DNA from: an uncultured Prevotellaceae bacterium
Lineage (GTDB): Bacteria > Bacteroidota > Bacteroidia > Bacteroidales > Bacteroidaceae
Assembly (NCBI GenBank): GCA_902763615.1
Contig: CACWSX010000023.1
Coordinates: 26,531 to 90,530 of the forward strand
DNA: 64,000 nucleotides
Direction of reading: 5' to 3'
Shown: piece by piece, positions 1 to 64,000 of the stretch
Layout: every line of letters begins with the position of its first letter
How positions within the stretch are numbered: position 1 is the stretch's first letter
The notes under the pieces: model-generated
Databases searched by the model: none
Told to the model about the DNA's origin: nothing
The model's input: the letters and a program-made list of their open reading frames with translations, nothing else
Position numbers and translations under genes: made by a program

Positions 1-629
1 CCGATGTTGCACATATTCGCACTGCGCGCCACACACTAATCCGGCTCGCTGATGGTGAATTGGGCTATCTGACGCTCAGAATGGACCGCGGAAAGAAAAA
101 TGAGAAGATCTCTATGTTGGATATGTGCCAACTTACCAACCGACTAACTGAGCACAAGTACTACGGTACCTATCAACAGTTAGCAGAAACCATCAAGAGA
201 TACTCGTCGGTCCCCATGCTTGACGTTCAACGCTTTTGGGAGTTGGTGTTGTTCTCATGGATGACTGGTAATTCCGACATGCATTGCAAGAACTTTTCTC
301 TGATAGACGCAGGGAATGGCGAGTATGTCCTATCACCTGCCTATGACTTATTAGCAGTATTGTTAGCAGACCCTGCCGATACTGAGGAAATGGCGATGAG
401 CTTTTCTGTGGGAGGTGAAAAAAGTGGATTTGATCGCAATACTTTCATGACAGCTTTCGTTGAAAGCGGTATTTCTGTTGCCAGATCAGAGAAAATGATA
501 GAAAAAATGAAGACATACCTTCCTAAATGGAAAGAACTTATCAGCCAATCATTTCTGACAGAGAAGATGAAGGTTGAGTATTGCAGATTACTTGACAAAA
601 GGAATAGCGCTTTGGATGTTGCCAGATAA
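1..629 (+). CDS. HipA-like kinase, C-terminal part (5' end outside window)
   Basis: The reading frame is open from base 3, so the gene starts upstream of the window; the TTG at 60 is only an internal codon. The frame encodes the C-terminal lobe of a HipA-family serine/threonine kinase, the toxin half of HipBA-type toxin-antitoxin systems. Visible motifs are the catalytic-loop-like GNSDMHCKNFSL and the metal-binding-loop-like SPAYDLL. The segment DMCQLTNRLTEHKYYGTYQQ before them is typical of the short Bacteroidetes HipA proteins whose N-terminal domain is a separate small gene. The antitoxin partner would lie upstream and cannot be seen. The family assignment is strong; activity and TA pairing are inferred. 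Confidence 0.85.
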   Translation, partial: DVAHIRTARHTLIRLADGELGYLTLRMDRGKKNEKISMLDMCQLTNRLTEHKYYGTYQQLAETIKRYSSVPMLDVQRFWELVLFSWMTGNSDMHCKNFSLIDAGNGEYVLSPAYDLLAVLLADPADTEEMAMSFSVGGEKSGFDRNTFMTAFVESGISVARSEKMIEKMKTYLPKWKELISQSFLTEKMKVEYCRLLDKRNSALDVAR

Positions 630-647
630 ATTTCCCTACTTCCTTTA

Positions 648-718
648 GATATAGAATTCTGACGAATCCACTAATCTGCCCGTAAGGCGTACTTGATGAC
701 TTCGTGGGCTGTGTGGAC
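648..718 (-). pseudogene. Remnant of the 3' end of a LuxR-type response regulator gene
   Basis: About 70 bp closely match the 3' end of the intact regulator gene at 5133-5777, in the same minus orientation. The shared part codes for the last HTH helix and C-terminus (TAHEVIKYALRA) and includes the AGAATTCTGACGA block just before the stop. Relative to the intact copy one base is missing near 667-680, which shifts the frame into an early stop, and similarity ends near 718. It is a dead fragment left by a duplication or a recombination event. Confidence 0.85.
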
Positions 719-816
719 TCATAGGGACGGCATTTGACTAGTGGTTTCATAATAGGATAATAAGTGTTCTAATCGGGAAAAAACGCTGTGTTTTTCTCGG
801 TATTTTTCGGGTTTTA

Positions 817-848
817 TTTGTTTTTTGCTCTTTTTTTACTTATATTTG
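817..848 (+). promoter_or_regulatory. Promoter of the C10 protease gene
   Basis: TTTG at 817-820 and TATATTTG at 841-848, spaced by 20 bp, match the Bacteroidetes housekeeping promoter. The start codon lies about 30 bp downstream. Confidence 0.8.
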
Positions 849-877
849 CAAAGTAGAATGAACAAACCTAAAGTTAT

Positions 878-3187
878 ATGAGAAAATCGTTATTATCCGT
901 TTTGATGTTGCTCGTGCTGGTAATCGGCACTAATGCCCAGCCTATCAGCGAGCAAGAGGCTTTGCAGAAAGCCCAGCAGTTCCTTCAAGGAAAGAACATC
1001 GTGAGTTCCCAAGGTCATCTGCGCCGTGCGGCAAAAGCTCACCCCTACAAGCACCTCTATCTCTTTAATGCAGAGGATAATGGTGGATTCGTGATCGTGT
1101 CGGGCGACAGCCGTGCCCGTGATATTCTCGCTTATAGCGAAGAGGGCAACCTGGACTACGATGAGATGCCCGACAACATGAAGTGGTGGCTCGGTCTTTA
1201 CGACGAGAGCATCGCCAACATCCCTGCAGATTATGAGCCTGTTAAGGAAACAGACCTGCGACGTGCCTCGAAAGCGGATGTTGCGCCGATGATGAACTAC
1301 TCGTGGAAACAAAAATCTCCCTTCAACTATTATTGTCCCCAGAACTGTGTCGCGGGGTGTGTGCCTCTCGCAATGGCACAGATAATCGCTTTTTGGGGTT
1401 ATCCGTCGACATTGCCGGCTTTGAGCGGTTATAGTGACACGAATGGCCATAGTCTGCAGGCGCTGAGCAGCCGCAGTGTGAATTACAGCAATCTTTCAGC
1501 CGACGATGCTGCCTGGTTGGTGCGCTACGCAGGACAAGCCATCCAAGCCAACTATGGACAGACGACTACTGGAGCCGCTCAAGCAGCTGTCCCTGGTGCG
1601 CTTGTGAATTTATTCGGTTTTGGTAGTGGTGCACATAGTGAATACCGCGAGGCTTATAGCGCTACTGCCTGGGACGACATGCTCTACAATGAACTGAGTA
1701 ACGGACGTCCGTTTATCCTCTCCGGGCAGGTTAACTATGATGCTAATAACGGTCATAGCTTTATCTGTCACGGCTATAGTCAGGGCTATTATGCCGTGAA
1801 CTGGGGCTGGGGTGGTATTGATAACGGCTATTACTCTATGTCGGCCATGATTGGCAACGGTTCAGACTATTCTACGATGTTGGCAGCCTGTATCGGTATC
1901 AGCCCCTCGTCAATCTCCTACAAATATAGTGATGTCTCGCTGTTTCAGATGGAGGCTATCGGTAGCATGCAGTTGTATAGGAACTCCTCGTCGCAGAGCT
2001 TTAGCAATGCACAGTTCAAATGGACGGTGAGAAGCTCTATGTGGACGACTAAAGATGTTCGCTTTGCATTGGCCATTCAAAAGCCCGACGGCAATTGGGA
2101 CCTTCTGTACGAATTCAAGGATCCACTTTCTTTCAGTCCATCCAATCTCCCGTCATCAACGATGACCATCAACATCGGAAGTCAATATGGCGACGGTACT
2201 TATAAAATCACCCTTCTCTATAAACTGGCCAGCGAAAGTTCAAACTCTTGGCATACCTGCGCAGGTTTAGACTGGCGCTATGTGAAGGCCGTCATCAGCG
2301 GCAATACGCTCACCTTTACCAACTATCCGGAATACGATGCACCTTATCCGACAGGATCCTATCCGGATTATCCAGACCCGATTAATCCTGATAACCCTGA
2401 TAATCCGGATAATCCCGATATCCCTGACAATCCGGATATCCCTGACAATCCCGATGTGACCGGTCCTACGAATGATGTGGCCTTCGAGTATCCCGTGGTT
2501 TCGAAGGAATACAAGGGCAAAGACTTAGGCTTCGTCATCGACTGGACGGCGCTCTCGACATCCATGTTCGGCTATCTCAAAATGAATGAGACTGAGTTCT
2601 TCGACAATTTCTGGGCGGACTGTTTCGACGGTGATGAAGAAGTGCCTGATGCTGACGCCCGTTATGTGTCGCCCTATGCCTTTAATTATAATGAGGACGG
2701 CCCGAGCGGCCACAACAACTACGACATGCTGATCTATAATTTCGGCGACGACATCTACGGTAACAACAGCAAATTGCCCGATCCCGACGAGGCTGAGTAT
2801 ATGGATCCTGAATATGATTACGTTGCCATCGCCGCCTTCTATCCCAACTACAATGGTCAGGGCAAGCACTTCATGACGTTTGAGATACCTCAAGAGAACC
2901 TGGAGTACCTGCTGGATGATGTGACGACGCCTGTCACCATTACCCGCTGGATCAGGTTTGCTGCCAAGTATGATGATTACGGTAACAGCACGGCACCGTT
3001 CAGATTCCTCTGGCTGAAGGTGCAGATGCAATTGTCGTGGAGCAACGATCCAGACGGCATCAGGACTATAAGCGCCGACCAGACGGATGCACCTGTCTAC
3101 AACCTCAGCGGCCAGAGGCTGCAAGTAGGTAAAGGCAATTACAAGGGCATTGTCATCAAGAACGGCAAGAAGATCCTGATGAAATAA
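878..3187 (+). CDS. Secreted C10-family cysteine protease (streptopain-like) with C-terminal sorting-type tail
   Basis: The 769-residue protein starts with a signal peptide ending near GTNAQ (residue 21). A propeptide of the Spi type follows (about 22-125, with the stretch GGFVIVSGDSRARDILAYS). The C10 catalytic domain has the nucleophile Cys161 in GCVPLAMAQ and His293 in GHSFICHGY, followed by the NWGWGG signature. After it come a beta-rich region, an Asn-Pro-Asp linker (about 500-527), and a C-terminal domain ending in VYNLSGQ...KGIVIKNGKK, a tail shared with the proteins at 25163-26569 and 43619-45784. It probably degrades extracellular protein or peptides after export. Sorting by T9SS is inferred from the tail and from porZ elsewhere in the window. 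A promoter and a terminator frame it as a single-gene unit. Confidence 0.88.
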   Translation: MRKSLLSVLMLLVLVIGTNAQPISEQEALQKAQQFLQGKNIVSSQGHLRRAAKAHPYKHLYLFNAEDNGGFVIVSGDSRARDILAYSEEGNLDYDEMPDNMKWWLGLYDESIANIPADYEPVKETDLRRASKADVAPMMNYSWKQKSPFNYYCPQNCVAGCVPLAMAQIIAFWGYPSTLPALSGYSDTNGHSLQALSSRSVNYSNLSADDAAWLVRYAGQAIQANYGQTTTGAAQAAVPGALVNLFGFGSGAHSEYREAYSATAWDDMLYNELSNGRPFILSGQVNYDANNGHSFICHGYSQGYYAVNWGWGGIDNGYYSMSAMIGNGSDYSTMLAACIGISPSSISYKYSDVSLFQMEAIGSMQLYRNSSSQSFSNAQFKWTVRSSMWTTKDVRFALAIQKPDGNWDLLYEFKDPLSFSPSNLPSSTMTINIGSQYGDGTYKITLLYKLASESSNSWHTCAGLDWRYVKAVISGNTLTFTNYPEYDAPYPTGSYPDYPDPINPDNPDNPDNPDIPDNPDIPDNPDVTGPTNDVAFEYPVVSKEYKGKDLGFVIDWTALSTSMFGYLKMNETEFFDNFWADCFDGDEEVPDADARYVSPYAFNYNEDGPSGHNNYDMLIYNFGDDIYGNNSKLPDPDEAEYMDPEYDYVAIAAFYPNYNGQGKHFMTFEIPQENLEYLLDDVTTPVTITRWIRFAAKYDDYGNSTAPFRFLWLKVQMQLSWSNDPDGIRTISADQTDAPVYNLSGQRLQVGKGNYKGIVIKNGKKILMK
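2380..2457 (+). repeat. Tandem Asn-Pro-Asp coding repeat (linker)
   Basis: About eight imperfect 9-bp units encode N-P-D or I-P-D triplets between the catalytic part and the C-terminal domain of the C10 protease. Such low-complexity spacers are flexible and vary in length by slippage. Confidence 0.8.
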
Positions 3188-3196
3188 GGCCACCAG

Positions 3197-3231
3197 AGAG
3201 AAGGCTTCCCCAACGGGAAGCTTTCTTTTTT
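3197..3231 (+). terminator. Rho-independent terminator after the C10 protease gene
   Basis: A GC-containing stem (GGCTTCCC pairing with GGGAAGCT, extended by flanking A/T pairs) with a short loop is followed directly by a run of T. Confidence 0.85.
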
Positions 3232-3404
3232 GGGCGATTCATAGATATTGGTGGTATAAGAAAAGTCGAGTTTTATAACCTCACCTTTGTAATTGTTTAT
3301 ATATCTTTATCGCGTTATTTTGGACAATAATCGGCCCCTTTTGCCCGATTTGTCTAAAAAACCTTTGTTTGTCTATACAAATCGAAACGAAAGAAGTGGC
3401 AAAA

Positions 3405-3437
3405 TTTGGAAAGTGGTAGAAAAACATCATATCTTTG
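3405..3437 (+). promoter_or_regulatory. Promoter of the 517-residue lipoprotein gene
   Basis: TTTG at 3405-3408 and TATCTTTG at 3430-3437 have a 21-bp spacer. The leader to the ATG at 3517 is about 75 nt, AT-rich, with no clear Shine-Dalgarno sequence. Confidence 0.75.
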
Positions 3438-3516
3438 CACCGTCGAAAGACAAAAAACAACAAAATGATTCGATAATTCAAATAACTTAATACATTAATT
3501 AAAATACTTTTCGATT

Positions 3517-5070
3517 ATGACAACAAAGAAAAATTTTGCAAATCTGATGCTCATGAGCATCGTTGCTATAACAACCATTTCCCTTACCTCTTGTAAAGAC
3601 GATAGTATTGATGATAATAAAAAAGTTGACGAGGTGGTCACAGCCAAGGAAGGTGAGATGCTCCTGGAGCCCATCGGTCTGGTTTACAACGATTTCATTA
3701 CCCCGTACGATGTGACAATCCTGAATGCCGACACCACGGAGGTCAGCGTGAGCAAGGCCCTGGCCGACAAGATGGGCATCACCAACTTCGTGAACCACCC
3801 CATGGGTATCTGGGATGACAAGAATCACGACTCCTATCTGTGCCGCGCCACTGAGCAGCGCCTCTTAAGCGACCGCTATATATTAAAGGTAACGCGCTCC
3901 ACACTGGCAGAGGTTCTCCAAGGACGGGATATAGTGCTGAATACCAGTCTTTACTATAACCCAGAGCGAGCTATGACCCGCGGCGCTGATAACGGAATGT
4001 CAGGAGAGGCAGCCAAGTACATCGATGAGAATAACGTCGTCCACCCTGCAGCCATCACCATTAAGCCGGAATATACCGCCATGACCCGAAGTGGTGAAAG
4101 CGAGTATGAGACCTATACCGTAGAAGAGATCATGGGCAACCGTTCTACTACCCGTGGTTGGTTTGGTGACGCATGGAATTGGGTCAAGAAGAAGGTAAAT
4201 AATACTGTGGAGTACGTGGTGGAAAAAACTACTTACACCATCGATGGCGACAAGAAGACTTGTCCTGTCATTCGCCACAAGAGCGAGTTGAAAAAGGATA
4301 TGAAGTTTGAATGCGGTCCGGCAGAGGGCGACTCCATCAATGTCAACTTCAAATGTCCGCTTCAGTTCGACCTCGACTACACACTCGAAATCCATGCCAA
4401 GGGTAACATTTCGACCGCGATGATTCCCAAACTGAACTATCTGGAGACCTATTTCGACGGCTATTTTGCCATGAATCCTGAACTTACCCTCGGTTTCTCG
4501 AAGAAAGTAGCCCTGCCTAAGGACAAGCAACGTGTGAACCTTTGCAAGATGAGCGGTCTCGGTATGACCTTCATGATCGGTATCGTGCCTGTACACATTG
4601 ACTTCGACCCCAGCATCTACCTGAAGTTTACGGCCGAACTCGAGGGCAGCGCCACAGTTGGAATCAATTATGACTTCGCTACCAAATTCCGTGCCGGTAT
4701 GAAGTACAACGGCAGCTGGAGCAGGATCTCAAATGGCGAGATAGTAAAGAACGAGTTCAATCTGATTAAGCCCAACGTGGCATTGGAGGCAAAGGCAGGC
4801 GTAGGTCTGATGTTCGGCATAGACGTTATCATCGACAAGATTGCTGGTCCGTCAATCGCTATGGGTCCTCAAGTCAATGCCAAGGCTTCTCTCACCTACT
4901 CCTACTGGAAAGAAGGTGGTGAATGGGACTTCAAGGCCAAAGCTACTGCAGGCTGCGGAGGTGAGGTAGGTGCCAAGATCAAGGTATTCGGTTACGAGCT
5001 GGCTGAATGGAAATGTCCCTTCGAGATAGGCCCGCAGAAGACTATCTTCGAGTATCCGAAATCTAAATAA
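3517..5070 (+). CDS. Large hypothetical lipoprotein
   Basis: The 517-residue protein has a lipoprotein signal peptide: a basic N-terminus, a hydrophobic core and the lipobox LTSC, with the lipidated Cys followed by KDDSIDD. The acidic residues after the Cys fit the lipoprotein surface-export signal seen in Bacteroidetes. The mature part is rich in alternating hydrophobic residues and predicted beta structure, with no motif I recognise. It contains a basic GWFGDAWNWVKKKV segment near residue 211. It lies between a secreted protease and a response regulator but has its own promoter and terminator, so a link to either is only positional. Function unknown. Confidence 0.75.
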   Translation: MTTKKNFANLMLMSIVAITTISLTSCKDDSIDDNKKVDEVVTAKEGEMLLEPIGLVYNDFITPYDVTILNADTTEVSVSKALADKMGITNFVNHPMGIWDDKNHDSYLCRATEQRLLSDRYILKVTRSTLAEVLQGRDIVLNTSLYYNPERAMTRGADNGMSGEAAKYIDENNVVHPAAITIKPEYTAMTRSGESEYETYTVEEIMGNRSTTRGWFGDAWNWVKKKVNNTVEYVVEKTTYTIDGDKKTCPVIRHKSELKKDMKFECGPAEGDSINVNFKCPLQFDLDYTLEIHAKGNISTAMIPKLNYLETYFDGYFAMNPELTLGFSKKVALPKDKQRVNLCKMSGLGMTFMIGIVPVHIDFDPSIYLKFTAELEGSATVGINYDFATKFRAGMKYNGSWSRISNGEIVKNEFNLIKPNVALEAKAGVGLMFGIDVIIDKIAGPSIAMGPQVNAKASLTYSYWKEGGEWDFKAKATAGCGGEVGAKIKVFGYELAEWKCPFEIGPQKTIFEYPKSK

Positions 5071-5086
5071 GACATCACTCACAAAC

Positions 5087-5131
5087 AAGGGTCACCCAGG
5101 CAGAACTTGCTTGGGTGACTCTTGATTTTTC
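5087..5131. terminator. Bidirectional terminator between the lipoprotein and regulator genes
   Basis: A long stem (GGGTCACCCAGGCA pairing with TGCTTGGGTGACTCTT) is followed by TTTTT on the plus strand and lies between two convergent genes. Confidence 0.85.
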
Positions 5132-5132
5132 A

Positions 5133-5777
5133 TTATATATAGAATTCTGACGAGTCTACCAGTCCTGCTCGTAAGGCGTACTTGATGACTTCGTGAGCTG
5201 TATTGACACCCAGTTTGCGGAAGATATTCTTGCGATGGGTGGTGATGGTGTGGACACTTGAGAAACGCTCGTTGGCAATCTCCTTGGTGGTCTTGCCCTG
5301 GGCGATAGCCTTCACGATCTCAGTCTCTGTCTCAGTCAGGATACTTGGCTGGCTCTCTTCCTCCTGTTGGTGATTGATAATCACCTCGAGTGCCCGCTGG
5401 CTGATATGACGATTGTGACGGCTGACAGCATCGAGGGCATCGCGGACATCCTTCAATGAGCCATCCTTGAAGACAATGCTGAACTGGTGGGACGAGTAAA
5501 CCACACGACGCAGAAACTGAGGTGTGAGCTCATCGCTGATGAGGATCCACTCCGACAAGGCAAAACGTTCAGCAACAATCAGGAGCTGGTCTTCGTCGGC
5601 AAAGTCGAACAATGTGTAGTCAAGCAGCACGACAGCATTCTCGTGCTCCTTCAACAGTTGAACGAGTCCTGCCTTGTCGCTAGCCTTGAAGATGTCGCTC
5701 TCGCCCTTCGAACGAATCAGACTCTCCAGCGCAAAACGCGTCAGTTCCTGATTATCGGCTAAGATATACTTTCCCAT
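5133..5777 (-). CDS. NarL/LuxR-type response regulator
   Basis: Starting at the ATG at 5777 the protein has 214 residues. Residues 1-120 form a receiver-like domain with Asp53 in VVLLDYTLF as the probable phosphoacceptor. Residues 145-205 form a GerE/LuxR helix-turn-helix (LTETETEIVKAIAQGKTTKEIA...VHTITTHRKNIFRKLGV). An in-frame start 15 codons upstream would lie beyond the promoter box at 5794-5801, so the ATG at 5777 is preferred. No histidine kinase is adjacent, so it is an orphan regulator whose partner is encoded elsewhere. A decayed copy of its 3' end lies at 648-718. The receiver lacks a classical acidic pair at the extreme N-terminus (KYILADNQ), so phosphorylation is not certain. Confidence 0.85.
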   Translation of the reverse strand: MGKYILADNQELTRFALESLIRSKGESDIFKASDKAGLVQLLKEHENAVVLLDYTLFDFADEDQLLIVAERFALSEWILISDELTPQFLRRVVYSSHQFSIVFKDGSLKDVRDALDAVSRHNRHISQRALEVIINHQQEEESQPSILTETETEIVKAIAQGKTTKEIANERFSSVHTITTHRKNIFRKLGVNTAHEVIKYALRAGLVDSSEFYI

Positions 5778-5793
5778 GTTAGTTTCTTGGGTG

Positions 5794-5823
5794 CAAAGAT
5801 ACGAAATAATTCCGAATTCCAAC
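5794..5823 (-). promoter_or_regulatory. Promoter of the LuxR-type regulator
   Basis: Read on the minus strand, GTTG (5820-5823) and TATCTTTG (5794-5801) are separated by 18 bp, with the ATG about 16 bp downstream. Confidence 0.7.
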
Positions 5824-5883
5824 CTCTGAACTGCTTTTTTTGAAATCGTTCAGAATTGGGAATCCGGAATTGGGAATAAAACA

Positions 5884-7170
5884 TCAAATTTTGTCGAAAG
5901 CCTGCGACAGGTCGTCGATGATGTCGTCGATATGTTCTGTACCGATGCTCAGACGGATGGTCGAGGGCGTGATGTGCTGCTCTTCCAATTCCTCAGGCGA
6001 AAGCTGCGAGTGAGTGGTGGTGTAAGGATGGATCACCAAACTCTTCACATCGGCCACGTTAGCCAGCAATGAGAAGATCTGCAATGCATCGATGAACTTC
6101 CAGGCTTCTTCCTGTCCGCCTTTGATCTCGAATGTGAAGATAGAACCGCCACCATTGGGGAAATACTTCTTATAGAGCTGATGGTCGGGATGACTCTCAA
6201 GAGCCGGATGATGGACAGCAGCCACTTTCGGATGATTCTTCAGGAAATCGACCACCTTCAGGGCATTCTCCACATGACGCTCCACACGCAGACTCAAGGT
6301 CTCAACACCCTGCAAGAGGATGAAGGCGTTGAAGGGCGAGATGGCAGCACCAGTATCGCGCAGGATGACGGCACGGATGCGGGTGACGTAAGCCGCAGCA
6401 CCTACTGCGTCGGCAAACACGATGCCATGATATGAGGGATCGGGCTTAGCCAATGTGGGGAACTTGTCGTTCTGTTTCCAATCGAACTTACCACCGTCAA
6501 CAATAACGCCACCAAGACTTGAACCGTGACCACCTAAGAACTTCGTAGCCGAATGCACCACGATATCTGCGCCGTGCTCCAGCGGACGAATGAGATAGGG
6601 TGTACCAAATGTATTGTCGACGATAAACGGAATACCATGCTTATGAGCTACAGCAGCTACACCTTCAAGGTCGAGCACATCTGAGTTGGGGTTGCCGAAA
6701 GTCTCAGCATATATGACTTTTGTGTTGGGTTGGATAGCAGCTTCGAGGGCCTCGAGGTCGTTCACATTAAGAATAGTGTTAGTGATACCCTGTGTAGCGA
6801 GCGTATGGGTAATCAGATTGTAGGAACCACCATAAAGGTTGTCGGCTGCCACGATATGATCACCTGCCTGTGCAATGTTCTGCAGAGCATAGGTGATAGC
6901 AGCAGCACCAGAAGCCACAGCCAGACCAGCCACACCACCCTCGAGGGCTGCGACGCGATCTTCGAACACACCCTGAGTGGAATTAGTCAGACGACCATAG
7001 ATATTACCTGCATCGCGAAGACCAAAACGGTCGGCTGCGTGCTGAGAATTGTGGAATACATAACTCGTGGTCTGATAGATGGGCACGGCGCGAGCGTCAG
7101 TAGCGGGGTCTGCCTGTTCCTGGCCTACATGAAGTTGTAAAGTCTCAAAACGATAATTTTTCTTACTCAT
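5884..7170 (-). CDS. metY: O-acetylhomoserine sulfhydrylase (PLP enzyme)
   Basis: The 428-residue protein belongs to the Cys/Met metabolism PLP-dependent family and has the full length of MetY. It carries RLTNSTQGVFEDRVAALEGG near the N-terminus, the substrate and cofactor loop NLYGGSYNLI, and the Schiff-base lysine Lys210 in VVHSATKFLGGHG. It should make homocysteine from O-acetylhomoserine and sulfide in the cytoplasm, feeding methionine synthesis. It is transcribed away from an Lrp/AsnC regulator, and the two promoters sit back to back. The 120-nt leader contains a small hairpin (CTTGC...GCAAG), but I recognise no SAM riboswitch in it. Confidence 0.93.
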   Translation of the reverse strand: MSKKNYRFETLQLHVGQEQADPATDARAVPIYQTTSYVFHNSQHAADRFGLRDAGNIYGRLTNSTQGVFEDRVAALEGGVAGLAVASGAAAITYALQNIAQAGDHIVAADNLYGGSYNLITHTLATQGITNTILNVNDLEALEAAIQPNTKVIYAETFGNPNSDVLDLEGVAAVAHKHGIPFIVDNTFGTPYLIRPLEHGADIVVHSATKFLGGHGSSLGGVIVDGGKFDWKQNDKFPTLAKPDPSYHGIVFADAVGAAAYVTRIRAVILRDTGAAISPFNAFILLQGVETLSLRVERHVENALKVVDFLKNHPKVAAVHHPALESHPDHQLYKKYFPNGGGSIFTFEIKGGQEEAWKFIDALQIFSLLANVADVKSLVIHPYTTTHSQLSPEELEEQHITPSTIRLSIGTEHIDDIIDDLSQAFDKI

Positions 7171-7294
7171 AACCTTATCCTTTCTTTAATTTTTAATGTT
7201 ATTATTATGTTCTTTTGTTCTTGCGTCCCTTCGGTAGCAAGCGCTTACGCGATTACTTATGTCTAAAAACTTATTTTATGTCTTTTCGACGGTG

Positions 7295-7326
7295 CAAAGG
7301 TACGAAGTTTAGAAATATCTTCCAAA
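7295..7326 (-). promoter_or_regulatory. Promoter of metY
   Basis: On the minus strand TTTG (7323-7326) and TACCTTTG (7295-7302) are spaced by 20 bp. Its -33 element lies only 4 bp from that of the divergent lrp-like promoter. Confidence 0.8.
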
Positions 7327-7330
7327 TTTC

Positions 7331-7361
7331 TTGCACAATTCAGAAAATATCCCTATATTTG
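7331..7361 (+). promoter_or_regulatory. Promoter of the Lrp/AsnC regulator
   Basis: TTG at 7331-7333 and TATATTTG at 7354-7361 have a 20-bp spacer. Divergent from and adjacent to the metY promoter, so one bound regulator could affect both. Confidence 0.8.
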
Positions 7362-7430
7362 CAACCGAAAAAGATAATCTTTCTAAAACGGGCCTTTCAA
7401 AGCCTGCCTAATAGAATAAAACTCTAAATT

Positions 7431-7895
7431 ATGGCGGAAATACTCGACGAAACCGACCTGCAGATTCTGAAAACGCTGCAAAAAAACGCAAAATTGACCA
7501 CAAAAGAACTGGCCGATGCCGTTCATCTGACCCCAACACCCGTGTTTGAACGCCAAAAACGGTTGGAAAAGAAAGGCTATATCAAAAAGTATGTTGCAAT
7601 CCTCGATCCAGAGAAATTAGGTCAGGGTCTGCAAGTGTTCTGCAAAGTTAAGCTGAAGCAGATCAACCACGAGATAGCCGATGCTTTCAATCGTCGCATC
7701 CAGCGCATACCTGAGGTTACCGAGTGCTATAACACCTCGGGCGCCTACGACTACTTATTAAAGGTACGGGCACGCGACATGAAGCAATACCAGGAGTTTG
7801 TACTCAACAAACTGGGTGAGATAGAGAGCCTGGCCTCAATCGAAAGCACCTTCGTGATGAGCGAACTGAAACAGAATTACGGTATCAACATCTGA
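7431..7895 (+). CDS. Lrp/AsnC-family transcriptional regulator
   Basis: The 154-residue protein has the usual size and layout of the family: an N-terminal winged helix-turn-helix (LDETDLQILKTLQKNAKLTT...VHLTPTPVFERQKRLEKKGYI, residues 4-52) and a C-terminal RAM/AsnC ligand-binding domain (about 65-145, with VTECYNTSGAYDYLLKV). Members sense amino acids and act as dimers or octamers. The divergent arrangement with metY suggests control of methionine or sulfur metabolism plus autoregulation; this is inference. The PAP2 gene starts 24 bp downstream on the same strand and may be cotranscribed. Confidence 0.9.
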   Translation: MAEILDETDLQILKTLQKNAKLTTKELADAVHLTPTPVFERQKRLEKKGYIKKYVAILDPEKLGQGLQVFCKVKLKQINHEIADAFNRRIQRIPEVTECYNTSGAYDYLLKVRARDMKQYQEFVLNKLGEIESLASIESTFVMSELKQNYGINI

Positions 7896-7919
7896 TAGCA
7901 ATCACCAAAAAAAGAAAAT

Positions 7920-8645
7920 ATGAAAAGATTCTTTATCACCATCTTTGCAGTCGTCCTGACTACTGCGAACATCTGTGCTCAGTTTAAGAGCACCTATTTC
8001 ACCGCTGAGGAAATGCCTAATGCCGTTGCCTTCCTGCCAGCACCACCTGACACCGCATCGACACAGTTCGTTTACGACCTCACCCAATATATGTGGGGCA
8101 AGACCCTCCGCAATACAGAACGCGGACAAGAGGCCATCGATCATGTCGTCACAAGTGTTCCCAAGATGGCTGTCTGTTTCAGCAAACCCTTCGGTATGAC
8201 CATTTCGAGGGAGACGACACCAGCCATATATAAGATGCTTCTCAAGGCGATTCCCACTATCCGTCTGAGTGCCAACCTCCCCAAAGAGACCTATATGCGC
8301 AAGCGGCCCTTTGTCAGAATGAACGAGTCGACATTCTATCCTCAGGAAGAAGAGGAGTTGCGCAACACGGGCTCATACCCCTCAGGACATACCATTCGAG
8401 GCTGGAGTATGGCCTTGCTTCTGGCAGAAGTAAATCCCGCTGCTCAGGACGCCTTGATGAAGCTGGGTTATGAATGGGGACAGAGCCGTGTGATTCTGGG
8501 CTATCACTGGCAGAGCGACGTCAATGCCTCCATCGCGTTGGCCTCAGCCTGTTTTGCCCGTCTGCACACCAGTCCTGAGTTTCTGGACGATATGGAAAAA
8601 GCCCGCGAGGAATACGAACGCCTGAGTAAAGATACTAAACACTGA
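7920..8645 (+). CDS. Periplasmic PAP2-family acid phosphatase (class A type)
   Basis: The 241-residue protein has a signal peptide ending near NICAQ. It contains the three-part phosphatase signature of the PAP2/class A nonspecific acid phosphatases: Lys122-x6-Arg129-Pro130, PSGH at 154-157, and Ser189-Arg190 with His196 and Asp200 in SRVILGYHWQSD. There are no membrane segments apart from the signal, so it is a soluble periplasmic phosphomonoesterase rather than a lipid phosphatase. It follows the Lrp-type gene closely, but no functional tie is evident. Substrate specificity cannot be read from the sequence. Confidence 0.9.
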   Translation: MKRFFITIFAVVLTTANICAQFKSTYFTAEEMPNAVAFLPAPPDTASTQFVYDLTQYMWGKTLRNTERGQEAIDHVVTSVPKMAVCFSKPFGMTISRETTPAIYKMLLKAIPTIRLSANLPKETYMRKRPFVRMNESTFYPQEEEELRNTGSYPSGHTIRGWSMALLLAEVNPAAQDALMKLGYEWGQSRVILGYHWQSDVNASIALASACFARLHTSPEFLDDMEKAREEYERLSKDTKH

Positions 8646-8734
8646 TCAGTAATTAAAAATTGTTAATTCTTTCACGCTTTATGCAAGATTTCTGAGTTTT
8701 CGTGTTTTATAAGTAAAACATAGGAGACAATAAG

Positions 8735-9208
8735 ATGAAAGTAAGATTCAATCGTTGGTACAATGCTGTTTTGACAGCTCTGCTGTCGATGTTAGGTTAT
8801 AGTTGCTCTTCTTCTGATTCTGATGAGCCAGAGTTCATAGCAGAGTATGGTGCGCCTTATGCCGATTTTATCTTCAAAGGCCAAGTGACAGATGAGGTTG
8901 GCACACCCATTCAGAATATCAAGACATCGTTGAAAAATACATTTCAGATTGAAAATGAGCGTTACGTCTATGGCATAGACTCTGTACAGTCTGGTGTATC
9001 AGGTGATTATCAGTTGAAATACTCTGGCATGCTGAATCAGGACAACAAAATTATCGTCGAAGATGTCGATGGCGAGGCAAATGGCGGCGAATTCCTCAGC
9101 GATACCCTTGATATCGACTTTGACAAGGCTGTCAAGACGAAAGAGGGTCATCATTGGTATCAAGGCACCTATGAGATTTCTCAGGATGTCAAACTGAAGA
9201 AGAAATAA
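8735..9208 (+). CDS. Lipoprotein of the radical-SAM/lipoprotein system
   Basis: The 157-residue protein has a lipoprotein signal with the lipobox LGYSC (Cys24), followed by a Ser/Asp/Glu-rich stretch. After the sequence EYGAPYADFIFKGQVTDEVGTP it has the look of a small CNA-B/carboxypeptidase-regulatory-like beta sandwich. This layout matches the lipoproteins encoded next to one specific Bacteroidetes radical SAM protein family (rSAM/lipoprotein system). Its stop overlaps the next gene's start in TAATG, so the two are translationally coupled. It is presumably the substrate or partner of the radical SAM enzyme; the modification, if any, is unknown. Confidence 0.8.
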   Translation: MKVRFNRWYNAVLTALLSMLGYSCSSSDSDEPEFIAEYGAPYADFIFKGQVTDEVGTPIQNIKTSLKNTFQIENERYVYGIDSVQSGVSGDYQLKYSGMLNQDNKIIVEDVDGEANGGEFLSDTLDIDFDKAVKTKEGHHWYQGTYEISQDVKLKKK

Positions 9209-10281
9209 TGAAACCCACTCCCCTTTCCCTTCGTAAGAAAATCGCTCTCGAACTCTGGCGACAGAAGGAAAACATCTTACGCGAGGAGCATCCCCTGAAA
9301 CAATTGTTCTGGGAATGCACTTTGCGTTGCGATTTGAAATGTCGTCATTGTGGCAGCGATTGTAAGATGAAGTCGGAAAACAACGATATGCCTAAAGAGG
9401 ATTTTTTACGCGTACTCGACGGCATTGCTGCAAAGATGGATCCCCACAAGGTGTTTGTCATCGTTTCTGGAGGCGAGCCTTTGATGCGACACGATATCGA
9501 AGATTGTGGAAGGGCTATTTACAAAAAAGGGTTCCCTTGGGGTATGGTGACCAACGCACTGCATCTTACACCACAACGTTGGCAGGGACTATTACGGGCA
9601 GGCATCCATTCAATGGCCATCAGTCTCGACGGCTTGGAGGAAGACCACAACTGGATGCGTGGCAATGAGCAGAGCTTCAAGATGGTGAGTCAGGCGATAG
9701 ATATGCTCGTTGCTACAGAGGGCTTCGTATTCGATATTGTCACTTGTGTGAATCGTCGGAATTATACGAAACTTGACGAAATAAAGGAATTCCTGATTTC
9801 AAAAGGTGTGAAGCGCTGGCGACTCTTCACAGTTTTCCCTGTAGGTCGTGCTGCTCTCGATCCTAATATGCAACTCACGAACGAGGCGTTCAGAGGGGTG
9901 TTCAACTTTATAAAGAAGGTACGCAAGGAGGGGCGTATTCGTGTGGACTATGGCTGCGAGGGATTCCTTGGCAATTACGAGGGCGAGGTGCGTAGCCGAT
10001 TGTTCTCTTGTCAGGCTGGCATAACAGTTGGCTCTGTGATGGCCGACGGCTCTATCGCTGCCTGCGCCAGCATACGAGCCGATTATAATCAAGGTAACAT
10101 CTACGAAGACGATTTTATGGAAGTATGGGAAAATCGTTATCATCCTTATCGCAACCACGAGTGGATGAAGAAGGATGAATGCGCCAATTGTAAATACTTC
10201 CGTTATTGTCTAGGCAACGGCATGCATCTGCGCGATGGAGATGGCAAACTCCTGTTTTGCCACCTCCATCGTTTGTTGTAA
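9208..10281 (+). CDS. Radical SAM/SPASM protein of the rSAM/lipoprotein system
   Basis: The 357-residue protein has the radical SAM iron-sulfur motif Cys41-x3-Cys45-x2-Cys48 (RCDLKCRHC), a GGEPLMR motif, and a C-terminal SPASM-like Cys-rich domain: CQAG, then AACAS, then DECANCKYFRYCLGNG and a final CHLH. SPASM enzymes modify peptides or protein side chains using auxiliary 4Fe-4S clusters. There is no signal peptide, so it works in the cytoplasm, before or during export of the partner lipoprotein. It overlaps the upstream lipoprotein gene by one base, and no other maturation gene is attached. Family assignment is firm; chemistry and physiological role are undescribed as far as I know. Confidence 0.88.
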   Translation: MKPTPLSLRKKIALELWRQKENILREEHPLKQLFWECTLRCDLKCRHCGSDCKMKSENNDMPKEDFLRVLDGIAAKMDPHKVFVIVSGGEPLMRHDIEDCGRAIYKKGFPWGMVTNALHLTPQRWQGLLRAGIHSMAISLDGLEEDHNWMRGNEQSFKMVSQAIDMLVATEGFVFDIVTCVNRRNYTKLDEIKEFLISKGVKRWRLFTVFPVGRAALDPNMQLTNEAFRGVFNFIKKVRKEGRIRVDYGCEGFLGNYEGEVRSRLFSCQAGITVGSVMADGSIAACASIRADYNQGNIYEDDFMEVWENRYHPYRNHEWMKKDECANCKYFRYCLGNGMHLRDGDGKLLFCHLHRLL

Positions 10282-10363
10282 CAGAGATTACCGCCACAAA
10301 GATACATCATTATTTCATATTTACAAGAAAAATTACCAAAAATGTTTGTAAAATAATCTGTTA

Positions 10364-11632
10364 TTATTGTTTGATATTCAGGCGGAGGCCAAACTGAAGA
10401 TTCAGACTTGTAGGCTTATCCTTGAAGAAATTGCGCAATCGACTACCATTGTCGAAGTAATATTTCACACCAGGCTCGACATAGATGCCTAATTGAGGCA
10501 GCACGTCATATTGTACACCTACCCCACCCTGAACAGAGAACTGCCAGCGGTCGCAATCGATGTGCTGCGTGACACCCATTGACTCTAATCGCGCCTTGAT
10601 ATTATAATCAGCCTCAGCCCCACCAGACAGATAGACATTCAAGCCCCCAAGATGGAACAGGCGATACTGCACATTCAGGGGGATGCCCAGATAGTGAAGC
10701 GTCTGTTCCTGAGAAATAGAAGTACCATTGATGATGGAAGCGAAATCGGAGTGCAGACGGGTATAGGTAACACCAGTAGACAGCAACCACTTCGTCGACA
10801 ACGGATAACTGACAGACAGTCCGAAGGCGATGGGCTGATGATGCTTCTGACGCTCTTCGTAACCATAAAGGTAGATAGGACCTGCGCCTCTGGTGCGGGC
10901 CGTGCTTTTGGGAAGATACTTCTCAAAATCATAGCGGGCAGCCAGTTCATCAGCCATTCGCACACCATTAGCACGCTGCATATCGCTGAGACCGTTGGAG
11001 GCATAGAGGTTGACGCTGATATCCTTGTGGGATTTGGTCGACAGCAAGGCAATCTCTTTCTCCATCTGATGGATCGTCTCATTGACGTCGCGCTCTATAG
11101 AAGGCTGTTGGATTGGCGTCTTGTTGTCTGCAAGTTCTGAATCCGAAGAAGCAGGCAGTTTTGTAGAGGTAGGCTCGATGACTTCGTTCAGAGAATCCTG
11201 AGCGGAAACTACTGAGGCCTGCGCCATCAGAGGGGATGAGGGCCGAATCACGGGGACAGGCACTCTGATCTTCGCTGCGCTGCTATCATTGAGCCAGTCC
11301 CCATGATTCTCTTCTCGAATAGGTTGGGACTCAATAGGCGCGATGGGTTCTATAGGTTCAGCTTGAGAGAGTTCTGGCTGCGAGGCTGATGTGGGGAGTT
11401 CTGGAGTTGATGAGGGCCACAAGAGATAACCTCCGCCTGCTACCAAAAGGGCAAGGGATGCTGCTACTGCCCAACGACGTAAGGATACAGAATGAGCGAG
11501 AGGTTTATCACCATTGCTCGCAGCACTTGTGGGCAAAGCAGCCTCAATGTCAGCCCACAGATCGTCTGGTGGAGCTACTTCGCGCTCTGCCAGCTTATCA
11601 TGCAGTTGTTGAGTCCATTTGTCCATATTCAT
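10364..11632 (-). CDS. Inner-membrane-anchored protein with C-terminal beta-barrel domain (sigma module 1)
   Basis: The 422-residue protein has three parts. A short N-terminal cytoplasmic segment (1-50) carries APPDDLWADIEAAL, similar to the start of Bacteroidetes anti-sigma-like proteins. A single membrane helix follows (about 53-72, WAVAASLALLVAGGGYLLW). A long Pro/Ser/Glu-rich linker (about 73-250) leads to an outer-membrane beta-barrel-like domain of the PorT/OMP_b-brl type (about 255-422). The start overlaps the stop of the ECF sigma factor gene by 4 bp (ATGA), which suggests it controls that sigma factor. A paralogue lies at 13703-14890. Anti-sigma function is inferred from context. An inner-membrane helix joined to a barrel-like domain is topologically unusual. 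Confidence 0.75.
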   Translation of the reverse strand: MNMDKWTQQLHDKLAEREVAPPDDLWADIEAALPTSAASNGDKPLAHSVSLRRWAVAASLALLVAGGGYLLWPSSTPELPTSASQPELSQAEPIEPIAPIESQPIREENHGDWLNDSSAAKIRVPVPVIRPSSPLMAQASVVSAQDSLNEVIEPTSTKLPASSDSELADNKTPIQQPSIERDVNETIHQMEKEIALLSTKSHKDISVNLYASNGLSDMQRANGVRMADELAARYDFEKYLPKSTARTRGAGPIYLYGYEERQKHHQPIAFGLSVSYPLSTKWLLSTGVTYTRLHSDFASIINGTSISQEQTLHYLGIPLNVQYRLFHLGGLNVYLSGGAEADYNIKARLESMGVTQHIDCDRWQFSVQGGVGVQYDVLPQLGIYVEPGVKYYFDNGSRLRNFFKDKPTSLNLQFGLRLNIKQ

Positions 11633-12174
11633 ATCTTTTGTCGTTCGTTCATATATTCTCTTACCATCTTCTGAAGTGCCCGCTTCGCTCGAAAGAACTG
11701 TGTGGCAGAATTCTTCTCGCTGATGCCAAGCTGTTGAGCGATTTCCCTGTGCGAAAGCTGTTCGAAGACAAACAGGTTGAGCACCACTCGATAGTTGGCA
11801 GGCAACTGTCCGATCAGCCCATCCAGCACCTCGTCTGGCACTTCGCCAATATCGGGTTCTTCCTCTATTCTGTCGTCAGGTATCTCGTCCGTGAAGTGGA
11901 AACGTTCATGATCCCTGATATAGTTAATAGCCTGATTGGCGACGATTCTCGACACCCACGATTTCAAGGAGCCTTCACCCCGATAGTCAAAGCGGCTGAT
12001 GCCTGTTATGATTTTCACGAAACTGTCTTGCAGCACATCACGCATTTCGTCACTATTTGGGATATATCTCAGGCCGATGGCCATCGCATATCCCTTATAG
12101 CGTTCGTAGAGTCGGCGCATCGCTGCGCGATCCCCACCCTGTATGGCGTCTAACAGTTCGCGTTCTGTTTCCAC
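11629..12174 (-). CDS. ECF-type RNA polymerase sigma factor (module 1)
   Basis: The 181-residue protein has sigma region 2 (about 25-88, with DVLQDSFVKI and FDYRGEGSLKSWVSRIVANQAINYIRD) and region 4 (about 122-172, with LPANYRVVLNLFVFEQLSHREIAQQLGIS split across the helix-turn-helix). The start is a GTG overlapping the upstream lipoprotein stop in TAGTG, and the stop overlaps the downstream membrane protein start in ATGA. All three genes are therefore translationally coupled. It most resembles the sigma factors found beside barrel or anti-sigma genes in Bacteroidetes. The regulon is unknown. Confidence 0.9.
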   Translation of the reverse strand: METERELLDAIQGGDRAAMRRLYERYKGYAMAIGLRYIPNSDEMRDVLQDSFVKIITGISRFDYRGEGSLKSWVSRIVANQAINYIRDHERFHFTDEIPDDRIEEEPDIGEVPDEVLDGLIGQLPANYRVVLNLFVFEQLSHREIAQQLGISEKNSATQFFRAKRALQKMVREYMNERQKI

Positions 12175-12848
12175 TATTCTGGTTTAATATCCTTTATTTT
12201 CTTTGTGGTTACAAAGAATAATTCGAGTGGCGTCAGGAGATCCATTATTTCTTCATTAGTTTCTCCGTTTTTTATATATCTTACTTTATTCATTGTTATC
12301 TTCAGTGTCCACAAAAGCGTATCTTTGTCAAAGATAGCTAACATAGGCAAATCAGTAGAGATATAATAATACCCATAAATAGCTTCTTCATTATTCCCTG
12401 TATCATAATACATCGTTCCGTTTGCTACTAAATAAGTTGTTGGTGCTATCAAACTGCTGAATCCATCATACATATTATATAAATTCGAGTAAGATTTATT
12501 CTCAGAATAGCCTTGAGGTCCATAAAGAAATATGTAGCGAAGATTTGGTGATATATCATATCTCATACCATCTATAGAATTAGGGATCGCCCTAACGATA
12601 TATTCCAAAAGTGGCTCTGAAGGGATGGGGACAATAATTGTTTGTTCAAATACTGTTAGCGTGTCCGTTTCAATCTTTTTATTGTTAAGAATCCAATATC
12701 CCTCAAATTCTCCGATTTGCGAAAAAGAATCTGGGGCGTTATTGTATGCTAGGGCATTTTTATCTGACATGTAATCATCGCCATCATCCTTCGAACATGC
12801 GGTGAGGCCAGCTATCAGCACCATTAATAGGATTAATTTCTGCTTCAT
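12174..12848 (-). CDS. Hypothetical lipoprotein, first gene of sigma module 1
   Basis: The 224-residue protein has a lipoprotein signal peptide with lipobox GLTAC (Cys18) followed by SKDDGDD, an acidic stretch fitting surface or outer-membrane lipoproteins of this phylum. The mature sequence is Tyr- and Asn-rich with no motif I recognise. It overlaps the sigma factor gene by one base and would be the first gene of the lipoprotein-sigma-barrel operon. It could be an envelope sensor for the sigma module, but nothing in the sequence proves this. Confidence 0.7.
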   Translation of the reverse strand: MKQKLILLMVLIAGLTACSKDDGDDYMSDKNALAYNNAPDSFSQIGEFEGYWILNNKKIETDTLTVFEQTIIVPIPSEPLLEYIVRAIPNSIDGMRYDISPNLRYIFLYGPQGYSENKSYSNLYNMYDGFSSLIAPTTYLVANGTMYYDTGNNEEAIYGYYYISTDLPMLAIFDKDTLLWTLKITMNKVRYIKNGETNEEIMDLLTPLELFFVTTKKIKDIKPE

Positions 12849-12887
12849 ATTAATACCTTTTTATGTTTGTTTCTATCAATATAACTG

Positions 12888-12895
12888 CAAAATTA
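12888..12895 (-). promoter_or_regulatory. Probable -7 element for the sigma module 1 operon
   Basis: TAATTTTG on the minus strand, about 40 bp before the lipoprotein ATG. The -33 position lacks a good TTTG. Confidence 0.5.
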
Positions 12896-12982
12896 CAAAA
12901 TCTTACACTAAATCCTAAATTATTTTAGGGAAATTCCATTTTCTTTTAGGGGAAATCCTTTCTCATGCTATTGGTTTTGGGC

Positions 12983-12990
12983 TAATTTTG
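12983..12990 (+). promoter_or_regulatory. Probable -7 element of the barrel gene at 13020
   Basis: TAATTTTG followed by C, 29 bp before the ATG; no clear -33 element at the usual distance. Confidence 0.5.
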
Positions 12991-13019
12991 CAACGTGAAA
13001 TCTTTAAAATGTTTGGCTT

Positions 13020-13700
13020 ATGAAAAGGATAATGATTGCTACGCTGAGCCTGATGCTCACGCTGCCAATGATGGCACAATACGGACGACCTCGTCATTAC
13101 GGGTCGCGCTATGGATATAGTACTGCTTATGCTCGCCCAAGTTATCATCACAACCCCGTGAACTCCTATGTCGGTTTCCGTGTCGGAGGTGCGTTCTCAA
13201 CGGTCAGCTCTGACGATAAGTATCTCGACGGTGGTACGATGCGCACAGGTCTGAATGTGGGTGTTGTAGCTGGATTCCAAGTGGCGCCTCGTGTACCTAT
13301 TTATTTCGAGACGGGTCTTTCCTTTATAGAAAAAGGTGGAAAGGGCAATTTCGAAGGGAGGAAATTTACGTATAACCTGGACTATCTGGAAGTGCCGCTG
13401 TTGCTGAAATACGACTGCCAAGTGGATCGTGACATAAGCATCCAACCATTCTTAGGCGGCTATGTGGCAGCAGGCGTAGGGGGTAAAATCAAGGATTTTG
13501 GTCATCGTCAGGCTTATAGCTCCTACGATGATGATGCTTTCAATCGCTTCGATGGAGGTATCAAGGTGGGTTGTGGCTTCCAGTTCAACTACCTTTATGC
13601 AGAAGTAGGCTATGACTTCGGACTATCGAATATCAGTCGTGACTACTTTGACGATGCCCATACAGGTAGCCTCTTCGCCACTATTGGTGTGAACTTCTAA
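13020..13700 (+). CDS. Outer-membrane beta-barrel protein (PorT/OMP_b-brl type)
   Basis: The 226-residue protein has a signal peptide ending at MMAQ (residue 20). An Arg/Tyr/His/Gly-rich stretch follows (about 21-45), then alternating beta strands such as YVGFRVGGAFSTV, GLNVGVVAGFQV and IYFETGLSFIEKGGKG. The last residues, ATIGVNF, end in Phe, as expected for assembly by the BAM machinery. It is small, suggesting an 8-strand barrel. It lies on the opposite strand between the two sigma/anchored-barrel modules, converging with the second. It could belong to the regulon of one of these sigma factors, but this is only positional. Confidence 0.8.
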   Translation: MKRIMIATLSLMLTLPMMAQYGRPRHYGSRYGYSTAYARPSYHHNPVNSYVGFRVGGAFSTVSSDDKYLDGGTMRTGLNVGVVAGFQVAPRVPIYFETGLSFIEKGGKGNFEGRKFTYNLDYLEVPLLLKYDCQVDRDISIQPFLGGYVAAGVGGKIKDFGHRQAYSSYDDDAFNRFDGGIKVGCGFQFNYLYAEVGYDFGLSNISRDYFDDAHTGSLFATIGVNF

Positions 13701-13702
13701 AA

Positions 13703-14890
13703 CTATTCGTTCAGGTGCAGACGGAGGCCGAACTCGATGGAAGGCGCAAGGGGATGCTCCTTGTAGTAATGTTCCAAAGAGGTACCATCGTAGAAATAAT
13801 AGCCTAAAGAGGGTTCGAGGTAGAAGCCGAGGTGGCGGGTAAAGCCATACTCGGCTCCTACTGCTGCATCGATAGACCATTGCCAAGGCTTCTCACTTAC
13901 ATTTATACCACCCTCTGTATCGGCACTCAAGCACTTCTCTAACATTGCACCACCTGAAACGTAAAACTTGAGATTACTGGTAGACCACAATTGCCAAACT
14001 ACACCTAACGGAATTCCCAGATAATGCAATTTATAACTATAATTGAGTTTATATTGTGGAAGACTGAACTCTGAATACAGACGGGTATAGCTGACTCCAC
14101 CAAGCAGAGCCAGATTGGAATTCAACTGATACTGCGCGCTTAGTCCGAAACGGACAGGAAGATGGTGCTTAGCCGAATAATTATTGTTATGGATTGCAGA
14201 TTCATGGTCAAAAGGTATTACAGGCTTTACTGAGTAATAATTGCCGTAGTCGGCATAAGCATCATAAGCATGTTCACGCCTTACATCAACATTATTGGCT
14301 GCCAACAGTCCTCCAGAGGCGTTCAGGCCAACGGACCATTTACCTGAACTGGAATGCGTCGTATGTTTTGGCACAGACTCGTATTGAGGGGCAAGAATAT
14401 CATTGCTATTTTCTGCCAATTGCTTTGCCTCGGGTTCGTAAGGTGTCTGCTGAACCTCCATTAGAGAATCATACGACATTTCTTCTATCTGGTGCTCTGC
14501 TATAGAGGACAGATTCTCCTTTACCAAATCAGAGGTAGCCAGAAGAGCTGCTTCTGCCTGAGGCCTCTGTGCCACAGGATTTATCTCTTTAGGTTGTGGA
14601 GATGTTGGTTGTTGAGATGTTACCTGATGAGGTGCTGGCTGATGGGAAACGGTATTGGCCTGCTGAGATAGTTGCCCACTATCCCTGCTCTCATAAAAGA
14701 CGAAGAAACCCACGAGAACCAAGACAACTGCAGCAACTGCCCACCACCATCGTCTGATAGCAACAGGTTTACGGACAGGCTCGGCTTTCAGCTTCATCTC
14801 TCTGCTGATGCCTTCCCAAAGTCCTGCAGGCGGCGTCTTGCGATGCCCCTCTAACTTCCGTCTTAGTTGTTCTTCCCAACTTTCTTTCAT
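13703..14890 (-). CDS. Inner-membrane-anchored protein with C-terminal beta-barrel domain (sigma module 2)
   Basis: The 395-residue paralogue of the protein at 10364-11632 has the same order of parts. The N-terminal segment carries KTPPAGLWEGIS, matching APPDDLWADIE of the paralogue. A membrane helix (about 47-66) and a long low-complexity Gln/Pro-rich linker follow. The barrel-like C-terminal domain starts around residue 230 (HLPVRFGLSAQYQLNSNLALLGG) and ends in EFGLRLHLNE. Its start overlaps the sigma factor stop in TAATG. The two modules are clearly duplicates but have diverged, since the linkers share little. Function is inferred as a signal-receiving partner of the sigma factor. Confidence 0.75.
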   Translation of the reverse strand: MKESWEEQLRRKLEGHRKTPPAGLWEGISREMKLKAEPVRKPVAIRRWWWAVAAVVLVLVGFFVFYESRDSGQLSQQANTVSHQPAPHQVTSQQPTSPQPKEINPVAQRPQAEAALLATSDLVKENLSSIAEHQIEEMSYDSLMEVQQTPYEPEAKQLAENSNDILAPQYESVPKHTTHSSSGKWSVGLNASGGLLAANNVDVRREHAYDAYADYGNYYSVKPVIPFDHESAIHNNNYSAKHHLPVRFGLSAQYQLNSNLALLGGVSYTRLYSEFSLPQYKLNYSYKLHYLGIPLGVVWQLWSTSNLKFYVSGGAMLEKCLSADTEGGINVSEKPWQWSIDAAVGAEYGFTRHLGFYLEPSLGYYFYDGTSLEHYYKEHPLAPSIEFGLRLHLNE

Positions 14891-15429
14891 TATCGTTCGT
14901 TCATATAGTCCTTGATCTTCTTTGCTAATAGCCGTTTGGCAGAATAGAGTTGTGAGGCTGATGTCGATGCAGTGATATTCAGCAGTTCAGCAATCTTCTT
15001 GTGCGGATAGCCTTCGAATACGAATAGATTTATCACTGTACGATAACCGTCAGGCAGCTCACGTATCAGCTGATGCAACTCGTCGGCTGTGATGCGCTCT
15101 GGTATAGGCTCCTCATCGTCGATGACTGACAAGTGATTTATTTCCTGCACTGCAAACATCAATTTCTTCCGTTCCTTCAGATATATCAGCGACTCGTTCA
15201 CTACTATCTTAATCATCCAACCTCTGAAAGATGGTTCATCACGATAGTCAAAGGCCTGCAACGAAGTGAATATCTTCACAAAGCTGTTCTGCAACACATC
15301 CTTTGCGTCATCTTCCGAAGGCACATAGCGATAGCAGACCGATGAAAGCTCTTCAACATACATCTGATAGAGTTGGCTCATCGCCCTTTGGTCTTTCTGC
15401 CGTATGCGCTCAACGAGTTGACTGACCAT
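14890..15429 (-). CDS. ECF-type RNA polymerase sigma factor (module 2)
   Basis: The 179-residue protein has region 2 (about 20-88, with DAKDVLQNSFVKIF and SFRGWMIKIVVNESLIYLKE) and region 4 (about 124-175, with LPDGYRTVINLFVFEGYPHK and the helix-turn-helix around NITASTSASQLYSAKRLL). It is paralogous to the sigma factor at 11629-12174 but lacks an upstream lipoprotein gene on its strand. The nearest lipoprotein is divergent (15578). It overlaps the downstream anchored-barrel gene by one base. Confidence 0.9.
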   Translation of the reverse strand: MVSQLVERIRQKDQRAMSQLYQMYVEELSSVCYRYVPSEDDAKDVLQNSFVKIFTSLQAFDYRDEPSFRGWMIKIVVNESLIYLKERKKLMFAVQEINHLSVIDDEEPIPERITADELHQLIRELPDGYRTVINLFVFEGYPHKKIAELLNITASTSASQLYSAKRLLAKKIKDYMNER

Positions 15430-15457
15430 TTTATTCCTTATGTCTACTTTAATAATC

Positions 15458-15491
15458 CAAAATTACGCAAATCTTGTATGGAATAACCAAC
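15458..15491 (-). promoter_or_regulatory. Probable promoter of sigma module 2
   Basis: On the minus strand TAATTTTG (15458-15465) is preceded by GTTG (15488-15491) with a slightly long 22-bp spacer. It lies 29 bp before the ATG. Confidence 0.55.
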
Positions 15492-15542
15492 TTTTTTAAT
15501 TCTTTAACTTTTGTCCATGCAAGATTTTGCCCTTTTTCCCAT

Positions 15543-15550
15543 TATATTTG
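15543..15550 (+). promoter_or_regulatory. Probable -7 element of the lipoprotein gene at 15578
   Basis: TATATTTG followed by C, 27 bp before the ATG. No -33 element sits at the standard distance. Confidence 0.55.
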
Positions 15551-15577
15551 CAGAAAGAACTCAAAAAGTAATCAGAA

Positions 15578-16108
15578 ATGAAAAAGAAAAGTCTGTTATG
15601 GATAAGTGCTCTTTTGCTGATATTGGCAGGATGTAGCAGTGATGATGAATCTCTATTGAACCAAAATTGGAAGCCAAACACACTTCTAATCAATAGTGAA
15701 AACGCTGATATAGAAGAATACTCTGTGATTAACAACTATTTTTATATCAACTTGATGCCTGTTTTGGAAAATAATTGTCCTGGATTTATTTTTCATTGTG
15801 GTATAGAGAAGTCACTTGATTTACGAGAACTGATAATCCGAATAATAGGTGTCAAGCAAGACATAGATGCATTTCAAGTGGGAGAAACATTCCAGTTGAA
15901 CCAGTTTAATGCCAGTTTGATGCCAATTGAAGAGTGTCACACAACACCTGCACAATTTGGAGCCACAAAAGGAAGTATTAAACTTGTGGATAAGAAAAAG
16001 GCTGGCGACAAAGACGTATTAACCTTCCAAATCAACGATCTGGCTTTTGAAAAGGGTTACACCATCAACGGCATTGTAGATTTCGAGTATGAGGGAACCT
16101 TTTATTGA
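15578..16108 (+). CDS. Hypothetical lipoprotein
   Basis: The 176-residue protein has a signal peptide with lipobox LAGC (Cys19) followed by SSDDES. The mature part is predicted mixed beta with two Cys in the sequence NNCPGFIFHCG, which could form a disulfide. I recognise no family. It is divergent from sigma module 2, mirroring how a lipoprotein accompanies module 1, so it may be the corresponding partner; this is only a positional guess. Confidence 0.65.
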   Translation: MKKKSLLWISALLLILAGCSSDDESLLNQNWKPNTLLINSENADIEEYSVINNYFYINLMPVLENNCPGFIFHCGIEKSLDLRELIIRIIGVKQDIDAFQVGETFQLNQFNASLMPIEECHTTPAQFGATKGSIKLVDKKKAGDKDVLTFQINDLAFEKGYTINGIVDFEYEGTFY

Positions 16109-16157
16109 ATAACATATAGCAAAAAGATAAGTTATTAGGATTGGCAGCTCCACAATT

Positions 16158-16217
16158 ATTCCCACCTTGGGAATAAAATGTTCCCAGCCTGGGAATAAAA
16201 CGTTCCCACGCTGGGAA
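16158..16217. repeat. Three palindromes in exact 22-bp tandem
   Basis: TTCCCA-N3-TGGGAA palindromes (15 bp each) start at 16159, 16181 and 16203, joined by AATAAAA(T/C)G-type spacers, so the period is exactly 22 bp. The array lies between the convergent ends of the lipoprotein gene and rnc. It may act as a bidirectional terminator or as a small REP-like element. Related palindromes occur at 58264-58330. Confidence 0.8.
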
Positions 16218-16234
16218 TAAGAATAAGGATAGAA

Positions 16235-17272
16235 TCAGGCTTCTGCGAAGGCTGCTGCTTCAGCCTCAGCGATGATGTCCTCACGCGATTTCTCCTTGTG
16301 AGTGATATCGGAGAGATCTAATTCGTCATCAGAAAGAATCTCTGAAATTTCAGGCATTGCTGGTGTTTTCTTGGGTTGAGAAATCTCCTCTAAATTCTCC
16401 TGACCACTCTCTACTGTCTCCTGACTCCTTATCAAGAAGTCCTCTTGCTCCTTCTCCGGATCGGGCACAAGCATTGTGGGCTCTTCCTCCATCTTTGTGC
16501 GATCAGACTTTGCCTTGAAGACGGCATCCACAAACTGAGGTTCACGTTTCAGTTTCTGTAAGGTCTCTTTTGAGGCCAGCTGTTGTGCCTCTTTCTTGGA
16601 ATAACCTGAGCCACGTTCGCCCTCGATGCCCTCGATAACTACCTGGAAACTGAAGATTGGGCTGCCATTATCGTCTGTCTTCTGTTTCAGCATACGATAC
16701 TCCATACGCACCTTGTTCTTCTGGCTCCACTCCAACAGCTTTGACTTGAAATTGACCTCCTTGAAGGCCACCTTGTCGATGTTGATGAATCTGCCCAACA
16801 CACGATTCTGCCAGAACCACATGCAGGCATCATAGCCTCGATCCAGATAGATAGCACCCACAAGAGCCTCGAAGGCATTACCATTGACATAACTGTTGTG
16901 AGAGTTGCTGCGTCCTGCTGAGAGAAGGAGCTGCGAGAGTCCCATCTCATTGGCAAGCTTACCCAAGGTTTCGCGACTGACGAGCTTGCTTCTGGTATTG
17001 GTCAGAAAGCCCTCACGCTTACCTTCATACTGAGAATAGACGACATGTCCCACCACCGCATCGAGAATGGCATCGCCCAAGAACTCCAAGCGCTCATTGT
17101 TCAGCGGCTTGCCTTTGTCATTGCGCTTGCCAATGCTTTTGTGCATCAGTGCCTGACGGTAATACTCGATGTTGTGCGGATAGAATCCGAGTATCTCGTA
17201 AAGAGAAGAAAAAAGCTCCTTCTCCTTGCGGAAAGGGAGCTTGATATGATCAATGATATTATTAATCCACAT
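16235..17272 (-). CDS. rnc: Ribonuclease III with acidic C-terminal extension
   Basis: From the ATG at 17272 the protein has 345 residues. The catalytic domain carries the signature NERLEFLGDAILD (about residues 59-71) and the second acidic site near GNAFEALVGAIYLD. A double-stranded-RNA-binding domain follows (about 175-245, with GSGYSKKEAQQLASKETLQKL). The last 100 residues or so are an acidic, Glu/Ser/Asp-rich extension absent from the usual 220-250-residue enzyme. A further in-frame ATG exists at 17344, but the one at 17272 gives a normal N-terminus and overlaps the fabF stop by 11 bp, as expected for a coupled operon. It processes rRNA precursors and structured RNA. acpP-fabF-rnc is a common bacterial gene order. 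Confidence 0.93.
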   Translation of the reverse strand: MWINNIIDHIKLPFRKEKELFSSLYEILGFYPHNIEYYRQALMHKSIGKRNDKGKPLNNERLEFLGDAILDAVVGHVVYSQYEGKREGFLTNTRSKLVSRETLGKLANEMGLSQLLLSAGRSNSHNSYVNGNAFEALVGAIYLDRGYDACMWFWQNRVLGRFINIDKVAFKEVNFKSKLLEWSQKNKVRMEYRMLKQKTDDNGSPIFSFQVVIEGIEGERGSGYSKKEAQQLASKETLQKLKREPQFVDAVFKAKSDRTKMEEEPTMLVPDPEKEQEDFLIRSQETVESGQENLEEISQPKKTPAMPEISEILSDDELDLSDITHKEKSREDIIAEAEAAAFAEA

Positions 17273-18524
17273 ACTTCTTGAAGACGACACAAGCATTGTG
17301 ACCACCAAAGCCGAAGGTATTGCTGAGACCAGCACGCACCTCACGCTTCTGAGCCTTGTTGAATGTGAAGTTCAGATTGTAGTCAATCTCTGGATCCTCA
17401 TCGCCCTCCTCGTGGTTGATGGTGGGAGGAATGATGTCGTTCTTCACTGCAAGGACAGTAGCCATAGCCTCAACGGCACCAGCAGCACCCAGCAAGTGAC
17501 CAGTCATTGATTTGGTAGAAGAGATGTTGAGCTTAAAGGCAGCATCGCCAAATACCTCCTTGATGGCCTTGGCCTCAGAGATATCACCAACGTGGGTAGA
17601 AGTACCATGAACGTTGATATAGTCGATATCTTCAGGCTTCATGCCAGCATCCTCAAGGGCGTTCTGCATCACTAGCTTGGCACCCAGTCCTTCAGGATGA
17701 GAAGCAGTGATATGATGCGCATCAGCACTCATACCAGCACCCACCATCTCTGCATAGATCTTCGCACCACGAGCCTTTGCGTGCTCGAGTTCCTCGAGAA
17801 TCAAGCAACCAGAACCCTCAGCCATAATGAATCCATCGCGACTGGCGCTAAACGGACGGCTAGCCTTTTCAGGCTCATCGTTACGGGTAGAGAGAGCATG
17901 CATGGCATTGAAACCACCTACGCCAGTAGCGCAGATAGCAGCCTCAGCACCACCTGCTACGATGGCGTTGGCCTTACCCAGACGAATAAGATTGAAAGCA
18001 TCGGCCAATGCATTTGAAGAAGATGCACAAGCAGAAGCTGTGATATAGTTGGGGCCGTGGAAGCCATACATAATCGAAATCTGACCTGCTGCGATGTCAG
18101 CAATCATCTTCGGAATGAAGAACGGATTGAACTTAGGACCATCGGCCTCGTGTACACCATAGTACTTCACTTCTTCTTCGAAGGTCTTAATTCCACCAAT
18201 ACCTACGCCAAAGACCACACCAATGCGGTTCTTGTCTTCAGTATCGAGATCCATCTTACTGTCTTCGACAGCCTGCTTGGCGGCAATCATGGCCAGCTGG
18301 GTATAGCGGTCCATTTTACGAGCCTCCTTGCGGTCGATAAAATCGTTGATATTGAGGTTCTTCACCTCACAAGCGAACTGTGTTTTGAATTTACTTGCAT
18401 CAAAAAGTGTAATAGGTGCTGCACCGCTCACTCCGTTGATGAGGTTGTTCCACATCTCTTCAGGAGTGTTGCCGACTGGTGTCACTGCGCCCAGACCTGT
18501 TACAACTACTCTTTTTAATTCCAT
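17262..18524 (-). CDS. fabF: 3-oxoacyl-ACP synthase II
   Basis: The 420-residue protein is a full-length beta-ketoacyl-ACP synthase. It has the nucleophile Cys166 in TASACASSS and the two active-site histidines in VHGTSTHVGD and STKSMTGHLLGAAGA. It elongates acyl chains on ACP in fatty-acid synthesis, in the cytoplasm. It follows acpP after a 64-bp gap that holds a strong hairpin, and it overlaps rnc downstream. Confidence 0.96.
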   Translation of the reverse strand: MELKRVVVTGLGAVTPVGNTPEEMWNNLINGVSGAAPITLFDASKFKTQFACEVKNLNINDFIDRKEARKMDRYTQLAMIAAKQAVEDSKMDLDTEDKNRIGVVFGVGIGGIKTFEEEVKYYGVHEADGPKFNPFFIPKMIADIAAGQISIMYGFHGPNYITASACASSSNALADAFNLIRLGKANAIVAGGAEAAICATGVGGFNAMHALSTRNDEPEKASRPFSASRDGFIMAEGSGCLILEELEHAKARGAKIYAEMVGAGMSADAHHITASHPEGLGAKLVMQNALEDAGMKPEDIDYINVHGTSTHVGDISEAKAIKEVFGDAAFKLNISSTKSMTGHLLGAAGAVEAMATVLAVKNDIIPPTINHEEGDEDPEIDYNLNFTFNKAQKREVRAGLSNTFGFGGHNACVVFKKYVD

Positions 18525-18539
18525 AAGCTAAAAATAAAG

Positions 18540-18576
18540 CATAATGGTTGCTTCGTGATACGAAACAACCATTATG
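18540..18576 (-). terminator. Intercistronic hairpin between acpP and fabF (attenuator-like)
   Basis: An 11-bp perfect stem (CATAATGGTTG with CAACCATTATG) continues inside as TTCG/CGAA around a 5-base loop. On the minus strand it is followed by TTTATTTTT. It probably ends part of the transcripts or stabilises the acpP message, giving more ACP than FabF. Confidence 0.7.
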
Positions 18577-18588
18577 TTGTGAACTTAT

Positions 18589-18825
18589 TTATTTTGTGTT
18601 CTCCTCGATATAAGCGATAGCATCACCTACAGTACCGATTTTCTCAGCCTTATCGTCGGGGATAGAAATACCGAACTCCTTCTCGAATTCCATGATGAGC
18701 TCAACGGTATCCAGAGAGTCAGCACCAAGATCATTTGTGAAACTTGCCTCGGGCTTAACCTCAGCCTCATCAACACCCAGTTTGTCTACGATAATAGCCT
18801 TTACTTTGCTTTCAATTTCTGACAT
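18589..18825 (-). CDS. acpP: Acyl carrier protein
   Basis: The 78-residue acidic protein has the phosphopantetheine attachment Ser37 in the motif [10 protein letters not shown] and the usual four-helix ACP length. It carries acyl intermediates for fatty-acid synthesis and lipid A and phospholipid assembly. First gene of acpP-fabF-rnc. The upstream 120 bp is AT-rich, but I see no convincing TAnnTTTG box in it. Confidence 0.97.
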
Positions 18826-18966
18826 AATTTTCTTTCTTTAAAATGTTAATTAAGGAAAACTCACTCACTTTTGCACAAATGGGGTATATTTGTGCATATT
18901 TTCGGTCTTTTGTGTGCGTTACCAACACTAAAAATGCAAAAAATGGATGAAAATATCACTAATTCG

Positions 18967-18997
18967 TTGGTTAATTCAAAAACTTATTGTAGCTTTG
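18967..18997 (+). promoter_or_regulatory. Promoter of the DUF4254 gene
   Basis: TTG at 18967-18969 and TAGCTTTG at 18990-18997 with a 20-bp spacer. The box shows that the true start is the ATG at 19025 and not the upstream one at 18947. Confidence 0.8.
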
Positions 18998-19024
18998 CAA
19001 TTCAAACTAATCATTTTTTTGACA

Positions 19025-19627
19025 ATGTCATTTACAAAGCATGCTAATGAAATCTTCAATCAGGTGATTAAAGACTATCATCTGACTGATAATGTCGATA
19101 CCCCTATCCAAAATCCATACGATAGAGAGAGCATCGAATATAGTCTTTATCTGAAATGCTGGATTGACACCGTTCAGTGGCATTACGAAGATATCATCCG
19201 TGATCCTCATATTGATCCCATTGAAGCATTGGCTTTGAAACGGCGAATCGACAGAAGCAATCAGGACCGTACAGATCTCGTAGAGGAAATCGACTCCTAC
19301 TTCCGTCAGTATTACAGTCATGTGAAGCCTCTGGATGATGCACGACTCAACACAGAGAGTCCTGCGTGGGCTGTTGATCGTCTGAGCATTCTGGCCCTGA
19401 AGATTTACCACATGCAAGAGCAGGTGGATCGTCAGGATGCCTCAGCAGACCATATCGCCAAGTGTCAGGCTAAGTTGCAGGTGCTTTTGGAGCAACAGAA
19501 AGATCTTTCATTGGCTATCGATCAGTTACTGGAGGATATTGAAGCCGGACGAAAGTATATGAAAGTATACCGTCAGATGAAGATGTATAACGACCCTGCT
19601 ACGAATCCTATACTTTATAAGAAGTGA
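19025..19627 (+). CDS. DUF4254-family protein
   Basis: The 200-residue, mostly helical and charged protein starts MSFTKHANEIFNQVI. It contains conserved-looking stretches such as LYLKCWIDTVQWHYEDIIRD, ALALKRRIDRSNQDRTDLVEEID and AVDRLSILALKIYHMQEQ. It resembles the Bacteroidetes family DUF4254, usually found beside lipopolysaccharide or glycosyltransferase genes. Its stop overlaps the GTG start of the GT9 glycosyltransferase (GTGA), so the pair is coupled and a role in cell-surface glycan assembly is plausible. Molecular function unknown. An alternative start at 18947 lies upstream of the promoter box. Confidence 0.8.
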   Translation: MSFTKHANEIFNQVIKDYHLTDNVDTPIQNPYDRESIEYSLYLKCWIDTVQWHYEDIIRDPHIDPIEALALKRRIDRSNQDRTDLVEEIDSYFRQYYSHVKPLDDARLNTESPAWAVDRLSILALKIYHMQEQVDRQDASADHIAKCQAKLQVLLEQQKDLSLAIDQLLEDIEAGRKYMKVYRQMKMYNDPATNPILYKK

Positions 19628-20676
19628 AGAAAGAGCATATCCTTGTTATCCGTTTCTCGTCGTTGGGCGATATAGCTATGATCGTACCAGTGGTCTGGTC
19701 ATTGGCTAATCAGTATCCTGATATTCGTATCACAGTGCTGAGTCGTGGATATGCCCGTACTTTATTTGATGATCTGGCGCCCAATGTGAATTTCATGGAG
19801 GCAGACCTTAAGATAGAATATCATGGCATCAAGGGTCTGAATGCGCTCTATCGCCGTTTGGTGGCCAAGCAATTCACCAAGGTGGCCGATCTTCATAATG
19901 TGCTTCGCTCAGAGTATCTGCGGATGCGCTTCAACTTAGGTCGCTATCGTGTGGAGCATATCAATAAGCATCGCAAGGATCGTCGCCATCTGGTTTCACA
20001 TAAGAAAAAAATCAGAAAACAGCTACCCACATCTTTTGAGAACTATCTGGAAGTATTCAGACAATTAGGCTATCCTGTCGACATCCAGCAATTCCATTCC
20101 ATCTTTCCTGAAGAAGGTGGCAATCTGAATCTTCTTCCCAAGGAGATTGGTCCGAAGAAGAACTTCGAACAATGGATTGGCATTGCACCCTTTGCTGCCC
20201 ACGAAGGTAAGATATATCCACCACGACTGATGGAACAAGTGATTCACCAGTTACTGGAGAAATACCCCAAGTGTCGCATCTTCTTCTTTGGTAAAGGACA
20301 TAATGAAGACAAATATTTGAGCATGTGGTGTGCTCAATACCGTCAGTGTATTAATGCCACTCAGTATTGCGAGAATATGTATCAGGAACTCATTATTATG
20401 AGTCATTTGGATGTGATGTTGTCGATGGACTCAGCCAATATGCATCTGGCATCTCTGACGGCTGTACCTGTGGTAAGCGTCTGGGGAGCCACTCATCCTT
20501 ATGCTGGTTTCATGGGATTCGGACAACCCAAGGAGAATATCATCCAGCTTGACCTCGATTGCAGACCTTGTAGTATCTATGGTCAGAAGCCTTGTCAGCG
20601 TGGTGATTATGCTTGTATGAAGAACATTCCGCCAGAACGGATTGTTGAGAGAATAGAATCTATCATTAATAACTAA
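19624..20676 (+). CDS. Glycosyltransferase family 9 (heptosyltransferase-like)
   Basis: The 350-residue protein has the GT9 pattern: the N-terminal [20 protein letters not shown], and a C-terminal Rossmann domain with [23 protein letters not shown] and [13 protein letters not shown]. It ends with a Cys-rich loop ([20 protein letters not shown]) common in this family. It should add a heptose-like sugar to the lipopolysaccharide core at the cytoplasmic face of the inner membrane. The GTG start overlaps the DUF4254 stop, and the rubredoxin gene follows after 13 bp. Confidence 0.88.
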
Positions 20677-20689
20677 AACAAGTACGATT

Positions 20690-20854
20690 ATGAAAAAGTA
20701 TGTTTGCGACGTTTGCGGTTATGTTTATGACCCAGCAGAAGGTGACGCTGATGGCGGTATCGCTCCAGGCACTGCCTTTGAAGACATCCCTGAGGATTGG
20801 GTATGCCCCGTCTGTGGCGTAGGAAAAAGTGATTTCTCGCCCGTTGATGAGTAA
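20690..20854 (+). CDS. Rubredoxin
   Basis: This 54-residue protein has the iron ligands Cys6-x2-Cys9 (CDVCGYVYD) and Cys39-x2-Cys42 ([11 protein letters not shown]), with the rubredoxin core DPAEGD...[14 protein letters not shown]. It is a one-electron carrier with an Fe(SCys)4 centre, and in anaerobes it often supplies rubrerythrin or superoxide/peroxide reductases. The start is the ATG 13 bp after the glycosyltransferase stop, and a terminator follows at once. Confidence 0.96.
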
Positions 20855-20862
20855 AGAAAAAT

Positions 20863-20893
20863 AATCCCCGCCAATATTCGGTGGGGATTTTTT
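20863..20893. terminator. Terminator between the rubredoxin and TrmH-type genes
   Basis: Stem AATCCCCGCC/GGTGGGGATT with a short loop followed by TTTTTT. It lies between convergent genes and can serve the plus strand. Confidence 0.85.
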
Positions 20894-21419
20894 ATAACAT
20901 TGTCTGAGCGAAATGCCAAATGATAATACCTGCTGTTACTGAGACGTTCATGGAATGTTTCGTTCCAAATTGTGGAATCTCCAAACAACCATCAGAAGCA
21001 TCGATTACTTCCTGATGCACACCTTTCACCTCATTGCCCAAGACAACAGCATATCTCTTTCCCTTTTCAGGCTTGAAGTCCTGAAGCATTGTAGAGCCAT
21101 GTGCCTGCTCTACTGAATAAACTTCAATACCAGCCTCTTTAAGCGCAATAAGTGCCTCTTGAGCAGAATTAAAAGCCTTCCATTCCACGCTATCTTCAGC
21201 TCCTAAGGCTGTCTTATGAATTTCAGTACTCGGAGGAGTCGAGGTAATACCACACAGATAGACAGCCTCGATACGGAAAGCATCACCTGTACGAAACACA
21301 CTGCCCACATTATGCATTGAGCGCACATCGTCGAGCACCACAATCAATGGCAATTTTTCTGCCTGTTTAAATTCATCTACAGACAGACGTTGCATTTCTA
21401 TCGTCCTTAACTTTTTCAT
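20892..21419 (-). CDS. TrmH/SpoU-family RNA 2'-O-methyltransferase
   Basis: From the ATG at 21419 the protein has 175 residues with the SPOUT-knot motifs. These are motif 1 LDDVRSMHNVGSVFRTGDAF, motif 2 VVLGNEVKGVHQEVID and motif 3 LEIPQFGTKHSMNVSVTAGI. It should methylate a ribose in tRNA or rRNA using SAM; the target cannot be read from sequence. The longer frame from 21533 begins beyond the promoter box at 21428-21435, so the shorter start is preferred. Confidence 0.9.
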   Translation of the reverse strand: MKKLRTIEMQRLSVDEFKQAEKLPLIVVLDDVRSMHNVGSVFRTGDAFRIEAVYLCGITSTPPSTEIHKTALGAEDSVEWKAFNSAQEALIALKEAGIEVYSVEQAHGSTMLQDFKPEKGKRYAVVLGNEVKGVHQEVIDASDGCLEIPQFGTKHSMNVSVTAGIIIWHFAQTML

Positions 21420-21427
21420 TGTGGTTG

Positions 21428-21458
21428 CAAAATTATATAAAAATGTATAAACTACAAA
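21428..21458 (-). promoter_or_regulatory. Promoter of the TrmH-type gene
   Basis: On the minus strand TTTG (21455-21458) and TAATTTTG (21428-21435) with a 19-bp spacer, 8 bp before the chosen ATG. Confidence 0.75.
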
Positions 21459-21485
21459 ATTAGGAAGGCATTTTGTCGTATTCGC

Positions 21486-21516
21486 TTTGTTTGAATCGAT
21501 TTTTTTTGTATCTTTG
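21486..21516 (+). promoter_or_regulatory. Promoter of the CE15 esterase gene
   Basis: TTTG at 21486-21489 and TATCTTTG at 21509-21516 with a 19-bp spacer. Confidence 0.8.
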
Positions 21517-21560
21517 GCACCAGAATCAGTCAACTATACATTATTTAATAATTAAGAAAG

Positions 21561-22778
21561 ATGAAAAAGCTACTATTTATGTCGTTTATGATGCTTTGTG
21601 GCACCAGTGTTGGATATGCCCAAAAGCAGAAAGGTAATGTACCTCTTGTTTATACTGTAGAGAACACAGGTAGTCAGTTTGCAGCACCAAAGATGCCTAC
21701 GATTGACAAACTGCCAGTCATTCGCGAATTGCCTGATCCCCTGAAATGGAGTAACGGAAAGGGTAAGGTTCAAAACTTTAAGGATTGGTCCAAGCGTCGC
21801 AGTGAAATCTCTAATCAGATTCAGCACTATGGTATAGGTACCAAACCAACTGTTCCTGAAGGTGCTGTGAAAGCAAAGATGTCTGGCGATACGTTGATTG
21901 TAGATGTTACTGTTAATGGCCAAACGCTCACACTCAGTTCCACCATCAGCTATCCAAAAGTTGGAAATCCACCTTATGCTTTGATGATTGGTACCAGTAT
22001 GCTGGCACTGCCAAGACAACTCTTTGCTGATCGTCCTATAGCCATTATGAACTATCGCGAGAAACAAGTTAATGATTATGGACAAATGGGAAGGCATCAT
22101 GAAAGAGGTGAACATAATTTTGACCGCCTTTACCCAGAACTGAAAGATAATGGTGCTTATAGTGAATGGGCCTGGGGTCTGAGTCGTTTAATTGATGGTT
22201 TGCAGCAACTTGGTCCTGAAGTCACGAAGATTGATACCAAGCACATTGGTGTATCTGGTTGCTCTTACGCTGGTAAGATGGCACTCTATTGTGGTGCTTT
22301 CGATGAGCGTATTGCTTTAACTATTGCTCAGGAGCCTGGTGGTGGTGGCGCTGCTGCCTGGCGTGCTTCTCGTGAGTTGACGAAAAGTGGAAAGAATGTA
22401 GAAGACCTCGATAAGACGGATTATCATTGGTTTATGGAAAGTCAGAAGGAGAATTTCCATGGTGATTCTGTCTATCGTCTGCCCTACGATCAGCATGAAC
22501 TTTGCACGATGGTTTGTCCTCGCGCCTTACTGCTGTTAGGTAATCCTGACTACGAATGGCTGGCTGATGGTTCAATGGTTGTCTCAGCAAAGGCTGCTAA
22601 CGAAGTCTGGAAATTCTTTGGAATCGATGATCGTTTCGGTTATTCGATTGTTGAAGGTCATGGACATTGCCAATTACCTGAAAGACAATTTCCAGAGGTG
22701 CAGGCTTTCATTGATAAGTTCCTGTTAGGCAAGGAAACTAATACAAAGGATATTCAAGTAGTGTCAGGCATCAAATAA
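21561..22778 (+). CDS. Secreted CE15-family glucuronoyl esterase-like protein
   Basis: The 405-residue protein has a signal peptide ending near VGYAQ. An alpha/beta-hydrolase domain carries the CE15 signatures: Ser235 in SGCSYAGKMA, Glu258 in AQEPGGGGAAAWR, the NPDYEWL loop, and His369 in GHGHCQLP. The Ser-Glu spacing of 23 residues fits the family. Such enzymes cut the ester between glucuronoxylan and lignin alcohols, so the host probably meets plant fibre. No other carbohydrate-active genes or SusCD pair lie beside it, so it is not in a visible polysaccharide utilisation locus. It has its own promoter and a terminator. Confidence 0.88.
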   Translation: MKKLLFMSFMMLCGTSVGYAQKQKGNVPLVYTVENTGSQFAAPKMPTIDKLPVIRELPDPLKWSNGKGKVQNFKDWSKRRSEISNQIQHYGIGTKPTVPEGAVKAKMSGDTLIVDVTVNGQTLTLSSTISYPKVGNPPYALMIGTSMLALPRQLFADRPIAIMNYREKQVNDYGQMGRHHERGEHNFDRLYPELKDNGAYSEWAWGLSRLIDGLQQLGPEVTKIDTKHIGVSGCSYAGKMALYCGAFDERIALTIAQEPGGGGAAAWRASRELTKSGKNVEDLDKTDYHWFMESQKENFHGDSVYRLPYDQHELCTMVCPRALLLLGNPDYEWLADGSMVVSAKAANEVWKFFGIDDRFGYSIVEGHGHCQLPERQFPEVQAFIDKFLLGKETNTKDIQVVSGIK

Positions 22779-22826
22779 GATGTGGATAACTATGTGAATA
22801 ACTTGTGTAAAACTATGGATTTTTCT

Positions 22827-22856
22827 ACCCGCTGTCTTGGCAGCGGGTATATTTTT
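22827..22856 (+). terminator. Terminator after the CE15 esterase gene
   Basis: Perfect 8-bp stem ACCCGCTG/CAGCGGGT with a 6-base loop followed by ATATTTTT. Confidence 0.85.
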
Positions 22857-22895
22857 AGGTTTATTCTTATATTATACGCACATTTTCCACTGATT

Positions 22896-22929
22896 TTTGC
22901 TGAAAAAAGATATAAACTTATTAATTTTG
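22896..22929 (+). promoter_or_regulatory. Probable promoter of nadA
   Basis: TTTG at 22896-22899 and TAATTTTG at 22922-22929 (22-bp spacer, slightly long). Transcription would run through the distal DnaA boxes into nadA, leaving a leader of about 200 nt. Confidence 0.55.
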
Positions 22930-23135
22930 CACCAAAATAGAGAAATGTGCATAACTATGCTTAGTTATTCATTATCAGAGAGAAAGAATCAACAATAGTT
23001 GTGAATAATGATAATTTCAGAGTGAATAAACAAATTGGCAAGTAAATAGATAAAAAGTTTCCATCTTATTCACGTCATATCATTCTATTCATTCTATTAT
23101 AAAAAAGAAAAGAAAAATAAAAAGATAATATAATA

Positions 23136-24125
23136 ATGTTGAAAAAGGAGTGGATCAAACAAGGTTTTATTGATGAACCTGTGGCAGAAGGTACAGACCT
23201 GAAGGCTGAAATCAGAGAGATGTGTAAGGAAAAGGATGCTATTATTCTTGCACACTATTATACCATCGGTGATATACAAGAGATAGCAGACTTTGTAGGC
23301 GACTCTTTGGCTTTGGCTCGCAAGGCTGCAGAGACAGATGCAAAGGTGATGGTGATGTGTGGTGTACATTTTATGGCTGAGACATGTAAGCTATTGTCGC
23401 CAGACAAGATTGTACTTTGTCCTGATCTGAATGCAGGTTGTTCTTTGGCTGATTCATGTAAGGCAGAAGATCTTGAGAAATATAAAAAAGAGCATCCTGG
23501 CTATCAGGTTATCTCTTATGTCAATACGACTGCTGCTGTGAAGGCATTGACAGATGTCGTTGTTACTAGTGGTAATGCCAAGAAGGTAGTTGATCAATTA
23601 CCAAAAGATGCCAAGCTTATTTTTGGTCCTGACTATAATCTTGGTAACTATATCAATGAGGTAACAGGTCGTCAGATGTTGCTTTGGAATGGTGGTTGTC
23701 ATGTGCATGAGCGATTCTCTGTTTCAAAGATTATAGAACTGAAGAAACAGTATCCTGATGCTATTGTGATGGCTCATCTGGAGTGTAAGGGTCCTGTTTT
23801 AGCATTAGCTGATGTAAAAGGTAGTACGGCTACAATGCTTAACTACGCCCAGCAGAGTGATCAGAATCAGTTTATTGTGGCCACAGAGGCTGGTATTCTG
23901 CATGAGATGCAGCGAACTTGTCCTAATAAGGAATTTATCCCTGTACCTCCAGAAATCAGCGAGAGCGGCTTAGAATGCAGCTGTAATGAATGTCAGTATA
24001 TGAAGATGAACTCTTTGCTGAAGATCTATAATGCCTTGAAATATGGCTGGCCTTCTGTAGAGGTTGATCCAAAGATAGCCAAGAAAGCTGTGAAACCTAT
24101 CAATAGGATGCTGGAATTAAGTTAG
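23136..24125 (+). CDS. nadA: Quinolinate synthase
   Basis: The 329-residue protein is a full-length NadA. It has the three expected 4Fe-4S ligands: Cys102 in NAGCSLADSC, Cys217 in AHLECKGP and Cys286 in NECQYMKMN. It also carries AHYYTIGDIQEIADFVGDS in three-layer-fold domain 1. It condenses iminoaspartate with dihydroxyacetone phosphate to quinolinate in NAD synthesis. nadB and nadC are not in the window. The acyltransferase gene starts 5 bp downstream and is probably cotranscribed. Confidence 0.95.
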   Translation: MLKKEWIKQGFIDEPVAEGTDLKAEIREMCKEKDAIILAHYYTIGDIQEIADFVGDSLALARKAAETDAKVMVMCGVHFMAETCKLLSPDKIVLCPDLNAGCSLADSCKAEDLEKYKKEHPGYQVISYVNTTAAVKALTDVVVTSGNAKKVVDQLPKDAKLIFGPDYNLGNYINEVTGRQMLLWNGGCHVHERFSVSKIIELKKQYPDAIVMAHLECKGPVLALADVKGSTATMLNYAQQSDQNQFIVATEAGILHEMQRTCPNKEFIPVPPEISESGLECSCNECQYMKMNSLLKIYNALKYGWPSVEVDPKIAKKAVKPINRMLELS

Positions 24126-24130
24126 GCAGT

Positions 24131-25201
24131 ATGGATGCGCTGACTTCTCGTGTTATTTCTTTTTTAAGATTCCCACTAATAGTTGCTGTGATATTCATTC
24201 ACTGTAACTTATTGGTAAAGAATCCAGAATTAGAATCGATGCCTGTGTTCTATTTTCTGGTTTACATCACGATGAAGTTGGTATGTATTGCTGTGCCTTT
24301 ATTCTTTTTTATTTCCGGACTATTATTCTTTAAAGAAGGATTTTTTGATTGGACTTTATACAAGAAGAAACTTAATAGTCGCGTCCATACAGTTCTGATA
24401 CCATATTTATTATGGAATATTATCTATTTTGTGATATTGGGCACGATGCAAGTGATAAAGCCTGATACCTTAGTTATTCTGCATAAGTATATTGCTGATT
24501 TCAGATGGCAGGACTTTCTTTGGATATTCTGGGATATTAGTCAGATTACGGGTTTGGCAGATGATCAGCGGGCTTGTCTTGTAGGTGCTTTTTGGTTTCT
24601 TCAATGTCTGTTTGTGCTTTTCCTGCTGAGTCCTGTCATCTATTACCTTATTAAATATATACGTCACTTTATATTAATAATAATAGGTATACTCTATTTC
24701 ACAGATTATATTCCAGAGATGCCAGGTATTCAGTGTAATGCTATCGTATATTATATGTTTGGAGCTTATCTGTCAATTATTGGTGTCGATTTTATCTCTA
24801 TCTTAAAGCGGATACCTGTTCAAGCATATATCGTGGTATTGATAGGTGCCATACTAGTTTCCTATTTTTTGAATGAAAATAATATATTCTATAATATCAC
24901 TGACTTATTTATTCAGGCAGCAGTCTTTGCTATCACAGTCTATATGATAGAAAATAATCGTTGGAAAGAGAGTCAATACCTTGTATCAAGTGTATTCTTT
25001 GTATTTGCTGTTCATCGCCTATTCTCTGCTGCTTTAATGACAATATCCTGCTATCTAATTAAATCTATAGGTAATGAGGTTTTCTTATACCTATATTATT
25101 TATTAATGGTATTACTGACAATAATAGCTAGTCTTGGTGTTTATCAAACATCAAAAAGATATTTACCAAGAATCACCAACATACTTAATGGTGGTCGATA
25201 A
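24131..25201 (+). CDS. Membrane acyltransferase (acyltransferase 3 family)
   Basis: The 356-residue protein has about ten hydrophobic segments and the family's N-terminal pattern: SFLRFPLIVAVIFIHCNLL with the catalytic His in the first membrane helix, then FFISGLLFFKEG and a basic loop KKKLNSRVHTVLIPYLLWN. Members O-acylate surface polysaccharides or other exported glycans. It follows nadA with a 5-bp gap. Its 3' end overlaps the convergent CotH-like gene by 39 bp. The substrate is unknown. Confidence 0.85.
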   Translation: MDALTSRVISFLRFPLIVAVIFIHCNLLVKNPELESMPVFYFLVYITMKLVCIAVPLFFFISGLLFFKEGFFDWTLYKKKLNSRVHTVLIPYLLWNIIYFVILGTMQVIKPDTLVILHKYIADFRWQDFLWIFWDISQITGLADDQRACLVGAFWFLQCLFVLFLLSPVIYYLIKYIRHFILIIIGILYFTDYIPEMPGIQCNAIVYYMFGAYLSIIGVDFISILKRIPVQAYIVVLIGAILVSYFLNENNIFYNITDLFIQAAVFAITVYMIENNRWKESQYLVSSVFFVFAVHRLFSAALMTISCYLIKSIGNEVFLYLYYLLMVLLTIIASLGVYQTSKRYLPRITNILNGGR

Positions 25202-26569
25202 ATTCTTATAAATATATATTCCCTTAGGTAATTTTTGATTCTTTGGCATTTTTTGCCCTTGAAGATTATAGATGGCACCTTCACTATTTTTTTGTTCTAT
25301 ATATGTGTTTATTAGAGAATTATGATAATAAAACTTTTGCTCATCTAAATATTTAATTCTATGAGTAATCCAATTCTTGATATAAGCTATTTCTGAGTCA
25401 AAATCTATGATAGCTCCATCTATATCACTATCCATTGACCATTTTTCTTTTTCTCTCTCTGCTGCACCAGTTGCTTTAAGCAGATTGTAATAATATTGAT
25501 ATCTTTTCTGCAAACTGTCTTCAGAAAAAACCGTTTTCCTTAACTCATCGTATCGACTGAATACTTTATCATTAAAGTGATCGACATTCAGCTGCTTAAG
25601 TCTTGTAATAAGATATATTACATCTCCTGTATCATATTCAGGCGAACTATAATCTTTATTGTATTTTTCTGCTGATCTGGCTCCCATACTGATATCGAGA
25701 TCCCAGACAGCAGGTGTTATCATTTTATTTTTTGTCTGATCATAAACAGCCCAATACATATTTTTTCCTTCGTTGTCGATAGCATTTAACAGTACGACAA
25801 AAAGGTAGTAATCAATAACAACAGGAATATCGAAATAGTCATGGATATGGTTTTCAAATTCAATATCACTACTATTAACTACGAAATTAATGGCATTCCA
25901 AAGTGTATGATAATCTGTAGAATCGAGGTCCTCCAAATCAGGATATTTGGCTTCAAACACATCCATCATCGGTTCTTTGTTATTATAGGTTTCAGGAACA
26001 ATATTCATCAGAGAACTATTATATCCTTTCGACTTCCATAAAATACCCCGAATAGTTCCATCTTTATCATATTTCTTCAGTTTCATTTGCTTACGGTCCA
26101 TATTCTCTGTAAAGCTGTATATACCTCTGTATTCGTCATTCAGGTATACCTCCACTACTTTACCCCTTATACCCGACAATGCCTCTGGCTCTTTGTCGAT
26201 AAAATATGGTTTTGTGGCAAAATCATTCCATAATTCTGTTGCTATCAGATTACGGAGTCTATATACATCAGCCTGACCAGCGTCGAGTATCCAACTATCA
26301 TCATTTCGTAGTCCAAAAAAACGATGATCATCCGTAAATTTTATCTTGTAGTTACGTTTGTGTTTGTCATCTGCATTTGTAGTGCCTCCACGCCATTTAA
26401 TACGGGCAGTAAGACTATCTTGTGAACTTCCGTCAGGATAGATGATACTAACAATACCATCTTGATATTCATACCCAAAATCACCACTCAGTTTGATAAT
26501 TGGTAGTTTCTGTTGGGCAATGATAGCCATACAAATCAATAAGAAGACTAAAAGAAAGCATTTCTTCAT
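25163..26569 (-). CDS. Secreted CotH-like kinase-fold protein
   Basis: The 468-residue protein has a signal peptide ending near IIAQQ. It carries CotH features: RIKWRGGTTNADDKHKRNYKIKF near residue 60, VVEVYLNDEYRGIYSFTENMDRKQMKL in the middle, and the metal-binding-type AVWDLDISMG. It ends in a tail (IYNLQGQ...LPKGIYIYKN) like those of the C10 protease and the OB-fold protein, suggesting a shared export route. Bacillus CotH phosphorylates coat proteins; the role of secreted Bacteroidetes versions is unknown. The ATG overlaps the porZ stop by 4 bp, so it is the last gene of leuS, yitT-rdgB, porZ, cotH-like. Confidence 0.82.
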   Translation of the reverse strand: MKKCFLLVFLLICMAIIAQQKLPIIKLSGDFGYEYQDGIVSIIYPDGSSQDSLTARIKWRGGTTNADDKHKRNYKIKFTDDHRFFGLRNDDSWILDAGQADVYRLRNLIATELWNDFATKPYFIDKEPEALSGIRGKVVEVYLNDEYRGIYSFTENMDRKQMKLKKYDKDGTIRGILWKSKGYNSSLMNIVPETYNNKEPMMDVFEAKYPDLEDLDSTDYHTLWNAINFVVNSSDIEFENHIHDYFDIPVVIDYYLFVVLLNAIDNEGKNMYWAVYDQTKNKMITPAVWDLDISMGARSAEKYNKDYSSPEYDTGDVIYLITRLKQLNVDHFNDKVFSRYDELRKTVFSEDSLQKRYQYYYNLLKATGAAEREKEKWSMDSDIDGAIIDFDSEIAYIKNWITHRIKYLDEQKFYYHNSLINTYIEQKNSEGAIYNLQGQKMPKNQKLPKGIYIYKNLSTTIKYVGDSW

Positions 26570-28512
26570 ATAATAGCAATCTTGCAGACTGTGCCTTTTT
26601 CTCCTTTGCTTGTGGCAGTAATAACCATATATACGCCAGATGCTACACGATTGCCTTTATGGTCCTTGCCATCCCAAGTAAATGAACCTCCATTGCTACG
26701 ACCCTCAGCCACCAATACACCATTAGATGTTGTAATCTTCACATCTGCGTCATAACTCAATCCTACAATCGTAATCAGACCATTGTAGTCAGGTGTCACA
26801 GGATTAGGATAGGCATAGACATTGTCCTTTGTCATTTCCTGGGTCGATTCTGTGGCATCGCTCTGATAGGAACACAGACCATTCTCAGTAAGGAAATAAA
26901 CCAAGCCGGTCTGATGGTTGATAGCTACAGAATAAATCTGATCAGAGAGCAAGGGCGAGTTCTCTGTAGAGAGATGACAGATTTGTGTCATATTATCGGC
27001 ACTGATGAGGAATGCACCAATGCCATTGGTAGCAAACCATTTGCGATTACCTCCGTCGATAGCTATATGGCTGACACTGACGCCTGAAAGCAGATAGTCA
27101 GCATAGTTGGTACCATCGTTACGAGGCACTTTCACTTGTTGGAAGGTAACACTCCCCTGCCCTACTTCATTTTTGTCAATATAGAAAGGTCCTAAATCTG
27201 TTCCTACCCAGATATTACCTTCTTTATCTTCTGTCACACAGTAGACGAAATTAGGACTGTATCGTGTGCCATCTTGATTGACAAATGAATTGTAGGACAT
27301 CGTTTGGTTCGTTTCAGTATTATAGCAGAACACCGTCTGTCCTACCCATGAAGTATTGACAAACCAAAGCAGACCTCTGCTATCGAATATCATGTTTCTC
27401 AAGCCTCCCCAGGTAACACCATTTCCATCTTCGAGCAGTTTCTGATGATAGTCTTCCCATTCGCCATTTTTGAGCAATAGCAGATTGACACCCTTTGCCT
27501 GGCTGTTGATTACCCAGAGACGTCCTTGCTGATCGTATTTGATGCCATTAATAAGCACATGTTTATTGCTTAATTCTTTGCCGCCATCGTAGGCACCTTT
27601 TAATGGACTGTTATCTTTATTATAGTAATTTATCAACTTGCCATTTTTGAACTCATAGAGTCCGCATCTTCCACCTACAGCTACATGACTCTCATCAGTA
27701 GGATCAATGCTGATACAATTGATATCCTTGTAGTCATAGCCTGTCTTGAGATTGAGTTCATCTTCATAAATAATCCAGTTATTCCCATCAAAAACCTGCA
27801 CAGTACCAGGGCAGTTCTGTTCTGCAATACCAGATAGGAAATGCCCGCCTGTGGTATAGAGTTTTCCGTTGAGGAATTCCGACTCGTAGAAGTAGTTATA
27901 TTTTGGTCCGCCAGGCAAGAGACTCGATACCAGTGTTATGTTAGCCTGCATATCCTTGTATTCATCATATTCAGGCAGGCTGGTGGGATATTCCGGATGG
28001 CCATTGTAATAGGTCTCTGCAATTTCAGCTTTCTGGACATTCACCTTAACGAGTCCGAAAGGACAATGCAGCCAGGCATAGACACCGTCGATGGTAATCT
28101 TCGAAACGGTCTTGTCTTCTGTCATTGTCTTGCTATAGAGGGCAGAGATGTTGGTGATATCACCATTGGTATCTAAGAGGTCTATGTTTGAGTTCTGATA
28201 GACCGCGATGAGCCGTTTGGCCTGAGAACACCAGGCGATATGAGTGACATAGGTATCCGAAAGACCATTTACTTTATCGTAGGTGGTGATACTCTGGTCG
28301 TTTTTGTTGTACTGATAGATATCGTTAGAGGCCAATACGAACAACTGTTGACCAGCCTCGCAGATATTCTGAACATCGTGATAGGCAAGATGGTTCTGCC
28401 AAGTACCGACTTGAGAAAAAGTGAGTAAAGAGTAGTGAATAGTGAATAGTAGCAGCAAGATTCTCTGCCACCATGATATACTTATTCTATTCACACATTT
28501 CTTTTTATTCAT
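26566..28512 (-). CDS. porZ: PorZ-like type IX secretion system protein
   Basis: The 648-residue protein has a signal peptide (hydrophobic LLLLFTIHYSLLTFS, ending near FSQ) and two beta-propeller-like regions. Repeats include GLSDTYVTHIAW, AYQNSN-type blades, DPTDESHVAVGGRCGLYEF, DSRGLLWFVN and DKEGNIWVGTDLGPFYI. A classical T9SS type A C-terminal domain follows (about 565-648, starting YAYPNPVTP and containing GVYMVI). This layout is that of PorZ, a cell-surface part of the T9SS attachment complex that delivers anionic LPS to the sortase PorU. It precedes a cotH-like gene whose product has a sorting-like tail. Confidence 0.82.
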   Translation of the reverse strand: MNKKKCVNRISISWWQRILLLLFTIHYSLLTFSQVGTWQNHLAYHDVQNICEAGQQLFVLASNDIYQYNKNDQSITTYDKVNGLSDTYVTHIAWCSQAKRLIAVYQNSNIDLLDTNGDITNISALYSKTMTEDKTVSKITIDGVYAWLHCPFGLVKVNVQKAEIAETYYNGHPEYPTSLPEYDEYKDMQANITLVSSLLPGGPKYNYFYESEFLNGKLYTTGGHFLSGIAEQNCPGTVQVFDGNNWIIYEDELNLKTGYDYKDINCISIDPTDESHVAVGGRCGLYEFKNGKLINYYNKDNSPLKGAYDGGKELSNKHVLINGIKYDQQGRLWVINSQAKGVNLLLLKNGEWEDYHQKLLEDGNGVTWGGLRNMIFDSRGLLWFVNTSWVGQTVFCYNTETNQTMSYNSFVNQDGTRYSPNFVYCVTEDKEGNIWVGTDLGPFYIDKNEVGQGSVTFQQVKVPRNDGTNYADYLLSGVSVSHIAIDGGNRKWFATNGIGAFLISADNMTQICHLSTENSPLLSDQIYSVAINHQTGLVYFLTENGLCSYQSDATESTQEMTKDNVYAYPNPVTPDYNGLITIVGLSYDADVKITTSNGVLVAEGRSNGGSFTWDGKDHKGNRVASGVYMVITATSKGEKGTVCKIAII

Positions 28513-28515
28513 TCA

Positions 28516-30030
28516 TCACTTCTTCAACAGGTAGTCAGCCAGTTTCTGAGCAGCTCGTGCTCTATGGCTGATACTGTTTTTGATATTCACGCCCAACTCA
28601 GCGAAAGTCTTGTTGTAGCCATCAGGCTGGAAGATGGGATCGTAGCCGAAGCCCTCTCCTCCCCTACGCTCTTTTATGATTTCACCATTGACGATGCCTT
28701 CGAAAAAGACTTCCTTTCCATTAATTATTAACGCAATAACGGTGCGGAATCTTGCCTTGCGATTGTTATTATTCTCTAATTCGCCCAACAATTTCTTCAT
28801 ATTGGCATTAGAGTCGTGCCCTTCTCCGCCTGCATAACGGGCACTGTAGACACCAGGAGCACCTCCCAGAGCATCTACTTCCAGACCTGTATCATCAGCA
28901 AAGCAGTCAATATGGTATTTATCATATACGTAGCGGGCTTTGATAAGGGCATTATCCTTCAGCGTCTGTCCCTTTTCAGGAATATCATCGTGACAGCCGA
29001 TGTCTGACAAGGAGACTACTTCAAACTTATTGCCCAGGATTTTCCTGATCTCAGTCAGTTTATTCAGATTGTTGGTGGCAAATACTATTTTCATCTTTTT
29101 CTTTTCTTCTTTGATTTTAACATTCATCTCGTCAAAACCTTCACCATATACACCAATCACAGAACTCTGTGAAACGAAAGCCTGAGGGTCGATCATCTTG
29201 ATCAGACGGAACATATTGATACTCTCGTTCTTTCTCGCAAGAATACACAGCACTTTCATCTGGTGTCCTGTGTACCAACCGTGTCCATCAAGAATAGTTA
29301 CACCATGATTCATCTCTGTACCAATGGCATTAGCAATCTCCTGCCATTTCTTTGAGAAGATAAAGAACTGCACAGACTGACGACGGGCATTCATCACATA
29401 GTCGAGGGTGTAGTTCTCCATCGCCATCACACAGAAACCGAACATCACCTTATGGGCACGCTCCAGATAAGTACCAAACTGAGGGAAGAACATACAGGAG
29501 CCGATAATACAGAAATCAGCAGCCAACAACACATTGCCCAATGATACATTAGGATGATACTTATTGACTGAGGCCGCAATGATATCCGTACCTCCCGTTG
29601 AACCATTATGGGTAAACACGGTAGCGAGAGCGATACCTGTCAGCACGCAGCCGATAATCATCGACATAAAATCCTGCCCCTCGCCCATCAGTTTGAAAGG
29701 CAGACCATTTTCCTGTTTGGGCAGTATCTCCTGTGCAAACATCAGCATGAAATAGAGGGTGAAGATGGCGAAGATGGTCTTCATCATAAACTTGACACCA
29801 AGTATCTTCAGAGCCACTAAGAGCAGGATGCCGTTGATGATGATATAAGTGTTTTCCAGGTGGAAGCCTGTGGCATAGTAGATAATAGCCGACAGACCTG
29901 TCACGCCTCCTGCCACAATCTGATAGGGCATCAGGAAGACAGTGAAGGCAACGGTATAGATAGCGAGGCCGAGGGCTATAAACATATAGTCCTTAGCCTC
30001 GTTCAATATCATTTTGTGTTGTATTGTCAT
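28516..30030 (-). CDS. YitT-family membrane protein fused to RdgB/HAM1 NTP pyrophosphatase
   Basis: The 504-residue frame joins two proteins that are normally separate. Residues 1-312 are a YitT/DUF161 membrane protein with about six hydrophobic helices (for example [15 protein letters not shown] and [14 protein letters not shown]) and a C-terminal DUF2179-like domain. Residues 313-504 are a complete RdgB, beginning [17 protein letters not shown] and carrying [26 protein letters not shown]-type and GFGYDPIF motifs. RdgB hydrolyses dITP and XTP to keep them out of DNA. No stop codon separates the parts; the junction is a Lys/Glu run coded by A-rich purines. That run could also serve as a ribosome-binding stretch for internal initiation at the ATG at 29094. 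The start directly follows the leuS stop (TAAATG). Confidence 0.85.
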
Positions 30031-32847
30031 TTATTTCTTCAATACAATGTTCACCATACGCTTAGGGACGATGATAACCTTTGCTATCTGGAAGCCTTCG
30101 AGATACTTCTTTGAGCGCTCGTCAGCGAGAACAGCATCCTCAATGGTCTTGTTGTCAGCATCAGCAGCAAACTGCATCTCGAAGCGGGCCTTACCATTGA
30201 AGGCGATACCCAACTTCACCTGACTCTCCACAAGATACTGCTCATCCCACTTTGGCCACTGAGAGTCGCAGACGCTACCCTGCTCACCTAGCATCTCCCA
30301 GAGTTCCTCAGCAATATGAGGTGCGAACGGAGCGATAAGGATCACCAGTGTCTTCAGCATCTCCTTATTCTTGCACTTCTGCTGTGAGAGCTCATTCACG
30401 CAGATCATAAAGGCAGAGATAGAGGTGTTATAAGAGAAGGTCTCAATATCCTGAGATACCTTCTTGATGAGCTTATGCACGCTCTTCAGATTATCTGCTG
30501 TTGCCTCACCCTCAAAGCCGTTCTGATAAAGATTCCAGAACTTACGCAAGAAGCGGTGACAGCCATCGATACCATTCGTATCCCAAGGCTTGCTCTGCTC
30601 CACAGGACCTAAGAACATCTCATACAGACGCAAGGTATCAGCACCATATTTCTCGACAATCATATCCGGATTGACCACATTGAACATCGACTTCGACATC
30701 TTTTCTATGGCCCATCCGCACTTGTACTGACCATTTTCGAGTATAAACTCTGCGTTTTCATACTCAGGACGCCAAGCCTTGAAGGCATCAATGTCAAGCA
30801 CATCAGCAGAAACGATGTTAACATCTACATGGATTGGTGTTGTTGTGTATTTATCCTTTAGGCCGAAGCTCACGAACTTACCCTTGTCAGCTCCCTCATC
30901 CTCGATACGATACACGAAGTTAGAGCGGCCCTGAATCATACCCTGATTGACAAGCTTCTTGAAGGGCTCATCCTCGCAAGAATAACCAGAGTCATAAAGG
31001 AACTTGTTCCAGAAACGGGAATAGATCAAGTGACCAGTTGCGTGCTCCGTACCTCCTACGTAGAGGTCTACATTACGCCAGTACTCATCAGCTTCACGAC
31101 TCACAAGTGCCTTTTCATTCTTGGGGTCCATATAGCGGAGGTAGTAGGCAGATGAGCCAGCGAAACCAGGCATCGTGTTCAGTTCGAGTGGGAAGACTGT
31201 CTTATTGTCGATTAGATCCTTCGATACCACCTTGTCTGTCTTCGTATCCCAAGCCCAGATCTTAGCACGTCCCAATGGGGGCTCGCCAGTTTCTGTGGGC
31301 TTATATTCATCGATCTCAGGCAATTCCAGAGGCAGACACTCCTTGGGAATCATATAGGGCATATCGTCCTTATAGTAGACGGGGAACGGCTCTCCCCAGT
31401 AACGCTGACGGGAGAAGATGGCATCGCGCAGACGATAATTCACCTTCACACGACCTAAGCCCTGCTCAGTGACGAATTTCTTGGTAGCAGCGATAGCCTC
31501 CTTAACGGTCAAACCATTGAGAGAGAACTTAGCGGATGCTGAGTTACACATGATACCTTCCTTGGCATCATAGCTCTCCTCAGAGACATCGGCACCCTCA
31601 ATCAGCGGAATAATGGGCAGATTGAAGTGCTTGGCGAAGGCATAGTCACGAGAATCATGAGCAGGCACAGCCATAATGGCTCCAGTACCATAACCAGCCA
31701 ACACGTATTCTGCTATCCAGATGGGAATCTTCTCATCAGTGAAAGGATTGATGGCGTAGCTACCAGAGAACACACCCGTCACCTTATGGTCCATCTGACG
31801 ATCGCGCTCTGTACGCTTCTTCACATAGTCGAGGTACTTCTCAACCTCTTCCTTCTGTTCAGGTGTTGTCAGCTCAGCTACAAGGTCTGATTCTGGTGCC
31901 AAGACCATAAAGGTCACACCAAACATCGTATCAGCACGGGTAGTGAAGATGGTGAAGTGCTTATCTGAGTCAGCCACGTTGAATTCTACTTCAGTACCCT
32001 CAGAGCGACCAATCCAGTTGCGCTGGGTTTCTTTCAGCGAGTCTGTCCAGTCGATGACATCCAAACCGTCAAGCAGACGCTGAGCATAAGCCGATACACG
32101 CAGACACCACTGGCGCATCTTCTTCTGTACCACAGGATAGCCGCCACGAACGGAGACACCATCCACCACCTCATCATTGGCGAGCACAGTACCCAACTTT
32201 GGACACCAGTTCACCATCGTGTCAGCCAGATAGGCAATACGATAGTTCATCAGCACCTCCTGCTTTTTCTTCTCTGAGAAGCCTGCCCAGTCAGAGGCTG
32301 TGAAGTGCAGTTCTTCAGTACCAAGGGCATTGCAGTTCTCTGTTCCCATCAGTTCGAAGTGCTCAATCAGCTTGATGGTTGGCTGAGCCTTGTGCGACGA
32401 AGTTGAGAAATAGCTCTTGAACATACGCTGGAAGGCCCACTGTGTCCACTTGTAATAGATGGGGTCGCAGGTGCGTACCTCTCTGTCCCAATCAAAGCAG
32501 AAGCCGATCTTATCCAATTGCGAGCGATAACGGTCAATATTCTCGAAGGTGGTCTTCTCTGGGTGCTGACCAGTCTGAATAGCATACTGTTCGGCAGGCA
32601 GTCCATAGGCATCATAGCCCATCGGGTTCAGTACGTTGAAGCCCTGCTGACGCTTGTAGCGGGCGTAGATATCACTGGCGATATAGCCCAAAGGATGACC
32701 CACATGCAAGCCTGCTCCTGATGGATAAGGGAACATATTGAGCACATAGAATTTCTTCTTGTTCTGGTCCTCTACCACGCGATAAGTGCCATTCTCCACC
32801 CATCGCTTCTGCCATTTCTGTTCGATTTCTCTGAAATTGTAATCCAT
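30031..32847 (-). CDS. leuS: Leucyl-tRNA synthetase
   Basis: The 938-residue class I synthetase has the HIGH-type motif HVGH at residues 48-51, the KMSKS motif at 716-720, and an editing (CP1) domain between them (with [15 protein letters not shown] and a T-rich region around [19 protein letters not shown]). It attaches leucine to tRNA-Leu and hydrolyses mischarged products. First gene of the operon continuing with yitT-rdgB, porZ and cotH-like. Confidence 0.97.
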
Positions 32848-32894
32848 TGTCGTATTTTTATTTTAATCGTTTCCGTACATTATATTTGAGGGTG

Positions 32895-32902
32895 CAAAGG
32901 TA
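32895..32902 (-). promoter_or_regulatory. -7 element for the leuS operon
   Basis: TACCTTTG on the minus strand followed by CACC, about 48 bp before the ATG; the -33 region has no clear TTTG. Confidence 0.6.
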
Positions 32903-32950
32903 AGCATAAAAAACGAAAATCCTAACTTTTAATTGAAAAACTTGTAAAAA

Positions 32951-35095
32951 TCAGTCTATCTTGAGGCAAAGAATGGTCAGGTCATCGCTCTGATCAGCAC
33001 TGCCCACATGGGTAGCAACATCGCCAAGAATCATATTCACAGTAGATTCTGCGTTGACAAACTCATCCTCTCTCATCAGTTCCAGCAGGCGCTCTTCGCC
33101 ATGTTGCTCCTGCTCTTCATTTTCTGCCTCCGTCAGACCATCGGAATAAACAAGCAGTGTATAGCCTTTGATATTGTCAATGCTCTCGCCTACATACTCC
33201 AGCTCAGGCCAAAGTCCGACAGGTGCATTTGACTCCATATCGATGTATTTAGCACGATTGGGATTTCCTGGCTTCAGTTGGTTATTGACGATGACAGGTG
33301 AATTATGGCCGGCATTACAAAAATCCATCCGACCTGTTTCAAGGTCTATCTCGGCTATGAACATCGTGACAAAGATGCTGTTCTCATTATCAACAGAGAG
33401 CGTTTTATTGATCTGCATGGCAATCTGGGCAGGCGTAAACCCTTCCTTGGCTACACTACGGAAGAGATTCACTGCGACGGCCATTGTCATCGAAGCAGGC
33501 ACACCTTTGCCAGAAACATCACCCACACAGATGTATAGCTTTTTGTCCTTCAGGAAGAAGTCGTAGAGGTCGCCACCAACCTCTTTGGCAGGTGTCATCG
33601 AGGCATAGAGGTCGATGCCCAGTTCCTTAGGGAAGGCGTCGAACACATGAGGCACCATACCCATCTGTATCTCGCGGGCAATACGCAGTTCACTCTCAAT
33701 ACGCTCCTTGGCAGTAGTCGTTTCTTCCAGTTTGTTGTAGGCTTCCCCCAGTTTATCGTAGGCATCCTCCAGTTTATCGTAGGCTGTTTCGATTTCCTTA
33801 GAGTGCTTGTTGCGACGATACAGGATAAAGGCCAGTGAGGCAATCACAAGAGCAGCGATGATACCCAGCATGGTCATAAACACACGATTCGCATGCTCTG
33901 TTTGTTTCTGAACTTCCATCTTCGACTGATACTCGCTCAGTTGCAGGTCTTTGTTGTAACGGTCCAGACTATCGTTTTTCATCTTGACAGCAGTATGCTG
34001 CAGTTCGATGTCACGGTTGCGGAGTTCGACGCTCTGGTTCTCCAGCGAGAGATTCAGCGCTTCTTCTTTCAAACGTCGTTGTTCAAGTTCATCGCTGATA
34101 TGTTCCAATTCCAATTGTTGGTTCTTCAGCTTCAGGTCTTTTGCTTCATTCTCAGCGCGAGCTGCATCAAGAGCCAGCGAGTGGTTGAGCGATAGATTAC
34201 GCAGTTTTTCCGAATTGACTGAGTCATTATATCGCTTGAATTTTAACTGTAAATCATAGGCCTCTTCCCATCGCCCAAGTTTTTTGTAAGCCCGTGCTGT
34301 CATCGACATTCGATCTAACGGCGAGGGAATGTTCTTCACAAGTGCCAGCATCTTCTCGTAGTCGCCCATTTTTTCGGCATAATAGATATCCGCTTTCCGG
34401 CATACACTCGTACTTATCCCAGTTTCCTTTCTTGCTTTTTCAAGTTCTGCATAATAGGATTTGTATGTTTCCTTATCATTTTCATCTAATGTAACTGCCA
34501 TAAACTTATAAGCCAGTGCTTGCACACGTTGTTCTGGAAGAAGATTTGGCTCGCGGAGTGCTTTTTCCATTACTTCAAGAACTTTATCTTTCAATAATCT
34601 ATTATAATAGATTTTTGCCAATCCGAGGTAAACGAAAGAGATATTCTGATTCGGCAGATATTGTTCTTTATATTTAATACATTCAAGGAGTAACTCTTCA
34701 GCCTGTTTCTCCATCATAAGAGCGCTTGATATCTGAGCATTGGTGTAAGTTGAGACAAAAAGGCCGTATTTGCTGTTGTTCTTATGGGCATATTCAGACA
34801 TCTCTTTGACAATTTCCAGAGCTTGTTCACGCTTGCCATGTGCAGGAAGTACGATGGCCTGGTTTGACCATGTCTTATAGAGCAATTCTTCGTTGTTAGA
34901 TTGCTTTGAGAGTTCTATCAGCTGGTTGGTGACCTGTATGTATTGCTGTAATGAATCAGGCTTATTAAACAAACGATACATGTCTTTTCTCAGCTGCTCA
35001 ATATCAGCAGTCTTCACTTGGGCAGCCGTTGTTAGCGACAATCCAAGGAGGCAAAAGCCTGCCATCCACCTGCAATATCTGAGCAAAGCGTTCAT
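32951..35095 (-). CDS. Membrane-anchored SpoIIE/PP2C-type serine phosphatase with TPR sensor domain (copy 1)
   Basis: The 714-residue protein has a signal sequence (ending near TTAAQ), an N-terminal helical TPR-like periplasmic domain (about 30-300) and a coiled-coil (about 305-395). One membrane helix follows (about 403-422), then a cytoplasmic signalling helix with three tandem heptads of the type AYDKLED. The PP2C/SpoIIE domain (about 465-714) carries AKEVGGDLYDFF, CVGDVSGKGVPASM, YSDGLTEAEN and SDDLTILCLK, all with the expected metal-binding Asp. It probably dephosphorylates an anti-sigma-antagonist-like partner, though none is encoded nearby. A close paralogue lies at 36208-38316 on the same strand. 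Confidence 0.88.
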   Translation of the reverse strand: MNALLRYCRWMAGFCLLGLSLTTAAQVKTADIEQLRKDMYRLFNKPDSLQQYIQVTNQLIELSKQSNNEELLYKTWSNQAIVLPAHGKREQALEIVKEMSEYAHKNNSKYGLFVSTYTNAQISSALMMEKQAEELLLECIKYKEQYLPNQNISFVYLGLAKIYYNRLLKDKVLEVMEKALREPNLLPEQRVQALAYKFMAVTLDENDKETYKSYYAELEKARKETGISTSVCRKADIYYAEKMGDYEKMLALVKNIPSPLDRMSMTARAYKKLGRWEEAYDLQLKFKRYNDSVNSEKLRNLSLNHSLALDAARAENEAKDLKLKNQQLELEHISDELEQRRLKEEALNLSLENQSVELRNRDIELQHTAVKMKNDSLDRYNKDLQLSEYQSKMEVQKQTEHANRVFMTMLGIIAALVIASLAFILYRRNKHSKEIETAYDKLEDAYDKLGEAYNKLEETTTAKERIESELRIAREIQMGMVPHVFDAFPKELGIDLYASMTPAKEVGGDLYDFFLKDKKLYICVGDVSGKGVPASMTMAVAVNLFRSVAKEGFTPAQIAMQINKTLSVDNENSIFVTMFIAEIDLETGRMDFCNAGHNSPVIVNNQLKPGNPNRAKYIDMESNAPVGLWPELEYVGESIDNIKGYTLLVYSDGLTEAENEEQEQHGEERLLELMREDEFVNAESTVNMILGDVATHVGSADQSDDLTILCLKID
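33727..33786 (-). repeat. Three 21-bp tandem units coding for coiled-coil heptads
   Basis: Units code for AYDKLED, AYDKLGE and AYNKLEE just after the membrane helix. The paralogue has only two such heptads (AYSKLEN, AYGKLEE). Confidence 0.8.
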
Positions 35096-35116
35096 AAACG
35101 ATGATTATTTTGTTTG

Positions 35117-35124
35117 CAAAGATA
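35117..35124 (-). promoter_or_regulatory. -7 element of SpoIIE-type copy 1
   Basis: TATCTTTG on the minus strand followed by C, 21 bp before the ATG; the -33 element is weak. Divergent from the promoter at 35154-35185. Confidence 0.6.
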
Positions 35125-35153
35125 GGTATTTTATTCGAATTATTCCTAATTTA

Positions 35154-35185
35154 TTTGGTTTTTTGCTCACTAAGTAGTAACTTTG
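35154..35185 (+). promoter_or_regulatory. Promoter of the phytase-like gene (near-leaderless transcript)
   Basis: TTTG at 35154-35157 and TAACTTTG at 35178-35185 with a 20-bp spacer. Only 7 bp separate the box from the ATG at 35193, so the transcript should start at or next to the start codon. Confidence 0.8.
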
Positions 35186-35192
35186 CACGCAA

Positions 35193-36215
35193 ATGAAGAG
35201 AAGTGTGTTTATTTTTTTAAGCTATTTTTGGATGACTTTAATCCTGGTTGTCCTGGCTCCATTGACGTTAGTAGCACAAGAAATATCGTTACAAAAGCAG
35301 CGGAATTTCCCTAAGACGGTGCCTGCTGGAAACTATAGTGGCATCGCGTGGTTGGGAGGTTCGAAATATGCTGTAGCAAACGACAAATCACCCACAACAG
35401 GTTTTTATCTGATGACGATAGATATCGACAGTATTTCAGGTGAATTATTGTCTGTGCGTTTGGATACTTTTCTGACATGTGGCCAGCCAACTCGCGACGA
35501 AGAGGGTGTCTGCTATATGCCTCAGAACCAGACAGTTTTCGTGAGTGGGGAGAGAGACCAAGAGATTCTGGAATTTAACCTCCAAGGTCAGCTGACAGGC
35601 AGAAAGCTGAATATCCCGGAAGTGTTCAAGACAGCTTATTCAAATCGTGGTTTCGAGGCCCTCACTTATCAGCAAAAGACGCATCGTTTCTGGACCACTT
35701 CTGAAAGTACGTTGCAGGCTGATGGAGACAAGCCAACGATCGACAAGAAAATCAAGAACCGTCTGCGCTTTCAGTCTTTTGGTGATGACTTGCAGCCCAA
35801 AGAGCAATATTGGTATGAGACTGATTCAGCCATTGTCAAAAAGCGCAAAGGCACCAGTATTATGGGAGTCGGAGGTTTGGCAGCACTCGATGATGGTAGG
35901 ATTGTGGTGCTCGAACGAGAGTTGTATTTCCCCAAAAAGCAGATTGGCTCGTATTGCCTCGTTAAACTATACGTTGTTAATCCCACTCAGCAACAGCCTG
36001 GCGAATTGTTGAATAAATCTTTGCTGACAACATTCCGCACGAGATTCAATATCACGCGCCATAATTTTGCTAACTACGAAGGCATCTGTATAGGGCCTAA
36101 ATTGGCTGATGGCCGCCAAATCCTTCTCCTCATCTGCGACTCACAGAACCAGTATAAAGGCGTCATGAGAGATTGGTTCAAGACCATCATTCTTCCATCT
36201 TCCAGCGCTAACTGA
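35193..36215 (+). CDS. Secreted phytase-like/esterase-like domain protein
   Basis: The 340-residue protein has a signal peptide (basic start, long hydrophobic core, ending near LVAQE). It has a beta-propeller-like sequence of the phytase-like family (PF13449 type): YSGIAWLGGSKYAVANDKS, DEEGVCYMPQN, NRGFEALTY, GGLAALDDGRIVVLERE and NFANYEGICIGPKL. This family is often annotated esterase-like activity of phytase, but the chemistry is untested for most members. The gene lies between the two paralogous SpoIIE-type phosphatase genes on the opposite strand and overlaps the second by 8 bp. Confidence 0.85.
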   Translation: MKRSVFIFLSYFWMTLILVVLAPLTLVAQEISLQKQRNFPKTVPAGNYSGIAWLGGSKYAVANDKSPTTGFYLMTIDIDSISGELLSVRLDTFLTCGQPTRDEEGVCYMPQNQTVFVSGERDQEILEFNLQGQLTGRKLNIPEVFKTAYSNRGFEALTYQQKTHRFWTTSESTLQADGDKPTIDKKIKNRLRFQSFGDDLQPKEQYWYETDSAIVKKRKGTSIMGVGGLAALDDGRIVVLERELYFPKKQIGSYCLVKLYVVNPTQQQPGELLNKSLLTTFRTRFNITRHNFANYEGICIGPKLADGRQILLLICDSQNQYKGVMRDWFKTIILPSSSAN

Positions 36216-38316
36216 TTTTCAGGCAGAGCATCGTCAGGTCATCGCTGGGTTCAGCATCGCCAACAAAATAACTGACAGTGGCATTCATCTGGTTAATGAT
36301 CTGCTGACAGTCTTCGTTCGAGCGGTTTTGGAAGAAGCGGAGCAGACGTTTGTCACCAAACTGTTCTTGGAAACTGTTTTCTGCTTCGTTGAGGCCATCG
36401 GTATAGAGGAATAAGGTGCGTCCGTGGAGATTGTCGATGCTTTCCCCGATAAATTCCAGATCAGACCACAAGCCTATGGGGGCATTCGATTCCACTTGAG
36501 CGAAATAAGGACGACAAGGTTCATCTGGTGTTAGAGCAGGATCGATGATGACAGGCGGATTATGGCCTGCATTGCAATATTTCATTTGTCCTGTCGTGAG
36601 GTCGATCTCAGCGATGAACATTGTGACGAACATACCACTCTCATTATCTGTCGCCAAGGTATCATTCAGTCTTGTAGCGATATATTCTGGCGGGAAGCCC
36701 TCTTTGGCGTTGTTATGAAACAGGTTTACTGCTACGGCCATTGTCATGGAGGCAGGCACACCCTTACCGCTGACATCACCAATGCAAAGGTAGAGTTTGT
36801 TGCCTTGTATAAAGAAATCATAGAGATCGCCGCCCACCTCCTTTGCCGGCTTCATCGAGGCGTAGAGGTCGATGCCAGAATCCTGCGGGAAAATATCGAA
36901 GTTTCTGGGCACCATACTCATCTGGATATCCCGAGCAATGCGCAGTTCACTCTCGATACGCTCCTTAGCCTTCGTAGTCTCCTCCAGTTTGCCATAGGCA
37001 TTCTCCAGTTTACTGTAGGCAGTCTCTATCGCTTTTTCATGTTTCTTGTGGCGGTGAAGTATAAAGCCAAGTGCTGAGATGATGATGGCAGCCACCAGGC
37101 CAAGCATATACATAAACACGTGATGGCTGTGCTCTTTCTGCTTCTGTGCCTCCATCTTCGACTCCCATTCACTTAGCTTCAAGTCCTTGTTATATTTGTC
37201 AAGACTGTCGTTTTTCAGTTTCACAGCCACATTCTGCAGTTCGATGTCGCGATTCTTCAGTTCGATGCTCTGGTTCTCTAGTGAAAGGGTCAGCGCTTCT
37301 TCTTCCAAGCGTCGCTGTTGAAGTTCATCGCTGATATGTTCCAATTTGAGTGCCTGATTGGCCAGATTGAGGTCTTTTTTTTCATTTTCTGAACGTGCTA
37401 AATCCAGCTGTAAGGAGTGTTCTGCTGCCATTTTTCGCACCTCAAGGGTTGACACCGAATCGGAATAATTCTTGAAGCGTATGTATGTGTAGTATGCCGC
37501 CTTATAGTCACCGAGTAAGCGATAGGCGGTAGCCATGAAACTCAGTCTGATTTGTGGGCTTTCAATGGTTTTGGCAAATTCCAGTGCCTGTTCATAGTCC
37601 TTTTTGATTCTGGCATGATGGAACTCCACGATTCTGTAGATGTCATAATTGTCCACCTTATTGTCCTGTACTTGTTTCCACGCCTGATAGGCCTTTTCAA
37701 ACTCTTCCTCGTTGCCGGTATCATCCATTAAACTCAAGGCGATACAGACGTATGAATTCAGGGTTTGTCTGTGTATTTGCTCCAAGTTGGGCTCTTGAAG
37801 CCCCCTTCGTGCCAATTCCAGCGTTTTCTGGTAGTTGCGTTTATTATAGTTGATTTGACACAAGCCAATATAGTTGATAGCGGCACTCTCGTTGGGGAAG
37901 AAACGGTGCAGGTAGTCGATACACTCATAGTAACCCTTTTCTGCCAGCTGTGGCTGTTTCATGCTGGTCAGGATCTTCACGTTGGCATTCGTCGCGGAAT
38001 AAAGCCCGTACTTGCTGTCTTCCTGCTCTGCATAGGCTTTAATCTCTTTCACTAAGTCAAGACCTTTGTTGCGGTTGATCTTCCGGAAGGTGAAGAGGGC
38101 TTGGTTGCACCATGCCTTGTAGAATGTCTGCTCATCGCCTGTTTTCCTGCTTAATGCTTTCAGATGGTCTGTGGCAGCCATGAATTTCTCAATACTGTCC
38201 GTATAATACAAGCGGTACATCGTGGCTTTCAGTTCCTCGATGTCCTTCTTCTCCTGCTGTGCTGTCGCTGACAACGACAATAGGAGAAACAGCAGATATG
38301 TCATCCGTCTTTTCAT
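36208..38316 (-). CDS. Membrane-anchored SpoIIE/PP2C-type serine phosphatase with TPR sensor domain (copy 2)
   Basis: The 702-residue paralogue of copy 1 has the same layout: signal peptide (ending near SATAQ), TPR-like periplasmic domain, coiled-coil, membrane helix (sequence YMLGLVAAIIISALGFIL), signalling helix with two heptads, and a PP2C domain with EVGGDLYDFF, GDVSGKGVPASM, YTDGLNEAEN and SDDLTMLCLK. In this copy the usual YSDGL is YTDGL, which keeps the Asp. The two phosphatases differ most in the sensor part, so they probably read different signals and feed a common or related target. Confidence 0.88.
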   Translation of the reverse strand: MKRRMTYLLFLLLSLSATAQQEKKDIEELKATMYRLYYTDSIEKFMAATDHLKALSRKTGDEQTFYKAWCNQALFTFRKINRNKGLDLVKEIKAYAEQEDSKYGLYSATNANVKILTSMKQPQLAEKGYYECIDYLHRFFPNESAAINYIGLCQINYNKRNYQKTLELARRGLQEPNLEQIHRQTLNSYVCIALSLMDDTGNEEEFEKAYQAWKQVQDNKVDNYDIYRIVEFHHARIKKDYEQALEFAKTIESPQIRLSFMATAYRLLGDYKAAYYTYIRFKNYSDSVSTLEVRKMAAEHSLQLDLARSENEKKDLNLANQALKLEHISDELQQRRLEEEALTLSLENQSIELKNRDIELQNVAVKLKNDSLDKYNKDLKLSEWESKMEAQKQKEHSHHVFMYMLGLVAAIIISALGFILHRHKKHEKAIETAYSKLENAYGKLEETTKAKERIESELRIARDIQMSMVPRNFDIFPQDSGIDLYASMKPAKEVGGDLYDFFIQGNKLYLCIGDVSGKGVPASMTMAVAVNLFHNNAKEGFPPEYIATRLNDTLATDNESGMFVTMFIAEIDLTTGQMKYCNAGHNPPVIIDPALTPDEPCRPYFAQVESNAPIGLWSDLEFIGESIDNLHGRTLFLYTDGLNEAENSFQEQFGDKRLLRFFQNRSNEDCQQIINQMNATVSYFVGDAEPSDDLTMLCLKIS

Positions 38317-38353
38317 GTGCCAACCTTTGCGGTTTGGGCCATAAACTGCGCTA

Positions 38354-38361
38354 CAAAGATA
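38354..38361 (-). promoter_or_regulatory. -7 element of SpoIIE-type copy 2
   Basis: TATCTTTG on the minus strand about 38 bp before the ATG; -33 element not clear. Confidence 0.55.
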
Positions 38362-38390
38362 AGAATAATAACTGAAACCAGAAAATTATG

Positions 38391-38462
38391 GGAAATAAAT
38401 CTTCCTTTTCTTTCCGATATCGTCAAAAATAAGTATCTTTGCAGCATAAATTGGCACAAAAC
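38391..38462 (+). repeat. Promoter-containing direct repeat, copy A
   Basis: About 72 bp from GGAAATAAATCT to ACAAAAC match copy B at 38939-39011 with roughly 80 percent identity by eye. The copy contains TATCTTTG at 38434-38441 and serves as the promoter region of the tyrosine phosphatase gene. Confidence 0.8.
38434..38441 (+). promoter_or_regulatory. -7 element of the tyrosine phosphatase gene
   Basis: TATCTTTG followed by CAGC, 22 bp before the ATG at 38464. The -33 position reads TTTC. Confidence 0.7.
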
Positions 38463-38463
38463 A

Positions 38464-38946
38464 ATGAAAAAGATTCTCTTTATCTGCTTGGGTAATATCT
38501 GCCGTTCGCCAGCTGCTGATGGCATCATGAAGCATCTGGTGGCTGAGCGAGGATTAGAAGATGAGTTCCTTATTGATTCTGCTGGCATCGGTTCCTGGCA
38601 CGTGGGACAGTTGCCTGATTATCGTATGCGGCAATGTGGACAGCGACATGGATACAATTTTGATCATCGTGCCCGTCAGTTTTCCTCAAAGGACTTTGAC
38701 CGTTTTGATTTCATTGCTGTGATGGATCAGGAGAACTATCACGATGTAGCCCGTCAGGCTAATTCCCAAGCCGATTTGGCCAAAATCATCCGCATGAGCG
38801 ACTATCTGCGCCACCATCCTGGGCAAAAGACTGTTCCTGATCCTTATTATGGTGACACCCGTGACTTTGAATTTGCCCTCGAACTGCTCGAAGATGCCTG
38901 CGAAGGTCTCCTTGATGAACTGGTGAAATCCACAAGCAGGAAATAA
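38464..38946 (+). CDS. Low-molecular-weight protein tyrosine phosphatase
   Basis: From the ATG at 38464 the protein has 160 residues. The active-site loop is Cys8-x5-Arg14-Ser (CLGNICRS) and the general acid is Asp126 in TVPDPYYGD, both at the usual places. It is cytoplasmic and would dephosphorylate tyrosine kinases or their substrates, often linked to capsule export, though no such genes are adjacent. An in-frame start at 38317 would lie far upstream of the promoter box. The gene is enclosed by two copies of a promoter-containing repeat. Confidence 0.93.
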   Translation: MKKILFICLGNICRSPAADGIMKHLVAERGLEDEFLIDSAGIGSWHVGQLPDYRMRQCGQRHGYNFDHRARQFSSKDFDRFDFIAVMDQENYHDVARQANSQADLAKIIRMSDYLRHHPGQKTVPDPYYGDTRDFEFALELLEDACEGLLDELVKSTSRK

Positions 38947-39011
38947 ATCTCTCTTTTCTTGCCGGTATCGGCAAAAATGTGTATCTTTGCAGCTGGAATC
39001 GGTACTAAAAC
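38939..39011 (+). repeat. Promoter-containing direct repeat, copy B
   Basis: This matches copy A (38391-38462) and begins inside the last codons of the tyrosine phosphatase gene, so the stop codon is part of the repeat. It carries a better promoter than copy A. Confidence 0.8.
38959..38989 (+). promoter_or_regulatory. Promoter driving the candidate ncRNA
   Basis: TTG at 38959-38961 and TATCTTTG at 38982-38989 with a 20-bp spacer. No plus-strand gene follows for 1.5 kb. Confidence 0.7.
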
Positions 39012-39126
39012 TTGCCGATAGATTAAAAGTGGCTTCTCTTTCAAAATAACAACCACTTATTCGATGATAAGAGCCTTCTGTTCGGCAATAAATGGCTCTT
39101 ATCGCCTATAGTTGTTATACCCTATT
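38995..39126 (+). ncRNA. Candidate small structured RNA
   Basis: Downstream of the promoter in repeat B there is no open frame but a nested hairpin. The outer arms are ATAACAAC (39046-39053) and GTTGTTAT (39111-39118); the inner arms are a perfect 10-bp stem, GATAAGAGCC (39066-39075) and GGCTCTTATC (39094-39103). The outer arm is followed by ACCCTATTTTTA, a terminator-like T run. A transcript of about 130 nt is predicted. This is inference from promoter, structure and terminator; I recognise no known RNA family. Confidence 0.5.
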
Positions 39127-39131
39127 TTTAT

Positions 39132-39202
39132 GTGACCCTCCTGCCCCTTTTGCCCCCAAGGAGGAGATAAGCTATTTGACATCATGGGGTCAGAAGGGTC
39201 AC
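39132..39202. repeat. Long inverted repeat around a 38-bp spacer
   Basis: GTGACCCTCCTGCCCC (39132-39147) pairs with GGGGTCAGAAGGGTCAC (39186-39202) with two mismatches. The rest of the gap to the TonB-type gene (39203-39373) shows nothing I can assign. Confidence 0.75.
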
Positions 39203-39373
39203 GAGGGTCATTTGTTTTCTCTGATTCGCAACTATTAGCGCGCGAGTTTTTGCCTTAATACCCGTTTCCCCTACTTCTCACCATAGAACATCCAAATGTC
39301 CATAATTTTCCTCATAGTTGCAAGGTGTCAGTCACTTCGTGAGTACGATTCCAGACTCTTTAGTGCTGGCAAA

Positions 39374-40180
39374 TTATAATTGGAAAGTTATTGGGATGAT
39401 GTATTTCACCCTGACTTCCTTATAGGATTGTCTGCCAGGAATCCACTTGGGCATTAGTTTGACAATGCGCAGTGCCTCTTTGTCCAAAGCAGGATTTACG
39501 CTTTTTACCACCCTAATATCTGTCAGCGTGCCATTTCTCTCAACAACGAAATCCACGATTACTCGACCTTGAAGTCCTTTTTCTGCGCACTCTTTAGGAT
39601 AATGCAGGTTCTTCTCGATGAAATCCTGCATTTTCTGATTGCCACCAGGAAAACAGGGCATCCGCTCAACCACGTCGTACACCTTTTTATCAGGATCAAT
39701 GATTAATGGCAGATGATGCAAATCATCAGGACGAATGGAATCTAAGTGACTTCTATTATCAATTCTTATAAAGGTGTTAGACGATGGTCCTATAAATTGT
39801 TCGTTTTTAAGTTCTAACGTCATGATTCCTTTTGACTTATCGAAACTCATGATGGCCCAGCAACAGAAATGTTTTTCGTTAAGGTATTCATTATAATAAC
39901 ACCCTTTAGTACTGACACCAACCTTTTTAAAATCGAATTTAGTCGGTATCGTGTTGGACAAGTAGAATGGCTTTCGGTACGTTGAGCCACGTTCATCGTG
40001 TACGACTATTGCATCTTTAGTGAATACAAGATCTGTAGCATAATCCAGACTTGAATGGCTCTCATAATCTTCAGAAGTTACCCACTTTGTGCCTACCAGT
40101 TCTGATCTTGATATTGTAACCTGTGCGGCAGTATTAGAATATACTAATATAACACAGAAAAATGATAATATCTTTTTCAT
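39374..40180 (-). CDS. Secreted TonB C-terminal-domain protein
   Basis: The 268-residue protein has a cleavable signal peptide (ending near NTAAQ) rather than a TonB membrane anchor. An unassigned beta-rich region follows (about 22-170), then a TonB C-terminal domain (about 180-268) with MPCFPGGNQKMQDFIEKNL, GRVIVDFVVERNGTLTDIRVV and LMPKWIPGRQ. Such soluble versions are common in Bacteroidetes; they may bind TonB boxes or outer-membrane receptors without energising them. A shorter related protein lies at 48562-49059. Function uncertain. Confidence 0.82.
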   Translation of the reverse strand: MKKILSFFCVILVYSNTAAQVTISRSELVGTKWVTSEDYESHSSLDYATDLVFTKDAIVVHDERGSTYRKPFYLSNTIPTKFDFKKVGVSTKGCYYNEYLNEKHFCCWAIMSFDKSKGIMTLELKNEQFIGPSSNTFIRIDNRSHLDSIRPDDLHHLPLIIDPDKKVYDVVERMPCFPGGNQKMQDFIEKNLHYPKECAEKGLQGRVIVDFVVERNGTLTDIRVVKSVNPALDKEALRIVKLMPKWIPGRQSYKEVRVKYIIPITFQL

Positions 40181-40213
40181 TTGTTTGATATGTTTATTAT
40201 TCCTAGAGATTAC

Positions 40214-40452
40214 TTATAAATCTTTTAATAAGGCTTCATCGAAGGGATGATCCAAGTGACTGACCATATAGTCGAAGGCTCGGAAATGGTCTGCCATCTC
40301 TGTGCATTCGAACAAAGAGCGACCCACAGGAATCATTGCCATTCCTTGTTCGCGAAGGATTCTCGTATCATTGACAGTAAACGAGTTGCCCTCAATGGCA
40401 CAGGATACTCCTGTCGGATGCGCTCGTATTCCTCTATTTCCTTCTGAAACAT
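40214..40452 (-). pseudogene. Broken Fic-family gene, N-terminal fragment
   Basis: Two overlapping minus-strand frames read like parts of one protein. From the ATG at 40452 the first reads MFQKEIEEYERIRQEYPVPL and on to SFANKEWQ, then stops. Shifted by one frame, the second gives SLFECTEMADHFRAFDYM and then LDHPFDEALLKDL before a stop at 40214. The second part resembles the helix before the Fic core in Fic/DOC adenylyltransferases (NHFRAFDYM...EPLTEDFIKELH). The catalytic HPFxxGNGR region is absent. The gene is therefore frameshifted, internally shortened and truncated. This is my reading by eye; similarity is moderate. Confidence 0.6.
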
Positions 40453-40457
40453 CGGGG

Positions 40458-40465
40458 CAAAGATA
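40458..40465 (-). promoter_or_regulatory. -7 element left in front of the broken Fic gene
   Basis: TATCTTTG on the minus strand followed by CCCCG and the ATG at 40452; the -33 element is not at standard spacing. Confidence 0.45.
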
Positions 40466-40547
40466 GAGATTATTTCTGAAACAAGCAAGAAAAAGGCCAT
40501 GAAATTAAGATGAAGTCAGCCTTTAGAGGGAATGAATTGCGGAATTA

Positions 40548-40579
40548 TTTGGTAGTTAGAGGGAAAATGCCTACCTTTG
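40548..40579 (+). promoter_or_regulatory. Promoter of the DUF2461 gene (near-leaderless transcript)
   Basis: TTTG at 40548-40551 and TACCTTTG at 40572-40579 with a 20-bp spacer; the ATG follows after only 7 bp. Confidence 0.8.
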
Positions 40580-40586
40580 CAACGCA

Positions 40587-41312
40587 ATGGATATAAAACG
40601 AATACTTGGATTTCTCCGCGAGATTATGGCCAACAACAATCGGGCTTGGTTTCAGGCACATAAGGCGGAATATGATGCTGTTCGTCAGGAGTTCGAGCGG
40701 GGTGTGGCTCAGGCCTTGGAACGTATCAGCAGTTTTGATACTGAGATTGTGCATCTGACGGTAAAGGACTGCACTTACCGCTTTTATCGCGATACACGAT
40801 TCTCACCCGACAAATCACCCTACAAGAATCATTTTGGAGCCTATATCGATGCCAAAGGCAAGAAGGCGCTGAGAGGCGGCTATTATCTGCATCTGGAGCC
40901 GGAACATTGTCTGTTGGCTGTGGGCAATTATTGGTTACCAACCAATATTCTGACTTCTTGTCGTAATAAGATCATGGCAGAAACAGACGAGTGGCTGCGA
41001 TGTGTGGAAAACAAGCAATTTCTGAAATATTTTGGTAGCGATACGGCTAGTAGTTTTCAGGAACCTACGAATATCTCCAGCTGGGATCAGCCACAAGGTT
41101 TCGGTTTGGAGAAACTCAAGACCTGTCCTTCTGGCTTTCCTAAGGATTGGGAGTATGTCCGTTATCTGCGACTGAAGGACTATTGTGCCTGGCATGCTGT
41201 CGATGAGGCTTTCTTCGAGGGCGATGGCTGGCTCGACGAGATGGAAAAGATGTATCGTGCTGCCAAGCCCATGATGGACTTCATGAACGAGGTGATTGAC
41301 GATTATGAGTAA
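40587..41312 (+). CDS. DUF2461-family protein
   Basis: The 241-residue protein matches the DUF2461 (TIGR02453) pattern: FLREIMANNNRAWFQAHKAEYDAVR at the N-terminus, then YRFYRDTRFSPDKSPYKNHFGAYI, GGYYLHLEPEHCLLAVGNYW and GFPKDWEYVRYLRLKDY. The family is widespread and its biochemical role is unknown. The N-terminal motif begins at residue 5, so the annotated ATG is needed despite its closeness to the promoter. An FNT-type channel gene follows 15 bp downstream. Confidence 0.9.
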   Translation: MDIKRILGFLREIMANNNRAWFQAHKAEYDAVRQEFERGVAQALERISSFDTEIVHLTVKDCTYRFYRDTRFSPDKSPYKNHFGAYIDAKGKKALRGGYYLHLEPEHCLLAVGNYWLPTNILTSCRNKIMAETDEWLRCVENKQFLKYFGSDTASSFQEPTNISSWDQPQGFGLEKLKTCPSGFPKDWEYVRYLRLKDYCAWHAVDEAFFEGDGWLDEMEKMYRAAKPMMDFMNEVIDDYE

Positions 41313-41327
41313 TTTGAGACCTTACTT

Positions 41328-41945
41328 ATGAAACAAATTAGGAAGATAATACCTTTAGCTATTCTGGCAGGAATCTGTATTTCCATTGGATGCGTGGTTA
41401 ATCTGAGAGTAGGCGGTGTGGCTGGCGCTGTGCTGTTTGCTTTTGGTTTGACGACGGTGGTGTATTATGGCCTGAAGCTTTACACAGGCACAGCAGGCTT
41501 CATCCGCATGAAAGGAGACTGGACGATGCTTTGTCTGGTGCTCTTGGGCAATATCATCGGGTGTCTGCTCTCTGCATGGCTGATAGCTTATGCTCAGCCT
41601 GACTGCATCGAGCCGGCTTCGAAGATCCTGGCAGGACGATTGGCTAAAGGGCCTTTTGCCTGTTTCCTGTTGGCGATAGGTTGCGGATTCATTATGACGA
41701 CCGCTGTAGAGTTCGCCCGGAAGGGGAAGATGTTGCCCTTGCTTCTGGGTGTGCCTGTATTCATTCTCTGTGGCTTCGCCCACTCTATCGCTGATGCATT
41801 TTACTTCCTTGTTTCCCCATCCGAACAACTTTTGCAAACAAGTGTCCTCATCGTCTACGTCGCTGAGGTTTTGGGCAATTTCGTAGGCTGCAACCTCTAT
41901 CGTTGGATGCTGGTTTTTGAGCCCAAAGAAGATAAAAAATGCTAA
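41328..41945 (+). CDS. Short formate/nitrite transporter (FNT) family channel
   Basis: The 205-residue protein has about six hydrophobic helices. FNT features include LAGICISIGCVVNLRVGG, FAFGLTTVVYYGLKLYTGTAG, GNIIGCLLSAWL and AHSIADAFYF. It is shorter than FocA/NirC (about 270-285 residues), lacking part of the N-terminus and the loops. FNT proteins pass formate, nitrite or hydrosulfide as pentamers in the inner membrane. The substrate cannot be told here. Confidence 0.83.
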   Translation: MKQIRKIIPLAILAGICISIGCVVNLRVGGVAGAVLFAFGLTTVVYYGLKLYTGTAGFIRMKGDWTMLCLVLLGNIIGCLLSAWLIAYAQPDCIEPASKILAGRLAKGPFACFLLAIGCGFIMTTAVEFARKGKMLPLLLGVPVFILCGFAHSIADAFYFLVSPSEQLLQTSVLIVYVAEVLGNFVGCNLYRWMLVFEPKEDKKC

Positions 41946-41949
41946 AAAG

Positions 41950-41980
41950 TTGGTTATATGAAGATAATATCGTATCTTTG
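41950..41980 (+). promoter_or_regulatory. Promoter of the fucose-isomerase-family gene
   Basis: TTG at 41950-41952 and TATCTTTG at 41973-41980 with a 20-bp spacer. Confidence 0.8.
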
Positions 41981-42024
41981 TAGCTTGAAATTAATTCATT
42001 ACTAATTAAATAACTCTTTATTAA

Positions 42025-43521
42025 ATGAACAACGTACCAAAAATTAAGATTGGAATCGTCGCCGTATCTCGCGACTGTTTCCCTGAGTCATTGGCAGTAA
42101 ACCGTCGTAAGGCCGTGATTGCCAAGTATGTAGAGAAGTTTGACAAGGCTGATATCTACGAGTGCCCTATCTGTATTGTTGAGAGTGAGATTCACGCTCA
42201 GCAGGCCCTCGAGGATGTGAAGAAGGCAGGATGTAACGCCCTTTGCGTTTATCTTGGCAACTTCGGTCCTGAGATTTCCGAGACCATGATTGCTGACTGG
42301 TTCCAGGGCCCAACAATGTTCTGCGCTGCTGCTGAGGAGACCCAGAACGACCTGATTGATGGTCGTGGTGATGCCTACTGCGGTATGCTGAACGCTAGCC
42401 AGGCTCTGAGCCTGCGTAAGACCCGTGCTTACATTCCTGAGGAGCCCGTTGGCGACGCTGCTGAGTGTGCTGAGATGATTCACGAGTTCGTGCCCATCGC
42501 ACGTGCTATCGTTGGTCTGCAGAACCTGAAGATCATCAGCTTCGGTCCTCGTCCTAACAACTTCCTGGCTTGTAATGCACCTATCCGTGCCCTCTATGAT
42601 CTCGATGTTGAGATTGAGGAGAACTCAGAGCTCGACCTGCTGGAGACCTTCCAGAAGCATCAGGGCGATCCTCGCATCGACGATGTGGTGAAGGATATGG
42701 CTGCTGAGCTTGGTACAGGTAATAAGATTCCTCAGGTGCTGCCTAAGCTCGCTCAGTATGAGCTCACGCTGCTCGACTGGATTGAAGGTCACAAGGGTAG
42801 CCGTCAGTTTGTGGCTATGGCCAATAAGTGCTGGCCTGCCTTCCAGACCATGTTCGGTTTCGTTCCCTGCTATGTGAACAGCCGTCTGGCCAGTCGTGGT
42901 ATCCCCGTAGCTTGCGAGGTTGATATCTATGGCGCTCTGTCTGAGTTCATCGGTACCTGCATCACCAACGATGCTGTTACCCTGCTCGACATCAACAACT
43001 CAGTTCCTAAGGATATGTACGAGGAGAGCATCAAGGGCAAGAAGTTCCTTTGCGATACTTATACAGACAAGGAGATCTTCATGGGCTTCCACTGTGGTAA
43101 TACTGCTTCTTCTAAGGTTTGCAACTGTCAGATGTGCTTCCAGCGCATTATGGCTCGCGCTCTGCCTGTTGAGGTAACCAACGGTACCCTCGAGGGTGAC
43201 CTGAAGCCAGGTAAGGCTACTGTATATCGTTTGCAGTCAACAGCCGACACCAAGCTGCGTGCTTATGTTGCTCAGGGTGAGATTATTCCTGTGGCTACAC
43301 GCTCATTCGGTTCTATTGGTATCTTTGGTATCAAGAACATGAGCCGCTTCTATCGTCACGTCCTCATCGAGAAGCACTATCCGCACCACGCTGCTGTGAT
43401 GTTCGATCACGCTGGTAAGTACTTCTGGGAGGTCATGAAGTATATGGGTGTTCCCGTTGAGGAGATTGACTACAACTTCCCGAAGGGTGACTTCTACCCC
43501 ACTGAGAATCCGTTTGCATAA
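42025..43521 (+). CDS. L-fucose/L-arabinose isomerase-family protein
   Basis: The 498-residue protein belongs to the fucose isomerase-like superfamily. It has an N-terminal Rossmann-like domain (IGIVAVSRDCFPESLAVNRR, CNALCVYLGNFGPE) and a C-terminal part with metal-ligand candidates in the CEVDIYGALSEF and FHCGNTASSKVCN regions. Members interconvert aldoses and ketoses with a divalent metal. No sugar kinase, aldolase or permease genes adjoin it, so the substrate is open. Codons are strongly biased (GCT, GAG, CTG, CGT), unlike its neighbours, which suggests high expression. It has its own promoter and terminator. Confidence 0.83.
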   Translation: MNNVPKIKIGIVAVSRDCFPESLAVNRRKAVIAKYVEKFDKADIYECPICIVESEIHAQQALEDVKKAGCNALCVYLGNFGPEISETMIADWFQGPTMFCAAAEETQNDLIDGRGDAYCGMLNASQALSLRKTRAYIPEEPVGDAAECAEMIHEFVPIARAIVGLQNLKIISFGPRPNNFLACNAPIRALYDLDVEIEENSELDLLETFQKHQGDPRIDDVVKDMAAELGTGNKIPQVLPKLAQYELTLLDWIEGHKGSRQFVAMANKCWPAFQTMFGFVPCYVNSRLASRGIPVACEVDIYGALSEFIGTCITNDAVTLLDINNSVPKDMYEESIKGKKFLCDTYTDKEIFMGFHCGNTASSKVCNCQMCFQRIMARALPVEVTNGTLEGDLKPGKATVYRLQSTADTKLRAYVAQGEIIPVATRSFGSIGIFGIKNMSRFYRHVLIEKHYPHHAAVMFDHAGKYFWEVMKYMGVPVEEIDYNFPKGDFYPTENPFA

Positions 43522-43538
43522 GACAACGAACCTAAACA

Positions 43539-43576
43539 GACAGCCCGCCTACATTTTGACGAGGTGGGCTGTTTTC
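43539..43576 (+). terminator. Terminator after the fucose-isomerase-family gene
   Basis: Stem ACAGCCCGCCT/AGGTGGGCTGT with a loop of about 10 bases followed by TTTTC. Confidence 0.85.
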
Positions 43577-43618
43577 AATTGATTATCCTAACATTATTAA
43601 CTTAAAAAATTATTGCTT

Positions 43619-45784
43619 ATGAACAAAAATTTACGCTATTTGTTATTGTCTTTTCTGACAATAATGTCGACAGCCATCTTTGCACAGAAGACGGTGACCT
43701 TTGATTTCGACAACGACTATCAGAAGCTCTTCCCTACCCTCAAAGGAGTTTCATCAGGTTCTGGTGATAGCTATGTTGCTGATGGCGACTTTACCGAAGC
43801 CACCACATCGACTCCAATAGATGGCGTTGATGTTAGAGTTGCTCCAGCTGAGGGTGCTAAAACTCCCAGCCGTATCTGGAATGTTTCCCCTCGCCTGCGT
43901 ATGTATTCAGGAGTGTTCACAGTGACGTCCCTAGAAGAGCCAATCACAAAGATTGAGTTTACTGGCCACGACACTAACTTCAACCTTATGGCAGTTCCAG
44001 CAGATGCTGGTACGCTCGATGGAAAAGTTTGGACAGGTTCTACATTGGTTGCCGTCTTTGCAGTTGAAAAGAATACTCAGATTAGTAAGATAGTAGTGAC
44101 TTTGGGTGGAGGCAGTGAAACGCCTGATAATCCTGATGCAGGAAAGGGCTTGTTCTCTTTGATGGCCTTTACTAAGGGTACTTTTACTGAAAGCGACAAC
44201 CAGTTGGCGTTTGACTTTGAAGCTGAAGTAGAACCCGTTCAGGGTACAGGAGTTAAGATTCCAGTAACAGGTAAGTACTTGTTTGACTTTGAGAATGATC
44301 TTTGCACCGCTTGCAGAGTATCTGTAACGTTGCCTGATGAGACAACAGCAGCAGCAGCTCATGCTGTTGTTATGCAAGAAGCTGAAAAGGAAGGCTATAA
44401 AGACGTAAAGTTAGAAGGTAATACCCTTTCTGCTTCATTGGAGAACGGATTCGTTGGTGTTTCCAAGACCGTCATAAAATCTATGATGAAACAGTTGTTG
44501 AACATCGAGGAAGAAGTAAAGAATGTGACAATCGCTGAGTTTAATGCTGCTGCAGAGAGCACAGATGTATGGTATCAGCTGACAGGTACTGTTAAGAACC
44601 TGAAGGATGGTGACCTATACGGTAACTTCGACCTTGAGGATGAGACTGGTTCTGTTTATGTCTATGGCGTCCTGTCAGAAAAGGGCGGTGAGAAGAAGAA
44701 GTTCCAGGAGCTTGTTGCTGCCAAGGGTATCAAGAATGGTGACAAGTTGACCATTATTGGTAATCGTGGCTCTTATAAAGACAAGATTGAAGTGTTGAAT
44801 GCCTACTTCGTCAGTGTTGAGTCTGGCAGTGAAACACCCGATCCTGATCCTCAGTCTGAGGTAACGACCGCTACTTGTGCAGAAATTTTGGCAGGTACCG
44901 ATGGAACGGTTTATCGTGTGACTGGTAAGTGCGTTGAGATTGCAAATACGACTTATGGCAACTGGTATCTGGAGGATGCAACAGGTAAGGTATATATCTA
45001 TGGTACGCTCGATGCAGAGGGTAACACCAAGAATTTTGCAAGCCTTGGTATCGAAGTTGGTGATGAAATAACTGTCGAAGGTCCCAGAAAGACTTATAAG
45101 GAGACTGTGGAACTGGTTGACGTGAAAGTCATTGCTATTAAGAAGGGCTCATCTTCTGAGGGAGGTCTTATTTACTCTTGGGAAGGAGGAGCAGATGGTG
45201 CTACTGAAGTTGGCGGTAAGGCAACTTACGAGAATGGTGAAACAGATGAAACCAAATATCGTGTAAACTATAAGAATGGTGAATATTACACGATTTGCAT
45301 CAATGGTAAGAAAGGCAATATAAATGATGAAGCTGGTTCAGCAAATGGTGGTTATATCCTCATAACTCTTGATCAGGAATTGCAGGCTGAAGACAATATC
45401 GAGTTGACGGGTTATATCAATAAAAACGAAAGCAAGGAAGCTAGCATCTATTTCCAGTTTGAAAAGGGCGATGGCGTAAACGATGAGTATATCTTTGGTG
45501 ATGCATGCAATATTGATGCTGCAATTGGCGGTAAAATCACCCCACACGTCTTCAAAGTACCTGAATCTGCTGCTGGCAGCAAGAGCTTTAAGATGTCTCG
45601 TAACAAGGCTGGTACGAATATCTTCCTGACCAAATTGACTATCAATCGTGGTACAACTGGTATCAAGGAAATAAAGAATGTACAGCTCCAGAATAATGCT
45701 GTCTACAATCTGGCTGGCCAGAAAGTTGGCAACGATTATAAAGGTATTGTTATCGTGAACGGAAAGAAGTTCATGCAGAAGTAA
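43619..45784 (+). CDS. Large secreted protein with two OB-fold-like repeats and C-terminal sorting-type tail
   Basis: From the ATG at 43619 the protein has 721 residues (a TTG two codons upstream is a less likely start). A signal peptide ends near AIFAQ. Two related domains of about 90 residues sit near 310-400 and 415-505, each with the pattern WYxLTGxVxN...GNxxLEDxTGxVYVYG...GDxxTxxGxRxxYKxxxEVxxA, typical of OB-fold-like modules of secreted Bacteroidetes proteins. A jelly-roll-like region follows. The last 35 residues (AVYNLAGQKV...KGIVIVNGKKFMQK) match the tails of the C10 protease and, more loosely, the CotH-like protein. It is presumably exported to the surface; function unknown. Confidence 0.75.
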   Translation: MNKNLRYLLLSFLTIMSTAIFAQKTVTFDFDNDYQKLFPTLKGVSSGSGDSYVADGDFTEATTSTPIDGVDVRVAPAEGAKTPSRIWNVSPRLRMYSGVFTVTSLEEPITKIEFTGHDTNFNLMAVPADAGTLDGKVWTGSTLVAVFAVEKNTQISKIVVTLGGGSETPDNPDAGKGLFSLMAFTKGTFTESDNQLAFDFEAEVEPVQGTGVKIPVTGKYLFDFENDLCTACRVSVTLPDETTAAAAHAVVMQEAEKEGYKDVKLEGNTLSASLENGFVGVSKTVIKSMMKQLLNIEEEVKNVTIAEFNAAAESTDVWYQLTGTVKNLKDGDLYGNFDLEDETGSVYVYGVLSEKGGEKKKFQELVAAKGIKNGDKLTIIGNRGSYKDKIEVLNAYFVSVESGSETPDPDPQSEVTTATCAEILAGTDGTVYRVTGKCVEIANTTYGNWYLEDATGKVYIYGTLDAEGNTKNFASLGIEVGDEITVEGPRKTYKETVELVDVKVIAIKKGSSSEGGLIYSWEGGADGATEVGGKATYENGETDETKYRVNYKNGEYYTICINGKKGNINDEAGSANGGYILITLDQELQAEDNIELTGYINKNESKEASIYFQFEKGDGVNDEYIFGDACNIDAAIGGKITPHVFKVPESAAGSKSFKMSRNKAGTNIFLTKLTINRGTTGIKEIKNVQLQNNAVYNLAGQKVGNDYKGIVIVNGKKFMQK

Positions 45785-45808
45785 TTATAACAACAACAGA
45801 TAATAAAG

Positions 45809-45841
45809 GAGCGGAACTCTTGGCAGTTTCGCTCTTTTTTT
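45809..45841 (+). terminator. Terminator after the OB-fold protein gene
   Basis: Stem GAGCGGAACT/AGTTTCGCTC with a 6-base loop followed by TTTTTTT. It overlaps the mutS promoter. Confidence 0.85.
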
Positions 45842-45850
45842 GTACCTTTG
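45820..45850 (+). promoter_or_regulatory. Promoter of mutS
   Basis: TTG at 45820-45822 and TACCTTTG at 45843-45850 with a 20-bp spacer; the -33 element lies in the loop of the preceding terminator hairpin. Confidence 0.75.
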
Positions 45851-45869
45851 TGGGCAAAAATAAAATAAG

Positions 45870-48488
45870 ATGGCAAAGAAAGACGGGGAACTTACCCCGA
45901 TGATGAAGCAGTTCTTCGACCTGAAGGCAAAGCACCCTGATGCGGTGCTGCTGTTCCGTTGTGGTGACTTCTACGAGACCTACTGCGAGGATGCGGTGAT
46001 AGCAGCGAAGATTCTTGGTATCACGCTGACACACAGAAACAACGGTTACAACAAAGGCGACGAAATGGCAGGTTTCCCCCATCACGCCCTCGATACCTAT
46101 CTGCCAAAACTCGTCAGGGCTGGTAAGCGTGTGGCCATCTGCGACCAGCTTGAAGACCCTAAACTCACCAAGAAACTAGTGAAGCGAGGCATCACAGAAC
46201 TGGTGACACCAGGTGTGGCTCTCTCCGACAATGTGCTGAACTATAAGGAGAACAACTTCCTGGCTGCTGTGCATTTCGGAAAGGTGGCCTGTGGAGTAGC
46301 TTTTCTGGATATCTCTACAGGTGAGTTCTTGACGGGCGAGGGTACTGTCGACTATGTAGAGAAGCTGCTGGCGAATTTCTCGCCTAAGGAAGTGCTTTTT
46401 GAGCGAGGCAAGAAGCAGCAGTTTGAACAGAAATTCGGTAATAAATTCTTCACCTTCGAACTCGACGACTGGGTGTTTACGGAGCAAACTGCGCGGACAA
46501 AGCTGCTGAAACATTTCCATGTGAAGAATCTCAAGGGCTTTGGTGTCGACCATCTTCAGAATGGTGTCATCGCCTCAGGCGCCATCCTGCAATACCTCGA
46601 ACAGACGCAGCATACCCAGATAGGACATATCACTTCGATATCCCGTATCGAGGAGGATAAATATGTAAGGTTGGATAAGTTTACGATCCGTAGTCTGGAA
46701 CTGATTCATCCGATGCAGGATGATGGCAAGTCTCTGTTGGATGTCATCGACAAGACGGTGAGCCCTATGGGAGGCCGTCTGTTGCGTCGCTGGCTGGTAT
46801 TCCCGCTGAAGGATGAGAAGCCCATCAATGAGCGCTTGGACATTGTGGAGTATTACTATCGCGAGCCAGATTTCCGCCAGTGCATCGATGAGCAGATTCA
46901 TCGTATAGGCGATTTGGAGCGTATCATCTCAAAGGTGGCTGTGGGACGTGTATCGCCTCGCGAGGTTGTGCAGTTGAAAACGGCCCTGCAAGCCATCCAA
47001 CCCATCAAGACGGCCTGTCTCTATGCAGACAACGAGGCCTTGAAGCGGATAGGGGAGCAGTTGAATCTCTGCGAGTCGTTGCGCGATAGAATAGAGAAGG
47101 AAATACAGAATGACCCGCCTCAATTGGTAGCCAAGGGAGGCGTGATTCGCGATGGTGTAAATGCAGAACTCGACGAATTAAGAAGTATCGCCTATTCAGG
47201 TAAAGACTATCTTCTGAAGATTCAGGAGCGCGAGTCTGAAATAACAGGTATTTCCTCGCTGAAAATAGGCTATAACAACGTGTTTGGCTACTATCTCGAA
47301 GTACGCAACACCTATAAGGATCAGGTGCCAGCAGAGTGGGTGCGCAAGCAGACGCTGGCTCAGGCAGAGCGATATATCACCCAGGAACTGAAGGAATACG
47401 AAGAAAAGATTCTGGGTGCTGAGGATAAGATTCTGAGCCTTGAGGCCAAACTCTTCAATGACCTGATTCTTGGCATGCAGGAGTACATCCCTCAGATTCA
47501 GATCAATGCGAACATCATCGCTCATCTCGACTGTCTGCTGGGCTTTGCGAAGGCAGCTGAAGAGAATATGTACGTGCGTCCTGTGATTGATTCCACAGAG
47601 GTCATCGATATCAAGCAGGGCAGGCATCCTGTTATCGAAAAGGAACTGCCATTGGGTGAGCGTTATGTGCCTAATGATATCCTGCTCGACAGTGAGCACC
47701 AGCAGATCATCATTATTACTGGTCCGAATATGGCTGGTAAATCCGCTCTGCTGCGCCAGACTGCCCTGATAGTACTACTTGCCCAGATAGGTTGTTTCGT
47801 GCCCGCAGAGGCCGCGAAAATCGGTTTGGTGGACAAGATATTTACCAGAGTAGGGGCCTCGGATAATATCTCTTTGGGAGAATCCACGTTTATGGTAGAG
47901 ATGACAGAGGCTTCGAATATCCTGAATAATGTGTCTTCCCGCTCTTTAGTGCTCTTCGACGAGTTAGGTCGAGGCACCAGCACTTATGATGGTATTTCTA
48001 TCGCGTGGGCGATTGTGGAATATCTGCATGAGAACGCCAAAGGCCATCCTCGTACCCTCTTTGCTACGCACTATCACGAACTCAATGAGATGGAGAAGAA
48101 TTTCTCACGCATCAAGAATTATAATGTCTCTGTGAAGGAGGTTGATGGCAAGGTGATTTTCCTGCGAAAGTTAGAGCGGGGTGGGAGTGAGCACTCGTTT
48201 GGTATCCACGTGGCAGAGATTGCGGGCATGCCTCGCTCGATAGTGAAGCGCGCTAATGTGATTTTAAAGCAGCTGGAGGCCGAGAATGCCTCCGTAGGGA
48301 GTGTAGGTAAGCCCACGGCAGAAATCGCCGCTTCTCGCGAAGGAATGCAACTCTCGTTCTTCCAGCTTGATGATCCTGTGCTCTGTCAGGTGCGCGATGA
48401 AATCCTTGGCCTCGATGTCAATAATCTCACGCCCCTTGAGGCCCTCAATAAGCTTAACGATATCAAGAAAATCGTCTCTGGCAAATAA
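45870..48488 (+). CDS. mutS: DNA mismatch repair protein MutS
   Basis: The 872-residue protein is full-length MutS. The N-terminal mismatch-binding domain begins [28 protein letters not shown], with the Phe-x-Glu mismatch finger in GDFYETY. The connector and lever domains follow. The ABC-type ATPase has Walker A T617GPNMAGKS625, the signature around [14 protein letters not shown], and Walker [13 protein letters not shown]. It finds base mismatches after replication and recruits MutL. It forms its own transcription unit. Confidence 0.97.
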
Positions 48489-48507
48489 GTGTATCTTATC
48501 ACAAAAT

Positions 48508-48546
48508 AAGCGTCATTTCCCAAACGAGAAGTGGCGCTTAATTTTT
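48508..48546 (+). terminator. Terminator after mutS
   Basis: Stem AAGCGTCA/TGGCGCTT (extended by a few pairs including G-T) followed by AATTTTTG, between convergent genes. Confidence 0.75.
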
Positions 48547-48561
48547 GTTACTTGGCACTTA

Positions 48562-49059
48562 TTATTTGTAGGGATTGATGAAGTCGATGCGGATGTTATA
48601 TCTCAACCGTGAGATTTTTCCATTTTGCTTACCAGGAACCCATTTCGGCATCTTCTTAATGACGCGATAGGCCTCCTTGGCGAAGAGTTTGGCGAATTGC
48701 TCCTTCAACTCTTTCTGCTTGGATTCCGTCTCCTGCGAGAACTTAGTTGTATTGAAGCGGTTTATCTTGCAGTCGCGGGCGGAAATGTCTGATAATGAGC
48801 CGTCTTCGTTGACAAAGAAAGTCATGATCACTTGTCCCTCAACTGCGTAGTCATGCGCTGCATCAGGATACTGCACGTTCTTATCGAGAAATTGCATCAA
48901 CGCTTTCTTCCCGCCAGGGAATTGGGGAGAATTCTCATATTCACCGTAATAAATATTCGTTCCTATCGTGTTGTTTTCAACGCGAATGCTGTCTGCATTT
49001 TGTGCTACTGCACCCACCGTCAGGGCTGCAAGCAGAATGGATATAAACGTTCTTTTCAT
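48562..49059 (-). CDS. Small secreted TonB C-terminal-domain protein
   Basis: The 165-residue protein has a signal peptide (ending near GAVAQ) and then a TonB C-terminal-like domain: SPQFPGGKKALMQFLDKNVQYPD, GQVIMTFFVNEDGSLSDI and KKMPKWVPGKQNG. A helical Lys/Glu-rich insertion (about residues 107-135) separates the conserved strands, which is unusual. It starts right at the end of lgt, so it is probably the third gene of ychF-lgt-tonB-like. It has no membrane anchor, so it is not a classical TonB energy transducer. Confidence 0.8.
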   Translation of the reverse strand: MKRTFISILLAALTVGAVAQNADSIRVENNTIGTNIYYGEYENSPQFPGGKKALMQFLDKNVQYPDAAHDYAVEGQVIMTFFVNEDGSLSDISARDCKINRFNTTKFSQETESKQKELKEQFAKLFAKEAYRVIKKMPKWVPGKQNGKISRLRYNIRIDFINPYK

Positions 49060-49914
49060 TTAAGCTACTTTCTTGGCTCTTATCATACAGTAGACGCCAA
49101 TGATAATGAAAGGAATCGAAAGGATCTGTCCCATATCGAGCGGGAGCGTAGCCTCGAAGGCTTCCTGAATCTCCTTGGTGTACTCAATGAAGAAGCGGAA
49201 GGTGAAGATATAAGTCAGACAGAAGCCGAAATACCAGCCAGTGCCTATTTTCTCTGGCATCTTCTTGTGGAGCGCCCACATAATAAAGAAGAGTAGGGCA
49301 TAGGCGATGGCTTCGTAGAGCTGACCAGGATGGCGAGGCATAGAATCCACCTTCTCGAAGATAAAGGCCCAGGGAACATCTGTAATCTTACCGATAATCT
49401 CTGAGTTCATGAGATTGCCCAAGCGGATGAAGCAGGCGGTGGTACCTGTGGCGATGGCGATATTGTCGAGTACCGTCCAGATGCTGAGTTTGGTCTTGCG
49501 GACATAGAGCCAAAGGGCAATCATCAGACCTAACGTGCCACCATGTGAGGCAAGGCCAGCATAACCTGTTGGGAAGAAGCCAAATGTCTCGCCCCACCAG
49601 CTTCCGTTATTGCCGATGTGGATAGGCAGCAACATTTCCACAATGCCTTGCCACGAGGTCAGAAAGTCTTGTGGCTGATAGAAGAGACAATGGCCCAGAC
49701 GAGCACCAATTAAGATGCCGAAAAAACAGTAGATGAAGAGGGGATCGAAGAGCTCGTCTTTAATCTTCTGTTCTTTGTAAAGGCGCTTTACTACGAAATA
49801 AGCTAATGCCAAACCGATGATCCACATCAGCCCATACCAGCGCACCACAATGAACGACAAGCGGAATGCCACCAAGTCCGGATCCCAGACGATAAAATTC
49901 AACAGGTTCATCAT
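49060..49914 (-). CDS. lgt: Prolipoprotein diacylglyceryl transferase
   Basis: The 284-residue protein has about seven membrane helices. The Lgt signature region is [13 protein letters not shown], followed by [10 protein letters not shown] and the cytoplasmic-side [11 protein letters not shown]. It transfers diacylglycerol from phosphatidylglycerol to the Cys of prolipoproteins, the first step in making the several lipoproteins encoded in this window. The gene lies 3 bp after ychF and abuts the TonB-like gene. Confidence 0.95.
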
Positions 49915-49917
49915 AGC

Positions 49918-51018
49918 TTATACGTTGAATCTAAAGTGCATGATATCACCGTCTTGGACGATGTAGTCCTTGCCCTCGACAGCGAGCTTGCCTGCTTCGC
50001 GGACTGCAGCCTCAGAGCCATACTGGATATAGTCGTCGTACTTGATGACTTCTGCGCGGATAAAGCCCTTTTCGAAATCGGTGTGGATGACACCAGCACA
50101 CTGAGGTGCTTTCCATCCTTTTTTATACGTCCAGGCCTTTACCTCCATCTCACCAGCAGTAATGAAAGTCTCAAGATTCAGCAGGGCGTAAGCCTTCTTT
50201 ATCAAGCGATTCACACCACTCTCCTCGAGGCCGAGTTCTTCGAGGAACATCTGCTTATCCTCGTAGCTCTCGAGTTCTGCGATATCCTCTTCTGTCTTGG
50301 CAGCAATAATCATCGCTTCAGCACCTTCTTCCTTGGCCAATGCCTCGACTTTCTTGGTGAAATCATTGCCTGATTTGGCATCAGCCTCGCCCACATTGCA
50401 GACATACAGCACAGGCTTCGACGTCAGCAGGAAGAGATTACGGGCACAATCCTGCTCGTCTTTGCTCTCGAATTCTACGATACGGGCGTTCTTACCTTGC
50501 TCCAATACCTCCTTATAGGCCTTCAGGACCGTCACTTCTATCTTTGCATCCTTATTGCCAGCAGCTGCTGCTTTCTCTGTCTTAGCAAGACGTGATTCAA
50601 TGGTTTCGAGGTCCTTCAGCTGCAACTCTGTATCGATGATTTCCTTGTCGCGGATGGGGTCAATCGTACCATCCACGTGGGTGATATTCTCATCCTCGAA
50701 ACAACGCAACACATGAATGATTGCATCCGTTTCGCGGATATTTCCCAGAAACTTATTTCCTAATCCTTCGCCCTTCGAGGCACCCTTCACAAGGCCTGCG
50801 ATATCTACGATTTCACAAGTGGCAGGTACGATACGGCCAGGATGTACCAGCTCTGCGAGTTTCGTCAGACGCTCATCGGGCACAGTAATCACACCCACAT
50901 TGGGCTCGATGGTGCAAAAAGGAAAGTTTGCTGCCTGTGCCTTCGCACTCGACAAACAATTAAACAATGTGGACTTTCCCACGTTCGGGAGTCCCACAAT
51001 ACCACATTTTAATGCCAT
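49918..51018 (-). CDS. ychF: Ribosome-binding ATPase YchF
   Basis: The 366-residue Obg-family protein has the P-loop GLPNVGKS (residues 9-16), the DIAGLVKGASKGEGLGNKFL switch region, the modified G4 motif (NVGEAD, giving ATP preference), a coiled-coil middle and a C-terminal TGS domain. It binds ribosomes and is linked to translation and stress response. First gene of the ychF-lgt-tonB-like operon. Confidence 0.96.
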   Translation of the reverse strand: MALKCGIVGLPNVGKSTLFNCLSSAKAQAANFPFCTIEPNVGVITVPDERLTKLAELVHPGRIVPATCEIVDIAGLVKGASKGEGLGNKFLGNIRETDAIIHVLRCFEDENITHVDGTIDPIRDKEIIDTELQLKDLETIESRLAKTEKAAAAGNKDAKIEVTVLKAYKEVLEQGKNARIVEFESKDEQDCARNLFLLTSKPVLYVCNVGEADAKSGNDFTKKVEALAKEEGAEAMIIAAKTEEDIAELESYEDKQMFLEELGLEESGVNRLIKKAYALLNLETFITAGEMEVKAWTYKKGWKAPQCAGVIHTDFEKGFIRAEVIKYDDYIQYGSEAAVREAGKLAVEGKDYIVQDGDIMHFRFNV

Positions 51019-51048
51019 TTTCTTCTATAAACGTTTATAAACTGGGTG

Positions 51049-51080
51049 CAAAGTTAGTGCAATTATATGAATTAGCCAAA
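51049..51080 (-). promoter_or_regulatory. Promoter of the ychF operon
   Basis: On the minus strand TTTG (51077-51080) and TAACTTTG (51049-51056) with a 20-bp spacer, directly back to back with the divergent promoter at 51083. Confidence 0.85.
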
Positions 51081-51082
51081 TT

Positions 51083-51114
51083 TTTGATTAAGATTGCAAC
51101 TTTTTGTAACTTTG
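51083..51114 (+). promoter_or_regulatory. Promoter of the DUF2807 lipoprotein gene
   Basis: TTTG at 51083-51086 and TAACTTTG at 51107-51114 with a 20-bp spacer. Confidence 0.85.
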
Positions 51115-51157
51115 TAGCGTCAAACAGACAAAGTGAAAACAAAAAATAGAAAAGAAT

Positions 51158-51895
51158 ATGAAGACTTATTTATTGTTATCGTTAGTAGCCGTGATGCTTT
51201 CTATGTCAGGATGCAGTGTGAATATCGGTGATGGTGTTACAGAGGTCATTGAACCCAGTGAGAATATCGTCAAGGCTAAATATCCCCAGGAGGCTTTCGA
51301 CAAGGTGGACAATCATGTGGTGGGCACAATTCAGCTGGTACAGAGCGATAAGAGCCGTGTGACGCTCTCTGCCCCAGAGAACTATATCGACTTCTTTGAA
51401 TTCGACAATAAGGGTGGCAAGCTGGATATCAAGTTTGCTAAGAAAGGCATCAATATCCATACAGAAGATGTGGTGATTATCGTCTATACACCAAACCTCC
51501 GCGAGGTGACAAACTCAGGCGCTGCAGACCTTCATCTCGATAGTCTGACAACAGACGAATTACAAGTTATAAATTCAGGTGTTGGCTCGTTTGAGTTGAA
51601 CAATATCAACGCCAAAAAGATAGATGTTTCATGCAGTGGTGTGGGCAGCATCAATATCGATGGTCAGACGGATGAGGCAGAGTACAGCTGTTCTGGTGTA
51701 GGTGGCATTCATGCTAAGGATATGAAGGCTCGCGAAGTGAAGGCCAAAGTGAGTGGAGTAGGGGGTATCGATTGCTACGCTTCTGAAGCTATCAGTGGTG
51801 ACGTCACTGGTGTTGGGGGCCTTAATTTCGCAGGCCATCCAGAGCGGAAAGACCTCCATCATAATATGACAGGTGGCATCAAAGAGATAGATTAG
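51158..51895 (+). CDS. DUF2807 (head GIN) lipoprotein
   Basis: The 245-residue protein has a signal peptide with lipobox MSGC (Cys19). A right-handed beta-helix-like DUF2807 domain follows, with repeats such as VTNSGAADLHLDSL, VINSGVGSFELNNI, VSCSGVGSINIDG and YSCSGVGGIHAKDM spaced by about 20 residues. The family is known as putative auto-transporter adhesin, head GIN domain. It is anchored in the outer membrane; its role is not established. Its own promoter and a bidirectional terminator isolate it. Confidence 0.88.
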   Translation: MKTYLLLSLVAVMLSMSGCSVNIGDGVTEVIEPSENIVKAKYPQEAFDKVDNHVVGTIQLVQSDKSRVTLSAPENYIDFFEFDNKGGKLDIKFAKKGINIHTEDVVIIVYTPNLREVTNSGAADLHLDSLTTDELQVINSGVGSFELNNINAKKIDVSCSGVGSINIDGQTDEAEYSCSGVGGIHAKDMKAREVKAKVSGVGGIDCYASEAISGDVTGVGGLNFAGHPERKDLHHNMTGGIKEID

Positions 51896-51898
51896 AAA

Positions 51899-51930
51899 AA
51901 AGGTCAGGCGTTAAAACCTGACCTTTATTA
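51899..51930. terminator. Bidirectional terminator between the DUF2807 gene and polA
   Basis: Perfect stem AAAGGTCAGG/CCTGACCTTT with an 8-base loop; flanking A and T runs allow use in both directions. Confidence 0.85.
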
Positions 51931-51931
51931 T

Positions 51932-54697
51932 TTAATGGGCCTCGAGCCAGTTCTGACCAAAGCCGGAATCTGCCACAAGAGGGACACGCAAAGGGAAGGC
52001 CTTCTGCATCTCTTCGATGACGATGGCTTCCACTTTTTCTTTTTCTTCAGGATAGACGCTGAAGTTGAGTTCGTCGTGTACTTGTAGAATCATCTTACTC
52101 TTGATATTCTCTTTTTTAAACCGCTCGAAGATATGGATCATTGCCACCTTGATGATATCTGCAGCAGTACCCTGAATGGGAGCATTGATGGCATTGCGTT
52201 CTGCAAAACCACGAACGGTGGCATTGTGGGAATTGATATCCGGGAGGTATCTACGACGTCCGAATAGGGTAGTGACATAGCCCTTTTGACGTGCTATTTC
52301 CTTCGACTTCTCCATGTAGTCGTGTACTTGTGGGAAGGTGGCGAAATAACCGTCTATCAGCATCTTGGCTTCATCGCGAGGAATATCCAGGCGCTCTGCG
52401 AGGCCAAAGACAGTGATACCATAGATGATACCGAAGTTGGCTCGTTTTGACTTCGTGCGCTCATCGCGCGTCACTTCCTCGATAGGTTTCTTATAGATGT
52501 TTGCTGCAGTTGCTGCATGCAGATCCTTGCCTTCCTTGAACACCTCAATCATCTGAGAATCCTGCGAGAGATGGGCCATTACACGCAATTCTATCTGGCT
52601 ATAGTCTGCTGAAAAGAACAGACAACCAGGCTCTGGTATAAAGGCCTTGCGAATTTCCTTTCCGTCCTCGCCCCTGATTGGGATGTTTTGCAGATTAGGA
52701 TCACTTGAAGAGAGGCGTCCTGTGGCAGTGATAGTCTGATTAAACGAGGTGTGAATATGTCCTGTGCGAGGATTTATGAGCTTGGGCAACGCATCGATAT
52801 AGGTGCCGATAAGTTTTTTTAAGCCTCTGTGTTCTAGAATGTCAGCCACAATCTCATGCTTATTGCGCAGTTGCTGGAGCACTTCTTCGGAGGTGACATA
52901 TTGGCCAGTCTTGGTTTTCTTTGCTTTCTCGACAATCTTCAATTTGTCGAAGAGAATTTCGCCAACCTGCTTAGGTGAAGCGATATTGAACGGCCCGCCA
53001 GCAAGTTCGTAGATTCTGGTCTCTAATTCGATGATTCTGTTCGTCAAAACTTTTGACGTTTCTTGCAGCGACTCTGTATCGAGACAAACACCATTCATCT
53101 CCATTTCTGCTAAAACAGGCATCAACGGCATCTCAATATTATAAAAGAGGTCTTCACACTCGAATTTCTTCAGTTCGGGTTCCAGTTTATTCTTCAGTCG
53201 TAATGTGATATCTGCATCTTCTGCTGCATACTCATAGACCTGAGAGGGTAGGAGGTCGCGCATCGATTTCTGATTCTTTCCCTTAGGACCAATCAGTTCA
53301 TCAATATGGATAGTCTGATAGTTCAGGTAGATCTCAGCCATATAGTCCATGTTATGATGGAGTTCAGGTTGGATGAGATAGTGGGCGATCATTGTGTCCC
53401 ACATCGGACCAGCAAGATGGATGTCATAATTGCGAAGTACCTCAAGGTCGTACTTCAGATTCTGACCGATTTTCAGGATTTGTTCATTTTCGTAGACATC
53501 TTTAAAGATGTTAACAATTCGCAACGCTTCTTCACGTTTTGCTGGAATCGGCACGTAGAATGCCTCAAATTCCTTCACTGCGAAGCTCAAACCCACCAAT
53601 TCTGCATCAATCGGACTCGTTGAAGTCGTTTCCGTATCTAGACTGAGAATTTCATTTGTCAAGAAATAATCACGAAGTTTCAACAAATCTGCCTCATTTT
53701 CAACGAGTTTGTAATCGTGTTGTACCGTTTTTAGGCTCTCAAAACTCGAGTTTTCGCTCAAATTCGCCCCGTCGGCAGGAAATTCTGCAAAGAGATCAAG
53801 TTGTCCGTTAACGGGAATTTGCGGTTTTTGGTTTTTTTTAAGAACTCGGTCTGCAAACGATTTCATTTCCAATTCAGACAGCAGGCGACCTAATTCACTC
53901 TCATCAGGGTCGACAAGTTTCAAACTTTCCATATCGAGTTCGATGGGCACATCGGTTTTGATGGTCGCCAGGAAGTAACTCATCTTGATATCGTCGACAT
54001 GCTCCTCTACTTTTTCGCGAAGCTTACCTTTGATTTCTGATGAACGCGCAAGCAATCCTTCAATGGAACCGAAATCATTGATGAGTTTCACGGCTGTCTT
54101 CTCTCCCACGCCAGGACATCCTGGGAAATTATCAGCCGAATCGCCCATCAGAGCCAGCAAGTCTATTACTGATTCTGTCGATGGAATGCCGTATTTTTCG
54201 CAGACTTCCTTAGGTCCCATTGTTTCATAACCGCCTCCATGACGAGGACGGAAGATTTTCACGTTGTCGCTCACCAGCTGTCCATAGTCCTTATCTGGCG
54301 TCAGCATATAGGTCTCAATGCCGTTGGAACCGGCTTTTTTTGCCAAAGTTCCGATGACGTCATCTGCCTCAAAACCATCTACTTGCAGGATAGGGATGCG
54401 GTAAGCCTTGAGCAGATCCTTGATGATAGGCACGGCCTTGCGGATATCTTCAGGTGTCTCTTCACGCTGAGCCTTATACGCAGGGAAGGCCTCGCTGCGG
54501 AAGGTGGGTCCATGCGGATCGAAGGCGACACCGATATGGGTGGGCTTCTCTTTGGTGAGCACCTCGTTGAGGGTATTCAGGAAGCCCATAATGGCACTCG
54601 TATTCAGACCTTTCGAGTTGATTCTTGGATTTTTGATGAACGCATAATAGCTGCGATAAATGAGCGCATACGCGTCTAAAAGAAATAATTTCTGCAT
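51932..54697 (-). CDS. polA: DNA polymerase I
   Basis: The 921-residue protein has three domains. The 5' nuclease (about 1-290) starts MQKLFLLDAYALIYRSYYAF and contains GDSADNFPGCPGVGEKTA. A 3'-5' exonuclease domain (about 340-500) keeps the acidic motif LSLDTETTSTSP and the later AAEDADIT. The polymerase domain has ATGRLSSSDPNLQNIPIR, FSADYSQIELRVMAHLS and QVHDELNF. It fills gaps and removes RNA primers. The proofreading residues look intact. It is convergent with the DUF2807 gene. Confidence 0.97.
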   Translation of the reverse strand: MQKLFLLDAYALIYRSYYAFIKNPRINSKGLNTSAIMGFLNTLNEVLTKEKPTHIGVAFDPHGPTFRSEAFPAYKAQREETPEDIRKAVPIIKDLLKAYRIPILQVDGFEADDVIGTLAKKAGSNGIETYMLTPDKDYGQLVSDNVKIFRPRHGGGYETMGPKEVCEKYGIPSTESVIDLLALMGDSADNFPGCPGVGEKTAVKLINDFGSIEGLLARSSEIKGKLREKVEEHVDDIKMSYFLATIKTDVPIELDMESLKLVDPDESELGRLLSELEMKSFADRVLKKNQKPQIPVNGQLDLFAEFPADGANLSENSSFESLKTVQHDYKLVENEADLLKLRDYFLTNEILSLDTETTSTSPIDAELVGLSFAVKEFEAFYVPIPAKREEALRIVNIFKDVYENEQILKIGQNLKYDLEVLRNYDIHLAGPMWDTMIAHYLIQPELHHNMDYMAEIYLNYQTIHIDELIGPKGKNQKSMRDLLPSQVYEYAAEDADITLRLKNKLEPELKKFECEDLFYNIEMPLMPVLAEMEMNGVCLDTESLQETSKVLTNRIIELETRIYELAGGPFNIASPKQVGEILFDKLKIVEKAKKTKTGQYVTSEEVLQQLRNKHEIVADILEHRGLKKLIGTYIDALPKLINPRTGHIHTSFNQTITATGRLSSSDPNLQNIPIRGEDGKEIRKAFIPEPGCLFFSADYSQIELRVMAHLSQDSQMIEVFKEGKDLHAATAANIYKKPIEEVTRDERTKSKRANFGIIYGITVFGLAERLDIPRDEAKMLIDGYFATFPQVHDYMEKSKEIARQKGYVTTLFGRRRYLPDINSHNATVRGFAERNAINAPIQGTAADIIKVAMIHIFERFKKENIKSKMILQVHDELNFSVYPEEKEKVEAIVIEEMQKAFPLRVPLVADSGFGQNWLEAH

Positions 54698-54735
54698 AAC
54701 TTTCTTAATTTTCGGTGTAAAATTACTTAAAATTC

Positions 54736-54765
54736 TTTGAATTCCAATGATTTTTACTATTTTTG
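54736..54765 (+). promoter_or_regulatory. Promoter of the polyprenyl diphosphate synthase gene
   Basis: TTTG at 54736-54739 and TATTTTTG at 54758-54765 (18-bp spacer, slightly short). It places the real start at the ATG at 54785. Confidence 0.6.
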
Positions 54766-54784
54766 TAACGAAATTCTATGTAAG

Positions 54785-55759
54785 ATGGATTATTTGTCAA
54801 TCATACGTAAGCCCATTGAGGGCGAAATGAACGACTTTGTAGAGTTGTTTAATAAGTGTTTGTCGCAAGGTGAAGGATTGCTCGAACAGGTGCTTTCGCA
54901 TATCCGTCAGAGAGGTGGTAAGCGTATGCGTCCGATGCTGATTCTGCTTACTGCGAAGAACTATGGTGTGGTATCGGATGTGACTCAGAATGCAGCACTT
55001 GGACTGGAACTACTTCATACGGCCAGCCTTGTTCATGACGATGTGGTAGATGAAAGCAGCGAGCGCCGAGGTCAACCCTCTGTGAATGCCTCTTATAATA
55101 ATAAGGTAGCTGTGCTTGTAGGCGATTACATTCTATCAACGGCATTGCTCCGTGTGGCTCTATCGGATAATCATAGAATTGTACAACATCTTGCCGAACT
55201 CGGACGAACACTTGCTGCTGGTGAGATTCTTCAGCTTTCAAATATTTCAAATCAAGAGATCTCAGAAGATGTTTATTATCAGGTGATTGACAAGAAAACC
55301 GCAGTGCTTTTCGAGTCGTGCGCTACCCTTGGAGCGATTTCCACAGGCGTGTCGGAAGAGGAAATAGAAAAAGCAAAAGAATTCGGACATTATATAGGTA
55401 TGATTTTCCAGATTCGTGATGACATATTTGATTATTACGAGTCCAAAGAGATAGGAAAACCTACGGGTAATGATATGTCTGAAGGTAAGTTGACGCTGCC
55501 TGTTATTTATGCGCTGAACCATACGAATATGCCAGCTATACACACCTTGGCTAAGAAGGTAAAGGCAGGCACGATCAATAAAGATGAAATCGCAGTCCTT
55601 GTGGAATTTACAAAGACGAATGGTGGTATTGATTACGCTAAAAAAAAGATGAAAGAGTTTGCCCAAAAGGCTCAGAAATACATCGATGAAAACGTAAAAC
55701 CTGAATTGAAAGAAGCCTTTACGGCCTATCTCGAATACGTTATCCAGCGTGATAAATAA
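54785..55759 (+). CDS. ispB: Long-chain polyprenyl diphosphate synthase
   Basis: From the ATG at 54785 the protein has 324 residues. It has the two Asp-rich motifs: HDDVVDESSERRGQPS (first) and QIRDDIFDYY (second). The segment GGKRMRPMLILLTA binds IPP. It builds an all-trans prenyl chain, probably the menaquinone side chain. The exact chain length, and hence the gene name, is not certain from sequence. A frame extending upstream to 54737 begins inside the promoter and is not used. Confidence 0.9.
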   Translation: MDYLSIIRKPIEGEMNDFVELFNKCLSQGEGLLEQVLSHIRQRGGKRMRPMLILLTAKNYGVVSDVTQNAALGLELLHTASLVHDDVVDESSERRGQPSVNASYNNKVAVLVGDYILSTALLRVALSDNHRIVQHLAELGRTLAAGEILQLSNISNQEISEDVYYQVIDKKTAVLFESCATLGAISTGVSEEEIEKAKEFGHYIGMIFQIRDDIFDYYESKEIGKPTGNDMSEGKLTLPVIYALNHTNMPAIHTLAKKVKAGTINKDEIAVLVEFTKTNGGIDYAKKKMKEFAQKAQKYIDENVKPELKEAFTAYLEYVIQRDK

Positions 55760-55760
55760 A

Positions 55761-55796
55761 ATAATCCCTCGCAGACTAGCGAGGGATTATAGTTTT
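55761..55796. terminator. Terminator between ispB and deoC
   Basis: Perfect 12-bp stem ATAATCCCTCGC/GCGAGGGATTAT with a 6-base loop, followed by AGTTTT; it lies between convergent genes. Confidence 0.88.
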
Positions 55797-55817
55797 AGAA
55801 GCTTTGACTTTTATTTT

Positions 55818-56735
55818 TTAAAAGAACTTCGTTTCTTTTCCGATGACCTCACTCAACAGCATGTTTGCCAATCGCGAGGTACCCATGCGGAACCACTGAT
55901 TGGTGAGCCATTTTTCGCCCAGAACCTCTTTCACGATGGTATAGTAGATAAGTGCATCCATCACGCTGTTAAGGCCGCCAGCAGGCTTAAAACCAATCTG
56001 TATGCCCGTTTCGTCGTAGTATTCCTTGATGGCCTGACACATTACGTATGCAGCCTCTGGTGTAGCAGCGGGCTGCTCTTTTCCTGTAGAGGTCTTGATA
56101 TAGTCGGCACCAGCATACATAGAGATAATCGATGCAGTCTTGATGTTAGCAGCGGTCTTCAGACAACCAGTCTCCAGGATTACCTTCATCTTCTTATCGC
56201 CACAAGCTTCTTTCATCTGCTGGATTTCGTCAGCGCAGGTCTCGTAGTCGCCAGAGAGGAAAGCACCCACGCTGAGCACCATATCAATCTCTGTGGCGCC
56301 GTCTTTTACGGCCAGACTAGTCTCTATCGTCTTCACCTCAATCAAGGCCTGAGAGGACGGGAAAGAGCCTGATACGCATGCTACTTCCACTCCTTCTACC
56401 TCAAGGGTCTCAGAAACGACCTTTGCAAAGCGAGGATAGACGCAAATCGTGGCCACATGGGGTAGGTCAGGGTAGGCCTCTTCAAACTGGTTTACGCGCT
56501 CCGTAAACGCCAGCACGCTCTCGTCAGAATCGGTGGTCTTCAAGGTGGTGAGTTCCACGCTGCCCATCAGGAATTTCTTCACTTCTGGGGTATCGTTTTC
56601 ATGTACTTTCTCAGCAATGATCTTCTTCACTGCTTCCTTCACTTCCTCGTCAGAAATCTCGAGGTTGTACTTGCCCAGAGCCTCTTCGATTTTGCTCTTC
56701 TGGGGCATCTCATGGTGATGATGATGTTCTGCCAT
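55818..56735 (-). CDS. deoC: Deoxyribose-phosphate aldolase
   Basis: The 305-residue protein has the DeoC active-site segments: VATICVYPRF, EIDMVLSVGAFLSGDY, VILETGCL, the Schiff-base lysine in ADYIKTSTGK, and IGFKPAGGL. It cleaves 2-deoxyribose-5-phosphate to acetaldehyde and glyceraldehyde-3-phosphate. It is about 45 residues longer than E. coli DeoC, with an N-terminal extension that begins MAEHHHHHEM; the histidine run is natural coding sequence here. Last gene of the mnmG-to-deoC minus-strand series. Confidence 0.95.
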   Translation of the reverse strand: MAEHHHHHEMPQKSKIEEALGKYNLEISDEEVKEAVKKIIAEKVHENDTPEVKKFLMGSVELTTLKTTDSDESVLAFTERVNQFEEAYPDLPHVATICVYPRFAKVVSETLEVEGVEVACVSGSFPSSQALIEVKTIETSLAVKDGATEIDMVLSVGAFLSGDYETCADEIQQMKEACGDKKMKVILETGCLKTAANIKTASIISMYAGADYIKTSTGKEQPAATPEAAYVMCQAIKEYYDETGIQIGFKPAGGLNSVMDALIYYTIVKEVLGEKWLTNQWFRMGTSRLANMLLSEVIGKETKFF

Positions 56736-56768
56736 AATCGTTTTATTTTAGTGTTAATAATAATGTTT

Positions 56769-57116
56769 CTATGCCATTAATTTTTTATTGTGGATGTGGC
56801 GAAGTGAGTCGCGTTGCGTCTTTTTTTCGATGCTCTTTTCTAGTTCCTGAGTGAGGTCTATGCCTGTCTGATTAGCCAGACAAAGTAATACCCATAGCAC
56901 ATCGGCCATCTCTTCGCCTAAGGCCGCTTTTCCATTATCTTCGCCTCGTGGATCTTCTGCCTTCCACGACTGATCGCCATATCTGCGAGCCATGATTCTA
57001 GCCAGTTCGCCAACTTCCTCCGTCAGCACTGTCATATTCGTCAGTTCTGAGAAGTAGCGCACGCCGTATTCCTTTATCCAGCGGTCTACCAGTTCCTGTG
57101 CTTCCTTGATGGTCAT
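56769..57116 (-). CDS. MazG-like nucleotide pyrophosphohydrolase
   Basis: From the ATG at 57116, which overlaps the upstream gene's stop in ATGA, the protein has 115 residues. It has the all-alpha NTP-PPase pattern: MTVLTEEVGELARIMARRYG (EExxE-type) and GEEMADVLWVLLCLANQTG (ExxD). Such small MazG-like enzymes hydrolyse noncanonical or excess dNTPs. Further in-frame starts at 57140 and 57266 would overlap the upstream gene deeply and are less likely. Confidence 0.88.
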   Translation of the reverse strand: MTIKEAQELVDRWIKEYGVRYFSELTNMTVLTEEVGELARIMARRYGDQSWKAEDPRGEDNGKAALGEEMADVLWVLLCLANQTGIDLTQELEKSIEKKTQRDSLRHIHNKKLMA

Positions 57117-57361
57117 CTCATTCGAATAATTAAAAACCATAATAGTGCAATCACGCCAAGCATGATGATGATATTCATGCGATTCTCGCGCTGATATTCT
57201 TTCCAGTGAAAAGCCTTGTAAATCAGTACAAGGAGCCACAACAGGATACCGATGCCACAGGCCCATATACCTGCTGGCAAACTTATGAATCGGTGCATGA
57301 TACAGCCGATAAACATGAGGATAACGCCGGATATTTCTAATTCCTTGAGATATTTCTTCAT
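57113..57361 (-). CDS. Small two-helix membrane protein
   Basis: The 82-residue protein has two clear hydrophobic segments and probably a third: GVILMFIGCIMHRFI with GIWACGIGILLWLLVLIYKAF, and IIMLGVIALLWFLII at the end. A charged loop, HWKEYQRENR, separates the last two. It sits tightly between another small membrane protein and the mazG-like gene and shares the HWKE element with the neighbour at 57365, so the two are probably paralogues. Function unknown. Confidence 0.7.
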   Translation of the reverse strand: MKKYLKELEISGVILMFIGCIMHRFISLPAGIWACGIGILLWLLVLIYKAFHWKEYQRENRMNIIIMLGVIALLWFLIIRMR

Positions 57362-57364
57362 GTC

Positions 57365-57586
57365 TTAGAGTCCGAAAAGTGACAGTCCGACGAGCACTAA
57401 GAAAGCAACGGAGATGTAGTTTGAGATCTTATCGTTCTCCTTCCAGTGGATGATGGTCCAGATGCTTGAAAGGGTCATGATACCCAGGCCGATCCATACG
57501 AGGATGCCGATGCCTGCCACGCGTCCGATGATATAGCAAATCAGGGCCGCAAAATTCACGTAATTTGTTAGTTGTCTTCTGTCCAT
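57365..57586 (-). CDS. Small membrane protein
   Basis: The 73-residue protein has hydrophobic segments FAALICYIIGRVAGIGILVWIG and ISVAFLVLVGLSLFGL, with an IIHWKENDK loop between them, like its neighbour. It lies 2 bp after dtd and 3 bp before the next small gene, so it is part of one operon. No family is recognised and no function is suggested. Confidence 0.7.
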   Translation of the reverse strand: MDRRQLTNYVNFAALICYIIGRVAGIGILVWIGLGIMTLSSIWTIIHWKENDKISNYISVAFLVLVGLSLFGL

Positions 57587-57588
57587 AG

Positions 57589-58041
57589 TTATTCCTTGTT
57601 TTTAGTGTCCATACAGATGGTGACGGGACCATCGTTTAATAGCTCAACTTTCATATCCGCGCCGAACTCGCCTGTACCTATGGGCTTGCCGATAGCCTCC
57701 GAAAGCTGAGCACAGAAGGCCTCGTAGAGTGGGATAGAATGCTCGTGCGAACCGGCTCTGAACCAGCTCGGACGATTACCTTTCTTATAGCTGGCGTAGA
57801 GCGTGAACTGACTGACCACGAGGGCCTCGCCATTCACATCTAAGATGCTACGGTTCATTACACCGTCCTCATCATCAAACACACGTAGGTTGGCGATTTT
57901 CTTTACCAGCCATTCTGCGTCTTCTGTTGTGTCTTCATCGCAGATGCCTAGCAGGATGAGGTATCCTCGTCCTATCTGGCTCTTGACGATGCCCTCGATG
58001 GTGACGCTGGCGTGGGTAACTCGTTGTATGACAGCTCTCAT
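57589..58041 (-). CDS. dtd: D-aminoacyl-tRNA deacylase
   Basis: From the ATG at 58041 the protein has 150 residues with the DTD motifs SQFTLYA (starting at Ser77) and GPVT (138-141). It removes D-amino acids from tRNA, and glycine from tRNA-Ala. An in-frame ATG at 58101 would lie upstream of the promoter box. First gene of its own promoter unit running to deoC. Confidence 0.95.
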   Translation of the reverse strand: MRAVIQRVTHASVTIEGIVKSQIGRGYLILLGICDEDTTEDAEWLVKKIANLRVFDDEDGVMNRSILDVNGEALVVSQFTLYASYKKGNRPSWFRAGSHEHSIPLYEAFCAQLSEAIGKPIGTGEFGADMKVELLNDGPVTICMDTKNKE

Positions 58042-58059
58042 TATTCTTTGAATTTTCGG

Positions 58060-58091
58060 CAAAGATACAAACTTATTTCGTAACCTCCAAA
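58060..58091 (-). promoter_or_regulatory. Promoter of the dtd-to-deoC operon
   Basis: On the minus strand TTTG (58088-58091) and TATCTTTG (58060-58067) with a 20-bp spacer, 18 bp before the dtd ATG. Confidence 0.85.
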
Positions 58092-58110
58092 TTTTTTCCA
58101 ATTATTTGTC

Positions 58111-58239
58111 ATTTGGTCATTTGGTCATTTGTCAAAATCGATTTTGGAAACGCGGTCATTGCTCACTATATATAAATAGAATATTTATGATATAGTGGAG
58201 GATTTTGACAATCTGTTTTCGATTTTGACCAAATGACCA
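58111..58239. repeat. Nested inverted repeats in the uvrC-dtd gap (MITE-like)
   Basis: The left arm carries GGTCATTT direct repeats and AAAATCG (58114-58140). The right arm CGATTTTGACCAAATGACCA (58220-58239) is its complement apart from a 7-bp insertion in the left arm. Inside, CACTATAT (58164-58171) pairs with ATATAGTG (58190-58197). There is no open frame. It could be a small mobile hairpin element. Confidence 0.7.
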
Positions 58240-58263
58240 CGCAGGAAAAGAAATTTTTTGCAC

Positions 58264-58330
58264 CCTGCCTAGGGAACAAAGTTTTCCCAGGCAGGGAACA
58301 ATTGTTACCACTAATGGTAGCAATCTGCCT
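58264..58330. repeat. Palindromes related to the 16.2-kb array
   Basis: CCTGCCTAGGGAA pairs with TTCCCAGGCAGG (58264-58296), and TTGTTACCA pairs with TGGTAGCAA (58303-58324). The GGGAACAA/TTCCCAGG words recall the TTCCCA...TGGGAA units at 16158-16217. The element ends just before the uvrC stop and may serve as its terminator. Confidence 0.65.
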
Positions 58331-58340
58331 ACAAGTTTTG

Positions 58341-60173
58341 CTATTGCTCAGATGGGTGGAAATGGTCGTAGATAATCTGCGCTTTTGAGGGCCCGATGAT
58401 TTTTGTCAGGTTTTCCAGCGATGCGTCTTTGATCTGTTTGACCGTTTTAAGGCCATTTAGAAGCTCGTCACGCGTTTTGGGACCGATGCCCTTGATATCA
58501 TCCAGCTCGGAATGCAAAGCCCGCTTAGAACGCTTGTTTCGATGGAATTCGATAGCAAAGCGATGCACCTCATCCTGTATCTTCGTGAGCACGTGGAAGA
58601 GTTCTGAATCGGTCTTCAGGGCGACGTGAATGGGAGGGAATCCGTAGAGCATTTCGTTGGTGCGATGGCGGTCGTCTTTGGCAAGTCCTGCAATGGGAAT
58701 ATCGAGCTCTAATTCGTCTTGAATAACCTCTCGAATTACCTCCATCTGGCCTTTTCCGCCATCAGCAATAATGAGGTCGGGTAGGGGTTGTTCTTCATCG
58801 AGCATCCTTCGATAGCGACGACCTACTACTTCCTTCATTGAAGCATAGTCATCAGGACCTTCTACTGTCTTGATATTAAAGCGTTTATAGTCTTTTTTGC
58901 TTGGTTTCATTGCCTTGAAAACCACACACGAAGCGACTGCATCCGAACCAGAGATATTAGAGTTGTCGAAGCACTCGATATGATAGGGTAATTTGGGCAG
59001 ATGCAGTTTCTCTTGCAGTTCTTTCATAAGGCGTGTCTGCTTCTGCTCAGGATTGAGATTTTCAGTTTGTTTCAGACGGTCGAATTTGTATTGTTTGCCG
59101 TTCTGTACAGACAGGTCGAGTAGGGTCTTTTTGTCACCACGCTGAGGAATGGTGAAGGTTACATTTTCCAGTTCGATATTCACTTCTTCTGGTACGATTA
59201 TCTCCTTCGAATCGCTCTTGAATCGCTGCCTCAGTTCAATGATGCCCAGCTGCAGTAGTTCTTCATCCGTCTCGTTTAGTTTCTTCTTGTATTCGATGGT
59301 AAAACTCTGGTTGATGCTGCCGTTTGAGACGTGGATATAGTTGATGAAGGCCATCTTGTCGTCGCTTGTAATTGAGAAGACATCCACGTTGTTGATTGTA
59401 TGGCTGACAACCTCGCTCTTGCTGACAAAATTATCCAGAGCGATATATTTTCTCTTCACTTCCTCGGCCTCTTCAAAACGTAATTCTTCTGATAGTTTTA
59501 GCATCTCTTCTTTGAGGTCTCGAAGCACTATGCGGGTGTTACCTTTCAGGATTTCGCGGGCCTGTTTTATGTTCTTCTGATAGTCTTCATAACTCTGTTT
59601 GCCTACGCATGGACCCATACATTTCTTGATATGGTAATCCAAGCAGACTTTGTATTTACCCGCTTCGATACCTTCTTTTGTGATAGGCTGACGACAGGTA
59701 CGAGGATGATAGAGTTCTTTAATCAGATCAAGCACCGCATACATCGAACCAATATGAGAATAAGGACCAAAATAAGTGCCCCATTTTTTATTGATGGTTC
59801 GTGTTTTGAAGATGCGAGGGAAGAATTCGTTTGTGACGCAAATGGAAGGATAGGTTTTGCCGTCTTTCAACAGCACATTATAGCGAGGATTGTATTTCTT
59901 GATAAGCGAGTTTTCCAAAAGCAAGGCGTCCTCTTCAGTGTTCACGACTGTATAGCTGATGTCGTGGATTTTACTGACGAGCACTTTTGTCTTGAAACGA
60001 TCAACCTCTGTGTGGAAGTAAGACGAGACTCTCGCCTTGAGATTCTTCGCCTTACCCACATAGATGATTGTTTTGTTTTCGTCGTAGTATTGATAGCTGC
60101 CAGGCTTCTCAGGAAGTCTGCTAACAATTCCTTTCAGGTACTCCAAACGCTTTTCGTTTTCTTCTTTTGTCAT
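58341..60173 (-). CDS. uvrC: Excinuclease ABC subunit C
   Basis: The 610-residue protein has the N-terminal GIY-YIG nuclease (GSYQYYDENKTIIYVGKAKN), a UVR motif around residues 205-240, the RNase H-like domain (HIECFDNSNISGSDAVASCVVF) and C-terminal helix-hairpin-helix repeats (LDDIKGIGPKTRDELLNGLK). It makes both incisions in nucleotide-excision repair. It follows apt, with a parS site in the gap. Confidence 0.97.
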   Translation of the reverse strand: MTKEENEKRLEYLKGIVSRLPEKPGSYQYYDENKTIIYVGKAKNLKARVSSYFHTEVDRFKTKVLVSKIHDISYTVVNTEEDALLLENSLIKKYNPRYNVLLKDGKTYPSICVTNEFFPRIFKTRTINKKWGTYFGPYSHIGSMYAVLDLIKELYHPRTCRQPITKEGIEAGKYKVCLDYHIKKCMGPCVGKQSYEDYQKNIKQAREILKGNTRIVLRDLKEEMLKLSEELRFEEAEEVKRKYIALDNFVSKSEVVSHTINNVDVFSITSDDKMAFINYIHVSNGSINQSFTIEYKKKLNETDEELLQLGIIELRQRFKSDSKEIIVPEEVNIELENVTFTIPQRGDKKTLLDLSVQNGKQYKFDRLKQTENLNPEQKQTRLMKELQEKLHLPKLPYHIECFDNSNISGSDAVASCVVFKAMKPSKKDYKRFNIKTVEGPDDYASMKEVVGRRYRRMLDEEQPLPDLIIADGGKGQMEVIREVIQDELELDIPIAGLAKDDRHRTNEMLYGFPPIHVALKTDSELFHVLTKIQDEVHRFAIEFHRNKRSKRALHSELDDIKGIGPKTRDELLNGLKTVKQIKDASLENLTKIIGPSKAQIIYDHFHPSEQ

Positions 60174-60236
60174 TCTCTGTCAGCTTGTGTGTCAAACATG
60201 TGATCCCCTTTGTTTTAAAGGTGTTCCGTAATGCCT

Positions 60237-60252
60237 TGTTTCACGTGGAACA
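60237..60252. other. parS: parS site 1 (chromosome partition)
   Basis: The 16-bp TGTTTCACGTGGAACA is the exact complement of the ParB/Spo0J site TGTTCCACGTGAAACA. It lies between apt and uvrC. Confidence 0.85.
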
Positions 60253-60257
60253 TTACT

Positions 60258-60785
60258 TTAGATCGTCATGAGTGTGGTCAGGTCGATGTCTTTCAAAACC
60301 TCACGCCCATTTAAGCCTTCATCTGTGATTTCAATGAGGAAGTTCATGTAGACGTGCTTGGGATGGAAGTGCTGAACGAGTTTGTAGGCTGCCATCGCTG
60401 TGCCGCCAGTCGCAAGGAGATCATCATGGATGAGTACGACATCGTCTGGTTCGATAGAGTCGATATGCATTTCGATGGTGTCGACGCCATATTCTTTAGA
60501 GAACGATTCTTTCATAACTGTTGCCGGGAGTTTTCCTGGTTTTCTGGCCAGAACAACACCACATCCCAGTCTACCCGCCAAAGCTGAAGCCATCACGAAA
60601 CCGCGACTCTCAATTCCAACGATTTTCGTAATACCCTTGTCTTTGTAAATTTTCTCTAATTCGTCGAGCATAATCTTCATGCATTCAGCACTTTTGAAGA
60701 GTGTAGTGACGTCTCTAAAGTTAATGCCCTTCTTTGGAAAATCTGGTATGCTACGCAGATTGTCCAACAGTACTTGTTTGTTCAT
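60258..60785 (-). CDS. apt: Adenine phosphoribosyltransferase
   Basis: From the ATG at 60785 the protein has 175 residues with the PRPP-binding motif VVLIHDDLLATGGTA (116-130), the N-terminal IPDFPKKGINFRDVTTL and GIESRGFVMASALA. It salvages adenine to AMP. The frame extends upstream to 60836 but that start lies inside the parS site, so the shorter start is used. parS sites lie directly on both sides of the gene. Confidence 0.95.
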   Translation of the reverse strand: MNKQVLLDNLRSIPDFPKKGINFRDVTTLFKSAECMKIMLDELEKIYKDKGITKIVGIESRGFVMASALAGRLGCGVVLARKPGKLPATVMKESFSKEYGVDTIEMHIDSIEPDDVVLIHDDLLATGGTAMAAYKLVQHFHPKHVYMNFLIEITDEGLNGREVLKDIDLTTLMTI

Positions 60786-60819
60786 AATCAATGAGTTATA
60801 ATTGTTAAACGATATTGGT

Positions 60820-60835
60820 TGTTTCACGTGGAACA
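60820..60835. other. parS: parS site 2 (chromosome partition)
   Basis: A second perfect TGTTTCACGTGGAACA, 583 bp from the first and between mnmG and apt. Confidence 0.85.
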
Positions 60836-60856
60836 ATGGGGCGTCCCTTGTCTATA

Positions 60857-62761
60857 CTACCTTCCCATCAGCACTAGCATCACGTTGATGTCGCTGGGTG
60901 ACACACCTGGAATACGGCTGGCCTGTGCCAGCGTCTCGGGTTGTATCTTCATCAGTTTCTGACGGCATTCAGTAGAGAGCCCTTGCAATTCTTCGTAGTT
61001 GAAATGCCCTTTGATTTTGATATTTTCCAAACGATGCATTTTCTCAGCTACGACTCTTTCTCTTTCGATGTATCCTTTATATTTCATCCTTATCTCAGCA
61101 GCCTCAGCAATTTCTTCCTGACGATTATTTGGTCGATTTATAACCTCTTTTAATTGAGGGATAATATCGGAAAGGTTGGCTAAATTGAGTTGTGGGCGGT
61201 TGACCAAGTCTACCAACTTGCAACCAAACTGGAGTGGGGTAGTGCCAAGTGCTTCCAATGCTGAATTTATCAACTTCGGTTTAATCGCAAAGTCCTGACA
61301 GAAAGTTTCGATTTCTTCGATGGCTTGTTTCTTCTCCATCCACCAGTCATATCGGTCTCTTTTGACTAATCCTAATTCATATGCCTTTTCTGTCAGACGG
61401 GCATCTGCATCATCCTGTCTTAAAAGGATGCGATACTCTGCTCGCGAAGTAAACATGCGATATGGTTCATCGACGCCCTTAGTCACTAAATCATCGATTA
61501 GTACGCCAATATAGGCCTCATCGCGATGTAGAATAAAAGGTTCGAAAGTGGATTCGCTTGTGCAACCTGCTTTTAGTGCAGCATTGATTCCTGCCAACGT
61601 ACCTTGACCACCAGCCTCCTCATAGCCCGTTGTGCCGTTCACCTGACCAGCCATAAAGAGATTCTCAATTATCTTCGATTCCAACGAATGGCTCAATTGT
61701 GTAGGATCGAAGAAATCATATTCTATCGCATAGCCTGGACGATACACTTTTATATCTCTAAAGGCTGGCATCTTTTTCAGTGCCTCTATCTGGACATCCA
61801 TTGGTAACGAAGAAGAGAAGCCATTGAGATACATTTCATTTGTATCTTCACCCTCTGGTTCCAAGAACAAAGGATGCTTGTCTCGCTCAGGGAAAGTGAC
61901 GAGCTTCGTTTCTATTGATGGACAATATCGTGGACCAATCGATTGTATCTGTCCATTATAAAGCGGGGAGTCGGTTAATCCACTTCGTAGTATCTCATGT
62001 ACTTCTGTATTAGTATTTACTGTCCAACAAGGCAATTGCTTCAGCGCGCCATTTTTGTTCATATAGCTGAACTGATAGGGACGATTCTCGCCTGGCTGGA
62101 TCTCCAAATCCTCGAAATGCACGGAACGCTTATCGATACGCACTGGTGTACCAGTCTTCATGCGAGCTGAAACAATCCCGTGACGAGTGATACTTTCTGT
62201 GAAATGGGGTACAGCAGGTTCGGCGATACGTCCACCAGGAACCATTTTCCGCCCGATGTGCATCAGACCATTCAGAAAGGTGCCTGCTGTTACAATGACG
62301 CAGTTCGCATAAATCTCCGCACCCCAGATGGTACGCACGCCGATGGCACGGACGTGAGTTTTGGACTCCACTAAAAGTTCATCTGCTTGGTCTTGCCAGA
62401 TATCCAAATTCTCCGTTTCATCGAGATGTTTGCGCCACTCCCAAATAAACTTTCCTCTGTCACATTGGGCACGAGGGCTCCATACGGCTGGGCCTTTGCC
62501 TACATTCAGCATACGGAATTGTATTGAAGTGGCATCAGTGACCAAACCCATTTGACCTCCCAGCGCATCGATTTCTCGCACAATCTGACCTTTGGCGATA
62601 CCACCGATAGCCGGATTACACGACATCTGCGCAATCTTGTTCATATCCATCGTCACCAGACAGGTCTTGGCACCCATATTAGCACTAGCGCAGGCTGCCT
62701 CACAACCTGCATGACCACCTCCGATAACGAGCACATCATAGTTAAAATGCATATCCTTCAT
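60857..62761 (-). CDS. mnmG: tRNA uridine-5-carboxymethylaminomethyl modification enzyme MnmG
   Basis: The 634-residue FAD protein has the dinucleotide-binding motif VIGGGHAGCE (12-21), the MnmG signatures GGIAKGQIVREIDALGG and GPRYCPSIETK, and the C-terminal helical domain with GLSTECRQKLMKIQPETLAQASRIPG. With MnmE it modifies U34 of several tRNAs. The start could be the ATG at 62761 or 62752. mnmG (gidA) lies near the replication origin in many bacteria, which agrees with the parS sites beside it. Confidence 0.96.
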   Translation of the reverse strand: MKDMHFNYDVLVIGGGHAGCEAACASANMGAKTCLVTMDMNKIAQMSCNPAIGGIAKGQIVREIDALGGQMGLVTDATSIQFRMLNVGKGPAVWSPRAQCDRGKFIWEWRKHLDETENLDIWQDQADELLVESKTHVRAIGVRTIWGAEIYANCVIVTAGTFLNGLMHIGRKMVPGGRIAEPAVPHFTESITRHGIVSARMKTGTPVRIDKRSVHFEDLEIQPGENRPYQFSYMNKNGALKQLPCWTVNTNTEVHEILRSGLTDSPLYNGQIQSIGPRYCPSIETKLVTFPERDKHPLFLEPEGEDTNEMYLNGFSSSLPMDVQIEALKKMPAFRDIKVYRPGYAIEYDFFDPTQLSHSLESKIIENLFMAGQVNGTTGYEEAGGQGTLAGINAALKAGCTSESTFEPFILHRDEAYIGVLIDDLVTKGVDEPYRMFTSRAEYRILLRQDDADARLTEKAYELGLVKRDRYDWWMEKKQAIEEIETFCQDFAIKPKLINSALEALGTTPLQFGCKLVDLVNRPQLNLANLSDIIPQLKEVINRPNNRQEEIAEAAEIRMKYKGYIERERVVAEKMHRLENIKIKGHFNYEELQGLSTECRQKLMKIQPETLAQASRIPGVSPSDINVMLVLMGR

Positions 62762-62775
62762 TCAATTTCTGACCG

Positions 62776-62783
62776 CAAAGATA
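62776..62783 (-). promoter_or_regulatory. -7 element of mnmG
   Basis: TATCTTTG on the minus strand followed by CGG, 14 bp before the ATG; -33 element not clear. Confidence 0.6.
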
Positions 62784-62825
62784 ATAAATTATTTTGTATA
62801 ATAAGCGAATTTTTTCACGAAAACG

Positions 62826-62857
62826 TTTGCGTTTCTCATAAATTTGTGTTAACTTTG
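62826..62857 (+). promoter_or_regulatory. Promoter of the sdh/frd operon
   Basis: TTTG at 62826-62829 and TAACTTTG at 62850-62857 with a 20-bp spacer; leader of about 70 nt to sdhC. Confidence 0.85.
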
Positions 62858-62931
62858 TACCCTCAATGCGCACGCATGTACCTAAAAGTAAGTATGTAAT
62901 AATTCAATAATTCATTTAAAATCAACAACTT

Positions 62932-63618
62932 ATGTGGTTAATCAATTCATCAATTGGTAGAAAAGTTGTAATGTCTGTAACGGGCATTGCGCTGATTCTG
63001 TTCCTGACCTTTCATGGTTGCATGAACATGGTGGCGCTTTTCTCGGAAGAGGGTTACAACATGATTTGCGAATTCCTGGGCGCCAACTGGTATGCCGTTG
63101 TGGCAACACTTGGTTTGGCTGCTCTGGCAGTGATTCACATTGTCTACGCTTTCATCCTGACAGCGCAGAACCGTACAGCCCGTGGCGACAATCGCTATGA
63201 GGTTGCGACAACGGTTAATGCCGGCAAGGTGGAGTGGGCTTCGAAGAACATGCTCGTACTGGGTATCATTATCTGCCTGGGCCTGTTGCTTCACCTGTAC
63301 AATTTCTGGTACAACATGATGTTTGCAGAAATCGTAGGTATGGAGACGACTCTGAGTCCTACTGACGGATTCGGATGGATTAAAGAGACTTTCTCGAATC
63401 CTGTATTTGTAGTGCTTTACGTCATTTGGCTCGTTGCCATTTGGTTCCACCTCTCTCATGGTTTCTGGTCGGCTCTGCAGACCCTCGGATGGAATGGTAA
63501 GACTTGGTTCTGCCGTTGGAAGATCATTGGTCTTATCTATGTGACTCTGCTGATGCTCTGCTTCCTCGTAGTAGTTTTGGCATTTGCATTCGGTTGCGCT
63601 CCAAGCCTCTGCTGCTAA
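62932..63618 (+). CDS. sdhC: Succinate dehydrogenase/fumarate reductase cytochrome b subunit
   Basis: The 228-residue membrane protein has five hydrophobic helices and the di-haem cytochrome b558 pattern: [10 protein letters not shown], the HIVYAFIL region, LHLYNFWYN and [14 protein letters not shown], with haem-ligand-type histidines. It is of the Bacteroidetes B-type enzyme that works as a fumarate reductase with menaquinol, in the succinate/propionate fermentation typical of Prevotella. sdhA follows after 28 bp. Confidence 0.95.
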
Positions 63619-63646
63619 TTATCAACTTTTAAAATTTGAAAGAATT

Positions 63647-64000
63647 ATGGCAAAAGTAATTGATTCTAAGATTCCTGCAGGTCCAGTGCCTGAGAAATGG
63701 AAGGAATATAAGGCTCATCAGCGTCTGGTTAACCCCAAGAACAAGCTGAAGCTCGACGTGATTGTAGTTGGTACTGGTCTGGCTGGTGCATCTGCAGCTG
63801 CTTCACTCGGTGAGATGGGTTTCAATGTGATCAACCTGTGTATTCAGGACTCTCCCCGTCGCGCTCACTCTATCGCTGCTCAGGGTGGTATCAACGCCGC
63901 TAAGTGCTATCAGAACGATGGTGACTCTGTCTATCGTCTGTTCTACGATACCGTAAAGGGTGGTGACTATCGTGCTCGCGAGGCCAACGTTTATCGTCTG
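63647..64000 (+). CDS. sdhA: Succinate dehydrogenase/fumarate reductase flavoprotein, N-terminal part
   Basis: The frame is open from the ATG at 63647 to the window edge (118 codons seen). It has the FAD-binding segment [22 protein letters not shown] and the FAD-attachment-type stretch [24 protein letters not shown]. The visible N-terminus fits the B-type flavoprotein (about 640-660 residues). It oxidises succinate or reduces fumarate and should be followed by the iron-sulfur subunit outside the window. Strong codon bias suggests high expression. Confidence 0.95.

Follow-up and report, generated by a model that had tools for sequence, protein, structure and literature searches.

A predicted chromosomal replication origin between a CE15 esterase gene and nadA in a Prevotella-type genome

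The gap upstream of nadA and its DnaA boxes

The stretch of DNA analysed here (64 kb; the window) lies on contig C23 of an assembly (G000) of 3,464,354 bases in 117 contigs, 87% complete. A family scan that covered 11 window proteins confirmed the two neighbours of the gap under study as a CE15-type esterase (PF22244) and NadA (PF02445), and the gene order was DUF4254, GT9, SpoU/TrmH (minus strand), CE15, the predicted oriC, and nadA. The features considered below were the following.

20892..21533, minus strand: SpoU/TrmH-type methylase gene
21561..22778, plus strand: CE15-type glucuronoyl esterase gene (GCE_fung), the left-hand neighbour, which varies among relatives
22779..23135, no strand assigned: predicted oriC, the complete intergenic gap from the CE15 stop to the nadA start
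22781..22812, minus strand: left DnaA-box array TTATCCACA, TTATTCACA, TTTTACACA, spacing 12 and 11 bp; arrays spaced by about 12 bp also occur in relatives
22905..22931, plus strand: 27-bp core AAAAGATATAAACTTATTAATTTTGCA, which also accompanies box arrays that are not beside nadA
22946..22954, minus strand: DnaA box at -190 to nadA, position-conserved; TTATGCACA here, TTATCCACA in most nadA loci read
23000..23008, minus strand: DnaA box TTATTCACA at -136 to nadA, present in some relatives
23021..23029, minus strand: one-mismatch DnaA box TTATTCACT, from the box scan
23066..23074, plus strand: box TTATTCACG of a putative unwinding module, two mismatches from TTATCCACA, from the box scan and the anchored alignment
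23078..23137, no strand assigned: predicted DNA unwinding element, less stable than any other 60-mer in the 64 kb and reaching to the nadA start
23079..23099, plus strand: seven NTN triplets ATC ATT CTA TTC ATT CTA TTA (3'-NAN-5' trios on the other strand), successive and separated from the box by the 4-bp spacer TCAT
23136..24125, plus strand: nadA, quinolinate synthase, the commonest right-hand neighbour of the predicted origin in the genus sample
60237..60252, no strand assigned: parS-like site TGTTTCACGTGGAACA, 37 kb from the core, one mismatch from TGTTTCACGTGAAACA
60820..60835, no strand assigned: second, identical parS-like site, one mismatch from TGTTTCACGTGAAACA

The cluster of DnaA boxes in the 357-bp gap is real. 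Four exact TGTGNATAA boxes were found (22781, 22793, 22946 and 23000), one of them exactly TGTGGATAA, as the sequence-only reading had reported, and all four are on the minus strand; that reading had counted three further boxes with one mismatch, where our recount gave four (22804, 22872, 23021 and 23066). Four of the five exact TTATNCACA sites in the window fall in the gap, and the densest other 357-bp stretch, in a scan by 50-bp steps, held one exact and four one-mismatch boxes, which bears out the claim that no other gap in the window is so dense in them. Such clusters in intergenic regions are a mark of bacterial oriC. Just past the CE15 stop, and within the predicted origin, is a G+C-rich inverted repeat (22826-22849) that resembles a terminator and that was shared, among the alignment rows listed, with locus L004 only.

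The gap is 73% A+T, and boxes might accumulate in such DNA by chance, but none of 5000 dinucleotide shuffles of the gap contained three or more exact boxes (just two contained two), the distances from boxes to nadA are kept over many genomes, and a search of 119 same-genus genomes for the box pair returned 63 occurrences versus 8 for the reversed pattern. A chance cluster was rejected on the shuffles, and we regard it as having a negligible probability. Single boxes are another matter, as they are near background in the whole assembly, where 127 exact sites (100 of the places listed) compare with 93 for the reversed control. By contrast, only one tandem pair of the form TGTGNATAAN{3,33}TGTGNATAA was present in the 3.46-Mb assembly, at the gap, and none in the reversed control; the 27-bp core was also found once, in keeping with one origin per chromosome.

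A conserved layout and a 27-bp core

Comparison with related genomes, a check that the sequence-only reading had proposed, revealed that the positions of the boxes and the overall layout are conserved. In the nadA loci that were read, exact boxes recur at about -191 and at about -344/-356/-368, with fewer at about -137, mostly on the same strand, and loci in which nadA is of about 60-65% identity had no such exact boxes. Twenty-six of the 63 box pairs, from 23 genomes, lie 313-402 bp upstream of nadA, 25 of them in the same orientation; the other 37 lie elsewhere. An alignment of 32 gaps chosen by nadA has, among the rows listed and from left to right, a box array with a spacing of about 12 bp, the motif TTTTCCAC, the core AAAAGATATAAACTTATTAnnTTTGCA and a box; the block at the right is made up of weaker boxes, then ATCAT, then an A-rich tract.

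Allowing one mismatch, the core was found at 74 places in 70 of the 119 same-genus genomes, while reversed controls gave none, and it was single-copy in 67 of the 70 core-bearing genomes, the others (G007, G024 and G113) having two or three. The 49 genomes without the core at this threshold include G057, which is so counted because its contig ends cut the core. The deposited chromosome of G057 (both ends of C1; L033 and L034) is in fact cut inside the 27 bp, and its submitters may have rotated it to this point; the sign of the skew is independent of rotation. Several other genomes had unusual arrangements. The 3.1-Mb G024 has three nadA genes, each with a core (C13, C26 and C30), which could reflect a mixed bin or several origin-like loci. 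The second core of G007, with one mismatch (C2:224659), does not share a contig with the exact copy (C3:803407) and could be either the origin of a second replicon or a chance match. In G051 a box array and a two-mismatch core (C53:794-814; L106) are separated from nadA by about 2.4 kb that include another open frame, which looks like an insertion.

Alignment A1, model R1 and a set of 80 core loci were all picked by the exact core pattern, so the invariance of the core in them is by construction. In an independent set selected by nadA, the core (up to four mismatches, within 700 bp upstream) was present in 37 of 47 loci, or in 35 of 44 genomes by our own count. The 80 exact-core loci, from named records, were listed from at least 118 stretches; nadA follows at 100-400 bp in 71 of them (in L260, from Prevotella koreensis KCOM 3155, the distance is 231 bp) and at 490 bp in one, and some of the remaining eight are cut by the end of the stretch. 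Among the 71 nadA-side loci listed, exact boxes within about 260 bp of the core numbered two or more in 55, one in 12 and none in four. One of the other eight, L292 from a Flavobacterium MAG, had no box near the core and looks like a chance match. In 29 of the 80 core loci listed, the two left-hand ORFs include a TrmH-like gene, and the CE15 gene therefore seems to have been added locally, between TrmH and the predicted origin.

In a family sample of 151 genomes, 15 of them of the same genus, the mismatch-free core was found in 11 same-genus genomes and in none from other genera; at two mismatches it was also found in other genera, in 44 of the 151 in all. An order-wide search with a sequence model matched 15 of 198 genomes, our own included, the best of the others at E 1.3e-8. 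No tandem exact boxes were seen in the nine other loci from this search, so the layout as demonstrated is that of the genus. A model of the right-hand 185 bp gave a second match in our own genome no better than E 2.4e-3; the top score of the window under this model is by construction, as the window is among the model's own sequences.

The association with nadA could have another cause. A match to nadA begins 224-400 bp downstream on the same strand at 60 of the 74 core places (58 genomes), with 14 arranged otherwise, and in 58 of the 92 genomes (of the 119 of the same genus) in which nadA was found the core, at one mismatch, is directly upstream of it, as would be expected if the boxes made up a DnaA-controlled regulatory region of nadA, or a site for DnaA titration or reactivation, the true origin being elsewhere. 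The end of the core also resembles the consensus of the -7 promoter element, TAnnTTTG; by eye, no convincing -33 element was seen at the usual distance from it. Against nadA regulation, other members (G075, G061, Prevotella multiformis, P. dentasini and Prevotella MAG L261) have a DUF3108 gene, and not nadA, downstream of the same core and array, with an nrdB gene on the core's other side in G061, P. multiformis and L261; these families were assigned by Pfam in G075 and G061 and in the other genomes by BLAST to those two. Judged by these arrangements, the predicted origin element is separable from nadA.

At the right end of the gap, the sequence-only reading had described a 60-bp A/T tract. 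The tract is not pure (87% A+T, 23076-23135), but the 60-mer at 23078 has the lowest stability in the window by nearest-neighbour sum, and an A/T-rich unwinding element is predicted there on that basis. When the 80 listed loci and the window were examined for the adjoining triplets, 66 of the 81 sequences offered an anchor, a box with ATC or ATT behind it, and the other 15 did not. The middle letter was T in 82, 79 and 85% of the 66 at triplets 3, 4 and 5, which were not used for anchoring, and in 48% at triplet 6. Five or more T-centred triplets in a row were found in 41 of the 66; 500 shuffles of the letters behind the anchor, uncorrected for kinship, averaged 4.2 and reached at most 10; since the anchored sequences are related, the trio-like phase in these loci is only suggestive. 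Inspection by eye found no trio runs beside the left array or between the core and the box, and the right-end run was the only fit seen.

dnaA, GC skew and parS-like sites

An oriC adjacent to dnaA is common in other phyla, and the gap does not belong to that class. In our own assembly dnaA is on contig C10 and the gap on C23, consistent with the earlier statement that no dnaA lies nearby. A denser cluster beside dnaA, which by the sequence-only reading would have refuted the candidate at the gap, was looked for in the 3.5 kb around the gene, where we found no exact and four scattered one-mismatch boxes; among the matches listed, one exact box lies about 4 kb beyond that region (C10:42331). 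With contigs taken as circles, the distance from core to dnaA is about 0.70 Mb in G057, 0.84 in G014, 0.79 in G025, 0.62 in G113, 1.16 in G039 and 0.71 in G045, and in G069 the two are on different contigs. The surprise that the sequence-only reading attached to an origin away from dnaA was overstated, as oriC is commonly far from dnaA in Bacteroidetes according to the available text of PMC4755523. The convention differs in PMC5771137, whose figures draw the oriC of Porphyromonas gingivalis at dnaA.

Skew within the window gave no information on the site, at +0.007 to its left and +0.005 to its right. With our own assembly in 117 contigs, skew was instead fitted in relatives, from samples 16-20 kb long, some of which contained masked letters, on a 10-kb grid and with the terminus assumed to lie opposite the origin. 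The proposal that the skew minimum should fall near the gap was upheld in four one-contig relatives that share the setting of nadA, in which the turn from minus to plus was at or near the site: the fitted origin, relative to the nadA start, was -7 to +3 kb in G057, -13 to +7 kb in G025, -22 to -12 kb in G014, and -64 to -24 kb in G113, the last at 73% of the possible score. Wrong-sign samples were encountered at -17, +64 and +123 kb in G113 and at -10, +101 and +801 kb in G014.

Where the core is away from nadA, the skew turn agrees well with the core in one genome, only approximately in two others, and not in a fourth. The turn in G039 is -14 to +16 kb from the core, nadA is 776 kb off, and a turn at nadA fits badly (0.056 vs 0.188). 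In G069 six samples bracketed the turn at -198 to -18 kb from the core. The best fit in G045 is +147 to +297 kb from the core, with scores of 0.220 for the best position, 0.193 for the core and -0.064 for nadA, and in G075 the best fit is 665 kb from the core with half of the score, a result at best neutral and otherwise against the core, even though a local change of sign is seen there. G069 and another genome, G065, consist of two contigs each and resemble two-chromosome Prevotella. The core, at up to one mismatch, was found only on C1 (C1:16724 in G069, C1:141320 in G065); nadA is on C2 in both, as is dnaA in G069, and the second replicon of such genomes may have an origin of another kind.

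The sequence-only reading had also pointed to a pair of parS sites at 60.2-60.8 kb and to mnmG as marks of an origin domain. The pair was located at 60237 and 60820, and mnmG (GIDA) was confirmed at 60857-62761. At up to three mismatches, 0.35 parS-like sites would be expected in the window by chance, and two or more turned up in 5 of 100 shuffles. Matches to the window's 16-mer with up to one mismatch were found in five of seven relatives, and among the matches listed all were 36-67 kb from the core (67 kb in G025, 54 in G045, 46-47 in G069, 36 in G113 and 64 in G039), while none was found in G057 or G014. In G045, G069 and G039 nadA is elsewhere, and the parS-like sites are still near the core.

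The skew misfits of G075 and G045 favour nadA regulation, while the turn at or near the site in the four one-contig relatives, the turn at the core and not at nadA in G039, and parS-like sites close to the core in three genomes whose nadA is elsewhere speak against it. Plain regulation of nadA was rejected because the element is separable from the gene and because of the skew in G039, and we consider this explanation, with its variants of titration and reactivation, improbable. DnaA boxes occur in plasmid origins too, and the gap could in principle have served an integrated plasmid, or a mobile replicon of another sort, and not the main chromosome; however, in the scan of 11 proteins household genes flank it (DUF4254, GT9, SpoU/TrmH and nadA), the TrmH-like gene recurs in the core loci, the core is single in nearly all genomes that have it, and a whole-chromosome skew turn is nearby, so that a mobile origin appears extremely unlikely.

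A predicted oriC and its relation to known origins

Taken together, the box cluster, its conservation, the skew in relatives and a tandem pair that is unique in its own genome support the candidate origin between the CE15 gene and nadA, and we predict, with a probability of roughly 0.93, that the gap at 22779..23135 is the oriC of this Prevotella-type genome. DnaA binding, a melting site and bidirectional initiation at the gap are what we infer from this. DnaA, encoded by a distant gene, would bind the left array and the boxes on the nadA side of the conserved core. From the box at 23066-23074, at the right end, it might nucleate onto the trio-like triplets and open the very A/T-rich tract as far as the nadA start codon, and helicase would be loaded there for two forks. 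The 27-bp core is possibly a promoter or a site for another factor. More tentatively, and at somewhat less than even odds in our judgment, AAAAGATATAAACTTATTAnnTTTGCA could be an oriC element of an undescribed kind, conserved with its box distances over much of the genus and staying with the origin while the neighbours (nadA; DUF3108 and nrdB; TrmH and CE15) change, which as a promoter or the site of a further initiation factor would act with DnaA.

For much of a genus that is dominant in rumen and gut, the prediction offers an oriC that is precise and can be tested, and a 23-letter signature could be used to find the origin in draft genomes, to give assemblies their orientation, and as an anchor for growth rates estimated from coverage. 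The predicted origin is also unlinked from its initiator gene and has changing neighbours, and its conserved core calls for a function. Judged by titles and the openings of abstracts, and with the core's letters not queried, we did not find an origin adjoining nadA or the 27-bp core in the literature, and the nadA-linked layout and the core are thus the parts for which we found no counterpart.

DnaA-dependent origins of the Escherichia coli and Bacillus subtilis type have a cluster of TTATNCACA 9-mers, an A/T-rich unwinding region, a skew turn, and parS in the same domain, and the gap resembles them in all of these. It differs in that dnaA does not adjoin it, in having nadA on the right, and in its conserved 27-bp core, which is neither a DnaA box nor a trio run.

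The putative unwinding module resembles the basal unwinding system (BUS), with the relative orientation of box and trios taken as background. In the available text of PMC8287927, BUS is defined by a DnaA-box within 2 mismatches, a spacer of up to 16 bp and at least three 3'-NAN-5' trios, and the two-mismatch box TTATTCACG, the 4-bp TCAT and the seven NTN triplets, followed by the A/T tract, agree with that definition; the module is here a sequence-based candidate, and the NTN pattern is weak by itself in T-rich DNA.

The closest described case is chromosome I of Prevotella intermedia OMA14, for which an oriC of about 0.48 kb was predicted at a GC-skew transition far from dnaA (PMC4755523). OMA14 is another species, the comparison was one of described features, and the available text of PMC4755523 has no occurrence of nadA, but its oriC and the gap have in common multiple DnaA boxes, a GC-skew transition and a great distance from dnaA. 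As that source already reports Bacteroidetes origins far from dnaA, the predicted nadA-side origin belongs to a known kind.
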